Shown here in pieces: positions 1 through 64,000 of a stretch of DNA of 64,000 nucleotides. Source of the DNA: Niabella drilacis (lineage in GTDB: Bacteria > Bacteroidota > Bacteroidia > Chitinophagales > Chitinophagaceae); contig NZ_FMZO01000004.1 in the NCBI RefSeq assembly GCF_900101395.1, forward strand, positions 1 to 64,000, written 5' to 3'. A program made the position numbers and the translations under genes. The first letter of the stretch is position 1. Each line of letters opens with the position of its first letter. The notes below the pieces were generated by a model, which saw nothing but the letters and a program-made list of their open reading frames with translations, did not search any database and was not told the origin of the DNA.

Positions 1-223
1 TGCCTGTAATCAATTAACTTTTTATTAACCGATAATTGGTTGTTTGTTTACAGATGTAAATAACCTGGGTTGTTTACACGAAGATGACCTCTAAGTTTGA
101 TTGCCTCTGACGGTTGCTTTCTTTTTTTTCTTAATGAACACACCTTAAATAACCCGTTTTTATAGATTGTGTGGATCTGGCCGGCTTGCCATTTTGAATT
201 TATAATGGTGCTGAAAACAAAAA

Positions 224-251
224 AGGTCCTTCCGTAGAAACGGACTGACCT
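224..251 (-). terminator. Possible minus-strand hairpin terminator
   Basis: AGGTC (224-228) pairs with GACCT (247-251) around an inner CCGT/ACGG stem. Read on the minus strand, the hairpin is followed by a run of T (complement of the A tract ending at 223), as in an intrinsic terminator. No minus-strand gene that it would serve is evident, so the assignment is weak. Confidence 0.25.
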
Positions 252-269
252 CTAACGATTGCTTGCCAT

Positions 270-419
270 ATGAAAAAACTTAAAAAACTCTTTTTGTTGC
301 TGCCTGCAGCTTTTGTCTCACTTTTCCTATCCCCTCATTTGTTACACAAAGATAATACTTTCCGGAAGGGCACTCCAAACCAATTATTGAGGAAATACGG
401 TATGTCTAAGCTGTTATAA
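270..419 (+). CDS. Possible small exported peptide (49 aa)
   Basis: The frame runs ATG to TAA and encodes a basic start (MKKLKKL), a hydrophobic stretch (FLLLPAAFVSLFL) and a basic polar tail (KDNTFRKGTPNQLLRKYGMSKLL). This looks like an uncleaved signal anchor or a short secreted peptide. No family is recognised and no good TAnnTTTG box sits directly in front. It lies opposite a possible minus-strand transcript ending at the hairpin near 224. It could equally be a chance frame in AT-rich DNA; only conservation in relatives would decide. Confidence 0.3.
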   Translation: MKKLKKLFLLLPAAFVSLFLSPHLLHKDNTFRKGTPNQLLRKYGMSKLL

Positions 420-494
420 AAACATTAAAATGCCCGTCGTTACTGGATTACAGCTTAATTTCGCGGAGATGTCCAAGGGTATTTTGGGCGTTTT

Positions 495-525
495 TATGTT
501 TTTGAAAGGTTTGCATTTAACTTTG
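495..525 (+). promoter_or_regulatory. Bacteroidota-type promoter for the gene at 531
   Basis: A perfect -7 box TAACTTTG lies at 518-525, and TATG at 495-498 sits where the -33 TTTG is expected (19-nt spacer). Transcription would begin about 5 nt after the box, almost at the ATG (531), giving a very short or absent 5' leader. Confidence 0.5.
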
Positions 526-530
526 TAGCT

Positions 531-2108
531 ATGCCGAATAAGCCGGGAGATATCCTGTTTCAGTTAATAAAATCGTTGGAAAAGTCGGAAAAGCGACACT
601 TTAAGCTTTATATTACCCGGAGTTCCGGTAATGAAGATCTGAAAGTGATCAAATTGTTTGATGCAATGGACAAATTGCAGCAATATGATGAAAAGCTGGT
701 GCTGAAAAAACTGAAGGAGGTAACAAAACCGCAGCTCTCTAACCTTAAATCCCATCTTTATAAGGAGATACTGGCCGGGCTCCGCTTGCTAAAAAGCAGT
801 GAAAGCCTTGATCTTCAATTAAATGAATTGTTCGACTCGGCACATATCCTGTATAAGAAGGGCTTGTTTTATCAAAGCCTGCGGGTGATCGATAAAGCCA
901 AAGAAATGGCCAAGCTGAACCAGAAGTTCTTTTTTCTGCCGCAATTACTATCGCTTGAAAAGCGGATCGAGGCCCTGAACGTGACGGACAGTTTTGTGAG
1001 CCGGATGGACGAATTGGCAGAAGAATCCAACGAGGTCAATACCAAACTGAACATGATCACCCGGTTGTCGAATCTTTCATTGCAGGTATATGGCTTTTAT
1101 ATTGCCAACGGGCATGCCCGCAATGAGGCGGAAGAAGATAAGGTGAAAAAATTCTTTAAACAGAACCTGCCTTCGGGATCGGCCCAGCAGGAGGGATTTT
1201 ACGAGCGGCTTTATTATTACCAGGCCTATACCTGGTACGCGTTTATCCGGCAGGATTTTCTGTTATACTACCGCTATGTTCAAAAATGGGTGGACCTGTT
1301 TTATGAAAAACCCAATATGCAGCGCACGGAAACGGGGCACTTTATTAAAGGATACCACAACCTGCTGAATGCGCATTTTGACCTGAGGAATTACGAAAAA
1401 TTCAGCATCGACCTGCAGCAGTTCGAGGAGTTCAGCCATTCAAAACGGGTGCAGAGCAATGAGAATTTCCGGGTACAGTCGTTTGTATACATTGCCAGCG
1501 CCAAGATCAATTATTTTACCATTACCGGGCAAACCAATGCAGGGCTTAAAGAGGTTCCTTTTATCGAGGACAAACTGGCGGAGTATGCATTGTTCCTTGA
1601 CCGGCACCGGGTGATGGTGATCACCTATAAGATAGCCATGCTGTACTTCCTTTCGGGAGATTACAGCACCTGCATCGATTATCTTCAGAAGATCATTAAT
1701 GACTCTTCGGGCTTAAGAACGGACCTGCAATGTTATGCGAGGCTGGTACACCTGCTGGCGCACTATGAAATGGGCAACCTGGAGCTGATGGATTCACTGA
1801 CCCGATCGGTTTTCCGGTATATGTCCAAGATGAAGAACCTTACCGTGATAGAGCAGGAGATCTTCCGCTTTTTCAGGGGATCGTTCCGGTTTACCAGCCG
1901 GGAGCTGATACCGGAGTTTGAGCGCTTCCTGGATAAAGTAAAACACCTGGAGAAGAACCGGTTTGAGACCCGCTCTTTTGCCTACCTCGATATTATTTCC
2001 TGGCTGGAAAGCAAGGTGGAGCGCAAGCCTATGCGGACCATCATTGAAGAGAAGTTCCAGCAGAGCAAACGGAGCAAACATGTAGTGCCGGTGCTGGCAG
2101 ATAAGTAG
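531..2108 (+). CDS. Hypothetical helical (TPR-like) protein
   Basis: A 525-residue protein with no signal peptide and no membrane segment, so presumably cytoplasmic. It is rich in Lys, Tyr, Phe and Leu and appears almost entirely helical. A stretch near residues 370-390 (YFLSGDYSTCIDYLQKII) has the spacing of a tetratricopeptide repeat, and other weaker repeat-like segments occur before it. The family is not recognised by name; a scaffold or interaction role is inferred only from fold type. The start follows closely on a TAnnTTTG box. It stands alone, with the next gene on the opposite strand. Confidence 0.8.
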   Translation: MPNKPGDILFQLIKSLEKSEKRHFKLYITRSSGNEDLKVIKLFDAMDKLQQYDEKLVLKKLKEVTKPQLSNLKSHLYKEILAGLRLLKSSESLDLQLNELFDSAHILYKKGLFYQSLRVIDKAKEMAKLNQKFFFLPQLLSLEKRIEALNVTDSFVSRMDELAEESNEVNTKLNMITRLSNLSLQVYGFYIANGHARNEAEEDKVKKFFKQNLPSGSAQQEGFYERLYYYQAYTWYAFIRQDFLLYYRYVQKWVDLFYEKPNMQRTETGHFIKGYHNLLNAHFDLRNYEKFSIDLQQFEEFSHSKRVQSNENFRVQSFVYIASAKINYFTITGQTNAGLKEVPFIEDKLAEYALFLDRHRVMVITYKIAMLYFLSGDYSTCIDYLQKIINDSSGLRTDLQCYARLVHLLAHYEMGNLELMDSLTRSVFRYMSKMKNLTVIEQEIFRFFRGSFRFTSRELIPEFERFLDKVKHLEKNRFETRSFAYLDIISWLESKVERKPMRTIIEEKFQQSKRSKHVVPVLADK

Positions 2109-2414
2109 CTTTCAGTCTTCAGTTTTGATCATCGGAAAGAACATAATCATCATCAATAGAACATTTAGGCACGCACAACGATCTAACGTTGAACCTGAAA
2201 CTTTAAATAAACATAGGAGCTATCAGCCCCCTTTAAATAATATGAAACCACATTCAACAATGTTCAACCACGTTAAACCCAAAACCCTCCTGTGATCTTT
2301 GAGGGGTAAAACACGGCACTAACGTGAAACTTTGAACATTGAACTTTAAACCAGGCCCCCGTCGATGATCCGTGAGCAGTGAAACACGGTTCTAACCTGG
2401 AGCAAACACATCGC
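2109..2414. repeat. Intergenic region with degenerate low-complexity repeats
   Basis: No coding potential. The region between two converging genes contains imperfect repeats built from units like AACnTTGAAnnTGAAACTTTAAA (2184-2206, and a longer related block at 2320-2351), plus two related stretches beginning ACACGG near 2312 and 2385. Such degenerate AACGTTGAAC-type tracts occur in intergenic DNA of Bacteroidota. Function unknown; no clear terminator hairpin is present. Confidence 0.35.
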
Positions 2415-3470
2415 TCATGAGGCCAGCGGGATCACTTTCCGTTCGCGGCTGCTTTGCAGGGCAGCATCGATCACCTTCATCGTAAGGATGGCATCGGCAG
2501 CCGGTACCGGGTTGGGCCGGCTATTACGGAGCGCATTGTAAACATCTTCGTAATAGTCCATATAATTACCCATTTCTGAGCGGGTCTGTTTTCTTACATC
2601 CGCACCATTAATAGTTGTATGCAATACGCCATCGAACCCTTCCGGCGTGGGGATCCAGGTTTCAACCGATGGCACGGCGCCTTCCTGTAACCGGGTTTCC
2701 TGGAGGTCGGACCGTTGCTGCAGGAAAGTGCCATTCTCGCCCTGTAGTATGAAGGGGTAGGGCGATTCTTTGGCAAAAACAGTGCCCTTGATCCGCACGC
2801 GGAACGGGCGGGGATAATACAGCAGTACTTCAAAATAATCGTTGGCTTCCATATTTTTCCGCATGGTAAACACGTCGGCAAAAACAGCCTCCGGGAACCC
2901 GAATAGCTGGATGGCCTGATCAATCAGGTGCGCGCCCAGGTCGTGCAGGTTGCCGGCCCCGGGTTTGTTGCCTTCTTTATGGTCCTTACCGCTATGACCG
3001 GTCCTGTAACGGTCGTACCGCAGTTCTACTTCTTTTAACTCACCCAGCATATTTTCCGCTACCACGTCCTTTATAGCACGGAAGTCGCCATCGTACCTGC
3101 GGTTCTGGTAAACGCTCAGGAAAAGGCCCTTTTCTTTAGCCAGCCGGTCCACTTCTTCCGCCTCAGCGGCATTAATCATGAACGGCTTTTCCACTACGAT
3201 ATGTTTACCGGCTTCCAATGCTTTAACCGCATATTCAAAATGGGTTTGAACGGGTGTGTTTACGATCACCAGCTCAATTTCCGGATCCGCGATCAGTTCT
3301 TCAAAAGAACGATATAGTTTGGAATCGGGATAACGTTCCCGGGAATCTTCTTTATGCCGTTCAACGATGGCTCTGAGCTCGTAGTTCGGATGGGCATTGA
3401 TAAATGGTGCATGAAAGATCTTTCCGCTCATGCCAAAAGATGCAATACCGGTAATAATTGGATGACTCAT
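2415..3470 (-). CDS. Gfo/Idh/MocA family oxidoreductase
   Basis: A 351-residue cytoplasmic NAD(P)-dependent oxidoreductase. The N-terminal Rossmann fold opens with GIASFGMSGKIFHAPF (residues 8-23), typical of the YdgJ-like branch. The EKP motif that carries the catalytic lysine is at 94-96. A C-terminal domain contains the GNLHDLGAHLID stretch (about 173-184) that supplies the usual Asp/His pair. The substrate is probably a sugar, inositol or related polyol, but it cannot be read from sequence. The gene starts 24 nt after the stop of the WG-repeat gene, so it is probably the last gene of a three-gene leftward operon. Confidence 0.85.
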   Translation of the reverse strand: MSHPIITGIASFGMSGKIFHAPFINAHPNYELRAIVERHKEDSRERYPDSKLYRSFEELIADPEIELVIVNTPVQTHFEYAVKALEAGKHIVVEKPFMINAAEAEEVDRLAKEKGLFLSVYQNRRYDGDFRAIKDVVAENMLGELKEVELRYDRYRTGHSGKDHKEGNKPGAGNLHDLGAHLIDQAIQLFGFPEAVFADVFTMRKNMEANDYFEVLLYYPRPFRVRIKGTVFAKESPYPFILQGENGTFLQQRSDLQETRLQEGAVPSVETWIPTPEGFDGVLHTTINGADVRKQTRSEMGNYMDYYEDVYNALRNSRPNPVPAADAILTMKVIDAALQSSRERKVIPLAS

Positions 3471-3494
3471 TGTTTATTTGATTTTGTTGCTATA

Positions 3495-4586
3495 CTATTT
3501 TTTTTGTATGTACGCCTGTTTCAGCTGGTTATTTACCCAATAAGATACAAGCATTTTGCCATCGGTGCAGGGCATTGCCGATTCAAATGAAGGCTCAATG
3601 ACCCAATGGTCCTGCCTGTTTATATAACCGTACAGCGTTGCCCTTTTATTGTTTTTTATGGTGTCAACTGCTGCGGCTGCCAGGCCTTCAGAAAAATCGC
3701 CCGCATCTTTAAACCGGAACCCGATCACCACCACTCCCTTTTTATTAATGAACCCTGTTTTTTGCCCCTCGTTCACCACGTAGGCCAGTCCATCATGAAA
3801 ATCGCCCACATATTCATAAATCGCCGGCACTATTTCTTTACCCTCCAGGTTGATGAATCCCCATTTATTACTTTTGGCCGTTTGAAAAGCGCAGGCACCC
3901 TCGTGTACGTCGCTGAGCACCTCATACCGCTCCGGTACTACAAATTTCCCGGTTTTATCGATAATACCAACTCCTCCGTCTTTTTCCCGGCCGGCAATGG
4001 CATAACCTTCATTAAATCCGGCAATGCGGTTGAATTGGAGAGGAATGATCACTTCGCCCTTTTTGTTAATAACCCCAAATTGCAGATCATCTGAAAGAGT
4101 ATTACCTGTATTATATACCACCGCAACATCGTTTTTGAAGGGGGTAAGAATATCATATTTATTAGTAAACGATAATACTTCTTTTCCATGAATATCTATA
4201 TACCCCCAAAAACCATTCCGCCGTATCACCGCCAGCGAATCGGAAAAGGGCCGGGCATAGGTATACATCGTATCAATCACCAGTAGCCCCTCCGGATTGA
4301 TGTATCCGTATTTTCCCCCGGGCGTATAAATCAGCGCTCTTCCGTTTTCAAAAAAACCGGGATGTTCAGATGCGCGCTTAAACAGAAAGGGGAGCCGCAT
4401 GCCTTTATCGGTAAGGTACTGGTAGTGGTCACCGATAACCACAAGTGCTCTTTGTTCATGAAACGGATAGGCCGTCTCCAATGTGGGTTCACCAAAAAGC
4501 GCCGTATACTGCCCGCTGTTTTGCGCCAAAAGCCCGCAAGGAAAAAAGAACCCAAGCAACAGTGTACAACGAAGTTTTGATAACAT
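3495..4586 (-). CDS. Secreted WG-repeat protein
   Basis: A 363-residue protein with an N-terminal signal peptide (about residues 1-21, ending LLAQ) and at least seven consecutive WG-type repeats of about 35 residues. Each has a core such as YGYINPEG, WGYIDIHG, FGVINKKG, GIIDKTG, WGFINLEG, TGFINKKG or YGYINRQ, followed by a D/E-G-x-A segment. WG repeats form beta-rich modules; their biochemical role is not established. It is probably periplasmic or surface-exposed. It lies 63 nt after the arginase-fold gene and 24 nt before the oxidoreductase gene. Confidence 0.8.
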   Translation of the reverse strand: MLSKLRCTLLLGFFFPCGLLAQNSGQYTALFGEPTLETAYPFHEQRALVVIGDHYQYLTDKGMRLPFLFKRASEHPGFFENGRALIYTPGGKYGYINPEGLLVIDTMYTYARPFSDSLAVIRRNGFWGYIDIHGKEVLSFTNKYDILTPFKNDVAVVYNTGNTLSDDLQFGVINKKGEVIIPLQFNRIAGFNEGYAIAGREKDGGVGIIDKTGKFVVPERYEVLSDVHEGACAFQTAKSNKWGFINLEGKEIVPAIYEYVGDFHDGLAYVVNEGQKTGFINKKGVVVIGFRFKDAGDFSEGLAAAAVDTIKNNKRATLYGYINRQDHWVIEPSFESAMPCTDGKMLVSYWVNNQLKQAYIQKK

Positions 4587-4649
4587 AATTTGTTATATAT
4601 AAGCCGGGCCTGCAATAAACCCGTTATAAATGCGCATCCGGAGCCAGGG

Positions 4650-5783
4650 TTACCGCTGCTGTGCCCGGAACCAGCGGTCGGGGATTTCATCCTGAGAAGC
4701 CAGCAGGTAATCCTTATAGCTGCAGGGTACAAGCTCATTGCCCGGCAGCTGCATCCACCAGCGCCCTGTTTTTTTGCTTTGGTAAAAAGTAGTGGTTATT
4801 TCCGAAAAGATCATCTGGTATTCGTTGAAGGAATCTTTGTCGGTAAGCGCCGCCTCTCTTTTGCGGCGATGAATGCCATCCAGGGCATACCACAGCATAT
4901 GGCCAATTTGTTTGGCCGTTAATTCATCACGATCTTTCTTTACATCATACCCGTAAATGCCGATGGTATTCACTGCTGTGCTCATACCCGCGTATTGCAT
5001 CAGGATGCAGGCTTCCTCCCCGTTAAAGCCATTGGGCGTAAGCTGGTTGGCGGGGGCATAGGCATGGGCAATCGCATTGATATCAAAGGAGAACAACTGG
5101 CTGCTACGGATCGCAGGCTCAATCTGTTCCATATCTTCTTTTACATGTCCTACCCGGTAAAAATCGAACTTCAGTTTGTCCAGCGTTTGGAGCATTCCCG
5201 GGTGTACCAGGTAGCTTTGAAAGCCGATGTGATTGTAATGCCGGATATAGTTGGGCTCCCCGGTAAGCATTTCCATCAGGAAATGGTCGTTGGCAAAGGG
5301 CGATTCCATGTCGAGGTCGATCACTGCGTCCACAATGGATGCCTCTATAACGGTTTTTTGTGCGGCATAAGCACCATATTGAGCCATGGTAAGATCATGT
5401 GAGCCGCCCAGGATAATCACCGTTTTCCCCTCTTCAATGAGTGCGGCGGTCACCGTTCTCAGGGCAGCTACCGTGTCAGTATAGGAAGCACCCTGCCGGA
5501 TGTCCCCGATATCGGCGATCCGGATGCCTTCATGCCAGAAGAACAGGGAATAAAAATGACGGCGGATGCTGTCCGGTGCGGTGCTGGGGGCGCCCAGGAT
5601 GCCGTTGCCCCGCTGCTCTCCACAACCAACCAGCACTACATCGGTAAGCTCCAGGTCCGGGAAAAACTCTTCATGAAGATCGATACTACTGCCGATTTGA
5701 TTGGGTTTATAACTTTCGTCACCCGCTATTTCCCGGAGGTTAACGGGTGATAAGAACGCTTCGATACTCATGTGGTCTGACAT
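4650..5783 (-). CDS. Arginase/formimidoylglutamase-fold protein with altered metal site
   Basis: A 377-residue member of the ureohydrolase (arginase, agmatinase, formimidoylglutamase) superfamily. GGSHD at 126-130 keeps the first metal-ligand His129. The next signature, DAHxD in active enzymes, reads DLDME (156-160), replacing the His by Asp and the last Asp by Glu. The last signature, SxDxD, reads SFDIN (232-236), replacing the second Asp by Asn. Loss of these Mn ligands argues for weak, changed or no hydrolase activity; a formimidoylglutamase name would be an overcall. No hut genes are nearby. It heads a leftward group with the WG-repeat and oxidoreductase genes. Confidence 0.8.
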   Translation of the reverse strand: MSDHMSIEAFLSPVNLREIAGDESYKPNQIGSSIDLHEEFFPDLELTDVVLVGCGEQRGNGILGAPSTAPDSIRRHFYSLFFWHEGIRIADIGDIRQGASYTDTVAALRTVTAALIEEGKTVIILGGSHDLTMAQYGAYAAQKTVIEASIVDAVIDLDMESPFANDHFLMEMLTGEPNYIRHYNHIGFQSYLVHPGMLQTLDKLKFDFYRVGHVKEDMEQIEPAIRSSQLFSFDINAIAHAYAPANQLTPNGFNGEEACILMQYAGMSTAVNTIGIYGYDVKKDRDELTAKQIGHMLWYALDGIHRRKREAALTDKDSFNEYQMIFSEITTTFYQSKKTGRWWMQLPGNELVPCSYKDYLLASQDEIPDRWFRAQQR

Positions 5784-5867
5784 GTTTGCAAGATAGTATA
5801 AACAGGGAAAGATTTGAAGAACCGCTTATAAAGTTTTTGGAGGATTTGCGGAAGAAGCCGCGGGGAG

Positions 5868-5901
5868 TTGACCTGCTTTAAAAAAGGAACGCTTATTTTT
5901 G
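5868..5901 (+). promoter_or_regulatory. Probable promoter of the DUF3078-trmB operon
   Basis: -7 box TATTTTTG at 5894-5901, with TTG at 5868-5870 (23-nt spacer, slightly long) as the -33 element. It predicts a transcript start near 5907, which excludes an upstream TTG start at 5899 and supports the ATG at 5920. Confidence 0.45.
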
Positions 5902-5919
5902 GGGCCAAAATCAATCACT

Positions 5920-6861
5920 ATGAGGAAATTTTTATGGATGGCCCTGCTTTTAAGTGCAGGTTATGGTGTACATGCGCAGGATGAAACGGTGAAGAAGTTA
6001 CAGGCAGACTCGGATCGTAATATTGCAAAGGATGCCAATGATACCACGAAGATGACCTGGAAAACCGGTGGCGTCTTTAACCTGAATATTGCGCAGGGAT
6101 CGCTGAGCAACTGGTCGGCCGGTGGTGATAAGTTTTCTCTGGCGCTAAACTCGCTCCTGAGCACTTATGCTTTTTATCAGAACGGAAGAAATCACTGGGA
6201 CAATACACTGGACCTGAACCTGGGGTATATGAATACCACATCGCTCGGCACCAGGAAGAACGATGACCGGATCGACCTGGTATCGAAATACGCCTATGAT
6301 GTAGGTAAAAAATGGGATGTAGGTGCTTTATTTAATTTCCGTTCGCAGATCCTGAAGGGGTACGACTATAATACGGATACGTCAAAAATACTTACCTCCC
6401 AGTTTCTTTCACCCGCCTATTTGCTGCTAAGCCCGGGGGTTACCTATAAGCCATCAAAAACCTTCTCCATCTTTGTTTCGCCGGTAACCGCCCGCTGGAC
6501 GGTTGTTATGAATGATTCGCTTTCTGCCCGGGGCGCATACGGGGTAGATACCGGAAGGCATGTAAAAACGGAGTTTGGCGCCTTTGCCACCGTAAATTTT
6601 TTCAAAGAGTTCAACAAGTCCATCTCGTTTAAGAGCCGGGCAGACTTTTACTCCAACTACCTGCATAACCCGCAGAATATTGACGTATACTGGACCAACC
6701 TGCTGAGCATGAAGCTGGGTAAGCTCTTTGCGATCAATTATGCCGTGGATCTTATTTATGACGATGACGTCCGCCTTTTTGGTCCTGAAGGAAAGTCGGC
6801 GCGGCCACAGATACGATCGATGCTGGGAATCGGACTTTCATATCGCTTTAGCAACAGATAA
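5920..6861 (+). CDS. DUF3078 outer-membrane protein
   Basis: A 313-residue exported protein: signal peptide MRKFLWMALLLSAGYGVHAQ, then a beta-rich body beginning with the conserved WKTGGVFNLNIAQGSLSNWSAGG stretch (quoted here only as its features: two Trp, a Gly-rich turn and an NxSxW core) that marks DUF3078 proteins. Alternating hydrophobic strands and a C-terminal aromatic-rich strand ending SYRFSNR indicate an outer-membrane beta barrel. Function unknown. The stop codon overlaps the trmB start by one base (TAATG), so the two genes are translationally coupled. Confidence 0.85.
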   Translation: MRKFLWMALLLSAGYGVHAQDETVKKLQADSDRNIAKDANDTTKMTWKTGGVFNLNIAQGSLSNWSAGGDKFSLALNSLLSTYAFYQNGRNHWDNTLDLNLGYMNTTSLGTRKNDDRIDLVSKYAYDVGKKWDVGALFNFRSQILKGYDYNTDTSKILTSQFLSPAYLLLSPGVTYKPSKTFSIFVSPVTARWTVVMNDSLSARGAYGVDTGRHVKTEFGAFATVNFFKEFNKSISFKSRADFYSNYLHNPQNIDVYWTNLLSMKLGKLFAINYAVDLIYDDDVRLFGPEGKSARPQIRSMLGIGLSYRFSNR

Positions 6862-7565
6862 TGGCACAAAAGAAACTGGTACGTTTTGCAGAATTGAATA
6901 CATTTAATAATGTGTTACAGTTTCCCCAGGATGTAAAGGGGAAATGGAGGGATTATTTTAAAAATGAACAGCCCATTACCCTGGAGCTGGCCTGCGGAAA
7001 AGGGGAGTATGCCCTGGGATTGGGCCGCTTATACCCGGAGCATAACTTTATTGGGGTCGATATCAAGGGCAACCGGTTATGGGCCGGTGCAAAAAAGGCG
7101 CTCCATGAAAAGCTGGATCATGTGGCTTTTTTAAGGGCCCAGATCGAACAGTTGCATCAGTACTTTGCACCGGGCGAGGTCAGCGGGATCTGGATCACCT
7201 TCCCTGATCCGCAGCTGCGGTTTTCAAAGGCAAAAAAGCGGCTGACGCATCCCCGGTTTTTAAGGATCTACCAGCAGGTGTTAAAGCCGGGAGGGATTAT
7301 TCATCTGAAAACAGACAGTCCTAACCTGCACCGGTTCACCAAAGAAGTACTGGAAATGTATCAATGCCCGGTCTTAAAAGATACGGATGATCTTTATAAG
7401 GAAGCAACCCTTCCGGAAGAACTGAAAATAAAAACCTATTACGAGAGCCTGGACATTGCCGAAAGCAACAGGATCCACTATGTGTCCTTCCAGTTGCCGT
7501 CCGTGCTTGCCGGTGAAGCAAAGGACCTGGAGTTAAAAGAGGCGATCCGGTATGAGCTTGATTGA
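6861..7565 (+). CDS. trmB: tRNA (guanine-N7)-methyltransferase
   Basis: A 234-residue SAM-dependent enzyme that forms m7G46 in the variable loop of tRNA. The SAM-binding motif ACGKGEYALGLG starts at residue 44, and GVDIKGNR (65-72) binds the ribose. The TrmB signature WITFPDPQLRF follows near residue 111. Length and motif order match the family. The start ATG shares its A with the stop codon of the DUF3078 gene, and its own last 14 nt overlap the DUF5522 gene, so the operon is tightly coupled. Confidence 0.93.
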   Translation: MAQKKLVRFAELNTFNNVLQFPQDVKGKWRDYFKNEQPITLELACGKGEYALGLGRLYPEHNFIGVDIKGNRLWAGAKKALHEKLDHVAFLRAQIEQLHQYFAPGEVSGIWITFPDPQLRFSKAKKRLTHPRFLRIYQQVLKPGGIIHLKTDSPNLHRFTKEVLEMYQCPVLKDTDDLYKEATLPEELKIKTYYESLDIAESNRIHYVSFQLPSVLAGEAKDLELKEAIRYELD

Positions 7566-7752
7566 GGGGGAAGACTATTATGTAAATGAAGAGGGTAAAA
7601 TGGTACTCACAGAAAAGTACCATTTACAGCGGGGATATTGTTGCAGCAACGGCTGCCGGCATTGTCCCTATGCATATGAAAATGTTCCTGAACCTAAAAG
7701 AACGCAATTACTCAATGAGCGTAAAAAGCAACAGCAATCCGGAAAAACTTAA
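7552..7752 (+). CDS. DUF5522 small cysteine-motif protein
   Basis: A 66-residue cytoplasmic protein. It has the compact motif GYCCSNGCRHCPY (residues 27-39), whose four cysteines suggest a metal site, probably zinc, and the acidic N-terminal EGEDYYVN segment seen in DUF5522 proteins. It overlaps the end of trmB by 14 nt and the alkyltransferase-like gene by 38 nt, so it is expressed with both. The biochemical role is unknown. Confidence 0.8.
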   Translation: MSLIEGEDYYVNEEGKMVLTEKYHLQRGYCCSNGCRHCPYAYENVPEPKRTQLLNERKKQQQSGKT

Positions 7753-8104
7753 AGCCCTGCGGCCTTCGGGCAAAACGGACGACAGCATCTTTGATCTCAT
7801 CTACGATATAGCCCGGCAGATCCCCAGGGGGAGGGTGACTTCCTATGGAGCCATTGCAAAGGCAATCGGTTCCGGTAAATCGGCAAGGCTGGTAGGCTGG
7901 GCCATGAGTGGAGCCGGCAGGGTAAAACCCAAAGTGCCGGCGCATCGGGTGGTGAACAGCGCCGGGCTGCTTTCCGGGAAACATGCCTTCAAAACACCAA
8001 CCTACATGCAGGAGCTGCTGGAAAAAGAAGGTATCAAAATAAAGAACGATAAGGTGGTGGATTTTAAGACCCGGTTCTGGGACCCGGTGTTGGAACTGGG
8101 TTAA
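7715..8104 (+). CDS. Alkyltransferase-like (ATL) DNA repair protein
   Basis: A 129-residue protein of the MGMT DNA-binding domain family. It keeps GRVTSYGAIA (39-48), the DNA-binding helix with SARLVGWAM (56-64), and the active-site loop, but the alkyl-accepting cysteine of PCHR is alanine: PAHR at 75-78. ATL proteins of this kind bind O6-alkylguanine without removing the alkyl group and hand the lesion to nucleotide excision repair; this function is taken from characterised relatives. The ATG at 7715 was chosen because the longer frame back to 7586 simply overlays the DUF5522 gene. It ends the trmB operon. Confidence 0.85.
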   Translation: MSVKSNSNPEKLKALRPSGKTDDSIFDLIYDIARQIPRGRVTSYGAIAKAIGSGKSARLVGWAMSGAGRVKPKVPAHRVVNSAGLLSGKHAFKTPTYMQELLEKEGIKIKNDKVVDFKTRFWDPVLELG

Positions 8105-8268
8105 AAAGTATCTCGTTTTTTGAGTAAAGGTAAAAGAGGGCCCTTTTCGAGTGTCGAATAGGTCCGGCTCTCAATGCGAAAGTATAAGCCAACAAGAGGT
8201 CAGCTGAAAAACTTTATGTTAGAGCTCTGTGTCGGAGTCTTTCCCACACCAAATTTCTACCTTTGACT

Positions 8269-8579
8269 ATGTTGGAAAAGAAACTCTATATTGTAGCCGG
8301 GCACCAATGGTGCGGGTAAAACGACCGCATCTTATACAATTTTGCCGGAAATCCTGAATTGTAAAGAGTTTGTAAACGCCGATGAAATAGCAAAAGGGCT
8401 TTCTCCATTTCAACCGGATACGGTTTCTTTAGAAGCGGGAAGCATTATGCTTTACAGGATAAACGAGTTGTTGAGTGAACAGAAAAGGTTTACGAAAGAC
8501 TGATCGAATTTAAAAAAGAAAAAAAACAGACCTGGTGATCATGCGCGGGAATAAGGTAATAAAGATAAAGCCGGAATAG
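8269..8579 (+). pseudogene. Remnant of a zeta-toxin-like P-loop kinase gene
   Basis: ATG at 8269 opens MLEKKLYIVAG. One extra base after GCCGGG breaks the frame. The +1 frame then continues TNGAGKTTASYTILPEI, a Walker A motif, and NADEIAKGLSPF, as in zeta-toxin/AAA kinases of Bacteroidota. The frame ends at a TGA near 8500. The tail YERLIEFKKEKK and, after another shift, DLVIMRGNKVIKIKPE ending at 8577-8579 looks like the end of the gene or of its small partner, so the middle is deleted. A box TACCTTTG (8258-8265) lies three bases before the ATG. Confidence 0.7.
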
Positions 8580-8649
8580 TCCGATTTTTTGATAAATGCC
8601 GGCAAAGAAACGATACCTGCCAAATTTGTATATTTGTGTAAACACTTTT

Positions 8650-9081
8650 ATGGGAGTAATATATGCAGATATCGAATTGATAAATGCCGGAGATCTTGAA
8701 ATGGCGCGCCGGCATATTATTGGAGAAGATGAAGTAAAACGTATGCCGGTTAGCATGCTGGTTGACACAGGAAGCGAATATATGTGCATTAATGATACGG
8801 TTCGGGAACAACTGGATTTGCCTTTCCGCGAAAAGAGAAAAGGACAGTTGGCAAATGGGGATGTGGTGGAATATGATGTGGTGGGGCCCATTGAAATACG
8901 ATTTAAAAACAGGATGTGTGTTACTACAGCCATGGTTATTCCCGGGGAGAATGAAATGTTATTGGGGGCCATTCCTATGGAAGATATGGATGTGCTTATT
9001 CATCCTCAACGCCGTGAATTGGTAGTAAACCCGGAGCATCCTTATTATGCTCAACTAAAACTAAAAGGAATCCGCCGCTAA
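8650..9081 (+). CDS. Solo retropepsin-like (clan AA) aspartic protease, copy 1
   Basis: A 143-residue protein with one DTGS motif (residues 39-42) set in the hydrophobic context MLVDTGSEY, and the later hydrophobic-Gly motif LLGAIPMED (104-112), as in retropepsin-fold enzymes that act as dimers. It has no signal peptide or membrane segment. A second copy is at 22663-23082; the shared start MG(V/I)IYA(D/E)IEL supports the ATG at 8650 rather than one further upstream. A TATATTTG box lies at 8629-8636. The substrate is unknown. It sits next to the zeta-toxin remnant. Confidence 0.75.
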   Translation: MGVIYADIELINAGDLEMARRHIIGEDEVKRMPVSMLVDTGSEYMCINDTVREQLDLPFREKRKGQLANGDVVEYDVVGPIEIRFKNRMCVTTAMVIPGENEMLLGAIPMEDMDVLIHPQRRELVVNPEHPYYAQLKLKGIRR

Positions 9082-9249
9082 TCAGCTTATAAGTCCAACT
9101 AAAACGATTTCGATATCTTCCGGATCCGGGAAAGCTAAAATACATAAATTCGCTTTATCCTAAAATTGAGGATAAAAAGGACAGCTGTCGTTCAACAACG
9201 ATCACTGCTGCTTATTTTTAAGATTGTTTGACAAAATAACTTTTCAGGA

Positions 9250-10674
9250 ATGGCTACAACAAGAAGGGCTTTTATACAAAACACAGCCTTGGCTACCACC
9301 GGCGTGGCATTGTCCGGTATGTTCACAAAAGTAAGTGCATCCAGCTACAACCGCATAATGGGTGCTAATGGTAAAGTGAACCTGGCGCATATCGGCATCG
9401 GTAACCGTGGCGCAGAGATCATTGGTGATTTTGCAAAAACCAACCTCGCAAATGTGGTGGCACTGTGCGATGTGGATATGGGGGCCAAACACACGCAGGG
9501 CACCATGGCTAAATTTCCCAATGCAACCCGGTTCCAGGATTTCCGGAAGATGTATGATAAAATGGCAAAAGACATCGATGCCGTAACCATTGCGGTACCG
9601 GATTTTGCGCATTTTCCCATTACCGTACATTCAATGGCACTGGGCAAACATGTGTATGTGGAAAAACCCATGGCGCGTACTTTCCATGAAGTGGAGCTAA
9701 TGATGAAGGCTGCAAAAAAGTACCCGAATGTGGCTACCCAAATGGGAAACCAGGGCCATTCCGAGGCAAATTATTTCCAGTTTAAAGCCTGGGTAGAAGC
9801 CGGCATCATTAAAGATGTAACAGCGATAACCGCTCACATGAACAGCCCCCGGCGCTGGCATGGGTGGGACACCAATATAAAAAAGTTCCCCGCAGCTGAG
9901 CCGGTTCCGGAAACCCTGGACTGGGATACCTGGCTGTCGGCACAGATGTACCACGATTTTAACAAGGATTTCCACTACGGACAGTGGCGCTGCTGGTACG
10001 ACTTTGGTATGGGCGCCCTGGGCGATTGGGGTGCACACATACTGGATACGGCGCACCAGTTCCTGGATCTTGGCCTGCCGGAAGAAGTGACGCCGCTGAA
10101 ACTGGAAGGGCATAATGACTATTTCTATCCGATGTCCAGCACGATTGAGTTTAAGTTCCCCAAACGGAAAAAAATGCCGCCGGTGGTGATCACCTGGTAC
10201 GACGGTATCAATAACCAGCCCAAGCTTCCCGAAGGATTTGGAGCATCTGAGCTGGACTCCAGCATTCCTACCGTAAATGGTCAAAAGGCCCAGGCAGTAA
10301 AGCTGAACCCGGGTAAAGAGATCTACAGCAAAACGCTTACGTTTAAAGGAGGCTCTCACGCCAGCACCCTCAGCATTATTCCTGCGGAAAAAGCAAAGGA
10401 AATGGAGCATAAACTGCCGGAAGTGCCCAAGAGCCCCTCCAATCACTTTGCCAACTTTTTGCTGGCCTGCCAGGGCAAGGAAAAAACCCGTTCACCTTTT
10501 GAAATTGCAGGCCCGCTGAGCCAGGTGTTTTGCCTGGGGGTTATGGCCCAGCGGTTAAACCAGCCGATCAAATTTGACCGGGCTACCAAAAGGATCACCA
10601 ACAATGCATTTGCAGATGCCTTTTTAACAGGGGCTCCTCCACGCAAAGGATGGGAAGACTATTATAAAATATAG
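9250..10674 (+). CDS. Tat-exported Gfo/Idh/MocA oxidoreductase
   Basis: A 474-residue protein beginning with a twin-arginine signal (TTRRAFIQNTALATTGVAL, RR at 5-6), so it is probably folded with cofactor before export to the periplasm. The Rossmann motif GIGNRG is at 49-54 and the catalytic EKP at 138-140. The C-terminal domain has a GALGDWGAHILD stretch with the usual Asp/His pair. Such exported members in Bacteroidota often act on glycans or glycosides, with tightly bound NAD; the substrate here is unknown. It is monocistronic, with a terminator-like hairpin downstream. Confidence 0.88.
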   Translation: MATTRRAFIQNTALATTGVALSGMFTKVSASSYNRIMGANGKVNLAHIGIGNRGAEIIGDFAKTNLANVVALCDVDMGAKHTQGTMAKFPNATRFQDFRKMYDKMAKDIDAVTIAVPDFAHFPITVHSMALGKHVYVEKPMARTFHEVELMMKAAKKYPNVATQMGNQGHSEANYFQFKAWVEAGIIKDVTAITAHMNSPRRWHGWDTNIKKFPAAEPVPETLDWDTWLSAQMYHDFNKDFHYGQWRCWYDFGMGALGDWGAHILDTAHQFLDLGLPEEVTPLKLEGHNDYFYPMSSTIEFKFPKRKKMPPVVITWYDGINNQPKLPEGFGASELDSSIPTVNGQKAQAVKLNPGKEIYSKTLTFKGGSHASTLSIIPAEKAKEMEHKLPEVPKSPSNHFANFLLACQGKEKTRSPFEIAGPLSQVFCLGVMAQRLNQPIKFDRATKRITNNAFADAFLTGAPPRKGWEDYYKI

Positions 10675-10705
10675 ATACAGATCACGGCTGAAATAACATT
10701 CCAAC

Positions 10706-10741
10706 AAAGAGGGGGTTGTCTGAAAAAGGCGCCCCTTCTTT
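10706..10741 (+). terminator. Imperfect hairpin terminator
   Basis: AAAGA-GGGGG (10706-10715) can pair with GCCCC-TTCTTT (10731-10741) across a loop of about 15 nt. It lies 32 nt after the oxidoreductase stop, as expected of a terminator, although the stem has mismatches and no long T run follows. Confidence 0.45.
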
Positions 10742-10781
10742 ATTGGGGGGCATTTAATAAAAACAATTTGTACTTTTAAAA

Positions 10782-11105
10782 GTGCAAAGATCTCCGGCTA
10801 TAAAAGGGAACCCGTTATGGGTACTGATATTAACCGTCTGCAGCCTTCCGGCTGCCGCACAGGTAAAGAGTACAACAGATACCTTAAAAAGAAACAAGGT
10901 ACCAGTGCTTTTAAAAGCAGGAGCCAGCCCCTTTAGCATAAAACCTGTGGCCCTTAACACCGTTTACTACAATCATCTGGGCTTTATGTGCCGGCAGGAG
11001 CTGAAACTGGAAAAAGCTACCAAAACATCGTTTCGCTTCCGGCTGGGCAGTGTGGAATATACAGACCGGATGGAGGGAAAAGGGAAGCCGGTTACCCTGC
11101 GTTAA
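10782..11105 (+). CDS. Small exported hypothetical protein
   Basis: A 107-residue protein that would start with GTG at 10782. It has a signal peptide (hydrophobic WVLILTVCSLPAAAQ ending near residue 27), then a basic linker. The body holds the segment NHLGFMCRQELKLEKATKT followed by FRFRLGSVEY near the C-terminus, a pattern recalled from small Bacteroidota envelope proteins but without an assigned function. It probably sits in the periplasm. No ATG is available in this frame near the start and no good ribosome-binding site is visible, so the exact start is unsure. Confidence 0.6.
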   Translation: MQRSPAIKGNPLWVLILTVCSLPAAAQVKSTTDTLKRNKVPVLLKAGASPFSIKPVALNTVYYNHLGFMCRQELKLEKATKTSFRFRLGSVEYTDRMEGKGKPVTLR

Positions 11106-11137
11106 GAGGGATGCAACCCCTGTTAACAAATGCGTAT

Positions 11138-12637
11138 TTACTCAAAACGATAACCGGATGCCTGTGCTGCCGCCTGCTTCAGCATATCTAACACAATGGT
11201 GGCTTCTGCAGGAGTAAAATTCCCAAAGCCCAGGCGCATCGCGCTTAGTTCCCGTGTTTGATACAGCAGGAACTGCGGAAGCTGCAAACCCTGTGTGGCA
11301 CAGGCTTTACTGATCCTTAATAAATTCTGACCCTGCTCCCATTTTGTCCACACCGCCAGCCCCCCGGGCGGAATGGAAAAAGAAACGCTGTTGCCCAGCT
11401 GCATGGCCAGGGTTTCGCAAAAATGATTGCGCCGTTCATAGTAGATCTTCTGCACTTTTTTTAAATGGCGGTGAATTTCACCTTCGGCGATCAGTTCGCC
11501 CAATACCTGCTCCATAATGGTATCGCCCTGGCGGTCTATAATGGCCTGTACTTTCTGCATTGCTGCGATCAGGTTGTCCGGTGCAATGAGGAAGCCGGCG
11601 CGAAAACCAGGGGCAAGCGTTTTACCAAAGGAACCCAGGTATACCACCATTCCGTCGGTATCGGCACTGGCCAGGGGAAGAATGGGGCTGCTTTGATAAT
11701 GAAAGTCATACTCGTAATCGTCTTCCAGTATAATAAAGCCATAGGCTACAGAGAGCTTTAGCAATGCGATACGTCGCTGTGCGCTAAGCGTAGCCGTTGT
11801 TGGGTAATGATGGTGGGGGGTAATGTATAGCAGCCGCACCCGGTGTTTTTTGCAGACCCGCTCCACCGCTTCTACATCGATACCTTCTTCGTCCACGAGC
11901 ACGGTCTTTAACTGCGCGCCGGATTGCTGAAAGGTCATGTTGGCCGCATAATAACCCGGTGAGCCTACCAATATGATGTCGCCGGCATCAATTAACGTGC
12001 GGGCTGCCAGGTACATGCCCATTTCCATACCGCGGGTCACCAGGATGTTCTGAGGAGCAATATGCAGCCCGCGGGTACTGTTCAGAAAATTGGAAAGCTG
12101 CCTCTTAAAAAAAGAGTCGCCGGGGGCGGTGCTGTAACCGAGGTGCTTCCGGTTTACTTTACGGCGTAAGGCGGCCGTATAATAGCGGGCCAGCTGGTCT
12201 GTGGGAGACAACCGGTAGTCCGGCTGGCCATCTGTGAGCATAAGCGGGAGCCCGGGTGTTTCATCCGGCACATCAAGGATATTACTGTTCCTGAAAGGAA
12301 AACCGGTTTTGGCGGGATACCCGGTTAACCCAAGTACGTCCAGTTTTTTTTTGCCCGCGGTTTTACGCAACGCGGGTTTTACAAAACTGCCTTTATTGGG
12401 AAGGGAGGTGATCCAGCCCTGCGCATCCAGTTCCTCATAGGCGGCCACCACCGTTTTACGGTGCACCTGTAATAAAAGGCTCATGGCACGGGTACCGGGC
12501 AGCTGCTGACCGCCCGAAAGAAATCCCCGCTGGATGGCATTGATCACCTGATGCGCGATCTGCAGGTAAACCGCTGTGGTACTTTGCCGGTCGACGGGCA
12601 AAATGGTTTTATATGGTAACTGAACCGGACTACTCAT
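11138..12637 (-). CDS. MocR-type GntR/aminotransferase regulator (PdxR-like)
   Basis: A 499-residue fusion. The N-terminal GntR winged helix (about residues 15-85, with ISLL-type recognition helix segment TRAMSLLLQVHRKTVVAAYE) binds DNA. It is followed by a class I aminotransferase-like domain that binds pyridoxal phosphate, with the aldimine lysine in GSFGKTLAPGFRAG at K339 and a YDYEYDFHY-like segment before it. MocR proteins often sense PLP or an amino compound and control a neighbouring gene. Here that would be the divergent TonB receptor, with a 125-nt shared spacer. Confidence 0.87.
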   Translation of the reverse strand: MSSPVQLPYKTILPVDRQSTTAVYLQIAHQVINAIQRGFLSGGQQLPGTRAMSLLLQVHRKTVVAAYEELDAQGWITSLPNKGSFVKPALRKTAGKKKLDVLGLTGYPAKTGFPFRNSNILDVPDETPGLPLMLTDGQPDYRLSPTDQLARYYTAALRRKVNRKHLGYSTAPGDSFFKRQLSNFLNSTRGLHIAPQNILVTRGMEMGMYLAARTLIDAGDIILVGSPGYYAANMTFQQSGAQLKTVLVDEEGIDVEAVERVCKKHRVRLLYITPHHHYPTTATLSAQRRIALLKLSVAYGFIILEDDYEYDFHYQSSPILPLASADTDGMVVYLGSFGKTLAPGFRAGFLIAPDNLIAAMQKVQAIIDRQGDTIMEQVLGELIAEGEIHRHLKKVQKIYYERRNHFCETLAMQLGNSVSFSIPPGGLAVWTKWEQGQNLLRISKACATQGLQLPQFLLYQTRELSAMRLGFGNFTPAEATIVLDMLKQAAAQASGYRFE

Positions 12638-12705
12638 TATATAAAAACCGGACTACCCCGATCATCCGGCAAGGTAATAGTTTTGGCGCAGATCAGGAAA
12701 GAAAA

Positions 12706-12731
12706 GCCTTTGGCCGCAACGGATCAAAGGC
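12706..12731. promoter_or_regulatory. Inverted repeat between divergent MocR and TonB genes
   Basis: GCCTTTG (12706-12712) and CAAAGGC (12725-12731) are perfect 7-bp arms separated by 12 nt. The position, 32 nt before the receptor ATG and in the only spacer shared with the MocR gene, fits an operator for that regulator. A leader hairpin is the alternative. No cobalamin or other known riboswitch was recognised here. Confidence 0.35.
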
Positions 12732-12762
12732 ATCAGGTTAAAGAACGCATAGTTTTTAAAAA

Positions 12763-14721
12763 ATGAGCAGAACAAATCAGCCGCCAAAACGGGTACAACG
12801 CAGAAAAAGATTTTTAGTGTCAGCCACGCTTATGCTTACCGCGGTTTTACCGGCAACGGCCCCCAGGGCACAGGATACTTTGCTGGACCCCGTTACGGTA
12901 ACCTCATCCGTTATAGAAAAAAGAAGTTCGGAAACCGGCAGGAATATCAACATCATTAGCGGGGAAACCTTTGCCGGGCTGCCGGTACACTCGGTTGACG
13001 AGCTATTAAAATACATCCCGGGGGTAGAGGCACAAATGCGGGGGCCACAGGGAGCCCAAACAGACATTTCGATCCGGGGCGGCACCTTTCAGCAGGTACT
13101 GGTGATCCTGGACGGGCTGCGGCTGAACGACCCCAATACCGGGCATTTTACGGGCTATATCCCCATCAGCCCGGTAGAGATCGACCGGATCGAAGTGCTG
13201 AAGGGGGCTTCCTCGGCGGTCTATGGTTCCGATGCCGTGGGTGGCGTGATCAATATTATCACCAAAGCGTTTAACAAAAACCGGCAGAACCGGTCAAAAC
13301 AGGCTACAGCCATGATCAGTACCGGTGAGTATGGTTTGCTGAATGCCGGTGCCGGCGGGTTTTATCAGAACGAAAAAATAAATGTGGGGGCGGGTTTCCT
13401 GACCAATAACGCCAACGGGGTACCGCAGCGGGGCATCCGGGGCTATTTTCATAATACCGCGGCTTCTGCCGGGCTGCTGGTAAAATTCAATCCTTACTGG
13501 AACCTCGCATTGCGAACCGCTTATGACAACCGGGATTTTGCTGCACAGAATTTTTACACCACCTATGCATCGGACACAGCATCAGAAAAAATCAGTTCCT
13601 GGTGGAACCAGGCGCGGCTGCAGTACCAGAAGGGAAGCACACAGGTGCGTATAGATGCAGGATATAAAACAATGGAGGACCAGTATTTATTTAACCCCTC
13701 ATCCATAGCCAACGACAATCAATCACACCTGCTGCAGACCCAGGTTACGCTGCAACAGCGCTTTTCGGAGCAAACCCATCTTGTGGCCGGGTTCCATTTC
13801 CAGAACCGGGATATCCGCTCCAACGACCGGGGCAATCATCATTTGAATACGGCGGCTCCCTTTGTTTCGCTGATCCGGAAATTTGGAGCGCATTTTATGG
13901 TGAATCCTTCTTTAAGGATGGAATTTTACGGTTCCCTTCCTGCGGAATGGGTACCCCAGCTGACGGCCTCCTATAAAATGCGCAGTATCCAGTTGCGCGC
14001 CAGCGGCGGCAAAACTATCCGGAATGCCGATTTTACGGAACTGTATAATAATTACAGAAAGGATAGCGTAAGAAGCGGACGGGTGGGAAATGCGGGTCTG
14101 GTGGCTGAGCGATCCTGGACCTATGAAGCCGGGATGGATTGGTTTTGCCGGTCGGACCTGAAGTTTTCCACCAGCTTCTTCCAGCGCTTTCACAGCCAGC
14201 TGATCGATTGGGTAAATACGCCGTATGCCGATATGCCCCGGAAAGATAACCTGGTGGAGGGAAGTAATTATGCGCTGGCCAAAAACGTTGCAGCAGTAAC
14301 TACCAGTGGCTGGGAGGCAGATGCTACCTATACCCGGCGTTTTACCAACAGGCAGTCATTGCTGTTCAATGGTGGTTTTGTATGGCTGTACAGTAAAAGC
14401 AGCGAGCCTAATCCTTCCTTTTATATTTTGTCGCATGCCCGGTTCCTGGCAAATGGCCTGCTGACCTATAGTGCCGGTCCTGTTTCGGTGAGCCTCACAG
14501 GTATCTATAAAGCACGCAAGCCGCAAACAGCCCCGGGGATCAATGCCGCAATCACAAAGGATTATTTTTTGCTGAATGGAAAAGCCTCTTACGGGATCTT
14601 AAAAAACAGGCTGGCGTTTTTTGTGCAGGTGGATAATATTTTGGACCGCCGGTACAGCGATCTGCTGGGAGCTCCTATGCCCGGCCGGTGGCTGCAGGGC
14701 GGTGTGCGTGTCAACCTGTGA
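12763..14721 (+). CDS. TonB-dependent outer-membrane receptor (BtuB-like)
   Basis: A 652-residue receptor with a signal peptide ending TAPRAQ near residue 38. The plug domain (about 45-165) contains SVDELLKYIPGVEAQ, DISIRGGTFQQVLVILDG and IEVLKGASSAVYGSDAVGGV, and a 22-strand barrel ends in VRVNL. Its size and plug resemble BtuB/CirA-like receptors rather than SusC, which are larger and carry an N-terminal carboxypeptidase-like domain. The ligand is unknown: vitamin, siderophore or similar. The divergent MocR regulator may control it. The last codons and the stop lie inside a long palindrome shared with the convergent SDR gene. Confidence 0.88.
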   Translation: MSRTNQPPKRVQRRKRFLVSATLMLTAVLPATAPRAQDTLLDPVTVTSSVIEKRSSETGRNINIISGETFAGLPVHSVDELLKYIPGVEAQMRGPQGAQTDISIRGGTFQQVLVILDGLRLNDPNTGHFTGYIPISPVEIDRIEVLKGASSAVYGSDAVGGVINIITKAFNKNRQNRSKQATAMISTGEYGLLNAGAGGFYQNEKINVGAGFLTNNANGVPQRGIRGYFHNTAASAGLLVKFNPYWNLALRTAYDNRDFAAQNFYTTYASDTASEKISSWWNQARLQYQKGSTQVRIDAGYKTMEDQYLFNPSSIANDNQSHLLQTQVTLQQRFSEQTHLVAGFHFQNRDIRSNDRGNHHLNTAAPFVSLIRKFGAHFMVNPSLRMEFYGSLPAEWVPQLTASYKMRSIQLRASGGKTIRNADFTELYNNYRKDSVRSGRVGNAGLVAERSWTYEAGMDWFCRSDLKFSTSFFQRFHSQLIDWVNTPYADMPRKDNLVEGSNYALAKNVAAVTTSGWEADATYTRRFTNRQSLLFNGGFVWLYSKSSEPNPSFYILSHARFLANGLLTYSAGPVSVSLTGIYKARKPQTAPGINAAITKDYFLLNGKASYGILKNRLAFFVQVDNILDRRYSDLLGAPMPGRWLQGGVRVNL

Positions 14722-14742
14722 GGTTTCAGAAACCTCACAGGT
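14714..14742. terminator. 29-bp perfect palindrome, bidirectional terminator
   Basis: The arms ACCTGTGAGGTTTC (14714-14727) and GAAACCTCACAGGT (14729-14742) are perfect reverse complements around one A. The TGA of the TonB receptor (14719-14721) and the complement of the SDR stop (14735-14737) both lie inside it, so the last residues of both proteins are encoded by the hairpin. It is well placed to stop transcription from both sides. There is no T run, so it may instead act as an mRNA-stabilising or REP-like element. Confidence 0.65.
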
Positions 14743-15715
14743 GGCGCAGGTAGGCTTTGCAGGCGCTTTGGATGGTTTCCTCCAGGGGCCGGTACTCAAA
14801 GCCAGGCAATTCCTTTACCAACCTGGACCCATCAAAAAGTGTTGCGCTGTTAGCCACTTTGGCACTTTCTTTTGTAATGAGGGGTTTGGCACCGGTAAAA
14901 AAAGACCGCAGGCGTTCCAGGCGCCAGGCAATGCCCGATATCAGGGGGGAGGCTTCTCTTCCCGGTTGCTTTTTACCAAAGGCATCTGCCATCGTATTGA
15001 GCAGTTTCCGGAAACGCCAGTTGTCGTTGCACACCACAAAACGTTCCTCTGTAACAGACGAGCCGGTAAGCAGGGCAACGGCTTTGGCCACGTCTTCTAC
15101 ATCTGTAAAGCCGTTGATGCCGTTAGTATACCAGCCAAATTCTTTGTAAACATTCTTAAAAATGGCGCAGCTGCCATCATTCCAGTTGCCATAGCCCAGG
15201 ATGGTGGCGGGGTTCAGCACCACGCCTTCAAGTCCCTCCGCAAACCCGCGCCAGACTTCCAGCTCCGCCCTGAATTTACTGATGGCGTAATGGGTGTTGT
15301 TTTTATTATCCTCCCATTTCGCAGTCTCATCTACCGTACTGCTTTCCTTTTTGCGTCCCAGGGCTGCTACGGAACTGATATGTATAAAACGCCGTACACC
15401 TGCCTGCAGCGCCATGTTGACCATATTGGCGGTACCTTCCACGTTTACGTGATACATGTTCCGGCGCTCTTTTTTGGAAAAGGAAACGATAGCGGCGCTG
15501 TGTATAATGGTATCAATGCCTTCCATGGCCTCTTCCAGGGACAGCAGATCCAGGATATCGCCGGTTACCCACTCTACTCTATTCAGGATCTCCGGTGCAA
15601 TGAATGCCGGCATTTTAGAGGTATCTCTTTTTATGGCTTTTACGGCAAATCCCCGCTGTACCAGCTCTTTCAGAATATAGGCGCCCAAAAATCCCGTACC
15701 TCCGGTAACCAGTAT
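14735..15715 (-). CDS. NAD-dependent epimerase/SDR without a normal start codon
   Basis: The Rossmann motif of an extended SDR is complete only if translation begins above 15700: ILVTGGTGFLGAY is encoded from about 15715 down, while the first ATG/GTG/TTG codon in frame is the TTG at 15686-15688, inside that motif. The region between it and the S41 stop (15767-15769) is open and in the same frame but has only ATT, ATC, ATA and CTG as possible starts; 15715 (ATA) is used here as a placeholder. Later features are typical: HSAAIVSF, then YAISKFRAE (catalytic YxxxK). Substrate unknown. Confidence 0.75.
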   Translation of the reverse strand: MLVTGGTGFLGAYILKELVQRGFAVKAIKRDTSKMPAFIAPEILNRVEWVTGDILDLLSLEEAMEGIDTIIHSAAIVSFSKKERRNMYHVNVEGTANMVNMALQAGVRRFIHISSVAALGRKKESSTVDETAKWEDNKNNTHYAISKFRAELEVWRGFAEGLEGVVLNPATILGYGNWNDGSCAIFKNVYKEFGWYTNGINGFTDVEDVAKAVALLTGSSVTEERFVVCNDNWRFRKLLNTMADAFGKKQPGREASPLISGIAWRLERLRSFFTGAKPLITKESAKVANSATLFDGSRLVKELPGFEYRPLEETIQSACKAYLRHL

Positions 15716-15766
15716 ATTTGCCGTTTGTTGTTTGATGTCCTTGACGTTTTGGGCGAAAATAGTTAT

Positions 15767-17209
15767 TTATTTTTCAAGAATCCAATTTGTGGCCGCTTCT
15801 ACATCCGCATCCTTATCTTTCAATTGTTCCACCAGTATATCAGGAATGATGGGGCCGATGTGGTTGTGTTTCTTACGGTCTGCCGCATAGGTGGTTGCCA
15901 GTAACAGGGTAGAGCCATCAGAAAGCGGGAACATGCTGTTTGCGGTAGTATAGCCGGCTGTTGGCTGACCAAATAGTCTGGTATTGGATTGTCCAATAAA
16001 AGAAATCGTAGTAAACTCCCCGCTGCTTGCCGTTGAGGGGCCTACCAGTACGGCGGTTTTTCCGGATGTGTTTCTTAGCCTGTAAGCAGCGGGAACAACG
16101 GCACTTCCACTCCATGCTTTATTGCCCTTTCCTGAAATTGACCAGGGGTTTTTGTGCCGCCCTCTTACAAAATAACCCAGGTATCCTTTATTTAAAAAGG
16201 GCCCCAGCCCTGCGATCATCGGGTACATATTCCCACCGGTATTTTTTCGCAGATCGACGATCCAGCCGCTGATCTTATTTTTTGAGTCCAGCTCCCGTAC
16301 AAGATCCTGGATCTTTTGAGCAAACACGGTCATGGCAGAATCATTGGTAGAGCCAAATCCCGGAACTGAAATATAACCAATATTGCCCGGCAGGAGGCTA
16401 CTGGTTGCGTCTTCCAGTTTTTTGGCAGGCTGCGTATAATTTTTGGATGCGGTTACCGACATATGAAAGGAGTGGTTATCGCCGGCTTTCCGCAGCTGCC
16501 CCACCAGGTAACTGATCACCGGCTTTGCATCGCTGGAGGTTTTCATTCCGCCGGAGATCACACCAATGGTTTCATCGATCTGTTTCCAGTTCAGTGAGTC
16601 GGAATAGAGTGCATTCTTCCGGATGACTTTTTTTACCTCTTCTATGAAGCCTGCCGCAGGTTCTTCGGCGGGTGTTGAGGGAAAGTTGACCTGGGTTACT
16701 GAAAAATCGTCAAACCAAACAGTACCGGTACCGGACAGGAGTCCGCCCAAAACCAGTCTTTTTGCGTCTGGCTGCACTATAAAACTGACGGAATACTCCT
16801 TCCAGTCATTGGTGCCGTTCAGCACCTGCCCCTGCATGGCGAGATTTGAGAAATCGATCTGTTTAGTATCATTCCAGACCTGGCACCAGATAGAGGCATT
16901 GGCTGCTACCCCGCTTGTTTTAAGCACCGCACGGATGACTATTTTTTTTGTACCGGCAATATTGAGCGGTACGGTTTGGGAAAAGGACTGGAACGCACTT
17001 TTTTCTGTCGCATTTGAAATGCTGAACGACCGTGCTCCGGAATACCGGACCATCGAATCAACGGAGCTGGTATAACCGCTTTGAGGTTGTATGAACCAGG
17101 CGGATGGCTGATTTTTCTGAAGGTCTTCGAACCCACCGTTCCGGACCTGGGAAAAGACCGCGATGGTACAAATAGTACCAAGCAGTGTAATGATTATGTG
17201 TTTCATCAT
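15767..17209 (-). CDS. Exported S41-family peptidase with N-terminal beta-sandwich
   Basis: A 480-residue protein with a signal peptide (IIITLLGTICTIAVFS). Residues about 25-180 look like a carbohydrate-binding-module-type beta sandwich (NGGFEDLQKNQPSAW opening; VWFDDFSVTQV closing). A tail-specific protease domain follows, with the nucleophile in STASSGEFT near residue 394 and the downstream GQPTAGYTTANS loop. There is no PDZ domain, unlike CtpA. A periplasmic or surface role in turnover of proteins or peptides is inferred. It is followed 54 nt later, in the same frame, by the SDR gene. Confidence 0.85.
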   Translation of the reverse strand: MMKHIIITLLGTICTIAVFSQVRNGGFEDLQKNQPSAWFIQPQSGYTSSVDSMVRYSGARSFSISNATEKSAFQSFSQTVPLNIAGTKKIVIRAVLKTSGVAANASIWCQVWNDTKQIDFSNLAMQGQVLNGTNDWKEYSVSFIVQPDAKRLVLGGLLSGTGTVWFDDFSVTQVNFPSTPAEEPAAGFIEEVKKVIRKNALYSDSLNWKQIDETIGVISGGMKTSSDAKPVISYLVGQLRKAGDNHSFHMSVTASKNYTQPAKKLEDATSSLLPGNIGYISVPGFGSTNDSAMTVFAQKIQDLVRELDSKNKISGWIVDLRKNTGGNMYPMIAGLGPFLNKGYLGYFVRGRHKNPWSISGKGNKAWSGSAVVPAAYRLRNTSGKTAVLVGPSTASSGEFTTISFIGQSNTRLFGQPTAGYTTANSMFPLSDGSTLLLATTYAADRKKHNHIGPIIPDILVEQLKDKDADVEAATNWILEK

Positions 17210-17210
17210 G

Positions 17211-17420
17211 TTATTGGTTTTGCTCTATATCAATAATATCGCCCGGCTTACAATCCAGCGCCTTGCAAATGGCTTCCAGCGTGTCAAAGCGTACCCCCTT
17301 GGCCTTACCTGTTTTCAAAATGGAGAGGTTAACAATGGTAACACCCACTTTTTCCGATAGCTCTGTGAGACTCATCTTGCGCCTGGCCAGCATTACATCG
17401 AGGTTGATCACTATAGGCAT
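17211..17420 (-). CDS. XRE-family regulator (YozG-like)
   Basis: A 69-residue Cro/CI-type helix-turn-helix protein: VMLARRKMSLTELSEKVGVTIVNLSILKTGKAKGVRFDTLEAICKALDCKPGD is the whole domain (helices 2-3 at about 20-36), with almost nothing else. Proteins like this commonly sit beside DUF2975 genes and are thought to control them. Here the ATG follows the stop of the adjacent DUF2975-like gene after only 2 nt, and the gene ends one nucleotide before the S41 gene starts, so all are likely co-transcribed. Confidence 0.88.
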   Translation of the reverse strand: MPIVINLDVMLARRKMSLTELSEKVGVTIVNLSILKTGKAKGVRFDTLEAICKALDCKPGDIIDIEQNQ

Positions 17421-17422
17421 AA

Positions 17423-17956
17423 TTAAATAAAAGATTCGTTTTCCTGTTTAATACTGTACACATACTCCAGGAACAGGGATATAAAGAACAGGCAACCGAG
17501 CAACGGCCCCTGGACAAAAAGCGTTTTCCCAAGTGCATACCCGTTAGCGCGTGAGGCAAACAGGATATCGGTAAATAAGGGGCACCCCACCGTTGTGTGC
17601 AGCAGGTAAGTATCCCCTATATATGCGGCTAACGAAGTGCCATAGGTTCCGGCAATGAGCAAAAGGGCGATGCCCCGGATGGCCCTGGAAGAGCTCCCGG
17701 ACCATTGCGCTGATTTAACAATGGTATACAGTGCCCGGTAAAGCAGGATGCAGGCCAGTCCTGTAATCACCGAGGAGATGGCTGCCATAGTCAGTACGGC
17801 TTTCCGGAGCCCGGCACATGGTGTTGTAACATAAAACAGCGGCGTTTTTGAAACGGCCAGGTCATAGAGAATAAAGGTCGCTTTTATAAACAGCACAATA
17901 CCAATAACACAAACCAGGTAAAGGACGTATGTGCCTTTTTTTAATGTTGAACTCAT
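17423..17956 (-). CDS. DUF2975-type membrane protein (third of three)
   Basis: A 177-residue integral membrane protein with four hydrophobic segments (about 9-31, 52-78, 93-115 and 143-166) and the short C-terminal tail IKQENESFI. This tail is nearly identical to that of the first gene of the set, which argues for duplication. DUF2975 proteins have unknown function and are usually paired with an XRE regulator, as here (2 nt away). It probably works as part of the membrane-protein/regulator module. Confidence 0.75.
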   Translation of the reverse strand: MSSTLKKGTYVLYLVCVIGIVLFIKATFILYDLAVSKTPLFYVTTPCAGLRKAVLTMAAISSVITGLACILLYRALYTIVKSAQWSGSSSRAIRGIALLLIAGTYGTSLAAYIGDTYLLHTTVGCPLFTDILFASRANGYALGKTLFVQGPLLGCLFFISLFLEYVYSIKQENESFI

Positions 17957-17978
17957 GATCTGCTGTTGAAAAGGGTTT

Positions 17979-18536
17979 TTAAATAATGGTATCCTGTTCC
18001 ATCTTTACATGAGCGGCATATTGCAATATGTCTGCAATTAAAAAGATGCACAGGGTCAGAAACCAGGATACCGGCGCGTTAAAAAGCGCAGTAAGCAGGG
18101 CATTTTGATATAAATTGTGGTCTGCCAGGTGATTCATGATGGAATCCTGTTTTGAAAAAACGGATTCCTGCCAGGTGGATACCGCTGCATCGATGAGCAG
18201 CACCAGCACATTCAGCCAGCCGATCCATTTGATCATTTTATAATAGCCCATATTCCATTTTACACGGCTCATAACGTTCCGGATGATGCGGAACAGCAAA
18301 TACCCCATGATCAGTATGATCCCTGATTTAATAAATTCCAGGATACTTAAGGGTAATGTCTGGTTGCGGTACGCTTCAACAGATGCGATGCCGGAGGAAA
18401 GCGAATTGGTGATCGCCACCACCAGGTTTGCAATAAAAGCGATGCAAAGAAAGCTCAGCGCCATCAGGCTGCTGCCGGTAATTTTAAATTTCGGAGGCAT
18501 AATGTTGGTTGTTGAATAATCAGATAAAGGATTCAT
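17979..18536 (-). CDS. DUF2975-type membrane protein (second of three)
   Basis: A 185-residue protein with four predicted membrane segments. The start at 18536 overlaps the end of the preceding gene by 17 nt. A second ATG at 18500 (MPPKFKITG) gives a shorter protein and is equally plausible. It shares layout with its neighbours: a membrane segment, an extracytoplasmic loop carrying SVEAYRNQTLP-like text, a segment with GYLLFRIIRNV, and a charged tail (VKMEQDTII) that is related to, but more diverged than, the ENESFI tails of its neighbours. Confidence 0.72.
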   Translation of the reverse strand: MNPLSDYSTTNIMPPKFKITGSSLMALSFLCIAFIANLVVAITNSLSSGIASVEAYRNQTLPLSILEFIKSGIILIMGYLLFRIIRNVMSRVKWNMGYYKMIKWIGWLNVLVLLIDAAVSTWQESVFSKQDSIMNHLADHNLYQNALLTALFNAPVSWFLTLCIFLIADILQYAAHVKMEQDTII

Positions 18537-19062
18537 TTTCTTTTTTCAAAGTGGCGGCTGTTTTTAGAAATTGTTTTAACGTCCACAGCAAAACGGCCAG
18601 TAAAAAGTACATGGATTGGGGCTCTCTAAAAAGGAGCAGGTTATGGAAACTGCGAAATGCCAGGTTGCTGATAGCCCATAAGGAATGCCACTCTTCGAGA
18701 TGCAGGTCCTGTATATTGCCGGCTACTACTCTTACAGTGCCCAATACTCCAAGCCCGATGCATGCATAAATAACCGTATGCAGGGCACGAAGACCTCCTG
18801 AATTGAAAAAGCCTGCCTTTTTATATTGACCAAACAGCTTCAGGAGCATGCCGCCGGTATAAATAAAAATAATATTGGTAAGGATCTGCGTTATAAACCA
18901 TACAAGGGGTTGCTGGTTGGGCGGAACCACATTTGTGAAGCCGGTTTTAATAAAGGGGATGAACCACCGTATATGCCATATGAGGGCCTGCGCCGAAAAT
19001 AACAGGATACACCATAAACCGGATGTAATTATTGAAAGAGTCGTTTTGTACTTCATAACCAT
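18520..19062 (-). CDS. DUF2975-type membrane protein (first of three)
   Basis: A 180-residue membrane protein with four hydrophobic segments and the tail LKKENESFI. A frame can be read upstream to 19107, but the strong promoter at 19078-19108 would place that codon before the transcript start, so ATG at 19062 (or 19056) is the start. It contains the stretch FGQYKKAGFFNSGGLRALHTVIYA, typical of DUF2975 proteins in which a short F-x-N-x-x-x-x-L segment links membrane helices. Its last codons overlap the next gene by 17 nt. Confidence 0.77.
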   Translation of the reverse strand: MVMKYKTTLSIITSGLWCILLFSAQALIWHIRWFIPFIKTGFTNVVPPNQQPLVWFITQILTNIIFIYTGGMLLKLFGQYKKAGFFNSGGLRALHTVIYACIGLGVLGTVRVVAGNIQDLHLEEWHSLWAISNLAFRSFHNLLLFREPQSMYFLLAVLLWTLKQFLKTAATLKKENESFI

Positions 19063-19077
19063 GAACGTTTTAGTTTT

Positions 19078-19108
19078 CAAAGTTATCAAGTATTTAAAAT
19101 AAAACAAA
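19078..19108 (-). promoter_or_regulatory. Consensus Bacteroidota promoter of the DUF2975-XRE operon
   Basis: On the minus strand TTTG (19108-19105), a 19-nt spacer and TAACTTTG (19085-19078) match the TTTG-N19-TAnnTTTG consensus exactly. The predicted transcript starts near 19072, about 10 nt before the ATG at 19062. Confidence 0.75.
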
Positions 19109-19147
19109 AAATATTTATCGTCTTATTTTAAATAAATAATGTTTTAC

Positions 19148-21235
19148 TTAATATCCGGGATTCTGCACCATTTTAGTATCCAGTATAAGCTCCCTTTCCG
19201 GAATGGGGAGCAGCACATGACGGGCCCGGAAGCCCAGGGAGGATAATTGCGCATCTGCAAGTCCAATACGAACGAGTGTGGCAAAATGATACCCTTCCCG
19301 GGATGCCTCTGCTTTTACTATAAGGTTCAATTGATCAAATTTATTATTGTTATCTAAGGTAACGGGGGGCCTTCTGCTGCGGGCCTGGAGCTGGTTCAGC
19401 ATATTTTGTGCTGCCGTTAAATTTCCCATGCGGATGTTGGCTTCTGCATTCATCAGCAATACTTCCGCATACCGGATGGTTGGGAAAATGGCCCGGTTGT
19501 AAAAATAGGTTTTGAATTCGCCGGACAACGGATCCATGCCGGTCCAGAGGATCTCCTTGCTGCCTGCATTCCCGAAAACGGACCCGGCATCTGCTTCTAA
19601 CGCATATTTACCGCTACTGATAACTGCATTTGAGTATTCGATGGCTTTTGCTGATGTATTTTTCAGCAAGGCCGTTTTGGCAAGCAATGTGGTGGCTACC
19701 CATTTTGTTACAAAATTTTTGCTGACAGTATTTACCGGCAAATGAGCGGCAGCAAATTCAAGGTCTTGCTGAATGAAGTCCAGCACGGTGGCCTTAGGGC
19801 TCCTGCCCGGATAGCGTTCCGTATCCATGTTGACCTCCGTCATCAGGGGCACATCTCCAAAGCTGGTAACGAGGTTTATATAACTGTAAGCGCGCAGCAG
19901 CCGGGCCTGTGCTTCGTAGGGGTCCGTATCTGCGCTGTTTATATTATTACAAATACGGATCATTGTATTTGCATACCGGATCGTTTTCCAGGGAAGCGCC
20001 CATATATCGGCAATAAGCTGGGTGCCGGCATTAAAAGAAAAATTATTAAATGCCAGCCATTGCCCGCTGCCTGTGGCATCCTGGCTCATGTAACCATCGG
20101 CTACTACCCGGATCCTGTCAAAATCTGCTGCCGCCATATAAATGCTGTTTATCAGCGGTTGCAAAGCGGCTTCCAAATTCAGTGTGTCCTTTCCCACTAA
20201 AATAATGGCCGGTACGGTTCCCTCATCGGCTGTTTGCACCGAACGATACGGAAGTGGCATATAGTCCTGCCCGGTAATGATCCCATCCCCGTTGAGGTCT
20301 GTCCAGTAAAAGTTGCCGGGCATGGCACCAGGCTGTGTGGGGGGGGGCGTGGCGTACCGGATCAATGAATCGGATGAAAGTCCGGTCAGCACACCATTGG
20401 CACCGGGGGTTATGTTGAACTCGGCAAAAAGGGTATCTGTTTCGTTCAGGTTTCCGGCAGATAAATAATATTTTCCGGGGATCACATCGGTAAACAAAGC
20501 GATACCATCATTGCCGGTGAGGGTCCTGTAAGCATATTTGGGAATGGTGCCGGTGATGGTGGCGGCAAAATCCTCACGGGTATGGAAGAGGTACACAGGA
20601 TAATTGACAAGCGGCAGGCCCCTGGGGGGACTGATAAACCATTTGGTGGCATCGTATACCGTAACAGCAATGGATCCTTTGGGATGCGTATTGGTCAATG
20701 CCCTGGAAAGTTTATAGGCAACCACCTTGTCGGAATGAAGCAGGGTATTTTTTTCAACCAGCAGTCCGTTTACCCAGGTGCTGTCACCGGATTTTATTAC
20801 CTGGATGGTCTTTCCGCTTTCGGTTTTCAGGCGCTGCCCGTTCTGGAGTTGCGAAAAACTGATCAATCCTTTTATGATATGGTCCCGGATATTGCTGGTA
20901 TTCAGAGACGGAGAAGCAACCGTATCTGAATAACTGTTTGGGTGAGAGGCGGATGCGGTAACAGCTCTTGCCATCGTTTTTGAAGAACCACTGTTCTCAA
21001 AGGCCGTATTAGAGACCGTAAACAGGGTGATACCGGCATCCAGGTCTTCCTTCGAAAGAGCGGTCTGTTTTAATACATCGGTAAATATGGATACAGAGGC
21101 ATCTGTTTTTAGCAGGCCGGCAAGGTCGGCAGCATTCCGGATCGCTTCCTTTTCCGGGTTGACGTCTTTATCTTTCTTACAGGAAAAAAGGGCAACGATG
21201 ATTCCTGAAGCAAGCAGGTAAGTGCGGATTCTCAT
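19148..21235 (-). CDS. Fasciclin-SusD fusion lipoprotein
   Basis: A 695-residue lipoprotein (lipobox ALFSC, Cys19). Residues about 35-185 form a fasciclin-like domain (AGITLFTVSNTAFENS, IRDHIIKGLISFSQLQNGQRLKT, VNGLLVEKN). About 190-290 look like a small beta domain of Cna-B type (ITVYDATKWF; DGIALFTDVIPGKYYLSAGN), then a short EF-hand-like DLNGDGIITGQDYMP. The rest is a RagB/SusD domain with WKTIRYANTMIRICNNI, EAQARLLRAYSYINLVTSFGDVPL and a final LLPIPERELILD. SusD proteins bind glycans together with a SusC porin. No SusC gene is near, so the partner, if any, is elsewhere. Confidence 0.82.
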   Translation of the reverse strand: MRIRTYLLASGIIVALFSCKKDKDVNPEKEAIRNAADLAGLLKTDASVSIFTDVLKQTALSKEDLDAGITLFTVSNTAFENSGSSKTMARAVTASASHPNSYSDTVASPSLNTSNIRDHIIKGLISFSQLQNGQRLKTESGKTIQVIKSGDSTWVNGLLVEKNTLLHSDKVVAYKLSRALTNTHPKGSIAVTVYDATKWFISPPRGLPLVNYPVYLFHTREDFAATITGTIPKYAYRTLTGNDGIALFTDVIPGKYYLSAGNLNETDTLFAEFNITPGANGVLTGLSSDSLIRYATPPPTQPGAMPGNFYWTDLNGDGIITGQDYMPLPYRSVQTADEGTVPAIILVGKDTLNLEAALQPLINSIYMAAADFDRIRVVADGYMSQDATGSGQWLAFNNFSFNAGTQLIADIWALPWKTIRYANTMIRICNNINSADTDPYEAQARLLRAYSYINLVTSFGDVPLMTEVNMDTERYPGRSPKATVLDFIQQDLEFAAAHLPVNTVSKNFVTKWVATTLLAKTALLKNTSAKAIEYSNAVISSGKYALEADAGSVFGNAGSKEILWTGMDPLSGEFKTYFYNRAIFPTIRYAEVLLMNAEANIRMGNLTAAQNMLNQLQARSRRPPVTLDNNNKFDQLNLIVKAEASREGYHFATLVRIGLADAQLSSLGFRARHVLLPIPERELILDTKMVQNPGY

Positions 21236-21295
21236 AGCAATTAATATTTTATCGAATATATACCGATAAAATTAGGTGTTTTATGAAACAAAACC

Positions 21296-22582
21296 TCAGG
21301 CGAGCCCCTTCCGTTTCATGCCCAGCCAGGTAGCCAGCTGCAATACTGCAATAATAATAAGTACGGGAACAAGATTTTTGGAAATATCGCCCAAACGGCC
21401 ACCTTCCAGGAACAGGCCATAGAAAGCCTCCAGGCACCAATAAAGAGGAGAGACCCGCATCACGCCCTGGAAAGAAGCCGGCATGGCAAAGGCCGGAACC
21501 AGCAGCCCGCCGATGGCGGCAAACAGTACAATGCTGATGGCACCAACGCCGTTGCTCTGTTCCTGGGTATTGGCAAAGGTACCAATGCAAATGGCGAAAC
21601 TGGTGGCGCACCATCCGCAAAGAAAGGTCACCAGCAGGAGCCCGCCCTTATCGGCCGGAATATTTAAGGCGGGGAGCCCGATCACCGGGAACAGCCAGCG
21701 GCCAATGCTGAAGATAACAGCTGCCTGCAGCATCGTAATGATGATATAGGTGATCTGTTTGGACATTATGGAAACCGATAGCGATGTAGGCATGGTTTTT
21801 AACCGGAGGAAACTGCCGCTTGTTTTTTCCCTGACGAGGCTGCTCCCCAATGAGATCACGATAAAGAACATGGCAAAAAGGGTCCAGGCCGGTATATTGT
21901 GCTGGGTGGCATTGGGCACGGGGAGGCTATTGTCCCTGGAAACCGCCTGCTGGTTTACCGGGGTTTCATTGGAGAGGATCTGCTGCTCCAGCGACTGGGG
22001 AATATTGGGCTCGTTGTTGATGCTGCTATATAATGCCCGTACAATATATTTGCTCTGCACGATCTGCAATACGCTGCTGAGCGCACCGTCGATCCCCTGC
22101 CGGAAGGATTTTTGCAGTACCGGGTGGTAATAAAGGGTTAAAGGGCTTGCTTTTATTTTTGTAGAATCGGCAGCGGTGCTGTCTGCTATGGCGATGGTCT
22201 TCAGTGCTTCTCCGGATACCCGTTCTGCTTTGGCAAGCACATCCTGCGTATATTGAGGCGGAATAACGATGGCCAGCAGGGCCTCTTTATCTTCCATCTT
22301 TTTTTTGATATCCGCTTCGGTTGCGGCGGCCGGCAATTTTTTTAAGGTGAACATACCCCCTTTTTCAAGGGAGGCGATCAGTTCCCGGGCGGCTTCGCCG
22401 GTATCGCGGCTCATAACCAGCAGCGGCACTTTTTTGTCGTTCACCAGCTCAAAAGTGCTGTTCTGTACCGAAGCAATAATGATGGCCAGGATGATGGGCA
22501 TCAGGAACATCAGGGCCAGCCCCACCTTATCCCGCAACAGGATGCGGCCATCTTTTTTTATGCTTGCCCAAAGTTTGTACAT
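21296..22582 (-). CDS. ABC-2-type transporter permease
   Basis: A 428-residue membrane protein: one N-terminal membrane helix (LALMFLMPIILAIIIASV, about 27-44), a large periplasmic domain (about 45-245), then five C-terminal membrane segments. Among these is the LGSSLVREKTSGSFLRLKTMP turn (about 255-275), typical of ABC-2 permeases such as YhgE/YadH types. No ATPase gene lies next to it, so the ATP-binding partner must be encoded elsewhere. It may belong with the fasciclin-SusD gene, 60 nt downstream. The substrate is unknown. Confidence 0.85.
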   Translation of the reverse strand: MYKLWASIKKDGRILLRDKVGLALMFLMPIILAIIIASVQNSTFELVNDKKVPLLVMSRDTGEAARELIASLEKGGMFTLKKLPAAATEADIKKKMEDKEALLAIVIPPQYTQDVLAKAERVSGEALKTIAIADSTAADSTKIKASPLTLYYHPVLQKSFRQGIDGALSSVLQIVQSKYIVRALYSSINNEPNIPQSLEQQILSNETPVNQQAVSRDNSLPVPNATQHNIPAWTLFAMFFIVISLGSSLVREKTSGSFLRLKTMPTSLSVSIMSKQITYIIITMLQAAVIFSIGRWLFPVIGLPALNIPADKGGLLLVTFLCGWCATSFAICIGTFANTQEQSNGVGAISIVLFAAIGGLLVPAFAMPASFQGVMRVSPLYWCLEAFYGLFLEGGRLGDISKNLVPVLIIIAVLQLATWLGMKRKGLA

Positions 22583-22612
22583 CGTGGTGGCAAAAGTAGT
22601 GGTTTTTTCAGC

Positions 22613-22643
22613 TTGCCGGTTGCTCTTTAAATTGGTAAGTTTG
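22613..22643 (+). promoter_or_regulatory. Promoter of the second aspartic-protease gene
   Basis: TTG at 22613-22615, a 20-nt spacer and TAAGTTTG at 22636-22643. Transcription would start near 22648, which is after the upstream ATG at 22645 and so supports the start at 22663. Confidence 0.6.
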
Positions 22644-22662
22644 TATGAAAAATAAAGAAACT

Positions 22663-23082
22663 ATGGGAATCATCTATGCAGAAATAGAATTGATCAATGG
22701 CGACGATCTTGCGCTGGCACGTCGCCATATTATCGGTGAAGAAGCGATCAAACGGATCAAAGTGAATATGCTGGTAGACACCGGCAGTGTATATATGTGC
22801 ATCAATGAAAACGTACAGGAGCAATTGCAGCTCAATATTGTTGAAAAAAGAAAAGGACAGTTGGCCAATGGCAGCATTGTGGAATATGATGTGGCCGGAC
22901 CGATCGAAGTACGGTTTAAAAACAGGCGCTGCGTGGTGGATGCCATGGTGCTCCCCGGCGATAGTGAGATGCTGCTTGGATCGATACCCCTGGAAGATAT
23001 GGACGTACTGATACATCCGTACCGCCAGGAATTGATTGTAAACCCCGAGCACCCTTATTTTGCCCAAATGAAGTTGAAGTAG
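22663..23082 (+). CDS. Solo retropepsin-like (clan AA) aspartic protease, copy 2
   Basis: A 139-residue paralogue of the protein at 8650, alike over its whole length: start MGIIYAEIEL, DTGS at 39-42, KRKGQLANG, LLGSIPLEDMDVLIHP, and NPEHPY near the end. Copy 1 has a slightly longer C-terminus. It probably works as a homodimer because it carries a single catalytic Asp. It is cytoplasmic as far as seen, and the substrate is unknown. It is divergent from the ABC permease gene and convergent with cysS. An in-frame ATG at 22645 is less likely given the promoter position. Confidence 0.78.
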   Translation: MGIIYAEIELINGDDLALARRHIIGEEAIKRIKVNMLVDTGSVYMCINENVQEQLQLNIVEKRKGQLANGSIVEYDVAGPIEVRFKNRRCVVDAMVLPGDSEMLLGSIPLEDMDVLIHPYRQELIVNPEHPYFAQMKLK

Positions 23083-23091
23083 GTCTTGCTT

Positions 23092-24594
23092 TTACTCAAC
23101 ACTCCAGCTGATATTCCCGTCTTTTTCGTCTTTTAAAAGAATACCGATCCCTGCCAGCTGGTTGCGGATCTTATCCGATGTTACAAAATCTTTCCGGCTG
23201 CGCGCTTCCTTGCGGATCTCGATCAGCAGCTGCATTACATCCTGCAGCTTTTCGTTATCGGCAGCGGAAACCGAGGTTAATCCTAAAATGGTTTCAAGAT
23301 AGGTATGAAACTGTTGCTGTAACAACTCAAAAGTGGCTTTTGAAATGCTGGTAAGCGCGATGGTTCTGTCTTTGAAGCTATTGATCACCGGAGCCAGCTC
23401 AAACATATTGGCCAGCACCTTGGCGGTATTGAAATCGTCGCTCATAAATTCATCAAACTCCGCTACCAGTTTCTGAAGATGGGCATCCAGCTCCGGATCT
23501 GCCGCCGTTTCCTTCAGTTCAGCGCCCCGGTCCTGCAGCCGTTTTAAATTTTCATAGGCTTCCCAAAGGCGTTTCAGTCCTTTTTCGGAGGCCTGCAGGG
23601 CCTCGTTACTAAAGTCGAGCGTACTGCGGTAATGACTCTGGAGGATGAAAAACCGTACCACCATCGGGTGGTAGGCCTGCGTCAGCAGGGGATGATCGCC
23701 GCTGAACAATTCCGTAAGCTTGATCACGTTGTTATAGCTCTTGCCCATCTTCCGGCCGTTGATGGTGATCATATTATTGTGCATCCAGTACTTAACCGGC
23801 GCATGGCCATTGCAGATCGTGCTTTGCGCAATTTCGCTTTCATGGTGTGGGAACTGGAGGTCCATACCCCCGCCATGGATATCAAAATGGTCGCCCAGAT
23901 ATTTGGTGGCCATGGCAGAGCACTCAATATGCCAGCCCGGAAACCCTTCGCCCCAGGGGCTGTTCCAGCGCATAATATGTTTGGGAGGCGCCGCTTTCCA
24001 TAGCGCAAAATCTGCGGCATCCCGTTTTTCTTCCTGCCCTTCCAGCTCCCGCGTGGCTTCCAGCAGGTCGTCTATTTTCCGGCCGCTAAGCTTCCCGTAA
24101 TCGTGGCCGGCCGCGTATTTTTTTACATCAAAGTATACGGATCCACTGTTTTCGTACGCATACCCGTCTGCCATGATCTTTTTGATCATCTCAATCTGCT
24201 CCACAATATGCCCGGTGGCCGTGGGCTCAATGGACGGCGGAATGGTGTTGAACAGGTTCATGGCCCAGTGAAACAGGTTGGTATATTTTTGTACCAGCTC
24301 CATGGGTTCCAGCTTTTCCAGCACAGCCTTGCTGGAAATTTTGTCCTCTGCCTCACGGCCCTCCTCCTCAAAATGCCCGGCATCCGTAATATTGCGCACG
24401 TAGCGGACTTTATAACCCAGGTGCTGCAGGTAACGGAATACCACATCAAAGGTAATATAAGGGCGGGCATGCCCCAGGTGACTCTCGCCGCTTACCGTAG
24501 GCCCGCAAACATACATTCCCACATAGCCCGGTGTAATCGGTTCAAACAGTTCTTTCCGGCGCGAATAGGAATTATGTATCTTAAGTGTACTCAT
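23092..24594 (-). CDS. cysS: Cysteinyl-tRNA synthetase
   Basis: A 500-residue class I synthetase that charges tRNA-Cys. The zinc ligand Cys30 is in CGPTV. The HIGH motif reads HLGH (39-42). The remaining zinc ligands lie in HIECSAM and HHESEIAQS (about 207-240). The KMSKS loop reads KMGKS near residue 281. The anticodon-binding domain follows, with the usual final [11 protein letters not shown] segment. Length and motif order are normal. A TATATTTG box on the minus strand (24622-24615) gives a leader of about 15 nt. Confidence 0.96.
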
Positions 24595-24771
24595 ACCATC
24601 TTTTTGTAAGAGTACAAATATAAAGGAGGCGGCTGGTATTTGACCGGGGATGGATAAAAAGAAAAATGAATATACCCGGCAACCGGGTTTGTTAAACCGG
24701 TGCTAAACTCCATTTTATATGCTGTTTAAATAGTAACATTACTACCTGGTAAAACAATCAAAACCGTTTTT

Positions 24772-25332
24772 ATGAAATACCGTTTATTACTGGCTTCGCT
24801 GTTTTTGATGCTATCGGAAAGCCATGCGCAGTTTTTGCTGCAACCCGGGGGATTTGTTGCGGATGGGGGAAAAGGATTCTATGTAGTGGAAGTGCCCGGG
24901 GCCTCGCAGCAGCAATTGTTTGAAGCCCTTGAACGCCGGGTACAAACCAGCTTTGGCGCTTTCCGCAGCCGGGTATCGGCAGATGAGGGCAGGGAGCTCC
25001 TGTTCCAGGCAACGGACCGAGGGGGGCTTACCTATTATGGAAGAGATTATGATGTTACCTTCCTGGCCAGCTTTGAATTTAAGAAGGGCAAAATAAAAGT
25101 GAATGCACCGGTGATCAAAAGTATCCGCAGCTTTAACCCGCTGGTTGATTCTGTGGCCTCCCTGTTAACGGTAAAAAGCCAGGAGCCCCTGATCTTCCGG
25201 GAGTGGCGTTCTTTTGTATATGATAAAAAGGATAAATTAAAAAACCGGCAGCTGAAGGAAACGCTGGAGGCTTTTATGAATAAAAGGATCCTGGAGCCCC
25301 TGCTGGCTGTAAGCGCTGCAGAAGCGTGGTAG
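24772..25332 (+). CDS. Exported DUF4468-like protein
   Basis: A 186-residue protein with a signal peptide (YRLLLASLFLMLSESHAQ). The mature part opens with FYVVEVPGASQQQLFEALERRV, which resembles the start of DUF4468 domains (beta strand, then a helix with a TKxELY/QQLF-type motif), then alternating strands (DVTFLASFEFKKGKIKV), and ends in a helical tail. Probably periplasmic; function unknown. It is convergent with the EEP gene, with 6 nt between the stop codons. Confidence 0.65.
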   Translation: MKYRLLLASLFLMLSESHAQFLLQPGGFVADGGKGFYVVEVPGASQQQLFEALERRVQTSFGAFRSRVSADEGRELLFQATDRGGLTYYGRDYDVTFLASFEFKKGKIKVNAPVIKSIRSFNPLVDSVASLLTVKSQEPLIFREWRSFVYDKKDKLKNRQLKETLEAFMNKRILEPLLAVSAAEAW

Positions 25333-25338
25333 GCTTCC

Positions 25339-26469
25339 TTAATCAGCTGCCGGCGCCAGCCGCAGGTCGCAAACCATCATATAGTGGTCCGAATAGTTGG
25401 TGGTAACGCGCTTTATCTGGTCTATCTCAAAATGATGATCTGTAAAGATGTAGTCGATCCTGAGCGTGGGCGACAGGGAGTTATAGGTCCTGCCGATCCC
25501 GAGCCCTTTTTTCAGAAAGGCATCCTGCATGGCCCCCTTAACCGTATGGTAGGTGTAGGAATTGGGCACATCATTCAGGTCTCCGCAAAAAATAGTGGGG
25601 TTGGGGCTGTTCTTTAATATTTCGGGCATCATGTCGGCCTGGATGCTCCGGTGCTGGATGGCCGTTCTCAGCTTGGTAAAAATATAAAACGCATTGCTGA
25701 TGATATTTCCTTTTGCTTTTTTCAGCGCTTCAATTTTTGAAATATCTTCCTTACGGAACTGGTTCGACTGCAGGTGGGTGGTGTAAACACGGAAGAGCTG
25801 TTTCTCTTTTTTAATATCCACAAAGAGCAGGGCTTCCGGCAGGGTGGGCCTCGGGTAGCGTACGATGCCGGTATCTACAATGGGGAAACGGCTAAAGATA
25901 ACACTCCCGTTAAACAGCCGGTCGCCATCCCAGTCGTGCGAATAATAAAAATACGGATAGCCCAGTCCCTTGCTTACCGCTACAATATTGTTGTACCAGT
26001 CCGGGTTGATGGAAGAGCTGAATTCCTGGAAGCAGAGGATGTCTGCATTGGTGGCCTTGATCTGCTGCAGCATTTTGTACCGGGTCTGGCTTCCTTTATT
26101 GTTATTGACCACCATTTCTACAAAGCGGGCTACATTCCAGGTAACAATACGGATCTGTCCTGCTTTTTTTTCCTGTTGAAACGGCTTTTTAAAGTTGAAG
26201 GCAAAAAAATTGGTAATCGCCCCTCCCCCCAGGATCACTGCTATTGCCGATATCAATGCCCATTGCTTCCTGATAAAGATCCACCAGCATAAAAAGGCAA
26301 AAACCAGTAACAGCAAAAAAGGGAACGCCAGGCCAAAAATATAAAGGATGGGCCAGTCCATCGGGCTGATGTAAGCAGCCAGGCATGCCAATAAAAAAAA
26401 GAAGACCACCAAAACATTGATGCCCAACAAAACCTTATTGCTGATTTTTGCAAAAACACTCATCGCCAA
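25339..26469 (-). CDS. Membrane-anchored endonuclease/exonuclease/phosphatase-fold protein
   Basis: A 376-residue protein with three N-terminal membrane helices (about 12-33, 37-63 and 72-92), followed by an EEP domain. The active-site motifs are all present: VTWNVARF, CFQEFSS, CGDLNDVPNS, LRIDYIFTD and TNYSDHYMMV. The catalytic residues N, E, D-x-N, D and DH can be located in order. EEP enzymes cleave phosphodiesters or phosphates in nucleic acids, lipids or nucleotides; the target here is unknown. It is the last gene of the metF-rlmD-rhomboid operon. Confidence 0.87.
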   Translation of the reverse strand: MAMSVFAKISNKVLLGINVLVVFFFLLACLAAYISPMDWPILYIFGLAFPFLLLLVFAFLCWWIFIRKQWALISAIAVILGGGAITNFFAFNFKKPFQQEKKAGQIRIVTWNVARFVEMVVNNNKGSQTRYKMLQQIKATNADILCFQEFSSSINPDWYNNIVAVSKGLGYPYFYYSHDWDGDRLFNGSVIFSRFPIVDTGIVRYPRPTLPEALLFVDIKKEKQLFRVYTTHLQSNQFRKEDISKIEALKKAKGNIISNAFYIFTKLRTAIQHRSIQADMMPEILKNSPNPTIFCGDLNDVPNSYTYHTVKGAMQDAFLKKGLGIGRTYNSLSPTLRIDYIFTDHHFEIDQIKRVTTNYSDHYMMVCDLRLAPAAD

Positions 26470-26534
26470 ACCCTTTCGACCCGAAAGATAATTAAGTTAA
26501 TCTGCAATCGGCAAAACGGGGGAATCGATTTTCG

Positions 26535-27473
26535 CTATTTGCCTTTAAAATCTTCCTGGCTGGCACGGGTTAAAAAGTCTTTCTCTTCCTGCGTAAGCAT
26601 TTCATAACCACCGGCCTGGTTCATTTTGTCTAAAATAGCATCCAGGCGCTGCTGTGTAAGCCGGGAGGTCCTGGTAAAGGGCTCTCCTGAAGTTTTATAA
26701 AAGTAGGTATCTTTTATTTTTTTCCGGTTTGCCTGTTTTTCCGGGTTAAAAAGGTTGATGAACCAATCATATACCCGGTTCATCCATTCGCTTCCATCAT
26801 AGCCCTTCCTTAAAAGGTAAATAAAAAGAAAGCCGGTCAACGCCCCGGTAAGCTGCGAAAAATAAAGCGCCGGTACGCCGGGCGGTATGGTGGCAAAATC
26901 AATAACGGTATAAATAAGTGTAATGATCCAGAGCGAGATGCCCCCGTTGAGCATTGGCAATAACTTATAATTGGGCGAAATGGTGGTTGCTGCAACGGCA
27001 ATGGCCAGGATGCAGGCGCCTGATCCGCTGCAATAGGGAAATGCATGGGTTTCCGGGTGCATGGCCCTGCAAACAAAAACGTATACCAGACCCGAAAATA
27101 TGGTGGAATAAACAAACAGGGGAATCAGTTTCCTGTTGCCGGTTATGTCAATAAAGATAAAACCAAAACACCATAGCCATAACATATTGGCGATGAGCTC
27201 CCAAACATTGACCTGCACAAAAGAATAGGTCAGGAAGGTCCATATCTTGGCAAGGGCCGTGCCCAGCTTTGGCGATAAGGCAATGGTACTCAGGATATTT
27301 TCGTTAAAATACCCGGTTACATCCGCTCCTTCGTCAAAACGCAGGTAGGTGAGCGCCTTAAAAAAAGCAAGAACAACAAACAGGATCATGCTGATCGCAA
27401 TGAGTATGACCAGTGGATTTACCCGTGTTCCAAAAGACAGCCGGCTGTCATAGTTTCTGTCAGAAATACCCAT
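26535..27473 (-). CDS. Rhomboid-fold protein lacking catalytic residues
   Basis: A 312-residue membrane protein with the rhomboid fold and a cytosolic C-terminal tail. Compared with the active rhomboid upstream: the H-x-x-x-N helix HILFN becomes ELIAN. GASGAVMG becomes SGSGACIL, keeping one Ser. The catalytic-His motif AHLGGALTG becomes SQLTGALTG, so the His is a Gln. It is therefore likely inactive as a protease (iRhom-like). The tail LDKMNQAGGYEMLTQEEKDFL resembles the DUF6576-type end of Bacteroidota rhomboids. It may bind substrates or partners of the active enzyme. Confidence 0.82.
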   Translation of the reverse strand: MGISDRNYDSRLSFGTRVNPLVILIAISMILFVVLAFFKALTYLRFDEGADVTGYFNENILSTIALSPKLGTALAKIWTFLTYSFVQVNVWELIANMLWLWCFGFIFIDITGNRKLIPLFVYSTIFSGLVYVFVCRAMHPETHAFPYCSGSGACILAIAVAATTISPNYKLLPMLNGGISLWIITLIYTVIDFATIPPGVPALYFSQLTGALTGFLFIYLLRKGYDGSEWMNRVYDWFINLFNPEKQANRKKIKDTYFYKTSGEPFTRTSRLTQQRLDAILDKMNQAGGYEMLTQEEKDFLTRASQEDFKGK

Positions 27474-27529
27474 ATCAAATACCCAACAAAATTAAAGGGT
27501 TAAAAGTTGATTCCTTATTTAAGATAAAT

Positions 27530-28213
27530 TTAGTAAAAATTACGCCGGTTTGTTTTATTCCAGACTTTCAGGAGCAAAAAACCCGTCAGCGCTCCCCCAA
27601 GGTGCGCATAGTGCGCAATGGTATCGCCGGAGGCGCTGTACAGCCCAAAAACCAGGTCAATGACGATCAGGCCGGTGATGGCCCATTTGGCCTTTACGGG
27701 CACCGGTATAAACATAATGTAGAGCTCTGTATTGGGAAAGGTCATGGCAAAAGCCACCAGCACACCCATTACGGCGCCGGAAGCACCTACGGCAATACTG
27801 CCGCTGTGGGTGTAATATTGAACGGCCAGGTGCAGCGCTGCCGATCCCAGCCCGCAAATAAAATAAAAGACCAGGAAGCGTTTGGCCCCCCAAACATTTT
27901 CCAGGATGCGCCCAAACATCCAAAGCGTAAACATATTAAAAAGGATGTGGAAGAACATTTGCGAGCCGGAGGCGGCATGGGCAAACATATGCGTAATAAG
28001 CTGGTAGGGCTTAAATCCTTCGCCAATGGGCCAGAGCGCCAGTTTGCCGGTCAGGAACCCAACACTGTCATATACATCTCCGATTGCCACTACAGATGCG
28101 CCATACCGGTTGTCGAACAGGAGCTGTGCCACCCAAACTACTACGTTAATGGCAATAAGGTATTTAACGGCGGGCGGAAACTTTTCGGCGGGTCTTGTAA
28201 AATAGGAACTCAT
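27530..28213 (-). CDS. Rhomboid intramembrane serine protease
   Basis: A 227-residue, six-helix rhomboid. The conserved HxxxHxxxHILFNM helix (ITHMFAHAASGSQMFFHILFNM region, about 79-100), the Ser motif GASGAVMG (about 146-153) and the His motif AHLGGALTG (about 207-215) are complete, so the Ser-His dyad is intact. It would cut transmembrane substrates within the inner membrane. It ends 56 nt upstream of a degenerate rhomboid gene and begins 21 nt after rlmD, within the same leftward operon. Confidence 0.92.
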   Translation of the reverse strand: MSSYFTRPAEKFPPAVKYLIAINVVVWVAQLLFDNRYGASVVAIGDVYDSVGFLTGKLALWPIGEGFKPYQLITHMFAHAASGSQMFFHILFNMFTLWMFGRILENVWGAKRFLVFYFICGLGSAALHLAVQYYTHSGSIAVGASGAVMGVLVAFAMTFPNTELYIMFIPVPVKAKWAITGLIVIDLVFGLYSASGDTIAHYAHLGGALTGFLLLKVWNKTNRRNFY

Positions 28214-28234
28214 GAATCATTATTTAAGTTGGGC

Positions 28235-29668
28235 TCAGGACCGGAGTTTGAGCTGCACCACGTTCTCAATATGCAGCGTGTGCGGAAACATATCCACCGG
28301 CTGAATTTTGGTTACTTCGTATTTTTCGTTCAATAAAGCCAGGTCTCTTGCCTGGGTAGCCGGGTTGCAGCTCACATACACCACAATGGGCGCTGCCATT
28401 TCATTGATCTTCTGCACCAGCTTCTCATGCATGCCTGCCCTTGGCGGATCGGTTATTATAACATCCGGACGCCCGTGTTGTTCAAAAAAAGCGTCGGAAC
28501 AGATGTCGATAACATCCCCGGCATAAAAACGGGTCTTATCGAGGTCGTTTAATGCCGCGTTTTCTTTGGCGTCTTCAATGGCCGCATCGATCACCTCTAC
28601 GCCAATCACTTTTGCGGCTTTTTCGCTGCAAAAGATACCGATGCTGCCGGTACCGCAATACAGGTCGTACAGGGTTTCTTTACCGGAGAGCTCTGCAAAA
28701 TCGCGGGTTACCCGGTAAAGCTCCACCGCCTGCGTCGTATTGGTCTGGAAAAAAGACCTGGGACCAATCTTAAACCGGTACTGCTCCAGCTGCTCGGTTA
28801 CATACCCGGGCCCGTACCAGGCCACCGGCTCCAGGTCATAAAGGCTGTCGTTCCTCTTTGTATTAATGGTATAAAGCAGGGTGGTGATCCGGGGAAACTG
28901 TGTGCGGAGATGCTCCAGCACCTTTTCCCTTTTTTCAGGATCATCTTCGCCCATGACCAGGTTTACCATCAGCTCCCCCGTTTCGCAAAGGCGTACCTGC
29001 ATGGTGCGCAAAAAACCGGTATGCTGCCGGAGGTCGTAAAAACTATAGCCATGTTCCTTTGCAAAGGCTTTTACCGCCAGGCGGATGGCATTGGTGGGCT
29101 CTTCCTGTAAATAACAGGTCCGGATGTCCACGATCTTATCCCAGAAGCCCTTCCCGTGAAAGCCGGCCACACCCTGTTTCCCGTACTCGTGGGGGTTAAT
29201 GCCCTGCTCCTTCAGCGCATTGAACTGCTCTTTGGGCATAAAAAGTTCGGTGCCAAACGTATATTCGATCTTGTTGCGGTATTGCTGTGTTTTGGCGGCG
29301 CCCAGGATGGGCTGCATATCCGGCAGCGGAATTTTGCCGATGCGCTGCAGGTTGTCCTTTACCTGCTGCTGTTTGTATTGCAGCTGTTTGTGGTAAGGAA
29401 GCATCTGCCACTGGCAGCCGCCGCAAACCCCAAAGTGGGAGCAAAACGGGGTTACCCGCTCATCGGAGTAGGACCGGAAGGCGATGGGGTGCCCTTCGGC
29501 CCAGTCCTTTTTGTTCTTACCCAGGCGAATGTCCACCACATCGCCGGGAACCACCTGCTCCACAAAGATCACTTTGCCCTCTACCCGGGCAATAGACCGG
29601 CCTTCGGCAGCATAGTCTTCGATCAGGATATTTTCAAGAATAATATTTTTTTTCTTTTTCCGAGCCAT
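28235..29668 (-). CDS. rlmD: 23S rRNA (uracil-5-)-methyltransferase RlmD
   Basis: A 477-residue enzyme forming m5U in 23S rRNA, or possibly a tRNA/rRNA homologue of the RumA/TrmA group. A TRAM domain occupies about residues 11-65. The iron-sulfur ligands are Cys76, Cys82 and Cys85 in CSHFGVCGGC, with a fourth in RTCYLQ. The SAM-binding motif YDLYCGTGSIGIF follows, and the nucleophile is in VSCNP (about residue 433). Length is normal for the Bacteroidota form. It starts 1 nt after the stop of the DUF1330 gene, so the two are coupled. Confidence 0.9.
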   Translation of the reverse strand: MARKKKKNIILENILIEDYAAEGRSIARVEGKVIFVEQVVPGDVVDIRLGKNKKDWAEGHPIAFRSYSDERVTPFCSHFGVCGGCQWQMLPYHKQLQYKQQQVKDNLQRIGKIPLPDMQPILGAAKTQQYRNKIEYTFGTELFMPKEQFNALKEQGINPHEYGKQGVAGFHGKGFWDKIVDIRTCYLQEEPTNAIRLAVKAFAKEHGYSFYDLRQHTGFLRTMQVRLCETGELMVNLVMGEDDPEKREKVLEHLRTQFPRITTLLYTINTKRNDSLYDLEPVAWYGPGYVTEQLEQYRFKIGPRSFFQTNTTQAVELYRVTRDFAELSGKETLYDLYCGTGSIGIFCSEKAAKVIGVEVIDAAIEDAKENAALNDLDKTRFYAGDVIDICSDAFFEQHGRPDVIITDPPRAGMHEKLVQKINEMAAPIVVYVSCNPATQARDLALLNEKYEVTKIQPVDMFPHTLHIENVVQLKLRS

Positions 29669-29669
29669 G

Positions 29670-29972
29670 TTATAGTTGTTTTCCCTGAATGAGAACAGCC
29701 GACCGGATGGATTGTTCCTTTAAATGTAAAAATTGTTTCCGTTCTTCATCTTCCAGGAACCGCCTGAAATCCGCTTCCGTTTCAAATGAAACCAGGTGCA
29801 GTTCATACGGCGGCTCTGTATTGACTTCGATAAAGTCCGCTTTTTGCGGGCGCAGCCGCAACAGGAGCCGGCCATTGTATTTTTTTATCAGGGGAAGGGC
29901 CCGCTGCTCAAACTCATGAAAAACGGCCTCGCTCCCTTCCTTAATGTAAATGAGTTGTGTAACAAATATCAT
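29670..29972 (-). CDS. DUF1330 family protein
   Basis: A 100-residue cytoplasmic protein with a ferredoxin-like (dimeric alpha-beta barrel) pattern: VTQLIYIKEGSEAVFHEFEQRALPLIKKYNGRLLLR, then ELHLVSFETEADFRRFLED. This matches DUF1330. The biochemical function of the family is not settled. It is the second gene of the leftward metF operon, 57 nt after metF and 1 nt before rlmD. Confidence 0.8.
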   Translation of the reverse strand: MIFVTQLIYIKEGSEAVFHEFEQRALPLIKKYNGRLLLRLRPQKADFIEVNTEPPYELHLVSFETEADFRRFLEDEERKQFLHLKEQSIRSAVLIQGKQL

Positions 29973-30029
29973 TCGTACAATACAATAATCGCTGGTTTTA
30001 ACGCTCCCGGCTGCGCTTCAGCCGGCCTG

Positions 30030-30980
30030 TTACAGTTCTTTTACCACGGCGCTGATGATCTGGGGCCGGCCCAGGGTATAGTAATGGAGCACGGGCACCC
30101 CGTTCTTTTTAAGGTCCTTTGACTGCATCAGTAACCATTCCGTACCTACTTTTTCCACATCCTCGTTGGTCCGGCACTTCATCATTTCTTTTGAAAGATC
30201 TGTTGGCAGGTCAATATGGAAGGTTTTGGGAAGCACGTTCAGCTGCTTGAGCGTGTATACGGGCTTCAGACCGGGAATAATGGGAACCGTGATCCCCGCT
30301 TTACGGCAGGCGTTTACAAATGCGTAATATTTGGCATTGTCAAAAAACATCTGGGTTACAATATAATCGGCTCCCGCTTCTACCTTCGCCTTCAGGTAGG
30401 CCATATCGGTTTCCATATTGGGCGCTTCAAAATGCTTTTCGGGGTACGCGGCTACGCCAATGCAGAAGTCGGTTTTGCGCGAATTTCTCAGGTCCTCTTC
30501 CAGGTAAACCCCGTTGTTCAGGTCCACCACCTGTTTCAGCAGGTCAATGGCATAAGGATGCCCGTCGGGCTGCGGAATAAAGGCCGTTTCATTTTTAGCC
30601 GCATCCCCGCGCAGCACCAGCACATTGTCAATGCCCAGGTAGTTCAGATTAATCAGCGCATCTTCCGTTTCATTAATGCTGAAGCCCCCGCAGATCAGGT
30701 GGGGAACCGTATCCACGTTGTATTTATTCATAATGGCGGCGCAGATGCTCTCCGTACCCGGCCGTTTGCGTACGATCACTTTTTTGAAACTCCCGTCGGG
30801 GTTCTTTTTAAAAATATGCTCGCTCCGGTGGTAGGTAACATTAATAAAGGCCGGTTTGTATTCCATCAACGGGTCCAGATGGTCGTAAAGCGCCTCAATA
30901 CCCTTCCCTTTCAGGGGGGGGAGTATCTCAAAAGAAATTAATGTATTCTTTGCATTCTTAATATGATCGATCACCTTCAT
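30030..30980 (-). CDS. metF: Methylenetetrahydrofolate reductase
   Basis: A 316-residue flavoprotein of the MetF type that reduces 5,10-methylene-THF to 5-methyl-THF for methionine synthesis. It opens with ISFEILPPLKGKG, carrying the catalytic Glu. Later come TYHRSEH, LRGD (about 136-139, FAD-binding) and TQMFFDN (about 229). The frame is open upstream to 31127, but that 49-residue extension is non-homologous and a TAGTTTTG box (30994-30987) lies just before the ATG at 30980, so this is the start; the transcript may be leaderless. Confidence 0.93.
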   Translation of the reverse strand: MKVIDHIKNAKNTLISFEILPPLKGKGIEALYDHLDPLMEYKPAFINVTYHRSEHIFKKNPDGSFKKVIVRKRPGTESICAAIMNKYNVDTVPHLICGGFSINETEDALINLNYLGIDNVLVLRGDAAKNETAFIPQPDGHPYAIDLLKQVVDLNNGVYLEEDLRNSRKTDFCIGVAAYPEKHFEAPNMETDMAYLKAKVEAGADYIVTQMFFDNAKYYAFVNACRKAGITVPIIPGLKPVYTLKQLNVLPKTFHIDLPTDLSKEMMKCRTNEDVEKVGTEWLLMQSKDLKKNGVPVLHYYTLGRPQIISAVVKEL

Positions 30981-30986
30981 AGGCTG

Positions 30987-30994
30987 CAAAACTA
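30987..30994 (-). promoter_or_regulatory. -7 promoter box for metF
   Basis: TAGTTTTG on the minus strand, 6 nt before the metF ATG. No strong TTTG lies at -33 (CTTC occupies 31017-31014). It predicts transcription starting at or within a few bases of the ATG. Confidence 0.45.
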
Positions 30995-31082
30995 ATGGAA
31001 AGATACCAGTATTGAAGTTCCAGGTTTCGCGTTTGATGTGGGAGCCGTTTTTATCCCTGGCACCCGGCAGCTGTAATGCGGC

Positions 31083-31123
31083 TAAGCGGGTCAAACGACA
31101 GAAAGCCGGGGACCGCCCGCTTA
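31083..31123. other. Long-range inverted repeat upstream of metF
   Basis: TAAGCGGG (31083-31090) and CCCGCTTA (31116-31123) are perfect 8-bp arms around a 25-nt loop. It lies about 100 nt upstream of the metF box and 47 nt before the gene on the other strand at 31170. It could be an operator or a hairpin in an unrecognised transcript. It does not match a SAM riboswitch that I can recognise. Confidence 0.3.
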
Positions 31124-31169
31124 TCACTCAGCAGGAATTCGTTATTTTAGTAAAAAATAAGCCGGCCGG

Positions 31170-32327
31170 ATGAAGTTCCAGATAACTGTTTTAACCATGG
31201 TGCTTTTTTGTTTGCAGCCTTTTGCCTCAATGGCGCAGCATTTGTTTAAAGGAAGGGTACTGGACAATTACTCGGAGCTCCCGGTGGAGAATGCCACGGT
31301 TACCATCAACGGGGTAACGGCGCAGGCCGGAAAGGATGGGTATTTTGAAGTAACGGCGCCGGGCAAAACGCCCAATACCATCCGCATTTCGCATATAAGC
31401 TTCAGGGATACGATCCTGCTGTCCGGGGTTCCGGAGGTATTCCAGCTGGTTAAGCTTACAAGGAGCATAAGAACAATGGGCGAAGTGATCGTACTGTCCG
31501 GCCACACCGGGGAGGAGCTCATCCGCAAGGCAAATGCGGCCATTTGTGCCAACTACTCCAAAAGGCAGATCCTGGCGGAGGGCTATCATATTGCCCGGGA
31601 GTCTTTTAATAACGACCGGTTTGTATATGAGGATACCGCCCTTGTAAAAGCCCTTATCCCATCCTACTGCAGGCCGGGGCAGGTAATGCTGAACCTGGTA
31701 CAGAACAAAGCCGGCATTACGGTGCGTGACAGCAGCTTTGCCCGTACCCTTGCAATGTCCGGCGGCTATTATTTTGTAAAGGGGGCCGACTATGTGTACC
31801 GGCAGGTATTTTCCGGTGAGCATATGGACCAGTACCGTTTTGTCCGCAAGCCGGATTCCATTGCCGCAAACCAGCAGCTGTACGTGGTGGCTTTTCAAAC
31901 CCGGGCAAAATCCGATCTTTTTATGGAGGGAACGGTCTATATCGACAAAACCACCCTGGCCTATGCCGCTTTTTATGTAAACCTGGTCCGGCAGCCAAGG
32001 CGCACCAGGGAGTATGCTATAGAAAAGGAGTATGCCAGTATTATTGTTCATTATAAAAAAGCGGCCAACCGTAAATATTACCTGCAGTCCTTTTTTAGCG
32101 AAAATACCCGTACCCAACAGGGGCTGAGCCGTTTTCCGGGTATTGTGCAGGCGGCCCGGCTAAAACAGGCGTATACAACCCTTCGTATAAAAAAGAAAGG
32201 TCCTTTTGATGTACATGCCCTGCTTGGGGAAACGCTGACCTTCAGTGAAATTTCAAAGCCCGCAGAAGTTATCCCATGGAAAGATGTGGAGCGGGCTGCT
32301 TCCGGTGAAATAGTGCTGGAGAATTAA
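31170..32327 (+). CDS. Exported protein with carboxypeptidase-like regulatory domain
   Basis: A 385-residue protein: signal peptide ending FASMAQ (about residue 22), then a CarboxypepD_reg-like beta sandwich (HLFKGRVLDNYSELPVENATVTING; DGYFEVTA; IRISHISFRDTIL), then a region of about 280 residues (LIRKANAAICANYSKRQILAEGYHIARESF onward) shared by many Bacteroidota outer-membrane-associated proteins of unknown role. No barrel or TonB box is evident. It may sit on the periplasmic face of the outer membrane. It is divergent from metF with a 189-nt spacer. Confidence 0.8.
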   Translation: MKFQITVLTMVLFCLQPFASMAQHLFKGRVLDNYSELPVENATVTINGVTAQAGKDGYFEVTAPGKTPNTIRISHISFRDTILLSGVPEVFQLVKLTRSIRTMGEVIVLSGHTGEELIRKANAAICANYSKRQILAEGYHIARESFNNDRFVYEDTALVKALIPSYCRPGQVMLNLVQNKAGITVRDSSFARTLAMSGGYYFVKGADYVYRQVFSGEHMDQYRFVRKPDSIAANQQLYVVAFQTRAKSDLFMEGTVYIDKTTLAYAAFYVNLVRQPRRTREYAIEKEYASIIVHYKKAANRKYYLQSFFSENTRTQQGLSRFPGIVQAARLKQAYTTLRIKKKGPFDVHALLGETLTFSEISKPAEVIPWKDVERAASGEIVLEN

Positions 32328-32480
32328 AGGGGGGTATTTCGCCGGATTAGCAGGAACGGTCTTGTCTCCCGGCTCAATACCAGGAACTCTTCAGTCCGGC
32401 ATTCCTATGTACAAAATCTTGTATATAAAATAATTCAACTATTTTGTTATTTTGTCTTTAATATCAAAATTAAAGACACT

Positions 32481-32837
32481 ATGCCACACAACATCTCACT
32501 AACCAATGCTGCCGCTATGACGCGCCGCTACCGCCAAAACAGTGAAGCCATCCTGGCTGCCGGGTTTCAAAACCATAATATTCTACCCCTGTGTGAAACC
32601 TTTGACAGGGCCGCAATTGACGCGCTGCTTGCGCAACCGGGTTGCACAGGTTTAAGGATCTACTACGGTATGGATACCGAGCTCAAAGTACATGCGATAC
32701 TGGTAGGATCAGACGCTTCCAATACTGATATACTTCCGCCCAATAGTATCGTAAAAACAGAGGAAGACGGATATATTATGGAACAATCCATTCGGTGCCC
32801 GCCTACCTGTCCTCCGGAAAGTCCTTTGAATGTTTGA
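32481..32837 (+). CDS. Hypothetical protein (118 aa)
   Basis: A cytoplasmic-looking 118-residue protein with no signal peptide. The middle reads IDALLAQPGCTGLRIYYGMDTELKVHAILVGSDASNTDILP, a predicted alpha-beta core, and the C-terminus has a Cys-Pro-rich tail (IRCPPTCPPESPLNV). No named family is recognised. The gene is 39 nt before the seven-helix membrane protein and likely co-transcribed with the two-component genes that follow, so a signalling-related role is possible but unproven. Confidence 0.7.
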   Translation: MPHNISLTNAAAMTRRYRQNSEAILAAGFQNHNILPLCETFDRAAIDALLAQPGCTGLRIYYGMDTELKVHAILVGSDASNTDILPPNSIVKTEEDGYIMEQSIRCPPTCPPESPLNV

Positions 32838-32876
32838 TAAAGGTATCCCTGGTTTTTAATCAGTCAAACGGCTGTT

Positions 32877-33524
32877 TTGGAGATTTGGTATAATATAACA
32901 GTGATCAGCGGGTTGTCCTGCCTGGTACCTGCCGTTGCGGGCTGGTGGCGGTTACAAAAGATCCGTCCCGTTTTTTACCCCTTTATTGTAGTACTAACTG
33001 CGAACTACTGTGCAGAACTGCTGAGCTTTATACTTGTTAAAACAGGCCGCGATAATACCGGTTGGTATAATTGTTATGCCTTAATATATCTATTGCTGAT
33101 CCTTCTCCAGCTTTATAAATGGTCACCGGCCAGAAGTGTTTCTGTTATGCTGCGCTTTTCCGGCCTTTTATTATGTCTCTTATGGCTGTTTACATGTCTC
33201 TTTGCAGGTGGCCTGGCTGCGAATTTCACTTTATTTCTCCTTTTTAGGGATAGCAGCATTGCAGCATTTTGTTTTTTGTTATTGTACCAACGTATACCGG
33301 CCTGTACGTTTAGTATTTATAAAGATGCGGTGGTGCTTATTTGCTGTGGTTGGCTATTCCTTTTTGTATACGATGGTATTATGCAGTTACTGTTCCTCTG
33401 GGGCCAGTGGTTGGAAAACCCCTCCCTACCATACCTACAACCCTTTTATTCCATTGTTAACTTTCTTGTGCTTTTAATTCATTTAATTGCAGTAATATGG
33501 ATACCACCAAAGACCCCCTTATAA
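32877..33524 (+). CDS. Polytopic membrane protein next to a histidine kinase
   Basis: A 215-residue integral membrane protein with about seven hydrophobic helices and very short loops; TTG at 32877 is the only reasonable start. No conserved domain is recognised. It overlaps the kinase gene by 28 nt, and the kinase itself has no sensing domain beyond one membrane helix, so this protein is a candidate sensor or membrane partner for it (inference). Confidence 0.72.
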   Translation: MEIWYNITVISGLSCLVPAVAGWWRLQKIRPVFYPFIVVLTANYCAELLSFILVKTGRDNTGWYNCYALIYLLLILLQLYKWSPARSVSVMLRFSGLLLCLLWLFTCLFAGGLAANFTLFLLFRDSSIAAFCFLLLYQRIPACTFSIYKDAVVLICCGWLFLFVYDGIMQLLFLWGQWLENPSLPYLQPFYSIVNFLVLLIHLIAVIWIPPKTPL

Positions 33525-34255
33525 TCACGGCTGCTGTAGTTCTTTTCATTATGCTGCTATTATTTGCCGTGGTACTTACCTTTATTATCCGGGCCCAGCG
33601 GCAATTTTATGCTAATAGCAGCAAGACTGTTTTATCTCGCCTGGAGATACTTGAAACGGAACGCACCCGCATTGCGCGCGATCTGCATGATGAGTTAAGC
33701 CCTATGTTAAGCCGGGTTTTCATGTATGTTGACGTCTGCAGTAACAGATATGGACCGGCTGTATCCGATTTTCTTTTGCCGCCAAAAGATATTCTCAGCC
33801 ATTTGATTGAGCGGGTAGCCGAAATTATCAAAAACCTGGAAGATGAACGGATTATAAAAAATGGTTTACAGCAATCCATATTAACTATACTGGAGCAGTA
33901 CCGGCATCTGCAACAATTGCAGTCTACTTTTTATTATAAGGTAAAAAGCCCGCTTTCAAGGGCAGCAACGATCGGCCTTTACCTTATTCTGTTGGAGCTG
34001 ATCCAAAATACCCTTAAGCATGCACATGCATCGGCTATTGAAGTACAAATATGGCAGTGGCGTAGTTTTCTTTTTTTTAACTATAAGGACAATGGTAGCG
34101 GCACCTGTTTCTCCGGCAACCCCGACGGTACCGGACTTAAAAGTCTGCAACAACGTATTGAGCTGCTGGGTGGGACCCCGGAAGCTAACACACAGCCTGG
34201 CAATGGCTTTCAGTTTCATATACCCTTAAAACCGCATAAAGATGGATCTTGCTGA
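33497..34255 (+). CDS. Sensor histidine kinase (HisKA_3/NarX type)
   Basis: A 252-residue kinase with one N-terminal membrane helix (about 8-31). The phosphoacceptor H-box ERTRIARDLHDELSP has His64. The ATPase domain has the N-box ELIQNTLKHAHA (Asn171), the G1 box YKDNGSG and the G2 box GTGLKSLQQRIELLGG. The HisKA_3 type usually pairs with NarL-family regulators, which is the next gene (14-nt overlap). With no extracytoplasmic or PAS domain, it may take its signal from the membrane protein encoded upstream. Confidence 0.9.
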   Translation: MDTTKDPLIITAAVVLFIMLLLFAVVLTFIIRAQRQFYANSSKTVLSRLEILETERTRIARDLHDELSPMLSRVFMYVDVCSNRYGPAVSDFLLPPKDILSHLIERVAEIIKNLEDERIIKNGLQQSILTILEQYRHLQQLQSTFYYKVKSPLSRAATIGLYLILLELIQNTLKHAHASAIEVQIWQWRSFLFFNYKDNGSGTCFSGNPDGTGLKSLQQRIELLGGTPEANTQPGNGFQFHIPLKPHKDGSC

Positions 34256-34913
34256 AAAAATACAGCTGTACATCGCAGATGACCAGAATCATTGCCTGGA
34301 GTCGCTGCGATTGGCCCTGGAGGATGCCCCTGATATTCATATTGCCGGCGTTGCCCAAAGCGGGGAACAGCTTTTGGCATTGGTGGCCAACAATCTTCCG
34401 CAGGTGGTCATTACAGATATTAATATGAGCGCTACAGATGGTATCACTGCAACCCGGCTCCTCAGAGAGCAGTATCCCTCTATTAAAATACTGGGATTTA
34501 CCCAATACACAGACGAAAGGCTGTTGATTGAAATGATGCATGCCGGGGCCGATGGTTATCTTTATAAAGGCACCGACAGTTACACTATTGCCACGGCTGT
34601 ACGGATGGTTGTGAATGATGGCAATTTTTTTTGCACCCGTACACTGAAAAAACTGGCACAGGTCTTACAACAAGGCATTTTTCGCTTATCGCCCAAACCA
34701 ATACCTCCTGGTTTTTTTGTTGGTAAGGAAAAAGATGTGCTGCTACTCTTGTGCGAAGGGTTGGGCGGTAAGCAAATAGCTGCCAGGTTGGGCCTTACTG
34801 AAAATACTGTAAATAAATACCGGGCCAACCTGCGTGAAAAGACCGGAAGGCCCAACGATGCTATGCTTGTTTTGTTCGCTGTACAACACAACCTGTTTAA
34901 TCCTGATTCCTGA
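34242..34913 (+). CDS. NarL/LuxR-family response regulator
   Basis: A 223-residue two-domain regulator. The receiver domain has the acidic pair D13-D14, phosphoacceptor D59 (VITDINMS), Thr87 and Lys109 (LYKG). The C-terminal LuxR helix-turn-helix (about 160-220) contains GKEKDVLLLLCEGLGGKQIAARLGLTENTVNKYRANLREKTG. It overlaps the kinase gene by 14 nt, so the pair forms one two-component system. Targets are unknown; the downstream AraC gene and small secreted protein are possible. Confidence 0.92.
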   Translation: MDLAEKIQLYIADDQNHCLESLRLALEDAPDIHIAGVAQSGEQLLALVANNLPQVVITDINMSATDGITATRLLREQYPSIKILGFTQYTDERLLIEMMHAGADGYLYKGTDSYTIATAVRMVVNDGNFFCTRTLKKLAQVLQQGIFRLSPKPIPPGFFVGKEKDVLLLLCEGLGGKQIAARLGLTENTVNKYRANLREKTGRPNDAMLVLFAVQHNLFNPDS

Positions 34914-34963
34914 TCAAAAATCAGGTACTCTTGCTATGGCAGCTGCCCTTTAAATTTTGTGTA

Positions 34964-35947
34964 ATGGAGACAACAGATTTTCTAATCCGCTTTCAGCCAC
35001 CTGGCAACAATACAGCTACGGCTATCCGCAGACCCGGGCCTGCACCCATTGGCACGTTTTGTCTGCCTTATGCCCGGCAGGAGCTGCTGCAATGGGCAAC
35101 GGATAATTTTGTATTCCAGCAATTTTACGCCGGAAGTGATTTTGCCATAGCAACCATTGATATTAATGTAACAGAGCATACCGTTCTGGAGCTGCAATGT
35201 ACCAAGGCCTTTAATGGGCTGCAGTACACGTTGGATGGCTATGCTTTTGCCTGGCTGGCAGGTTACGGTCACCTGTGCCTTTTTAAGGATACCTATACAT
35301 TGCAATATGTGCCGGAGGAGTGGCACCGGTTGTTTTTGCCCAGGGGAGTGTACCGCTTCTTTTACATGGACCCAGGAAAACTGCTGGCCAACCTGGCACC
35401 CGATCATCCGCCGGTGCAAAAAATAGTATTACTGAAGAATGCCCAGGCCCCCTCCGGCCGGTTCATCACCCGGCTGCCAGCCACTGAAACTGTACGTCGG
35501 CTGATCCGCAATTTTGAGAAACTGCCTGATGCCAACGGACATACGGCACTACTGGCCGCCGGTTTTATCAACGAGCTTACCCACTGCTATCACCGGCAGG
35601 TAAAGTACCCGGCAGCCGGCTTTGCCACACCGGAATTACTGAACGTATTTATCACGAATAGCCTTCAACTACCGGAACCGCAATTTTTCAGCCGTCTGAA
35701 AGAGCTCTTTTTTATTTCCCCTGCCACGCTGGAACGCTATTGGCGTCGGCGTTACCAAACAAGTTTTCGTGGCACTGTAAGCAGGATACGTATGTTGTTT
35801 GCGCTGTACCTGCTGGTAGTGGAAGGCTACAATGTCAGCAAAGTTGCTACCCGTTTAGGTTATCTGAACCCATCAGATTTTAGCCGGCAGTTTAAAAGGC
35901 AGCTCGGCTTTCCGCCGGCAGAAGCGCTGCGTCATGTTCGCTTTTAA
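34964..35947 (+). CDS. AraC-family transcriptional regulator
   Basis: A 327-residue protein. The C-terminal region (about 225-325) has the two helix-turn-helix units of AraC regulators, ending with NVSKVATRLGYLNPSDFSRQFKRQLGFPPAEAL. The N-terminal 200 residues form a beta-rich sensing domain (FRIDPG- and LTFPRGVYRFF-like strands) with no family assigned. The ATG at 34964 is preferred over a TTG at 34931 because a TAAATTTTG box lies immediately before it. It is 50 nt after the response regulator, and the two probably belong to one signalling block. Confidence 0.87.
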   Translation: METTDFLIRFQPPGNNTATAIRRPGPAPIGTFCLPYARQELLQWATDNFVFQQFYAGSDFAIATIDINVTEHTVLELQCTKAFNGLQYTLDGYAFAWLAGYGHLCLFKDTYTLQYVPEEWHRLFLPRGVYRFFYMDPGKLLANLAPDHPPVQKIVLLKNAQAPSGRFITRLPATETVRRLIRNFEKLPDANGHTALLAAGFINELTHCYHRQVKYPAAGFATPELLNVFITNSLQLPEPQFFSRLKELFFISPATLERYWRRRYQTSFRGTVSRIRMLFALYLLVVEGYNVSKVATRLGYLNPSDFSRQFKRQLGFPPAEALRHVRF

Positions 35948-36333
35948 AAAACAATTATATCCATGCACGAATCAACATAAAAGGCCTTTTTGGCAAAAAA
36001 AATGACGACCCGCCCTATGGGATCCGCCTTTTTCAAACTCCATCTTTGTACTGAACATGCTGCCATTATAACCAACACGTTGGGATCCTATATATGCTCA
36101 GCTCGTAAAAGGATTATAAGGGTGCCGCAACGCCACCCAAAACAGCATTGTTTCTGAAATGAAAAAGCATGACCGATTCCCTCACATATTATGTTCCTTC
36201 CCCGAAGAGCTGCAATCAATGCAACCCGGGGCACTTACGAAGAAAGGGTATGCTGTTATTGCGCTAACGGCATACCCTGTAAAGACTCTTATTGTTTTAT
36301 CAATACTTATTTTTCATTATAAAATTACAAGAA
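35948..36333 (+). other. Long leader region of the small secreted protein gene
   Basis: 386 nt with no convincing gene. A near-consensus -7 box CATCTTTG (36041-36048) suggests a transcript start near 36054, so the gene at 36334 would have a leader of about 280 nt, long for this organism. The leader holds the strong hairpin at 36245-36278. A 65-codon frame (36159-36356) runs across that hairpin and into the next gene and is probably not translated. Confidence 0.45.
36245..36278 (+). terminator. Strong hairpin, terminator or attenuator
   Basis: AGGGTATGC (36245-36253) pairs perfectly with GCATACCCT (36270-36278). Inside it GTTA pairs with TAAC around the loop TTGCGC. A U-rich stretch follows after about 10 nt. 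It lies 56 nt before the start of the small secreted protein gene, so it may attenuate that gene or end a short leader RNA. Confidence 0.55.
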
Positions 36334-36771
36334 ATGAATACGAAAAGAAGTCATAAGACTATAAAATTCATACTGCCAATATTGGCTTTGGCGTTCGCTG
36401 TTGGTATCGCATTTGCCTTTACAGGTACACAAACCCCGGTTAAGACCAAACTGCTGGATGCAACACTGCATTTCAACTATACGGCGCCGGGAGGGGACTA
36501 TTCACCCGCCGCAGTTAGAACAAGAGCAAATTGGACGGTCACTACCGCACCGAATTGCGAAACCAATTTTGACAACGATGCTTGTTCTTTTTCAATAACA
36601 GTGCCGGACGCAGATAAAAACTCCTATTTAAGCGGCAGTAATCCAAGTTTAAAGGCATCCATTCAGACATCTGGCACCTCAACTGATGCGTATGTCACAA
36701 ATATTGTGGATAGTACTTTGAGTACCCCGCTGGACCTGACCTCAACGATCAGCAATAAACTCCAGCCTTAA
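36334..36771 (+). CDS. Small secreted protein, DUF6520-like
   Basis: A 145-residue protein starting MNTKRSHKTIKFILPILALAFAVGIAFAF, a signal peptide of the shape seen in DUF6520 proteins. The mature part is polar, Thr/Ser/Asp-rich, with an opening TGTQTPVKTKLLDATLHFNY, and contains two cysteines (NCETNFDNDACSF) that could form a disulfide. Probably secreted or surface-exposed; function unknown. The ATG at 36334 was chosen over upstream codons because it gives a normal signal peptide. A strong terminator follows directly, so it is expressed alone. Confidence 0.7.
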   Translation: MNTKRSHKTIKFILPILALAFAVGIAFAFTGTQTPVKTKLLDATLHFNYTAPGGDYSPAAVRTRANWTVTTAPNCETNFDNDACSFSITVPDADKNSYLSGSNPSLKASIQTSGTSTDAYVTNIVDSTLSTPLDLTSTISNKLQP

Positions 36772-36780
36772 ATTACCAGC

Positions 36781-36814
36781 GGCCATCTTAATTTTTAAGA
36801 TGGCCCTTTTTTTT
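36781..36814 (+). terminator. Intrinsic terminator
   Basis: GGCCATCTTAA (36781-36791) pairs perfectly with TTAAGATGGCC (36795-36805) around TTT, followed by a C and eight T (36807-36814). Textbook rho-independent terminator, 9 nt after the small secreted protein gene. Confidence 0.92.
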
Positions 36815-36857
36815 ACGATATTTGCAGCTTACTGTTGTAAAAATAGCAATTTATACC

Positions 36858-37781
36858 ATGAAGAAAGTAGATCCCCGCTTTGAAAAGTTTGCAAACAAAA
36901 AAAGCAACGCCGCCATAAAAGAGGCCTTTAAACAGGAAAAAAGAAAATATAAAAAGGAACGTGCCGCTTTTTTTGAACAGAAAAAAGCCGAGGCTGCAGC
37001 AAAAGCTACCCAGGCTGCGGCAGCGCCCAAAATTGAGCGGAAAGTGGCTCCTGCAGAGCAGATGCCATTGAATAAATACCTGGCCCACAGCGGCGTTTGC
37101 TCCCGCCGGGATGCAGTAGCTTTTATCAAAGAGGGAAAAGTGAAGGTGAACACTACCGTAGTCATAGAACCGGGTTATAAAGTACAGCCGGCTGATGTAA
37201 TTACACTGAACAATAAAAAGATAACGCCGGCTAAAAACCTGGTCTACATCCTGCTGAACAAGCCCAAGGATTATATTACCACTACCGATGATCCGCAAAA
37301 GAGGAAAACGGTGCTGGATCTTATAAGAACGGCCACCACCGAACGTGTTTACCCCGTGGGCCGGTTAGACAGGAATACCTCCGGTGTACTGCTCATTACA
37401 AACGACGGGGAACTGGCGCAGCAACTGACGCACCCCAGTAATGAAGTGAAAAAGATCTATGCCGCTACATTAAACAGGCCTCTTGAAAAGAAAGATTTTG
37501 ATAAAATATTGAAGGGGGTGGTACTGGAAGACGGGCCGGCTCCCGTGGATGTACTGGCGTATTCCGACCTAAAGGATAAAACCCAGGTGGGTATTGAAAT
37601 ACACAATGGCCGGAACCGTATTGTGCGCCGTATTTTTGAATCGGTAGGATACGAGGTAAAGCACCTGGACCGGGTCATGTTTGGCGGGCTTACTAAAAAG
37701 AACGTTGAACGCGGGAAGTTCCGTTTTCTGACAGAAAAAGAGGTTCGGAATCTTAAATTTTTTGGCAAGGGGAAAAAATAG
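36858..37781 (+). CDS. RluB-family 23S rRNA pseudouridine synthase
   Basis: A 307-residue enzyme: a Lys/Ala/Glu-rich N-terminal extension (about 1-65), an S4 RNA-binding domain (MPLNKYLAHSGVCSRRDAVAFIKEGKVKVN), then a pseudouridine synthase domain with the catalytic Asp in YPVGRLDRNTSGVLL (about residue 171). By family it would modify 23S rRNA (RluB, position 2605 in E. coli) or a related site. The highly charged extension is common in Bacteroidota. The ATG at 36858 gives the family-like start. It is 18 nt before a second pseudouridine synthase gene. Confidence 0.88.
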   Translation: MKKVDPRFEKFANKKSNAAIKEAFKQEKRKYKKERAAFFEQKKAEAAAKATQAAAAPKIERKVAPAEQMPLNKYLAHSGVCSRRDAVAFIKEGKVKVNTTVVIEPGYKVQPADVITLNNKKITPAKNLVYILLNKPKDYITTTDDPQKRKTVLDLIRTATTERVYPVGRLDRNTSGVLLITNDGELAQQLTHPSNEVKKIYAATLNRPLEKKDFDKILKGVVLEDGPAPVDVLAYSDLKDKTQVGIEIHNGRNRIVRRIFESVGYEVKHLDRVMFGGLTKKNVERGKFRFLTEKEVRNLKFFGKGKK

Positions 37782-37799
37782 CCCCACTTAGGAATAAAA

Positions 37800-38519
37800 A
37801 TGAAGCCGCAGGATTTAATAGTTTTTGAAGATGATGACCTGGTGGCCCTTAATAAACCATCGGGGCTGCTTTCGATCCCCGACAGGGCCGGGAAGGATCC
37901 CTCGCTTAAAGAGTTGCTGCAGCAGGTATATCCCGCTGTCTTTACCATACACCGGCTGGATCGTGAAACCAGCGGACTGATCCTTTTTGCAAAGAACGCG
38001 GAGGCGCATAAACATTTCAGTCAGCAGTTTGAGGGCCGGAAAACTGTAAAGATCTATAACGGGCTGGTGATGGGGTCGGTTCCGGAGCTATCCGGGAGCA
38101 TTGATGCGCCTATTGCAGAAAATATGGTCAAACGCGGTACGATGCTCATTCACCGCCGGGGGAAGCAGGCGCTCACCGATTTTAACGTGCTGAAGGATTT
38201 TAAGATATATAGCTGGATGGAATTCCGGATCCACACGGGCAGAACGCACCAGATCCGGATCCATGCCAAAGAGATAGGCCACCCGCTGGCTGTAGATACG
38301 ATCTATGGCGATGGAAAGCCCCTGTACCTGTCCTCGTTCAAGCCAAAATTCAACCTGTCGAAAGAACATCTGGAGGAGCGCCCGCTGCTGAACCGGCTGG
38401 CCCTGCATGCATCCCGGTTAAAGATCGAGGCGCCGGAAGGGCATTGGCTGGAGCTGGAGGCGCCGCTGCATAAGGACCTGAAGGCGACCCTGCAGCAACT
38501 GGAAAAGATGAAAAAATAA
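37800..38519 (+). CDS. RluA-family pseudouridine synthase
   Basis: A 239-residue RluA-type enzyme without an S4 domain. The catalytic Asp is D54 in HRLDRETSG. GRTHQIRIHAKEIGHPLAVDTIYG (about 147-170) is the second signature. The substrate RNA (tRNA or rRNA) is not predictable from this alone. It follows the RluB-type gene by 18 nt, so the two are probably co-transcribed. Its TAA (38517-38519) directly abuts the complement of the stop of the convergent glycosyltransferase gene, with no spacer. Confidence 0.88.
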   Translation: MKPQDLIVFEDDDLVALNKPSGLLSIPDRAGKDPSLKELLQQVYPAVFTIHRLDRETSGLILFAKNAEAHKHFSQQFEGRKTVKIYNGLVMGSVPELSGSIDAPIAENMVKRGTMLIHRRGKQALTDFNVLKDFKIYSWMEFRIHTGRTHQIRIHAKEIGHPLAVDTIYGDGKPLYLSSFKPKFNLSKEHLEERPLLNRLALHASRLKIEAPEGHWLELEAPLHKDLKATLQQLEKMKK

Positions 38520-39587
38520 CTATTTCAGCAAAAAATGATATAGTTTGTCTGCCTCTGACGGATAGTCAAAGAACGGGAGTTTATTAAACGCCTCCCCGAA
38601 AGAACCTGGTAATGAGGTATTCCTGCTTATGTTGTTCAAAATGGCCATCAGGTCTTCCTGGTTTTCGTAATAAAGGGAAACCGTAACCAGGTCCGTATTG
38701 ATCTTATAAGCGGCAGGCAGCAACAGGGGTTTGCGGTAACCATAAGCCAGGTGATAGGCGCCGGATACACGGGTTTTGCCATAAACCGTATCTTCCTTTC
38801 CTTTTACCAGGGGCAGGATATAGTCTGCCGCGGCAATATAACGGTGAAAGGTATCATAGCCAACATATTCTTTAAAACAGATGATCCGGGGCTCTTTTTC
38901 ATTGATCTGGTGTACCAGTGTTTCAATTGCTGTTTCTGTGCTTTGAAGATTGCCCAGGAAGATCAGTTTTATATTTACAGGCAACCCTTTTTCGTGGATC
39001 TGTTGCAGCAGGGGAATAAAATCCTTTCTTTTGGAACTTACGACGCCCGGTACAACAATCCATCGTTCGCCCGGCAGTTTCCCGCGGATGGCTATAGGTT
39101 CGGGTTGCGGAAAATAGACGGGAAAAAAAGGGAAAAGCCGGTCGTGAGGGAAGCGTTCTACCGCGTTCAGAATAAAGTTGCCGAATACAATATACTTTTT
39201 TATCCGGAAGGGATACACGTATTTAAACGTAAGACTCCTGCCAAGCTTTTGCGCATCGTGAATGATGCCGGTAATGTTCATTTTGGGAAGCAATAGAAGC
39301 ATCTTTCTTACAGCTTTGCTTTCTACCGTGCCAAAAATGATCAGTTCTATTTGATATTGTTTTACAATGCTTCTGATCCGGCGCGCCATTGCAAACCAGT
39401 TTCCGGTGCCTTTTAGATCATCAGGGGCAAAAAAGCAATGGCTATAGCAATGGGTGTCTTTTACCAAAGGCTTTAACCCCTCGTTGCATAAGAAAAACAC
39501 TTCCGCATTTTTTTGTTTTAAAAAATGAACCAGCGTATATATATTCTCCAGATGAGACCCTCCCAGTTCAATAATTAAAACCTTCAT
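38520..39587 (-). CDS. Putative glycosyltransferase (GT-B fold)
   Basis: A 355-residue cytoplasmic protein opening MKVLIIELGGSHLENIYTLVHFLKQK, a GT-B-type first strand and loop. A second Rossmann-like half begins near residue 175 (ERWIVVPGVVSSKRKDFIPLLQQI), with LIFLGNLQSTE and a nucleotide-sugar-contact-like segment AADYILPLVKGKEDTVYG. It is more diverged than its neighbour, so the assignment rests on overall pattern. It lies 7 nt after the GT4-type gene and likely works on the same glycan. Confidence 0.65.
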   Translation of the reverse strand: MKVLIIELGGSHLENIYTLVHFLKQKNAEVFFLCNEGLKPLVKDTHCYSHCFFAPDDLKGTGNWFAMARRIRSIVKQYQIELIIFGTVESKAVRKMLLLLPKMNITGIIHDAQKLGRSLTFKYVYPFRIKKYIVFGNFILNAVERFPHDRLFPFFPVYFPQPEPIAIRGKLPGERWIVVPGVVSSKRKDFIPLLQQIHEKGLPVNIKLIFLGNLQSTETAIETLVHQINEKEPRIICFKEYVGYDTFHRYIAAADYILPLVKGKEDTVYGKTRVSGAYHLAYGYRKPLLLPAAYKINTDLVTVSLYYENQEDLMAILNNISRNTSLPGSFGEAFNKLPFFDYPSEADKLYHFLLK

Positions 39588-39594
39588 AAATGTG

Positions 39595-40647
39595 TTACAG
39601 GATTTCTTTGTATAGTTCTTTGTACTGCCGGGCCGTATCTGCCCAGTTAAACTGCCTGGCCCAGTTGATCAGTTCCTGGCTTTTTCCATTGATCTCGTTT
39701 AATTGCTGCAGGTATCCCGCTGCCACGGTGCTGATATAGTCCGGGTCAAAATTATCCAGGTACAGGGCGTGAGGCCCTCCTATTTCAGGCAATGAAGTGT
39801 GTTTTGACAACAGGACCTGTTTTCCCATTTGCATGGCTTCTACTACCGGCAGGCCGTACCCTTCGGCAACAGAAGGAAAGCAAAACAGGACCGAGTTCTT
39901 AATAAGCCAGTATTTTTCGGTTTCGGGTACCGGGCCTATCAGCCGTACCCGGTCGGCAACACCCTGTTTTGCCGCATTGGAAAGGATTTCCCGCCGGTAC
40001 TGTTCGTCCTGGTTTACACCAGCAATTACCAGGTGGCAATCATTGTTTTTAAGCAATGCCGTCAGTACATGAAAGTTCTTTTTGGAAGCAATGGTTCCCA
40101 CACTAAAGAAAAAAGGTGTGCTGAAATCACCCGCCGGTTTTTTGAGCTCTTTGGGAATATTGGCGCCTCCGTTATAGATAACGTGCACCGGTTTTCCGCC
40201 CAGCCTCAGGTGTTGCTCCATTTCCGTTTTTACAAAATGGGAAATGGCCACTAATCCGTCTGCCTTATCAACCAGCTGCTGGGTGCGCGCCATGTATTTC
40301 CTTTTTTTGGCATTGGTTTTACGTTCGTGAAGGAAATTGAGATCGTGTATGGTAGCCAGCAGTTTCAAACCGTTTTTCTTCAACGGGAGATAGCTGCTGC
40401 CCTGGTAGGTACAATGCCATAGCCGGCAATGAGAAAGACGACTCCTTAAAAACTTATCGGAAATTTTATGGACCAGGTATTTGTATTCGGGCCCGAAGAA
40501 CCCCCTGTATTTTTCAGGAGTATAAAAAGTAAGCATGTCACCCGGCACTCCCTGGGATATCAATCCCCCGCCCAGTTCCTTGCAGAAATGATACAACCCG
40601 GTGTACGGATATTTCATTCGCTCACAATCTAAAATAATATTATCCAT
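39595..40647 (-). CDS. GT4-type glycosyltransferase
   Basis: A 350-residue GT-B glycosyltransferase. The C-terminal half has FFFSVGTIASKKNFHVLTALL, HLVIAGVNQDEQYRREI, and the donor-binding motif CFPSVAEGYGLPVVEAMQMGKQVLLS with the family E-x7-E. Its sugar donor and acceptor are unknown; context suggests cell-surface polysaccharide or lipid glycosylation. Its start codon overlaps the end of meaB by 8 nt, and the next glycosyltransferase gene follows after 7 nt. Confidence 0.85.
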   Translation of the reverse strand: MDNIILDCERMKYPYTGLYHFCKELGGGLISQGVPGDMLTFYTPEKYRGFFGPEYKYLVHKISDKFLRSRLSHCRLWHCTYQGSSYLPLKKNGLKLLATIHDLNFLHERKTNAKKRKYMARTQQLVDKADGLVAISHFVKTEMEQHLRLGGKPVHVIYNGGANIPKELKKPAGDFSTPFFFSVGTIASKKNFHVLTALLKNNDCHLVIAGVNQDEQYRREILSNAAKQGVADRVRLIGPVPETEKYWLIKNSVLFCFPSVAEGYGLPVVEAMQMGKQVLLSKHTSLPEIGGPHALYLDNFDPDYISTVAAGYLQQLNEINGKSQELINWARQFNWADTARQYKELYKEIL

Positions 40648-41557
40648 TCAAGTTTTTGGTGTATTGCTCCATTACAAACTTATACAAATTAAATGGTCCT
40701 GATTTTAAATTTTCAGTTATCTCCAGCTTTAGTTTTGATTTATCAATCCCTTTCATTCGTTCTTTTTGGATCAGGTGGTACGCTTTTTCTGCCAAAAGCC
40801 AGCTTCTCTGTTCTTTTTGTGCGGCGGATAGTTCCTTTTTTTGAATGGCTTCATATAGGCGATCTATACCCGTTCCTTCCGTTGCCACTGTTGGCAATAC
40901 GGGGATCAGTTCTTTTGTGCGGGCAAATACGGGAGCCAGCATTTGCCGCAGGTTCTTTATAAAAAGATCCGCACCAGGCCGGTCACTTTTATTAACCACA
41001 AAAATATCCGCTATTTCCATTAACCCGGTTTTCATGGTCTGCACTTCGTCTCCCGCCTCCGGCACCAGCACCACTACGGTCACATCTGCCAGCCCGGCAA
41101 TTTCAATCTCGCTTTGCCCTACGCCAACCGTTTCCACGATAATGAGGTCAAACGGCGCGGCTTTAAGCAGGTCGGTGATTTCGATGATCTTAGGATTGAG
41201 CCCTCCCATTGCGCCCCGGCTGGCAAGGGACCGGATAAAGACCTGGTTGCTGAGGTACCACCGGCTCAAACGGATGCGGTCGCCCAGGAGTGCTCCAAAA
41301 TGAAAAGGAGATGAAGGGTCAACGCAAATAACGGCTACCTTTTTTCCCTGCTGCACCGCCAGGCTCACCAATGCATCGGTTAAAGTGCTTTTCCCGGCAC
41401 CGGGAGGACCGGTGATACCCACCACCGGAAGCATATGCCGGGGCAGTTGCTCCAGGAAAGCCATATAGCCTTCCTGCTCATTCTCCACAAGGCTGATCGC
41501 GCGTGCCAGCGCTTTTACAGCACCCTGTGTTACCCCGGCTGATAGCGAATTCCACAT
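40640..41557 (-). CDS. meaB: MeaB-type GTPase chaperone
   Basis: A 305-residue G3E-family GTPase. The P-loop GPPGAGKST is at about 50-58. Walker B/switch regions include CVDPSSPFHFGALLGDRIRL, VIVETVGVGQSE and the VNKSDRPG base-recognition motif (about 190-196). MeaB guards and reloads adenosylcobalamin on methylmalonyl-CoA mutase. No mutase gene is in this window; the downstream neighbours are two glycosyltransferases, overlapped by 8 nt, an unusual partnership that may only reflect compact gene order. Confidence 0.9.
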   Translation of the reverse strand: MWNSLSAGVTQGAVKALARAISLVENEQEGYMAFLEQLPRHMLPVVGITGPPGAGKSTLTDALVSLAVQQGKKVAVICVDPSSPFHFGALLGDRIRLSRWYLSNQVFIRSLASRGAMGGLNPKIIEITDLLKAAPFDLIIVETVGVGQSEIEIAGLADVTVVVLVPEAGDEVQTMKTGLMEIADIFVVNKSDRPGADLFIKNLRQMLAPVFARTKELIPVLPTVATEGTGIDRLYEAIQKKELSAAQKEQRSWLLAEKAYHLIQKERMKGIDKSKLKLEITENLKSGPFNLYKFVMEQYTKNLNG

Positions 41558-41646
41558 AGGATGCTAAAATACGGAAGAAATAGCAGCTGATCTGCCGCTG
41601 TGCTGATCAAAATACCTGGTTCCCGGCCTCAAACGTCAAACTTTTT

Positions 41647-41654
41647 TACCTTTG
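41647..41654 (+). promoter_or_regulatory. -7 promoter box touching the start of the Lon-N gene
   Basis: TACCTTTG ends 3 nt before the ATG at 41658, so the transcript would start at or within the start codon (leaderless). It also rules out the in-frame TTG at 41652, which is part of the box itself. Confidence 0.55.
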
Positions 41655-41657
41655 GGT

Positions 41658-42296
41658 ATGACCAATTTCATTCCCATATTCCCGTTATCGGTTGTTGTGT
41701 TCCCGGAGGAGCAGCTGAACCTGCATATTTTTGAGCCTCGGTATATGCAATTGATCCGGGAAACTGCTGCTAGCCAAAAACCATTCGGGATCCCGGTAGT
41801 GGTAGATAACCGGCTGCAGGAGTGGGGCGCCCTGGTATACCTGGAGGAAATTGTGCGGGTTGATGAAAAGGGGGCAATGGATATCCGGACCCGGGGTGGT
41901 GACCTGTTCCGCATCCTGGAAGTGATCCGCGATATTCCGGAAAAACTGTACTCTGGGGCTATTGTCAATTATCCGGAGAACGACCGGAACGGAGACCCCG
42001 GAATAATGCGGCAACTTGTACAACAGATGCGCACCCTGCACGACTATCTTGAGGTGAAAAAAGCATTCCGGAAGGATGACCACCTGTTAACCGCCTACGA
42101 TATTGCCCATCACTCCGGCCTGACAATTTATGAAGAGTACGAATTCCTGCAGCTGACCCGGGAGCGGCAGCGCCAGGAGTATTTAAAACGGCATTTTGAA
42201 AAAACGTTGCCGGTTTTCGAAAAAATGGACCATTTAAAGCAGCGGATAAGGATGAATGGCCATTTCAGGGCCCTCGACGGATTTGATATAAAATAA
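41658..42296 (+). CDS. Lon N-terminal-domain (LON substrate-binding) protein
   Basis: A 212-residue stand-alone LON domain: IPIFPLSVVVFPEEQLNLHIFEPRYMQLIRE opens the protein, then GIPVVV and VDEKGAMDIRTRGGDLFRILE. The C-terminal helical part ends near FRALDGFDIK. It lacks AAA and protease domains, so it is not a Lon protease. Such proteins may bind substrates or act with other proteases; function unknown. Divergent from meaB and upstream of coaX. Confidence 0.85.
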   Translation: MTNFIPIFPLSVVVFPEEQLNLHIFEPRYMQLIRETAASQKPFGIPVVVDNRLQEWGALVYLEEIVRVDEKGAMDIRTRGGDLFRILEVIRDIPEKLYSGAIVNYPENDRNGDPGIMRQLVQQMRTLHDYLEVKKAFRKDDHLLTAYDIAHHSGLTIYEEYEFLQLTRERQRQEYLKRHFEKTLPVFEKMDHLKQRIRMNGHFRALDGFDIK

Positions 42297-42398
42297 TGAT
42301 CGTAAGGTGGAAAGCGGCCCCGGCGAATAGCGGGCCCGGAAACCTGGATTTACAAGAAAGCGGGAAAAAGTTGCCGATTTTTTATTTACTTGCATCAT

Positions 42399-43127
42399 AT
42401 GTCTACCACACTTTGTTTCGATTTTGGGAATACCAGGAAAAAAGTTGCTGTATTTCAGGAAAAAGAGATCGTCAAAACGCTTGTATTACAGGACGACACC
42501 ACGGCAACCATCCGGTCCCTGGTTGAAGCTTACAAACCGGCAAAGTCGATCTTATCATCTGTTATCAGTCACAATGCCGAAATAGAGACGGTTTTAAAGG
42601 ATACCACCCGCTTTCACTTATTAAATCACCTGTCGCGGCTGCCGATCACTACTCCCGTTGGCAAGCCCGAAACGATCGGATCCGACCGGCTGGCCATTGC
42701 TTCCGGCGGCGTGCATTTTTACCCCGGTAAAAACCTGCTTTTGATAGGTTTGGGTACCTGCATTACGCTCAATTTTGTAAATAAATACAGCGAGCTGGTG
42801 GGCGGATCCATTTCCCCGGGACTGGAAATGCGCCTTAAATCGATGCAATATTACACGGCCAAATTGCCCCTTATTGCACCCAAATCGGACGTGCCCCTGT
42901 TGGGTTATGATACGGAAACCAATATTCTTTCCGGGGTGATCCTGGGAATGGCCTATGAGCTGGATGGTTTTATTGCTGCTTACGAGGAGAAATTCGACAA
43001 CTTTAACGTGGTATTAACCGGCGGAGATATGCAACATTTGGCATCACACCTGAAAAGCAGGATATTTGCCGACCCTGAATTAATATTTAAAGGCCTATAT
43101 GCTATTAGTGAAGTTAACAACGCTTAG
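42399..43127 (+). CDS. coaX: Type III pantothenate kinase
   Basis: A 242-residue ASKHA-fold kinase that phosphorylates pantothenate in the first step of CoA synthesis. The phosphate-binding motif LCFDFGNTRKK is at residues 5-15. Further motifs are GSDRLAIASGGVHFYPGKNLLLIGLGTCIT and GGSISPGLEMRLKSM, with the late TGGD loop. Length and motifs are normal for CoaX. The ATG at 42399 was chosen over the TTG at 42390. The gene begins the coaX-OMP-lptC series. Confidence 0.93.
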   Translation: MSTTLCFDFGNTRKKVAVFQEKEIVKTLVLQDDTTATIRSLVEAYKPAKSILSSVISHNAEIETVLKDTTRFHLLNHLSRLPITTPVGKPETIGSDRLAIASGGVHFYPGKNLLLIGLGTCITLNFVNKYSELVGGSISPGLEMRLKSMQYYTAKLPLIAPKSDVPLLGYDTETNILSGVILGMAYELDGFIAAYEEKFDNFNVVLTGGDMQHLASHLKSRIFADPELIFKGLYAISEVNNA

Positions 43128-43133
43128 AAAATT

Positions 43134-43143
43134 AGACGCGTCT
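43134..43143. promoter_or_regulatory. 10-bp palindrome AGACGCGTCT, copy 1
   Basis: Perfect palindrome 3 nt before the ATG of the outer-membrane protein gene. The same 10-mer occurs at 48556-48565 before the seven-gene operon. The two sites share an 11-bp core (CAGACGCGTCT, on opposite strands). It might be a regulator-binding site or a short repeat. Confidence 0.3.
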
Positions 43144-43146
43144 GTG

Positions 43147-44505
43147 ATGAAACGTATTGCCGCTGCAATATGTTTAACCGGTGCCTGTTTCATTACAAAT
43201 GCCCAGGATAATTCGCCTTATTCAAGATATGGCCTGGGAGATGAGATCTCTTCTTCCAGCGCTACCAGCAGGGGAATGGGCGGTGTTTCCGCAGCATATA
43301 ACAGCTATTCGTCTGTTAACTATGCCAACCCCGCTTCTTATTCTTTCTTTTTATCTATTCCCGAGCCCGGCACCCGCAAACAGCTTCAGGGGCGCGCCAT
43401 CCTGGATATCGGGATCGAAGGGACCGGACACACTTTGATCGATCAGAGCAAACAGTCGCGTTTTACCTCCAGCAACCTTATTTTTAACAGGATCTCCTTA
43501 GGTGTTCCGCTGCGGCGCAACTGGGGAATGGCTTTTGGACTGAGACCGCTGAACCGGATCAGCTATAAGATGCAGCAGAGTGGCCGTCTTAAGGATGAAA
43601 ATACCGGAGTGGATATCGATTCTGCCATTACGGTGTTTGAGGGATCCGGGGGGGCATACCTTGCATCCCTGGGAACCGGGGTGAAATTTGCCCTGGCTAA
43701 AAGCCATTACCTTAGCCTGGGTGTTAACGGCGGCTACCTGTTTGGTTCTAAAGATTATGCCCGGCACCGGAGCTTTTTTAATGATACCACCCTTTACCGC
43801 ACCGGAACCTGGGATACCAAAACGTCTATGGGAGGGCTGTATGCAGATGCAGGCCTGCAATACCAGGGAAAGATGAGCGATAAGCTTTACCTGGGCATTG
43901 GTGTATTTGGTAACTGGCAGCAAAAGATCAATACACATACGACATTAACCTCAAGCTCTATCGACAATTCGACAGGAGTTCCGGATACTGCCTATACCAG
44001 TGGCGAGCAGACCGGCAATATCATTTATCCCACTAATCTTACGGCCGGCTTTATCCTGCAGAAGGCGCAGTCGCAAACAGAGGCCGGCTGGCTTTTTGGA
44101 GCGGATTTTACCACTACGAACTGGCAAAACTACCGGGAAAATAACCTGCCTGATACGGCTGTGGCCAGTAACTGGAAATTGAAAGTAGGCGCAGAGTTCA
44201 GTCCTGTAAATAAAAAAAATTACCTCAGCCAGATGTACTACCGGGTGGGCTTTTTTACCGGGCCGGATTATATTAAACTCCGTGGAAAGCAACTGCCTCT
44301 TTACGGGATTACTGCCGGTGTTGGATTACCCCTGGCTAATTATAACCAGCAGGCAAGAGGCCAGGCAACCATCATCAATCTTGGACTGGAATACATGAAA
44401 CGGGGCAACAATGACAGCCCCCTGCAGGAAAATATGTACCGGATAACGGTAGGGTTTTCTTTAACTGATATGTGGTTTGGCAAGCGCAGAAACGGAGACC
44501 GCTAA
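43147..44505 (+). CDS. Outer-membrane beta-barrel protein between coaX and lptC
   Basis: A 452-residue protein with signal peptide MKRIAAAICLTGACFITNAQ. It is followed by SPYSRYGLGDEISSSSATSRGMGGVSAAYNSYSSVNYANPASYSF (quoted as landmarks: SRYGLGD, RGMGG, NPASY). The pattern is that of the barrel protein found in Bacteroidota next to coaX and lptC. The barrel strands run to a final TVGFSLTDMWFGKRRN. Function is not established; a FadL-like transport or outer-membrane assembly role has been suggested for such barrels. The ATG at 43147 gives a proper signal peptide. Confidence 0.82.
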   Translation: MKRIAAAICLTGACFITNAQDNSPYSRYGLGDEISSSSATSRGMGGVSAAYNSYSSVNYANPASYSFFLSIPEPGTRKQLQGRAILDIGIEGTGHTLIDQSKQSRFTSSNLIFNRISLGVPLRRNWGMAFGLRPLNRISYKMQQSGRLKDENTGVDIDSAITVFEGSGGAYLASLGTGVKFALAKSHYLSLGVNGGYLFGSKDYARHRSFFNDTTLYRTGTWDTKTSMGGLYADAGLQYQGKMSDKLYLGIGVFGNWQQKINTHTTLTSSSIDNSTGVPDTAYTSGEQTGNIIYPTNLTAGFILQKAQSQTEAGWLFGADFTTTNWQNYRENNLPDTAVASNWKLKVGAEFSPVNKKNYLSQMYYRVGFFTGPDYIKLRGKQLPLYGITAGVGLPLANYNQQARGQATIINLGLEYMKRGNNDSPLQENMYRITVGFSLTDMWFGKRRNGDR

Positions 44506-44641
44506 CAGTGGGGCCTGTGTTCCGCGGATATACTCATAATCCGCATTGCCAGGCTTTTCAGCGCAACCCGTTAAAGGTACAGGAGCCGCAATATATTGTA
44601 TACCGCTAACAGCGACCAGGATGTTATCTGCTCATTTACAT

Positions 44642-44649
44642 TACTTTTG
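44642..44649 (+). promoter_or_regulatory. -7 promoter box for lptC
   Basis: TACTTTTG ending 15 nt before the TTG start of lptC. It supports a short leader and the non-ATG start, because the transcript would begin near 44655, after any other candidate start. Confidence 0.45.
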
Positions 44650-44664
44650 CAATAAACCGATTTT

Positions 44665-45318
44665 TTGAAGTTGCGTACACGATATGTTTTATTTGCCGCA
44701 GTACTGCTGCTGGCGGCCTGTGAAAATACAGAGGAAGAGATCAACGCACTTAATAAAAGGGTTTCGATGTCGGACCAGGCGATCAAAGTGGAAAGCTATT
44801 TATCGCAGGGCGGCAAGGTAAAGGCAAAGCTGACAGCCCCCGTAATGCTCCGGGTACAGGCCGATACGGTTTATACAGAGTTTCCCAAAACATTACATGT
44901 GGACTTTTATAACGATAGTGCCCGGGTAGAGAGCCGGCTGGACAGTAAGTATGGTAAGTACATGGAGTCCGTTAACATGATCTATCTCCGGGACAGTGTG
45001 CGGGTTACCACAGTAAAAGGCGACACACTTTATTGCCAGGACCTTTGGTGGGATCAGAATAAACAGATCTTTTACACGCATAAGCCTGCACGATTTGTAT
45101 CTTCTACGGGTGAGCCCCTGCAGGGAGATGGAGGGTTAATTGCCACCCAGGATTTGAAAGAAAAGACGTTCATCAATTCACACGGACAGTTTTCTCCCGG
45201 CGAGACGGGCCTGCCAGGTAAGGCAGGAGCTGTAGCCCCGGCTGCAGCAGGCACTGCTGCTCCGGCAGATACTACAGGCCGTGCTCCGGCGCCGGCTGCC
45301 CCGCCACCCGCTAAATAA
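44665..45318 (+). CDS. lptC: LPS export protein LptC with Ala/Pro tail
   Basis: A 217-residue lipoprotein (lipobox LLLAAC, Cys near 19) starting with TTG; no ATG is available and a promoter box sits just upstream. The OstA-like beta jelly roll runs over about 35-175 (DQAIKVESYLSQGG; YGKYMESVNMIYLRDSVRVTT; LYCQDLWWDQNKQIFYTHKPARF). By family it is the periplasmic link of the LptBFGC exporter that moves LPS to LptA. The last 35 residues (GKAGAVAPAAAGTAAPADTT then a Pro/Ala run) are low-complexity and unlike the family. Confidence 0.87.
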   Translation: MKLRTRYVLFAAVLLLAACENTEEEINALNKRVSMSDQAIKVESYLSQGGKVKAKLTAPVMLRVQADTVYTEFPKTLHVDFYNDSARVESRLDSKYGKYMESVNMIYLRDSVRVTTVKGDTLYCQDLWWDQNKQIFYTHKPARFVSSTGEPLQGDGGLIATQDLKEKTFINSHGQFSPGETGLPGKAGAVAPAAAGTAAPADTTGRAPAPAAPPPAK

Positions 45319-45424
45319 CCGGTAGCCGCGGAAACATTTTAAGGCCCCTTATTTTAAAAAAGATCATGGACGCCAGGCAAATCAAAGAGCCGCCGGGGCC
45401 GGAAAAGGACCGGCAGGAACTCCG

Positions 45425-45713
45425 TCATTCAACCTCTGCTTTATCTTCTGCTTTTTCTGCATTCTCAATGATATCGCCTTCTTTGAATAATATATTCTTT
45501 ACAACAAGGCGCCAGTCCTTTTTCTTGCGCAGTAAGAACTCCAGGTCCATAGCAAAATGGATGAACTCCTCCTGCTGGGCATGCTTCATGATCTTTTTAG
45601 CATCGCGGTCCTTCTCAACATAGATCCGCTGTTCATACCAGCCGATGGCTTCTTCCGGGCTTCTTTTTAATAGTATCGATATATGCCTGAAATGACATCC
45701 GATGGTCTTTCAT
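45425..45713 (-). pseudogene. Frameshifted encapsulated-ferritin-like (EncFtn) gene
   Basis: On the minus strand, ATG at 45713 (or 45698, MSFQAYIDTIKK) opens a frame that stops early. A one-base shift near 45660 restores EEAIGWYEQR, then EKDRDAKKIMKHAQQEEF, IHFAMDLEFLLRKK, ILFKEGDI and a TGA at 45427-45425. The E-x-W-Y-x-Q-R and E-E-x-I-H motifs match encapsulated ferritin-like proteins, whose Glu/Glu/His bind iron between subunits. The shift is a real mutation or a sequencing error. No encapsulin gene is in the window. The flanks (45319-45424 and 45714-46012) show no other gene. Confidence 0.6.
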
Positions 45714-46012
45714 TGGTGAATAAGGATATATAGTGCAAAACTAAAAGGAAATACCGCATGCATCTAGCCTTCAACGACTATCAAGGAGGATTTGCGCAGC
45801 GGAAGCCGGCCGATCTGTAAAAAGGCTCATCTTCCTGTTATTTGTTTCAAACAGCTCCTTTACAATCTACTAATTTTGTGATTAAACGGGTTTTATCGGG
45901 TAAGATTCCATAAATCCGAAAACGTGAAAACAGCCGCAAAGATGTGTTACTTTTACAGAAATAATTCCGGTTGGGCCAACGGACGGGAGCACGGGGTTAG
46001 CATTTTACAAAA

Positions 46013-46681
46013 ATGAAATTAAAGGTTATCATAACAGGGGCCACCGGTATGGTAGGCGAGGGGGTACTGCAGGAATGTATAAAGAACGCGGCGGTAGAAA
46101 AGATCCTGCTCATCAACCGGAAGGCAACCGGGTATTCCCATCCGAAGATCGAAGAGCTCCTGCACAGCGATTTCAATGATATCAGCCCGATCGCCGACCG
46201 GGTGCAAGGGTATGATGCCTGTTATTTTTGCCTGGGCGTTTCATCAGTAGGTATGAAGGAACCGGATTATTATGCGGTCACCTATACCCTCACCCTCAAT
46301 TTTGCAAAGGTTCTGGCCGGACAAAATCCGCTGATGACTTTTTGCTATGTGTCTGGTGCAGGTACCGACAGCACGGAACAGGGCCGGTTGATGTGGGCGA
46401 GGGTTAAAGGGAAAACCGAAAACGACCTGTTGAAGCTGCCTTTCAAGGCAGTGTATAACTTCCGGCCCGCGGTTATGAAGCCCACAAAAGGGGCACGGAA
46501 TGTAAAAGGCATTTACAGGGTCATCCTCCTGCTGTTTCCATTATTCAGGGTCTTTAACCGCACCTATTTTTTAACCCTGGAAGAAGTAGGCAAGGCCATG
46601 ATCAGCATTGTTATTCATGGCAACCCCACCCCTGCTGTAGAGGTAAAAGATATTGCCCGGCTTTCTGAATTGAACTGTTAA
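46013..46681 (+). CDS. NAD(P)-binding Rossmann protein (HTATIP2-like)
   Basis: A 222-residue atypical SDR-type protein. The nucleotide-binding motif ITGATGMVGEGV is at residues 7-18, with the conserved LLINRKATG further on. Later motifs are YFCLGVSS and YVSGAGTDSTEQGRLMWARVKGKTE. It resembles NAD-binding proteins of the HTATIP2/semialdehyde-dehydrogenase-like type. Its substrate or regulatory role is unknown. It is a single-gene unit, with the next gene in a separate transcript. Confidence 0.8.
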   Translation: MKLKVIITGATGMVGEGVLQECIKNAAVEKILLINRKATGYSHPKIEELLHSDFNDISPIADRVQGYDACYFCLGVSSVGMKEPDYYAVTYTLTLNFAKVLAGQNPLMTFCYVSGAGTDSTEQGRLMWARVKGKTENDLLKLPFKAVYNFRPAVMKPTKGARNVKGIYRVILLLFPLFRVFNRTYFLTLEEVGKAMISIVIHGNPTPAVEVKDIARLSELNC

Positions 46682-46844
46682 TGCATTCCCTGTCTTCCCG
46701 GGCCAATGCTTTTGGGATCCCCTGTCCGGGCAGTTAAAATCGGTTGCATCTGCAAGTATTCCGGCTTTGGCAATGACCCCCGCCCGGGGTCCACAATACG
46801 GGTTCCCGTAAAGATACCGGCCCCTTCTTTATCATCTTTGTAAC

Positions 46845-47795
46845 ATGTGTTATAAGGACTACATTGACCAGGTATTACAGGAATACAACCGGAAAAAGAC
46901 TTCCGGCGAACTACAGCCGAACCTGAATGGCCCTTCCCCCGCCCAGCTGAGAGATGAATGTCTGATCGTATGTACGGAAAGATGGGAACGGAAAGATGAG
47001 CAAACCCTGCGGATGTTTTATGGAAAGACGGTTGATCAAAAAACATACCGGCATATTATTGAGAACTTCGACATCAATAAGTACAAGCAGCTGATTAAGG
47101 TACTAAATAACTCAATGATTGATACCAAACAAAAAAATATTGAACTCCTGGCCTGGCTGATCGGTTTTGAGCCCCGGCCTTTTGATCAATGGAAGAAAAA
47201 CGGCCCTCACGCTCCGGTTGGTGAGGGCAGAGAGGATCCCAAAGATCCGGGTGAAACAGTAGCTGCAAACCCGGTGTTGCCGGAAAATACCGGCAGGCAG
47301 GAACCGGAAGGGGAAGGACAGGGAGTAACCATCGCAGGCCCTGTAGTTGAGACGGATAAGCCGAATAGATTTTTAAGGATACTGCAGGCCCTCACTACAA
47401 CAAAGTTCCATTTTAACGCCATAACCATACCGATAGCTACCGTGGTACTGGCATCAGCCAGCCTACCTGTTTATAAATATGTGAAAGAGTATTTCCCAAA
47501 TGAGGGAGAATGTATGTACTGGACCGGTGATCACTACCAATCCATTTCCTGTGATCAAAAAGTATATGGATCGTTGGTTATTCCGCTGGATACGGAGAAG
47601 CTGGTTCATTTTAAAAAAATAACCCGGCCGGATACCATTACCGAAGCCGATATTAACCGGATCTCTTATATACGGCTCAATGGCAATATTGAGTATTATA
47701 CAAGAAAGGGAGATCATCCTGTTCATACAGAGCGAACGCTTAAGCCACTAACGGAGCATATGTACCAGGCACATATTCTCCCGCTGAAACAGTAG
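46845..47795 (+). CDS. Hypothetical single-span membrane protein
   Basis: A 316-residue protein. The N-terminal 115 residues are a charged helical domain (PSPAQLRDECLIVCTERWERKDEQTLRMFYG; NIELLAWLIGFEPRPFDQW), perhaps an adaptor or DNA-binding-like domain. A low-complexity Pro/Glu/Gly linker (about 120-170) follows, then one membrane helix (about 188-208: FNAITIPIATVVLASASLPVY), then an extracytoplasmic part with two Cys (GECMYWTGDHYQSISC). No family is recognised. The shape suggests signal transfer across the inner membrane. A GACCCC/GGGGTC hairpin lies at 46775-46791. Confidence 0.7.
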   Translation: MCYKDYIDQVLQEYNRKKTSGELQPNLNGPSPAQLRDECLIVCTERWERKDEQTLRMFYGKTVDQKTYRHIIENFDINKYKQLIKVLNNSMIDTKQKNIELLAWLIGFEPRPFDQWKKNGPHAPVGEGREDPKDPGETVAANPVLPENTGRQEPEGEGQGVTIAGPVVETDKPNRFLRILQALTTTKFHFNAITIPIATVVLASASLPVYKYVKEYFPNEGECMYWTGDHYQSISCDQKVYGSLVIPLDTEKLVHFKKITRPDTITEADINRISYIRLNGNIEYYTRKGDHPVHTERTLKPLTEHMYQAHILPLKQ

Positions 47796-47886
47796 CCGGC
47801 TTTCCGGGAAAAAAAGCTTTGCCTTCTTTAACAGTGCTTTGTGCAGCACTCCGGTCCGTTCCTGCCTTGGGTTGTATCCTTAACTT

Positions 47887-48384
47887 ATGGTGTATCAGTA
47901 TTTAACCCTTTTATTACTGTTTTTAGCCGGCTGCAATGGCTCGGCAGATCTGCGATACAAAGCCGTACCATCCGCTGCTGCGGCAACTTATAAGGTAATC
48001 AGCGTAAAAGACGGTGATACTTTTGTATTGCTGATGAATAACAGGGAACAGGTGGTGCGGTTGGCGCATATCGACTGCCCGGAAAAGAAACAGCCCTTTG
48101 GGAACCAGGCCCAACAATTTGTTTCGGACCGGTGTTGGGGGAAGCGTGTCAGCCTCGTGCATCATTACCAATACGACCGGAACAGACGCCTGATTGCGGA
48201 GGTGATTTTGGAAGATGGATGTAATCTTAATAAAGAGCTGGTACAAAATGGCCTGGCCTGGCACTTTAAAAGATACTCCAATGATGAGGAATATGCGGCG
48301 CTGGAAGCAATAGCCCGGCAACAGCGCAAAGGGCTTTGGGCGGATGAACACCCCGGGGCACCCTGGAACTGGCGTCGCCGGTAA
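47887..48384 (+). CDS. Thermonuclease (SNase-like) lipoprotein
   Basis: A 165-residue lipoprotein: lipobox LAGC (Cys16), then an SNase domain from about residue 35. Active-site features are KDGDT (calcium-binding Asp42/Asp44), RLAHIDCPE (Arg58, Asp63, Glu66) and DRNRRLIAEV (second Arg). It would cut extracellular or periplasmic nucleic acid near the membrane surface, perhaps for nucleotide scavenging. Its neighbours do not show a linked pathway. Confidence 0.88.
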   Translation: MVYQYLTLLLLFLAGCNGSADLRYKAVPSAAAATYKVISVKDGDTFVLLMNNREQVVRLAHIDCPEKKQPFGNQAQQFVSDRCWGKRVSLVHHYQYDRNRRLIAEVILEDGCNLNKELVQNGLAWHFKRYSNDEEYAALEAIARQQRKGLWADEHPGAPWNWRRR

Positions 48385-48555
48385 AGACGGCTGTTGAAGC
48401 AGTATCCAACCTGCCAGGTGGTCTAACCAGAATTTATCTGCTGCTACTGCTCCGCATTGTTTTTCTTTTTTAAAAATCCTGCTGTTTACGGTTTCCCATA
48501 ATTTAAGAGGGTACGCTCACGCTACCTTAGCAGCCGTATAAACACGCAGTAGTAC

Positions 48556-48582
48556 AGACGCGTCTTTATAGGGTTACTTTTT
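48556..48582 (+). promoter_or_regulatory. Putative promoter/operator of the seven-gene operon
   Basis: TACTTTTT (48575-48582) is a near-match to TAnnTTTG. The perfect palindrome AGACGCGTCT (48556-48565) sits in the -33/-7 spacer, a place where a bound repressor would block the polymerase. There is no clear -33 TTTG, so the promoter itself is tentative. The leader to the ATG at 48606 would be about 17 nt. Confidence 0.35.
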
Positions 48583-48605
48583 ACTCATAAAACAACTGTT
48601 CTGAA

Positions 48606-49718
48606 ATGGAGAACGATTTAAAATTGAAGCTGGAGCAGCTACATCAGAGAGTGGATGCATTAAAAGACCAGATCAATACCGAAGAAGCAACAAAAAATGC
48701 TTTTGTGATGCCCTTTATCCAGGCCATCGGTTACGACATTTTTAATCCAACCGAAGTGATCCCGGAATACATTTGCGACATAGGAACAAAGAAAGGAGAA
48801 AAGATTGACTATGTGATCAAGAAAGACGGGGAGCCGGTGCTGATCATCGAGTGTAAGCACTGGAAGGAAAATGCAGATGCGCATAACTCCCAGCTGCACC
48901 GGTACTACCATGTTTCCAAATCCCGCTTTGGGGTGTTGACGAATGGGCTGGTCTATAATTTTTATGCAGACCTGGAGCGTCCGAACATTATGGATGACAA
49001 GCCCTTTTTTACCCTGGAGCTTGCCAACCTGAAGGATGCCAGTATAAAGATCCTTGAAAAGTTCACCAAGCAGGGCTATAATCTCACCGGTATCCTGGAT
49101 TCGGCGGAGGATCTTAAATATATCAAGGCCATCCGCAACGAATTTGAGAAGGAGCTTAAAGACCCGTCTGATGAATTAGTGAAGTTGCTGGTAGGCCGCT
49201 TTTTTGAAAAATCGTTAACCGCAGCCCGGCTCACCAGTTTCAAGGAATATACCCGGAGGGCCCTGTCTAATTCGATCAATGAGTCCATCAATCTCCGGTT
49301 GAAGAGTGCATTAAATATCAATGAAAAAAATCCCTCAAAATCGGACCAACCGGAGGTAACGCCGGTTGATAACAATACAGAGGGCCCTAAATATATTACT
49401 ACTGCAGAAGAAGTGGAAGGATCACAGATCATTAAAGCCATTTTAAGGGAAGTGATTCCTGCCGGCAGGATCGCATTCAGGGATACCCAGTCTTATTTTG
49501 GTATTTTACTGGACGACAATAACCGGAAGCCGCTGGCGCGGCTGCATTTTAACTTTTCTAAAAAATACCTGGAGCTTTTTCATAACGGGAAAGATAACGG
49601 GGAGAAAAAGCTGCTGGATTCGCTGGATGATATTTATCAATACCGGAAAGCGCTTTTGGATACGGTAGATAATTATCAGAAAAACGGTGAGAAGGAACAA
49701 CTAAATACTGCTTCATGA
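48606..49718 (+). CDS. HsdR-N-like PD-(D/E)XK nuclease-type protein
   Basis: A 370-residue protein. An N-terminal coiled coil (1-30) precedes a type I restriction HsdR-N-like nuclease fold: VMPFIQAIGYDIFNPTEVIPEY, then Asp68 (KIDYVI) and the catalytic pair Glu82/Lys84 in VLIIECKHW. Later GVLTNGLVYNFYAD is also typical. There is no helicase motor and no methylase or specificity gene, so it is not a type I system. The C-terminal half (about 200-370) is unrecognised. It heads the seven-gene operon, overlapping the next gene by 4 nt (ATGA). Confidence 0.82.
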   Translation: MENDLKLKLEQLHQRVDALKDQINTEEATKNAFVMPFIQAIGYDIFNPTEVIPEYICDIGTKKGEKIDYVIKKDGEPVLIIECKHWKENADAHNSQLHRYYHVSKSRFGVLTNGLVYNFYADLERPNIMDDKPFFTLELANLKDASIKILEKFTKQGYNLTGILDSAEDLKYIKAIRNEFEKELKDPSDELVKLLVGRFFEKSLTAARLTSFKEYTRRALSNSINESINLRLKSALNINEKNPSKSDQPEVTPVDNNTEGPKYITTAEEVEGSQIIKAILREVIPAGRIAFRDTQSYFGILLDDNNRKPLARLHFNFSKKYLELFHNGKDNGEKKLLDSLDDIYQYRKALLDTVDNYQKNGEKEQLNTAS

Positions 49719-50077
49719 GTCGGATAATTCTATTCATACTATTATCTCTAATTACACAGAGTTCCTGCGCTCAAAAAGCAGTAAAGCATATTGTAAAAAC
49801 CCCGGATGGAACCATTGTACATCTATATGATGATTACACCTGGGCATATTCCCGTTCGTCCACATCTTCAGGCCTAAATAAGAACCGTACGGGTTCTACC
49901 GGTTTATATTCTTCTAATGCTGATATGGGTAGCAGCAGGAAAAGCAGTTCTTCTAAAAAGGGCACTACCAGGAAGACCGGTTCGGGCAGAACTTACCAGC
50001 GAGGCCCCAGGGGTGGATGTTATTATTATACTGCCGGTGGCAGCAAAGTGTATGTGGACAGGAGTTTGTGTAATTGA
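49715..50077 (+). CDS. Small exported protein with GPRGG tail motif
   Basis: A 120-residue protein with a signal peptide (RIILFILLSLITQSSCAQ; the Cys before AQ could be a lipobox). A short beta segment VKTPDGTIVHLYDDYTWAY follows, then a Ser/Lys/Arg-rich linker and the C-terminal motif GPRGGCYYYTAGGSKVYVDRSLC. This motif resembles PBCV basic-adaptor modules (GPRGGxYY-GxKxYV), which often cap other domains; its role is not known. It overlaps the genes on both sides by 4 nt. Confidence 0.7.
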   Translation: MSRIILFILLSLITQSSCAQKAVKHIVKTPDGTIVHLYDDYTWAYSRSSTSSGLNKNRTGSTGLYSSNADMGSSRKSSSSKKGTTRKTGSGRTYQRGPRGGCYYYTAGGSKVYVDRSLCN

Positions 50078-50628
50078 GTAAATGTGCGCAGGTGCTTTAT
50101 TTCTCCAACTATATTAAGCCTGTAGGAAAGAAGATAAGATTCCTGTTCATCATTATCGGGCGGTTTTTCAGGATCGTTTTCAGGCGGCGAAAAGATATTG
50201 AGCTTTTACAACTTTTTTATGCAGAAAAGTACCTGTTTGACAACAGCTACCTGGTTATCCGTTACCGGTTCAGGAATGCGCTTTGGTACAACTTTAAAAA
50301 TATTAAGAGAACAACGGAAAAAGAGATCCTGATTCTGAACCTGAAGAATGTGCCTGCAATACCGGTTGAACTGGTGGTACAGGGCTTTTTTAGGAAGAGA
50401 AAAATTCTTATTTCTGCAATTGCTGAGAAAACGATAGGAAGCAAATCGTTTAGCATAGAATTGAGAGAATTGAATATTACAGAAAAAGGTATTAAGGCGC
50501 AACTATCCAACTATTCAAAATTAACGGTTACGATTTCAGACATTAAATTGAAACATTCCCGGGTAAAACTCAATCATCCGAACGTACAATTCAATCATTC
50601 CTCATTTAGCCAAACTGATTTTATATGA
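50074..50628 (+). CDS. Hypothetical protein of the DUF4407 operon
   Basis: A 184-residue protein read from a TTG start (50074) that overlaps the previous stop. One short hydrophobic segment (about 21-36: IRFLFIIIGRFFRIVF) flanked by basic residues probably anchors it to the inner membrane. The rest is charged, with predicted beta strands toward the end (VTISDIKLKHSRVKLNHPNVQFNHS). No family is recognised. It overlaps the DUF4407 gene by 4 nt (ATGA). Confidence 0.65.
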   Translation: MSKCAQVLYFSNYIKPVGKKIRFLFIIIGRFFRIVFRRRKDIELLQLFYAEKYLFDNSYLVIRYRFRNALWYNFKNIKRTTEKEILILNLKNVPAIPVELVVQGFFRKRKILISAIAEKTIGSKSFSIELRELNITEKGIKAQLSNYSKLTVTISDIKLKHSRVKLNHPNVQFNHSSFSQTDFI

Positions 50629-51875
50629 AAGTAAGAGACTATTATGTAACCCCACGCTCAAATGGGGTAATGCGGTTTTTATGGAAAGCCGCGGGCGGTG
50701 ACCGATACCTGTTAGAACGGGCAACCTATAGCGACCAGGTAAAATATATGTGCCTGGGGGGCATTGTATTTGCAACCGGGGCAATGGCCGGCCTTGCAGG
50801 TGGGTACGCCTTTTACACCATTTTTTCTCCACGAGGTTCGGCATTGGATGATATGCATAGCTACCTTATAACCATCCTCTCTATCTTTTTTGGAATAGTT
50901 TGGGGATTAATCATTTTCAATATTGACCGGTTTATAGTAACCAGTACAGGTAAGGGTGATGGTACAGAAGCCATAACATGGGGTGAATTTAAAGGAGCCA
51001 TCCCCCGCATCCTGATGGGAGCGATCATTGCATTAACGATTTCAAAACCTATTGAAATTAGGATGTTCAAAACCGAGATAGACGCAAAGCTTTATGAGAA
51101 ACAATTAGAACTACAAAAAGAATATGAAAAACGAACAACTGCAAATTTCGAAGAAAGATTGAAAATTGTTGAGGATGATTTGGGTGAACTTGGCAAACAA
51201 AGACAGGATTTAATTGAACGTATAAAATCTGCAGAACATAATATGCAGGACAATTTAATGGGAAAGGTTGAAGGGATTCCTCCAGGTAATGGAAACCTGA
51301 CAAAAGCAATACAATCTCAAATAGATGCCCTAAAAGATGAACTTGGCAGATTTGACCAAATTAATGCCGATAAACTAAATGAAGCTCAAAATAAGCGGAA
51401 ACAAATATTAGCAGAAAAAGAAGTCGCATTATCTAAAAATGTAAAAGTTGCGAACGGACTAGACGGCTTATTAGAAAGAATAAAATTAGCCCATGAAATA
51501 GCAGGCTGGGTCATTTCTCTTTTTATTACGCTGCTTTTTATGGCAATAGAATTAACGCCGGTTTTCTTTAAGCTGATGCTTATAAAAACGCCTTATGATT
51601 ATTTAGCAGAAAACCGGGATGAGCTGATAAAAGCGGAAAATGGTATTGAGGTGCGGTATGATTACTATAAAGACAAAGTAGGGCAGGAGCGACATCTGAT
51701 CATTAACCATGAAGCGGATAAAATGGTGTATGAAAAAATAAAACTGACCGATATACAAAAGGAGCTTACAGGATATGCAGTGGAACAGTATAAAAACAGG
51801 GAAAAGAGGCGAATAGATGAAAACCTGGATGATTATATAAAAAGCATTAACCCGGATGAACCAGGCAATTCATAA
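50625..51875 (+). CDS. DUF4407 membrane protein with coiled coil
   Basis: A 416-residue DUF4407 protein. The N-terminus FLWKAAGGDRYLLERATYS is the family signature. Three membrane helices (about 41-67, 80-102 and 128-144) end in the ISKPIEIRMF motif (139-148). A long coiled coil (about 150-270, heptads of Lys/Glu/Leu) follows, then a fourth helix (about 286-310), then a charged cytoplasmic tail. Its role is unknown. The coiled-coil part (about 51,060-51,500) is visibly more AT-rich than its flanks. The ATG overlaps the previous gene by 4 nt. Confidence 0.85.
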   Translation: MKVRDYYVTPRSNGVMRFLWKAAGGDRYLLERATYSDQVKYMCLGGIVFATGAMAGLAGGYAFYTIFSPRGSALDDMHSYLITILSIFFGIVWGLIIFNIDRFIVTSTGKGDGTEAITWGEFKGAIPRILMGAIIALTISKPIEIRMFKTEIDAKLYEKQLELQKEYEKRTTANFEERLKIVEDDLGELGKQRQDLIERIKSAEHNMQDNLMGKVEGIPPGNGNLTKAIQSQIDALKDELGRFDQINADKLNEAQNKRKQILAEKEVALSKNVKVANGLDGLLERIKLAHEIAGWVISLFITLLFMAIELTPVFFKLMLIKTPYDYLAENRDELIKAENGIEVRYDYYKDKVGQERHLIINHEADKMVYEKIKLTDIQKELTGYAVEQYKNREKRRIDENLDDYIKSINPDEPGNS

Positions 51876-52935
51876 ATTGAGATTATTTTTCTGCTTTTTT
51901 TCGGGGGAAGATGATTTTATCATAAGGAAATGTAATACCCGTATCCAGCTATTCTTTGCCTTGATTGGACTGCTTGTGCAAGTTGTGTTTGTATTATGCT
52001 GGTTAAGCGCGGCTCTTTTTGTATCGCATATTTTTGACAATGCCCGGTGGGTAAGCATTCCGGTGGGCATTATATGGGCATGTTTAGTTACCCTTCTTTA
52101 CCTGTTGTTATTATATACCATTTCACCGGCGTTGTTGCCGGTGGCGCAAAAGAAAACAACCATTTATAACGGGAAAAAGAAGACGGTTATTATAGAAGAA
52201 AAGAAAAACGGGAAAAAAGCATTGCTGGGATTTTCCTTTTTGTTCCGGGTTGGGTTAATCATTTTTTTAGCCGTGGTGGTGGCACAGCCCATTAATGTGT
52301 GGGTGTTCGCCCATAATTACGAAGAAGGCGACCGGTTTGCGGAAACGCTAAAAGCCATTCTTAACAGCCATCCGCTATCATGGGTGCTCACCGTTTTTAT
52401 TTGCAGTATTATGTTGCTTCCTGTTTATCTTAAGTACGCTGTTAGGAAAATTTCAGAGAAAAGTTTTAAAGAAGATTTTGAAAGTAAGGATACAGAAAAG
52501 GGCCTGCGGCATTTGAGGGAACAGTTGGGCAATATTACGGACTTTGAGCATTTATCAAAACAGATCCTTTCTGTTAACATCAATTCCATCCGGACCGCTG
52601 ATTTTTATTTTCAAAAATCGCTGATTGAGCACCGGATCATTCTTGAAGAATATGAACAATTTAAAAAAGACTATACGATTCGGCTGGTTGAAAGGAACCG
52701 GCACTATAATCGAACCTGTTGGGAAAATTTAATGCCCTACCTCAACAGACTGGAGAACGTAAATCCGGAAGAATACCGGTTGCTGTATGCTCAATTAGAA
52801 AATGATTTGCAGGAATGTGCCTTTGAAAAATATGAATACTGGGCCGATCATCCGTTTCGGACAAAATATAAGATGGCGGCAAGGAAGCTGACTGCTGAAG
52901 CTGAGCTGTTGCAGACTTTTTATCAGGAAAAATAA
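51856..52935 (+). CDS. Second DUF4407-like membrane protein, short form
   Basis: A 359-residue membrane protein aligned here with the upstream DUF4407 protein: FFCFFSGEDDFIIRKCNT matches its FLWKAAGGDRYLLERATYS start. GIIWACLV matches GIVWGLII. AQPINVWVF (143-151) matches SKPIEIRMF. It has four membrane helices (about 31-57, 66-92, 123-148 and 177-197) but only about 25 residues between helices 3 and 4, so the long coiled coil is missing. The C-terminal 150 residues are helical and charged. It overlaps the previous gene by 20 nt; the two may form a heteromeric complex. Confidence 0.7.
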   Translation: MNQAIHKLRLFFCFFSGEDDFIIRKCNTRIQLFFALIGLLVQVVFVLCWLSAALFVSHIFDNARWVSIPVGIIWACLVTLLYLLLLYTISPALLPVAQKKTTIYNGKKKTVIIEEKKNGKKALLGFSFLFRVGLIIFLAVVVAQPINVWVFAHNYEEGDRFAETLKAILNSHPLSWVLTVFICSIMLLPVYLKYAVRKISEKSFKEDFESKDTEKGLRHLREQLGNITDFEHLSKQILSVNINSIRTADFYFQKSLIEHRIILEEYEQFKKDYTIRLVERNRHYNRTCWENLMPYLNRLENVNPEEYRLLYAQLENDLQECAFEKYEYWADHPFRTKYKMAARKLTAEAELLQTFYQEK

Positions 52936-52938
52936 GCA

Positions 52939-54606
52939 ATGATGGAAGAGCAACTATTTCTTGATGAAGAGGGCCGGAAATACAGGCTGGTAAACAAAAC
53001 AAAAGAAGTGCCCAGGAACACGTACCTGTTGGGTACACTGTACGGAAAGTATTGGGGCGAAATGGATGGCAGGAAAGAATCAGAATATAAACAGGTTCAA
53101 TTTTATGATTTCCATATTTACGAAGCAGAAGTACACAATGCTGAGATCAGCAGGATGCCATTTGCCTTTACACCCGATGCTCAATTTCCAAGAGAAAGAT
53201 TACCAAAACTGCTGCCCGTTATTTCAAAAAAGGATGGGAATGAATATGAACTGAATATCCATGAACCCCAAATAGCCAATGTTCAATTTATAGCGGCGTT
53301 GCACCAAACGGAGGGCAAAGAAGTTTTTGGAACAATTGTAGCTCAGATAACCGGTTATTTGCTTGACTTTTGCACAGAAGATTGCCAGGAAAGGGAATAT
53401 TTACAGGATGCGGAAAATGCAACTGCCCAACCCTCAAAAAATACTACGACACTTGCAAAAACAGCTACGCCAACAGGCAATGTTGAGTTTAAAAAAGACT
53501 ATCAAAGAGCAGAATATTATTATTCCGATTATAAAACAAAATACTGGAGTGATTGGAGATACAAAAGATCAGGAACAACGCCAGTTGGTGAAGGCTGCCT
53601 TTCTTCCATGGTGAGTATTTTAAGCGGAGTTATTGGCGTCGTATTTCTGATTTTATTGCTGCCAAAGATTGCCATCATGCTGCCGTTTCTGCTATTACCA
53701 GTTATTTTCCATCTGCTCCCTGAGCCATTTTGGAGATGGATCTTCCGACTGATTGCTCTAATACTACTGGCCGGCATGGTTATTTCAATCGTTAATAAAA
53801 GTCAACGTTTCGTGCGCAGTTCTATTCCCAGGCCCATTGTTCGGGATGAACCAAAGGAGAGAAAGCCACAATACTACCCGGTAACGGATACCGTTAACCA
53901 AAAACCGGTAACGGATACATTGATTACACATTACCGGAGCTGGAAGGATTATAAGGGTAACGAATATGCGGGGAAATTCTGGGTCAAAAAGTCTGCTTTC
54001 ATAAATGCTTCTTCATTTAAAAACAACTTAAAGAACATTGGTAATACAGAAGATAGCTACAGGGAAATGGTGTATCATTTAAAGGAGAACGATAAAAATA
54101 ATTTACCCGGCGTTTATCAATTGTTTGACAGCATTAAAGCGGCAAAGTGTTTGCCTGCGGATCAGTTTGCTGAACTCATTGTTTCTTTTGTTCAGGACAT
54201 CCCCTATACCGTTGTATTGCCGGATGCCTGCGATGGCTCTTTGTACGCGGATCATTTTATCAAAAGTTATTTATCCGGTAATAATGCCCGGTGCGATGGA
54301 TACGAACGGTTTGGTATTAATACACCGGTAGAATTTATGGCTACGTTAAATGGCGATTGCGATACACGGACTTTATTGCTCTATACCATGCTTTCGCATT
54401 ATGGCTATGACGTAGCAATAATCAACAGCAATTATTACAATCATTCGCTGATCGGCATAAACCTGCCGTACAGCGGCATTGCATATACCTACAATAGCCG
54501 GCGGTATGTATTGTGGGAAACAACAGCACCAGGTATAGAGCCGGGAATAATCCCCAACAAAATAACCAACTTAAATTATTGGAGCATAGCACTTAAATCA
54601 GAATAA
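52939..54606 (+). CDS. Membrane protein with transglutaminase-like domain
   Basis: A 555-residue protein. Residues 1-215 are cytoplasmic and of unknown fold. Two or more membrane helices lie at about 219-275 (MVSILSGVIGVVFLILLLPK, IFRLIALILLAGMVISIV). The rest is a transglutaminase-like cysteine domain with Cys474 in LNGDCDTRTLLLYTML, His502 in NHSLIGIN and Glu527 in LWETTAPG, the usual Cys-His-acid order. It could be a protease, transferase or inactive binder. It starts 3 nt after the DUF4407-like gene. Confidence 0.78.
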   Translation: MMEEQLFLDEEGRKYRLVNKTKEVPRNTYLLGTLYGKYWGEMDGRKESEYKQVQFYDFHIYEAEVHNAEISRMPFAFTPDAQFPRERLPKLLPVISKKDGNEYELNIHEPQIANVQFIAALHQTEGKEVFGTIVAQITGYLLDFCTEDCQEREYLQDAENATAQPSKNTTTLAKTATPTGNVEFKKDYQRAEYYYSDYKTKYWSDWRYKRSGTTPVGEGCLSSMVSILSGVIGVVFLILLLPKIAIMLPFLLLPVIFHLLPEPFWRWIFRLIALILLAGMVISIVNKSQRFVRSSIPRPIVRDEPKERKPQYYPVTDTVNQKPVTDTLITHYRSWKDYKGNEYAGKFWVKKSAFINASSFKNNLKNIGNTEDSYREMVYHLKENDKNNLPGVYQLFDSIKAAKCLPADQFAELIVSFVQDIPYTVVLPDACDGSLYADHFIKSYLSGNNARCDGYERFGINTPVEFMATLNGDCDTRTLLLYTMLSHYGYDVAIINSNYYNHSLIGINLPYSGIAYTYNSRRYVLWETTAPGIEPGIIPNKITNLNYWSIALKSE

Positions 54607-54607
54607 T

Positions 54608-55114
54608 ATGGAAACAGTAAAAACAATCACCCTGAGCACGGCAATAGTAGTGGCCTTTGCAATTGTTTTAATGATCATACAATTAATTTTACGCAAGGCA
54701 AAAAGCAAAATTGATGAAGATGGAAAAATACAACGGTCCTTCTGCATCTGGTTTGTAACCTTGCTCTTATCCGGCACGTTCATAATTGCAAAGATGGTTG
54801 CTGTATTTTCCGAAGCGGTGGACAATATCTACAAAATAAATCCATCCGGGGCTGTACTTGAAAGTTTTAAAACAGGGGCATTATTTACGGGATTAAGCAT
54901 TGTATGGCTGCTGCTTTGGTACTTTATTGCAAATATACTATCCGTATTAAATACAGGAAAAAGGAATGAAGCAAATGAGGTTGCGGCCGATAACTATGTG
55001 TTCTTTCTTATAAGAGGAATGGTATTAATAGGGCTCTCAATTTGCCTTTTGCCGGTTTTCGAAATTATTCTGAGGGCATTTCTTCCGGGAGTTCAGGTTC
55101 TGTTTTATCACTAA
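54608..55114 (+). CDS. Small four-helix membrane protein
   Basis: A 168-residue protein with four predicted membrane helices (about 9-29, 43-66, 89-115 and 136-165) and a cytoplasmic loop after helix 1 (RKAKSKIDEDGKIQRSF). No family is recognised. It begins 1 nt after the transglutaminase-like gene and ends the operon; no clear intrinsic terminator follows, though a 12-bp palindrome CAAGCCGGCTTG lies at 55121-55132. Confidence 0.72.
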   Translation: METVKTITLSTAIVVAFAIVLMIIQLILRKAKSKIDEDGKIQRSFCIWFVTLLLSGTFIIAKMVAVFSEAVDNIYKINPSGAVLESFKTGALFTGLSIVWLLLWYFIANILSVLNTGKRNEANEVAADNYVFFLIRGMVLIGLSICLLPVFEIILRAFLPGVQVLFYH

Positions 55115-55361
55115 CAATTGCAAGCCGGCTTGACGTGTTGATACTCCGGCATATTTTTGGAAATGAGTGTCGTGAAATTTTAAGGTGAATTAAACTGGTA
55201 AAAGTTTGACCTGGGGGTGTTACCAGGCAAAAAACGCCCATATGCCCTGGTTTAGGGGCATTATCTTCATTTGAAAATGTTGAGCGGACGTTTATGTTGT
55301 AAAACCTTCGAATTCGCCTGACAGGTATATGGCACGGGCGCTGGATGTATTGGATGTATCC

Positions 55362-55796
55362 TTACGCGGCCGTTACATTTACCGCCACCATTCCCTTAGG
55401 TCCCTTTTGGAGTTCAAAAGCTACTTTTAGTTGTTCTTTTAGTTGTACCGACGCGGAGTTGATGTGTACAAAAACACTTTCTCCGGAAACACTGTCCTTG
55501 ATGAACCCGTAGCCTTTATTGCTGTCATAAAACGTGATCACACCGGTTCGGGTGGGGTCACCAGCATTCAGTTCCCGGGTGTTGGCTACTACCGGGGGTA
55601 TGTAATCGGAAGCGGTGGACCGGCGATCGGGCGGTGTTTCCGAAAGGTTGCCGTATTCGTCCACGTAAGCCAGCATATCATCCAGGCTTTTAACTTTGCC
55701 GGAGTTTTCCTTCCGCTCCTGTTTTTTTTCTTCCTTTTGCTTTTTTGCGTTTCTTTTTCTTTGTTCTCGTTCCCGTTTGTTCCAGGTTTCTCCCAT
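55362..55796 (-). CDS. Cold-shock-domain protein with basic N-terminal extension
   Basis: A 144-residue protein. The C-terminal cold-shock domain (about 84-144) has TGVITFYDSNKGYGFIKD with RNP1-type KGYGFI and RNP2-type VFVHI, so it should bind single-stranded RNA or DNA. The N-terminal 80 residues are a Lys/Arg/Glu/Gln-rich linker that may add RNA affinity. It ends a leftward cluster with the RRM and small Sm-like genes, apparently a group of RNA chaperones. Confidence 0.9.
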   Translation of the reverse strand: MGETWNKREREQRKRNAKKQKEEKKQERKENSGKVKSLDDMLAYVDEYGNLSETPPDRRSTASDYIPPVVANTRELNAGDPTRTGVITFYDSNKGYGFIKDSVSGESVFVHINSASVQLKEQLKVAFELQKGPKGMVAVNVTAA

Positions 55797-55844
55797 TCGA
55801 TTGTTTTAAATTGAATAAAATTGTTTTAATGTGGTGCTGATGCA

Positions 55845-56102
55845 CTATTTTCTTGCAGCGCTAAGGCGGGTAAAACCAGACCCGCTGAATAAACGGGATA
55901 GGTTTACATCTCCGGTACGTTCCCACTGTTGCAGGTTTTTGGAGCTGACCACCCGCCAGAAGTTCTTTGCCTTTAGTTCCTCGTAATCGCGTGAGCTGAT
56001 AAAAATGCCGGTTACAGTAGAACGGTCCTTGAAGTGGATATTAACCGCCCCGGTATTTTTAGTAGTAGAGGCCAGGAATTTTTCTATTGCATGTACATCC
56101 AT
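55845..56102 (-). CDS. Small protein with possible Sm/Hfq-like strands
   Basis: An 85-residue protein: MDVHAIEKFLASTTKNTGAVNIHFKDRSTVTGIFISSRDYEELKAKNFWRVV and a tail with ERTGDVNLSRLFSGSGFTRLS. The second block (VNIHFKDRSTVTGIFI) has the strand-turn-strand shape of the Sm1 part of Hfq, but the Sm2 motif is not evident, so this is only a shape resemblance. It lies between an RRM gene and a cold-shock gene on the same strand (gaps of about 45-50 nt), which supports an RNA-related role. Confidence 0.65.
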   Translation of the reverse strand: MDVHAIEKFLASTTKNTGAVNIHFKDRSTVTGIFISSRDYEELKAKNFWRVVSSKNLQQWERTGDVNLSRLFSGSGFTRLSAARK

Positions 56103-56147
56103 GATTGCTTCTTTTTAATATCATTTAATACGTAACCGGCACCTCGT

Positions 56148-56420
56148 CTACCATCTGCTGGAGTAACTGCTTTTTTCTTCTTTGGGCCGGGCTTCCATTA
56201 CCTTAATGGGACGGCCTTCCTGCATGGTACCATTGAGGTCTTTAATAGCTTTGATAGCGGCAGCCTCATCCGGCATTTCAACAAAACCAAACCCCCGGCT
56301 TTGCTTAGTAAATTTATCGGTGATCACGCGTGCAGAATCAACGGACCCGTAGGCCGCAAATAATTCTGTAAGATCTTCCGTGCTGAAGCTGTACCCAAGA
56401 TTGGACACAAAAATGTTCAT
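56148..56420 (-). CDS. RRM-type RNA-binding protein
   Basis: A 90-residue single RRM domain: RNP2 IFVSNL at 3-8 and RNP1 RGFGFVEM at about 42-49, with the usual beta-alpha-beta spacing and a short charged tail. It is a bacterial glycine-poor RNA-binding protein of the type induced by cold in several phyla. The leader on the minus strand from the TATATTTG box (56469-56462) is about 36 nt with an A-rich translation start. Confidence 0.93.
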   Translation of the reverse strand: MNIFVSNLGYSFSTEDLTELFAAYGSVDSARVITDKFTKQSRGFGFVEMPDEAAAIKAIKDLNGTMQEGRPIKVMEARPKEEKSSYSSRW

Positions 56421-56461
56421 TGTTTTAATTTTAAAAGTGTAATGAATGATTCGAGATAAGG

Positions 56462-56469
56462 CAAATATA
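56462..56469 (-). promoter_or_regulatory. -7 promoter box for the RNA-chaperone cluster
   Basis: TATATTTG on the minus strand, 42 nt before the RRM start. No matching -33 TTTG was found (AAGC at the expected place), so confidence is moderate. Confidence 0.4.
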
Positions 56470-57096
56470 TAAAGCGGAAAAGCTGAAAAAGCAAGTGCTT
56501 ACAATAGAGCAGTGACTCAAATTAACGGTGCGAAGGTACGTATAATAGCCCATATAGCCGGTTTTGTTTTCTATAGACCCCCCAATGCCATTAGTAACAG
56601 TGTGTTAGGAGGATGCGCTGCCCTGTTGCCGTAACAACAGGTGCGCAAAAGGTTCCTGGCCGATGCAGCACTTACCTGGAAATAATTTACGGAAATATGA
56701 AATAAAAAAATTATCTTCACTGGAAGCGGGGACGTCCATCTGTTTCCCTTTTAGGATGTTTTCTGTTCTTCGTATTTACGCATCAATATATACAAAATGA
56801 CAGGGCTTTGCCCGGGAGGCCTGCTGGTGAAAGGATGGGCACTTTATGGTACCTGGTGTTAAGAACGCATGTCGCGGGGGAGCAGTAGGCTGCATTTAAC
56901 AAAGAATGGCAGGGATGTATACATTGTTCCGGCCGGGAGGATGGTTCCCTGTAGTGTTTCATGAATGTTGCATTTCCCTGGTTAAAAAAGTATGCCGTAT
57001 AAAGGGGTAACCCACTTTTGGGGAGAATATTCAATGAACTGCATATTGACGTTATTTGAGGCCTGCCTGTGATCATTAACAAACGTTTAAAAAGAG
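56470..57096. other. Intergenic region upstream of the RNA-chaperone cluster
   Basis: About 630 nt with no convincing gene. Minus-strand open frames here (up to 122 codons) lack recognisable domains and normal composition and overlap the start of the gene at 57097. No riboswitch, tRNA or clear hairpin was recognised. It may contain regulatory sequence for the gene at 57097. Confidence 0.45.
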
Positions 57097-57378
57097 ATGA
57101 CCATGCATTTTCAAAAACAGGACCTGGTGCACAAACATTATAGCTGGACAAATGGTGAGCATGTTTTTAAAGGGCAGCCCAGCAGACGGAGCTTTGACAG
57201 GAACAACGGAGACCAGGTACTGTTCCTGATCAATTTTTATGCTTCCCTTAGTGACCGGTTTACTTTGCGGGAAGGAAAGCTCATAGAGCAAAAAATTCAT
57301 TCGGATGTGCCGGAAGATGCCAAGAGCGAGCTCTCCGTTTTTAACTGGCTGAGGTGGCATCTTTTTATTTCGGAGTAA
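57097..57378 (+). CDS. Hypothetical protein (93 aa)
   Basis: A 93-residue cytoplasmic-looking protein with a plausible A/G-rich leader before the ATG (57097). It contains HYSWTNGEHVFKGQPSRRSFDRNNGDQVLFLINFYAS, where FDRNNGxQVLFLIN resembles a segment seen in other small Bacteroidota proteins, and ends SVFNWLRWHLFISE. No family name is given. It stands alone, convergent with the FabH-like gene. Confidence 0.6.
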   Translation: MTMHFQKQDLVHKHYSWTNGEHVFKGQPSRRSFDRNNGDQVLFLINFYASLSDRFTLREGKLIEQKIHSDVPEDAKSELSVFNWLRWHLFISE

Positions 57379-57452
57379 AGGGAAGGTCTCATCCTTGCAT
57401 GTAGAGCATTCCGGGGCCTGTTTAAAATCAGAGCGATCAGGCGCTACCGGGG

Positions 57453-58523
57453 TCAGGCCCGGTAGCAAACGGCATTGATGTTCATGCCGGCGCCCACGGA
57501 TGCAAACAAAATAATATCTCCATCGGAAATAGCATGCCCTGCGATCTTATTGCTCCGTATCAGGTGATACAAGGTGGGGATAGTAGCTACTGAGCTATTG
57601 CCCAGCCACTGGATGCTCATAGGCATGATGTCGGCCGGAGGCGTAGCTGCATACAGGTTATAAAGCCGTTTCACTATTTCCTCGTCCATTTTTTCATTGG
57701 CCTGGTGGATGAGGATCTTATGTACTTCGCTGATATGAACCCCGCTTTTATCAAGGCACTCCTTCATAGCAAGCGGTACGTGCTTTAGTGCGTATTCGTA
57801 TACCTTCCGTCCTTTCATTTTTATAAACAGGGTGTCGCTGCCGTTTTGTTTATAACTCCTGCCCATGTTGATATAGTCGGCTTCTTCAGTACTATGGCTC
57901 TGTGCACTGCAGCCCAATATGCCGGCGGCACCATTCGTTGCAGGCTTATATTCCAGTACAATAGCACCAGCCCCATCTGAGAAGATCATGCTGTCCCGGT
58001 CGGAGGCATCAATAACGCGGGATAGTGTTTCGGTGCCGATCAGCAGCACTTTGCGGGCCATGCCGGCGGTAAACCAGGCGTGCGACTGGATGACGGTATG
58101 CAGCCATCCCGGGCAGCCTACGAGCACATCATAGGCAATACATTCCGGCCGGCTGATGCCGAGTATATGCTTTACATTATTGGCAAGTGCCGGTACATTC
58201 TGCGACTGTACGGTACCATGGGTAACATCTCCGAAATTATGCGCCACCACGATCTGGTCCAGTGTTTCCGGATCGATGCTGCTGTCTGTTAATGCCTGCC
58301 ATCCGGCTGCTGCAGCCATATCGGAAGCGTTGATATGTGCTGGTGCATAGCGCCGCTCGTTAATGCCGGTGATGGATCTGAATTTATCAATGACCACACT
58401 GGCATCAGCCGTAATAGGCGCGCCGGTTGCATCATAAAAAGTACTGCTTTTGAATGCATCATTTTTGCAGATCTCATTAGGAATATATGCACCGGACCCT
58501 GTAATGATTGAAGCAAATTTCAT
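57453..58523 (-). CDS. KAS III (FabH-like) 3-oxoacyl-ACP synthase
   Basis: A 356-residue thiolase-fold enzyme. The catalytic triad is complete: Cys near 137 in VGCPGWLH, His near 271 in ILIHQANEKMDE and Asn near 307 in WLGNSSVATIP. The N-terminal insert (FYDATGAPITADASVVIDKF) is typical of stand-alone KAS III proteins of Bacteroidota. No other fatty-acid or polyketide genes are near, so it may make a special starter or act in a specialised lipid or aryl-polyene-like pathway rather than bulk FAS. The small gene at 58694 lies 170 nt upstream. Confidence 0.87.
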   Translation of the reverse strand: MKFASIITGSGAYIPNEICKNDAFKSSTFYDATGAPITADASVVIDKFRSITGINERRYAPAHINASDMAAAAGWQALTDSSIDPETLDQIVVAHNFGDVTHGTVQSQNVPALANNVKHILGISRPECIAYDVLVGCPGWLHTVIQSHAWFTAGMARKVLLIGTETLSRVIDASDRDSMIFSDGAGAIVLEYKPATNGAAGILGCSAQSHSTEEADYINMGRSYKQNGSDTLFIKMKGRKVYEYALKHVPLAMKECLDKSGVHISEVHKILIHQANEKMDEEIVKRLYNLYAATPPADIMPMSIQWLGNSSVATIPTLYHLIRSNKIAGHAISDGDIILFASVGAGMNINAVCYRA

Positions 58524-58693
58524 TTGTCGTTGTTTTAAGTAAAGCGATGTACGCGTCAGGGTTACTATACGGTTGCCTTACTAAAGCAGTAGAACAATCA
58601 GTGGAGTAATTAACAGTTGCTGAATGTACTATTTTTTTTGACAGGGCCGCTGTTAAATATTGTCATCGTACAGTAGAAAGAACGTTCCTGCTG

Positions 58694-58918
58694 TTATGCC
58701 TGTGCCTGTTTGAGGCTGGTGATGATGTAAAAGGTTATCTCCCCTCTTTGCTCCTTATGCCAGTGCCACTCGTCCAGGTTTACCACAGCGCCGTTGCCGG
58801 TATACTTACCCAGCAAGGCAATGGCATCTCCTGTAAAACAGATATTGGGAGCAACCATCTCTACATTTTTAAGCAGGACCGTTAAGGTGGGTTGATGCGG
58901 AAGCGATGTGTTGGACAT
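58694..58918 (-). CDS. Hypothetical protein (74 aa)
   Basis: A 74-residue protein, probably cytoplasmic. A beta-rich core (LTVLLKNVEMVAPNICFTGDAIALLGKYTGNGAVVNLDEWHW) is followed by a charged segment (HKEQRGEITFYIITSLKQAQ). No family is recognised. It may be expressed with the FabH-like gene 170 nt downstream, but that gap is long. Confidence 0.55.
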   Translation of the reverse strand: MSNTSLPHQPTLTVLLKNVEMVAPNICFTGDAIALLGKYTGNGAVVNLDEWHWHKEQRGEITFYIITSLKQAQA

Positions 58919-59368
58919 TTCTGTTTAATTTAAAAGTGTGAACCGGATTGAAGACAACCCGCGATGGACTGCAAATTTTCAAAACAACCTTCAAAACGAA
59001 CGGGTTAGCGATATACAATCGTATAACAACGGTTCAGGCAAATAGTTTAACGGTTTTATTTTATTGTTGCTATTGCGCAATGCCACAAGCCTATAGAAGG
59101 TTGAATGTTGATGATGCAATACCCGCGCGCCCGGTTGGTTTGTAACCTTTTTATCACGCAGTTACTCTAATAAAAAAGAGCATACGGCAAAGGAGCTTCT
59201 GTTATACGGCCCGGTAGCTGCGGGGGTATTAATGAAAGGATTAATGAGGCCGGTCCAATGTCTTTTCAACCCAACCGGTGCTGAATGGTGCCTGGTGCCG
59301 GCAGTATGGTCCTGTTTGAAGGACCCGGTGAATTTTAAAGGGTGTAAACAACATTTAAATCATATAGA
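58919..59368. other. Intergenic region between divergent genes
   Basis: 450 nt with no convincing gene; a 65-codon frame (58948-59145) has no features of a protein. The region is mixed in composition. No clear TAnnTTTG box was found near either start, and no known RNA element was recognised. Confidence 0.4.
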
Positions 59369-59908
59369 ATGAAAGCAACAACAGTGCTAAAATGGCGGGG
59401 TGTGGCCCTGATGGGTACACTTTTCTTTGCCATCAACAGCTTTGGACAAAGCACGCCGAAGCTGACCGATCCGGAGATAGCATCCGTAGCGGTAACCGCC
59501 AACCAGATCGATGTGGACTATGCGGGTATTGCGCAACGGAAGTCTGCGGATGCAGCGATCCTCAATTTTGCAAAGACCATGAAGACCGACCACCTGGGTG
59601 TTATAGACATGGCCACCAAACTGGTAAAAAAATTAAAGGTTACTCCCAAAACCAATTCCGTAACGAAATCCCTGCTGGAAGGGGCAAAGAAAACAAAGGC
59701 AACATTAAACGGTAAATCAGGAAAGGCCTTTAATACCGCGTATATGGATAATGAAGTTGCGTATCACCAAGCGGTGATCGATGCTGTTGAAAAGGTATTG
59801 ATTCCGCAGGCCCAAAACGCAGAGCTGAAAGCATTGCTTGTACAGGTACTGCCGGCATTAAAAGCGCACCTGGAGCATGCAAAGATGGTTCAGAAAGCAT
59901 TAAAATAA
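59369..59908 (+). CDS. DUF4142 exported protein
   Basis: A 179-residue protein with signal peptide VALMGTLFFAINSFGQ, then the DUF4142 four-helix bundle: DPEIASVAVTANQIDVDYAGIA, ADAAILNFAKTMKTDHLGVIDMATKL, and AYMDNEVAYHQAVIDAVEKVLIPQA. DUF4142 proteins are ferritin-like in fold; metal binding is not certain here. It is 6 nt before the cupredoxin gene, so a shared periplasmic redox or metal role is plausible (inference). Confidence 0.88.
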   Translation: MKATTVLKWRGVALMGTLFFAINSFGQSTPKLTDPEIASVAVTANQIDVDYAGIAQRKSADAAILNFAKTMKTDHLGVIDMATKLVKKLKVTPKTNSVTKSLLEGAKKTKATLNGKSGKAFNTAYMDNEVAYHQAVIDAVEKVLIPQAQNAELKALLVQVLPALKAHLEHAKMVQKALK

Positions 59909-59914
59909 GATCCG

Positions 59915-60295
59915 ATGCGTATAAAGATTTTGCCGGTAGCTTTTGCGCTTGCAATGGCTACCGGGTGTACTTCCGGTACAGATAAGACAGCAGGCCATAA
60001 GCCGGATCCTGTTTCAGAAGCGGCTGGTACCCCTGCCGGGAATGTAACAGAACAGGCGCGCGTGGTTGTTATTGAACAAATGAAATTTGTACCCGATACC
60101 ATTACGGTTAAAAAAGGAGATACGATCCTGTTTGTGAATAAAGATATAGTGCCGCATGATGTTACGGGCGTTGATCAGCACTGGGCATCCGGAACGCTTG
60201 CGCCCGGAAGCAGCTGGCGCTTTGTACCCCGGCAGGATGGCGATTATTTTTGCAGCATTCACGTGGTTATGAAAGGACGCATTACCGTACACTAA
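59915..60295 (+). CDS. Cupredoxin (plastocyanin/azurin-like) lipoprotein
   Basis: A 126-residue lipoprotein (lipobox ATGC, Cys18). The type 1 copper site is complete: His81 (VPHDV), Cys113, His116 and Met119 in DYFCSIHVVMKG. The N-terminal strands MKFVPDTITVKKGDTILFVNKD are typical of plastocyanin-like domains. It probably carries electrons in the periplasm. It follows the DUF4142 gene by 6 nt. Confidence 0.9.
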   Translation: MRIKILPVAFALAMATGCTSGTDKTAGHKPDPVSEAAGTPAGNVTEQARVVVIEQMKFVPDTITVKKGDTILFVNKDIVPHDVTGVDQHWASGTLAPGSSWRFVPRQDGDYFCSIHVVMKGRITVH

Positions 60296-60327
60296 ACCGC
60301 CGGAAGGCGGCGGAGGCTTAAACAGTT

Positions 60328-60363
60328 GCGGGGCGCACAGATCAGTAGATCCGTGCGCCCCGC
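60328..60363. terminator. Strong bidirectional hairpin terminator
   Basis: GCGGGGCGCAC (60328-60338) pairs perfectly with GTGCGCCCCGC (60353-60363), with an inner GATC/GATC pair. It lies between the cupredoxin gene and the convergent rhlE gene. A smaller CCGCC/GGCGG hairpin is at 60297-60311. No T run is present. Confidence 0.6.
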
Positions 60364-60387
60364 TTCATGCAGTCCGGGCCTGGATGG

Positions 60388-61674
60388 TTATCCGGCCATA
60401 TTGTTGCCCCGCATGGCCGGGCTTTGCTGACCGGTTTTTTTATGCCGGGAATGAAAATGATGTCCTTTCCATTGCTTCCGGTTTTGCTGCGGCTTTTGAG
60501 CCGGGGCCGGCGCTTTTGGTGCAGGCACAGCGGGTTGCGGATGGGCTGTCTCAAAGGGATGGCCCTTTACTACCGGTATGGTCTTATTGATCAGTTTTTG
60601 AATGTCTTTTAAATAAGGCTGCTCTTCTGCATCGCAGAACGAAATGGCAATGCCGCTGGCGCCTGCCCGCCCGGTGCGGCCAATACGGTGTACATAGGTT
60701 TCCGGTATATTGGGCAGTTCATAATTGATCACACAGCCCATGCCATCAATGTCAATACCCCGCGCGGCAATATCGGTAGCTACCAGCACGCTTATTTTTC
60801 CGGTCTTAAAATTGCTGAGGGCGGTTTGCCGCGCCCCCTGGGATTTATTGCCATGGATGGCTGCTGCGCTGATGCCGGCCCTGTTCAGACCTTTGGCGAT
60901 CTTATCAGCACCATACTTGGTCCGGGCAAAAACCAGGGTAGATTCCCCGGCAAAGTCTTTCAGCACATGCAACAGCAGGGAGGGCTTGCTGGGTTTGTCT
61001 GTATGGTATACGGATTGCTCGATCTTCTCCACCGTTGTTGCCGGTGGGGTGATCTCAATTTTTACCGGTTGCTTCAGCAGCGAGTCGGAAAGCTTTTGTA
61101 CCTCCGGCGGCATGGTAGCGGAAAAAAAGATGGTCTGGCGTTGCTGTGGCAACCGGGCAAGGATCTTTTTTACATCATGGATAAAACCCATATCCAGCAT
61201 CCGGTCTGCTTCATCAAGGACCAGGTATTGAATTTCTTTTACCAGGGAGTAGCCCTGGCTGATGAGGTCCAGCAGGCGGCCGGGAGTAGCGATCAGAACA
61301 TCCACCGGCTGTTGCAATGCCCTCACCTGGTTGTGTTGCGATACACCGCCAAAGATGACCACCTGTTTCAGCGGCAGGTACTTACCATAGGCGGCAAAGC
61401 TTTCTGATACCTGTAGGGCCAGCTCCCGGGTGGGCACCAGCACCAGTACTTTCGGGTGATGGGAGGGGGCCTGTTTCTGGCCGTATAACAACTGCAATAA
61501 CGGCAGGGCAAAGGATGCGGTTTTTCCGGTACCGGTTTGCGCACAGGCCAGCAGGTCTCTTTTTTGTAAGATCACCGGTATGGATTTTTCCTGTACCGGC
61601 GTAGGAGTTGTATAACCCTCATTGCTTAATGCTTTAAGAATGGGGTCTATAAGTTGTAGATTATTAAATGACAA
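60388..61674 (-). CDS. rhlE: DEAD-box RNA helicase RhlE
   Basis: A 428-residue helicase. The Q motif (ALSNEGYTTPTPVQEKSIP), Walker A AQTGTGKT, DEAD (VLDEADRMLDMGF), SAT, and HRIGRTGRAG (motif VI) are all present. The C-terminal 60 residues are Pro/Ala/Gln/Lys/His-rich. It reshapes RNA in ribosome assembly or decay. The family N-terminus (MSFNNLQLIDPILKAL) begins with TTG (61674-61672), an unusual start that seems real because no ATG is in reach. Confidence 0.93.
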   Translation of the reverse strand: MSFNNLQLIDPILKALSNEGYTTPTPVQEKSIPVILQKRDLLACAQTGTGKTASFALPLLQLLYGQKQAPSHHPKVLVLVPTRELALQVSESFAAYGKYLPLKQVVIFGGVSQHNQVRALQQPVDVLIATPGRLLDLISQGYSLVKEIQYLVLDEADRMLDMGFIHDVKKILARLPQQRQTIFFSATMPPEVQKLSDSLLKQPVKIEITPPATTVEKIEQSVYHTDKPSKPSLLLHVLKDFAGESTLVFARTKYGADKIAKGLNRAGISAAAIHGNKSQGARQTALSNFKTGKISVLVATDIAARGIDIDGMGCVINYELPNIPETYVHRIGRTGRAGASGIAISFCDAEEQPYLKDIQKLINKTIPVVKGHPFETAHPQPAVPAPKAPAPAQKPQQNRKQWKGHHFHSRHKKTGQQSPAMRGNNMAG

Positions 61675-61941
61675 TTATTTAAAATTTAAGATGAATCAAT
61701 CAGGCAGCGTCAGCAACAAAAGTTGCCCGTACGATACCGGCTTTACGTTAAGCCGCCACTATAATTTGAATGGAGGAATGTGAAACAAATCCAGTGCTGG
61801 AATAACATAGAAGGCCGCAAAGATAGGCAGATTTTCCGGGTTTAGCGCTTTTATCCTGTTTTAACCTGGCTGTAAAAGGGCAACGGGCTGAATTTTCCGG
61901 TTTGAATGATAAACGATAAATTGCTCATAAATGATCGTTCA

Positions 61942-63348
61942 ATGATACGGCAATGTTTAATAATGATTGCGTTCTTCCTGTTGTTGGGTGCGCCGGTTCA
62001 TGCGCAGGGAAAGCCTGTAAAGCGCATCGGAAAGCGGCCCAATATCCTTTTTATATTAACGGATGATCAGCGTCGGGGTGGTACCTTCCTGGCGCCGGAC
62101 CTGTTAAAGACCCCGGTACTGGACAGCCTGGCGCACAGCGGTGTTCAGTTTCTGAACTCCTATATTATGGGGGGCACCAGTGGGGCGGTGTGTGCGCCCA
62201 GCAGGGGAAGTATGCTCACCGGCCACAGCGTTTTTGAAATGGGGGGCAGCTATGGACAGCAGATCCCGGACTCATTGATCCTCCTACCCCAATACCTGAA
62301 GAACAATGGCTATTACACCTGGATGACAGGTAAATGGCACAATGAATATGCCTCCTTTGTAAGGAGCTTTGATGGTGGTGCTTCGCTCTTCTTTAACGGT
62401 ATGGGCCCGCAGTATGATTTCAGGGTGCATGATTTCAGGGAAGACGGGATCTACAGCCCACAGAACAGCCGGTTGGTAAAGGGGATACATGCTACGGACC
62501 TGTTTGCGGACGAGGCCATCCGCTTCCTGGAACAATACCAGGATGAACGCCCTTTTTTTGCCTATGTTGCATTTAAAACACCGCATGATCCCCGCACGGT
62601 AGCACCGGCCTATCAGCAGCTGTACCGGGATGCCCGGCTGCCACCGAATTTTTTAAAAGAACACCCTTTTGATAACGGCGACCTGAGGATCCGGGATGAA
62701 CAGCTGGCGGCCCTCCCCCGCAACCCCGCCGAGATACAACAGCATATTGCCGATTATTATGCAATGATCACGCATATTGATCAGCGTATCGGCGATATCC
62801 TGAACACCCTGAAAGAACGGGGACTTCAAAGCAATACCCTGATCATTTTTGCAGCAGATAACGGGTTGGCCGTAGGGCAGCATGGGTTAATGGGTAAACA
62901 GAACCTGTATGAGCACAGCGTGGGCGTGCCGCTCCTGTTTTCCGGCCCGGGCATAAAGCCGGGGCAAACGAGCAGGGCGCTTACATATCTTACCGATATT
63001 TTTCCCACGCTTTGTGCGTACCTGCATCTTCCCGTTCCGGGGGCGCAGCAGATGCTGGGGCAGAGCCTGTTGCCTGCACTTCAGGGGATAGCCTATAAAG
63101 GGCGTGAATCGGAATACTACATTTATGCAAACTACCAGCGCGGACTGCGCATGGGGTCCTATAAACTGATCGAATACCTGGTAAAAGGTCAGCGGCATAC
63201 CCAGCTGTTTAACCTGGATGCCGACCCCTGGGAGCGGTGGAACCTGGCCGGTGAAAAACGTATGCAAAAACAGTTGCAGGTGATGCGTGCAGCGATGAAA
63301 CGATGGCATGGGAAGGCAAAGGATCCGATGCCGGTATTTTATGAATAG
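61942..63348 (+). CDS. Exported sulfatase
   Basis: A 468-residue enzyme starting MIRQCLIMIAFFLLLGAPVHAQ, a proper signal peptide (an in-frame ATG at 61906 would add 12 polar residues). The metal-binding start RPNILFILTDDQRRGG and the active-site signature CAPSRGSMLTG (Cys 84) are present, so the Cys is oxidised to formylglycine by a sulfatase-activating enzyme. Later motifs are TGKWHNEY and FAADNGLAVGQHGLMGK. It would remove sulfate from glycans or other esters; the substrate is unknown. Confidence 0.87.
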   Translation: MIRQCLIMIAFFLLLGAPVHAQGKPVKRIGKRPNILFILTDDQRRGGTFLAPDLLKTPVLDSLAHSGVQFLNSYIMGGTSGAVCAPSRGSMLTGHSVFEMGGSYGQQIPDSLILLPQYLKNNGYYTWMTGKWHNEYASFVRSFDGGASLFFNGMGPQYDFRVHDFREDGIYSPQNSRLVKGIHATDLFADEAIRFLEQYQDERPFFAYVAFKTPHDPRTVAPAYQQLYRDARLPPNFLKEHPFDNGDLRIRDEQLAALPRNPAEIQQHIADYYAMITHIDQRIGDILNTLKERGLQSNTLIIFAADNGLAVGQHGLMGKQNLYEHSVGVPLLFSGPGIKPGQTSRALTYLTDIFPTLCAYLHLPVPGAQQMLGQSLLPALQGIAYKGRESEYYIYANYQRGLRMGSYKLIEYLVKGQRHTQLFNLDADPWERWNLAGEKRMQKQLQVMRAAMKRWHGKAKDPMPVFYE

Positions 63349-63500
63349 TGTTTTAATACAGGAAGTATAACAGCCGCCGCCGTCCGGGATGTTCCGTCAT
63401 AAAAGGTACAGCTCCGGGTCCGGCGGGGAAATTTGCGTTTGCGTATCAAATTTGTGTTAACTTAGGGTATACGCAAAAACAGCCTGGGAAATTTTACGTT

Positions 63501-64000
63501 ATGAGAGCGATAATGCCTGCCTTTTTTTTATTACTGTGCCAGAGTGTACACGCCCAGGAGTTTATATTGAATGGCACTATAACCGACCGTGACACAGGAA
63601 CCGTCATTTTAAATCATACGGCCATGAATGGAGAATGGGTACAGGATACTTCAGAAGTGCGTGGAGGAAAATTTACCTTTAAAGGGACGGTGAAAGGAAT
63701 GGATCTCGCTTTTTTACAAAACGATCCGCAGTATAGTATCAAAGATGAAACCCTTAATGCCTTTTTTGTTCTGGAGCCAGGTCTCCAATCTGTTGTTTAC
63801 CGATATGGCAATCTGAAGGAAGCTCAATATTCAGGAAGCGAAACATACAGGGAAAAAGCGGCCTGGGATAGTATTAAAAAAGATGAACTGGATCGCCTCG
63901 CACTATTGGATCGTAAACGAGATTCGCTCTTAAGCGAGATGCGCTCCGGATCGATGAATGCTGATCCGCAGCCGCAACTGGTCCTGATAGACCAGCAGGC
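63501..64000 (+). CDS. DUF4369-like exported protein, cut by the window end
   Basis: An open frame runs from ATG 63501 to the last base, so the C-terminus is missing. The protein opens with a signal peptide (RAIMPAFFLLLCQSVHAQ), then a beta-rich domain with EFILNGTITDRDTGTVILNHTAMNGEWVQDTSEVRGGKFTFKGTV and AFFVLEPGLQSVVYRYGN. This matches the DUF4369 domain seen at the front of many Bacteroidota thiol:disulfide interchange (AhpC/TSA-type) lipoproteins and periplasmic proteins. A charged helix (AAWDSIKKDELDRLALLDRKRDSLL) follows, as in those proteins. Whether a thioredoxin domain follows lies beyond the window. Confidence 0.75.
   Translation, partial: MRAIMPAFFLLLCQSVHAQEFILNGTITDRDTGTVILNHTAMNGEWVQDTSEVRGGKFTFKGTVKGMDLAFLQNDPQYSIKDETLNAFFVLEPGLQSVVYRYGNLKEAQYSGSETYREKAAWDSIKKDELDRLALLDRKRDSLLSEMRSGSMNADPQPQLVLIDQQ

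Follow-up and report, generated by a model that had tools for sequence, protein, structure and literature searches.

A probable deletion scar fuses the 5' end of a DUF4287 gene with the 3' part of an encapsulated-ferritin-like gene in Niabella drilacis

The window analysed here, the first 64,000 nucleotides of contig NZ_FMZO01000004.1 of Niabella drilacis, carries on its minus strand (45425-45713) a sequence resembling the iron-handling encapsulated ferritin (EncFtn), whose reading frame changes just upstream of the EncFtn codons. The original prediction saw in it an almost full gene broken by a single-base shift, and the locus raises the question of what kind of break this is and whether a protein can still be made from it. 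We put at about 0.93 the probability that the feature is a deletion scar in which the 5' end of a DUF4287 gene is fused with the 3' part of an EncFtn gene, so that neither protein can be made. The scar is ordinary gene loss; it shows that a deletion junction can mimic a one-base frameshift, and the useful part is the intact relatives, not the scar itself.

Two parent genes and their junction

The downstream part of the feature (45425..45652, minus strand) corresponds to residue 32 onwards of the intact EncFtn protein and includes its stop codon. In the profile search, it matches PF22277 with an E-value of 2.8e-13 and 49.9 bits (cut-off 27) over positions 28-85 of 85; its nucleotide identity in blastn is 80-85 % to six congeners and ~75 % to three more; and the E-x-W-Y-E-Q-R-like and E-E-x-I-H motifs can be read directly, so that the EncFtn-like character proposed for this strand is borne out. 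The 6.10 Mb genome, the one genome by which the species is represented, has no other EncFtn match. The description of the gene as almost full, conversely, overstates what is left: the window copy lacks the first 27 profile positions and, of the 106 residues in the intact protein, the first 31, and the intact protein of the congener G015 scores 83.3 bits over positions 1-85 of the same profile. Against the curated cut-off of 125 bits for TIGR04535, the NCBIfam family of encapsulin-associated ferritin-like proteins, the remnant reaches 56.2 bits, and two intact congener proteins (from G015 and N. pedocola) reach 87.5 and 88 bits, also below the threshold.

The predicted frame change is present in the translation, but the codons upstream of it have another origin. 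Specifically, the first 17-18 codons, taken at first for the start of EncFtn, correspond to the beginning of a DUF4287 gene (PF14117): window positions 45647-45698 align with the first 52 bases of the DUF4287 gene of G015 (blastn, 52 bp, 82.7 %, E 1.3e-7), tblastn of the upstream codons against the same gene returns 17 aa at 82 % (E 1.2e-4), and 14 of the 17 residues are the same. This 5' remnant (45648..45713, minus strand) reads MSFQAYIDTIKKKPGRS from 45698, with another in-frame ATG at 45713. Its parentage is drawn from the alignment to G015, as the PF14117 match on the window is below the cut-off and not significant (12.2 bits, E 0.19), with the first 16 of 60 profile positions left; the likeness to DUF4287 covers the first 17 codons, whereas the remaining domain is deleted. 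Q-Y-x-E-P at residues 5-9 is common to the EncFtn N-termini of 14 aligned relatives, and nothing similar occurs in the window.

Window positions 45424-45653 match the EncFtn gene of G015 (blastn, 84.3 %), ~2 kb beyond the DUF4287 match. In a base-by-base comparison with G015, the identity to DUF4287 extends from the start codon to the word AAGCC (45647..45651, minus strand) and then collapses, and the identity to EncFtn extends from approximately AAGCC to the end of the compared stretch; the five-base word is found in both G015 parent genes. The break is a deletion junction between two different genes and not a single-base shift. By the G015 spacing, about 2,030 bases (~2.0 kb) are missing, from DUF4287 codon 17 to EncFtn codon 32-33, and a ~2 kb deletion between the two accounts at once for the change of frame and for the unusual N-terminus.

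From the DUF4287 start, a dead-end frame of 26 codons (45633..45713, minus strand) runs into out-of-frame EncFtn sequence, reading MKDHRMSFQAYIDTIKKKPGRS and stopping four codons later at a TGA. The EncFtn frame is open over 94 codons and contains no ATG, GTG or TTG before 45589 (residue 53); the only ORF with a standard start in this frame (54 aa, 45425..45589, minus strand) begins at residue 53, inside helix 2, and is without helix 1, Tyr37 and Glu30. The early end of the one frame, and the late start of the other together with its lost ferroxidase ligand, are the reasons why neither protein can be made.

The ancestral locus and other readings of the break

In G015, four genes follow one another in one direction: DUF4287 (PF14117), a gene for a cyclic-nucleotide-binding protein (PF00027) that we read as Crp/Fnr-like, a gene with DUF4267 and Cupin_2 domains, and EncFtn, with DUF4287 and EncFtn 1.8 kb apart. 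In G006, G010 and G011, an epimerase-type flank gene is followed by the Crp-like gene, the cupin gene and EncFtn, and in G006 the place expected for DUF4287, between the epimerase-type and the Crp-like gene, holds a broken copy; tblastn found no DUF4287 in the fetched stretches of G010 and G011. The corresponding NAD-dependent epimerase-type gene of the window is divergent from the remnant (46013..46681, plus strand), and an LptC-like gene (PF06835; 44665..45318, plus strand) converges on it from the other side. Among the congeners, an intact DUF4287 stands beside EncFtn in G015 alone, and the epimerase flank gene is not adjacent there.

Among the 16 congeners searched, ten have an EncFtn match and three a DUF4287 match (G006, G009 and G015). 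The Crp-like and cupin genes stand beside EncFtn in four of these ten (G006, G010, G011, G015) and are absent in the other six, within the 14 kb fetched; between G015 and the other three, identity is 80-89 % for the Crp-like and 75-86 % for the cupin gene. The intact homologues whose search had been proposed do exist, as EncFtn is in one frame in eight of the ten (G004, G005, G006, G010, G011, G012, G013, G015), that is, in 8 of 16 congeners. It is interrupted in G002 (L045) and G003 (L046), both few-contig assemblies (completeness 91 % and 72 %), where the interruptions may be long-read errors. The DUF4287 of G006 (L038, 7272-7441) is independently broken and is without codons near its start, which points to a neighbour that has been decaying more than once.

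On this comparison, the ancestral locus, read leftwards on the minus strand, would have comprised DUF4287, the Crp/Fnr-like gene, the DUF4267-cupin gene and EncFtn. A deletion of ~2.0 kb between the copies of the five-base direct repeat, presumably through short-repeat illegitimate recombination or slippage, would then have taken out the two middle genes together with the greater part of DUF4287 and EncFtn codons 1 to 31-33. DUF4287 codon 17 would thereby have come to lie next to EncFtn codon 32-33, out of frame with it. The genome contains no profile match to DUF4287 (PF14117), no orthologue of the Crp-like gene (best-scoring match 35 %, highest identity 37 %) and no orthologue of the cupin gene (best-scoring match 36 %); the deleted genes are therefore gone and not moved, and their translocation is ruled out.

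The reading of the original prediction, in which an almost complete EncFtn would carry a one-base shift caused by a sequencing error or a recent mutation in the AAAAA run, accounts for a frame change just upstream of the EncFtn codons and for a well-conserved downstream part. It is nevertheless highly improbable, given that the upstream codons matched none of the 14 aligned EncFtn N-termini and did match DUF4287, that 31 EncFtn codons are missing, and that the AAAAA run (45664-45668) is identical in the DUF4287 gene of G015, where the frame is open. The unchanged run rules out a homopolymer error, and the origin of the upstream codons in a different gene rules out a programmed frameshift. An assembly artefact, by which distant stretches were falsely joined at a short repeat, would agree with a shared word of five bases only at the junction; a false join, however, should have left these pieces at some other place in the assembly, and this genome, with a completeness score of 100 %, contains a single EncFtn match, no DUF4287 match and no Crp-like or cupin orthologue, which makes this explanation very unlikely. 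A five-base overlap is too short for common assemblers to join on.

The little decay of the remnant and the 94 open codons of its EncFtn frame could also be taken as signs of a functional product, either the internal ORF of 54 residues or, by way of ribosomal frameshifting, a fusion of DUF4287 with EncFtn. Little decay is, however, expected equally from a recent loss, helix 1 is mostly gone along with the invariant ligand Glu30, and none of the 10 congeners that match EncFtn (two of them interrupted otherwise) and none of the named loci (the best 80 of 424 confirmed homologues) showed the joined arrangement, so that a surviving product is scarcely credible.

Lost residues and the age of the loss

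The N. pedocola protein (L064), modelled from an input alignment that included 25 named homologues out of the other 79 (mean pLDDT 88.4), has helices at residues 15-43 and 47-74, and the deletion of residues 1-31 takes most of the first. The ferroxidase residues given for the Rhodospirillum rubrum EncFtn in PMC5012862 are Glu32, Glu62, His65 and Tyr39, with which Glu30, Glu60, His63 and Tyr37 of the G015 protein align (offset 2). All four ligands are present in 80/80 named homologues (the best 80 of 424 confirmed), and the Glu30 position is Glu in 81/81 sequences when the G015 query is added to these; with Glu30 deleted, the ferroxidase site of the window copy is incomplete. The activity of the E32A and H65A variants is described in PMC11202242 as reduced by about 55-40 %, and the loss of Glu30 alone would therefore not abolish activity; that EncFtn is dead is argued more strongly by the missing start codon and the removal of most of helix 1 than by the lost ligand.

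Over the 71 remnant codons compared, dN between the window and the six nearer congeners (G005, G006, G010, G011, G012, G015) is 0.035-0.053 (mean 0.044, our average), and dN among these six is 0-0.053 (mean 0.029, our average). To G004 and G013, dN is 0.107 and 0.098 for the window and 0.069-0.107 for the six. Synonymous sites are near saturation (pS 0.65-0.86, window versus the six), at three positions (35, 42 and 48) the window has a residue of its own, and no stop or indel occurs within the 71 codons. So little decay suggests a recent loss, and of the two options first proposed, that of a recently dead gene apparently holds: the values fit a loss late on this species' branch, as a rough and undated estimate from a short sequence. 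As the window mean exceeds the congeners' own mean, the sequence may have decayed somewhat or evolved at a higher rate.

Shell association of the intact relatives

The tail of the window copy, inspected by eye, shows no targeting peptide, in agreement with the prediction. The accompanying statement that no encapsulin is near stands only in part: a family-1 encapsulin (PF04454) was not found anywhere in the genome, but a family-2A shell gene lies on the same contig (C44:71231-72151; NF041162, 533 bits against 380), outside the window and 25.6 kb (~26 kb) from the EncFtn remnant. A cysteine desulfurase cargo gene (NF041166, 883 bits against 800) lies directly downstream of it, and the whole family-2A locus (L169, C44:71231-74066), complete-looking, starts 7.2 kb past the window end. 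Shell and desulfurase look like a complete system of their own, and EncFtn seems unlikely to be a cargo of this encapsulin because the shell has its own adjacent desulfurase cargo. PF19307 (family 2) was searched in this genome only, so that a family-2 shell is possible in other EncFtn-bearing genomes.

Across 195 sampled genomes of the family (N. drilacis included), 20 have EncFtn, with the remnant counted, 7 have PF04454 and one, G023, has both, on different contigs; a single co-occurrence compares with 0.7 expected by chance (20 x 7 / 195), and the family-1 shell is missing in 19/20 EncFtn-bearing genomes. A first set of 79 relatives, which also includes N. drilacis and overlaps with the 195, gave 16, 3 and 1, respectively. 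No encapsulin was detected beside the 80 named loci (best 80 of 424 confirmed) by one tblastn query, run without a positive control on flanks of up to 6 kb a side, some of them shortened by contig ends; these loci were retrieved with two of this clade's peptide patterns, which biases them towards it. A clustering of the genes around EncFtn in the 80 loci drew in apparent shadow reading frames and neighbourhoods common to related rhizobia, and no conserved neighbour is taken from it. Their intact proteins (best 80 of 424 confirmed) have 104-111 residues, and from about residue 95 on, 0/80 of them contain the targeting-peptide pattern [LF]x[VIL]xx[LI].

Among known systems, the best Foldseek match of the intact congener protein is NE0167 of Nitrosomonas europaea (PDB 3k6c), a tail-less short EncFtn (s-FLP) of the same fold (TM 0.78/0.90). 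Both proteins have ~100 residues and can be aligned over 1-92, the congener being without a targeting-peptide-like tail; NE0167 has 95 residues, compared with the 104-111 of the intact copies among the best 80, and the window copy is without residues 1-31. The R. rubrum EncFtn (Rru_A0973, PDB 5da5), an encapsulin cargo, has the fold and the four ferroxidase ligands in common with the G015 protein, but it bears a C-terminal targeting peptide (PMC11202242, Table 2) of a kind not seen in the congener proteins. The intact relatives are short EncFtns in the sense in which PMC11202242 uses the term; this 2024 review states that short EncFtns were initially classed as non-encapsulated, and describes the presence of a binding sequence within their short C-terminal region as unclear.

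A broader reading, to which we give an even chance, is that the lost gene was a shell-free EncFtn. Tail-less EncFtns with complete ferroxidase sites, widely spread in Chitinophagaceae and other bacteria, would work outside any encapsulin; in some Niabella, they would form part of a cluster with the Crp/Fnr-like and DUF4267-cupin genes, and one would have been lost here by deletion despite the lack of PF00210. The ferritin, bacterioferritin and Dps profile (PF00210) has no match in the genome, and the same search was positive in 14/14 control genomes; with EncFtn broken, the species may be without ferritin-type iron storage, as judged by the PF00210 search only. Niabella species with an intact EncFtn and no family-1 encapsulin, together with one that has lost the gene, make the question of the short-EncFtn shell testable. 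Of the paper titles listed in literature searches, none points to EncFtn in Niabella, the one paper that mentions both Niabella and ferritin being a rhamnosidase study by its title, and nothing was found that combines encapsulated ferritin, pseudogene and encapsulin. Lastly, among the best 80 of 424 confirmed homologues, L067-L143 are tail-less EncFtns 65-80 % identical to the Niabella protein in records of Bacteroidota, Mesorhizobium, Bradyrhizobium and Ktedonobacter, a spread of sequences across taxa that is suggestive of horizontal transfer.
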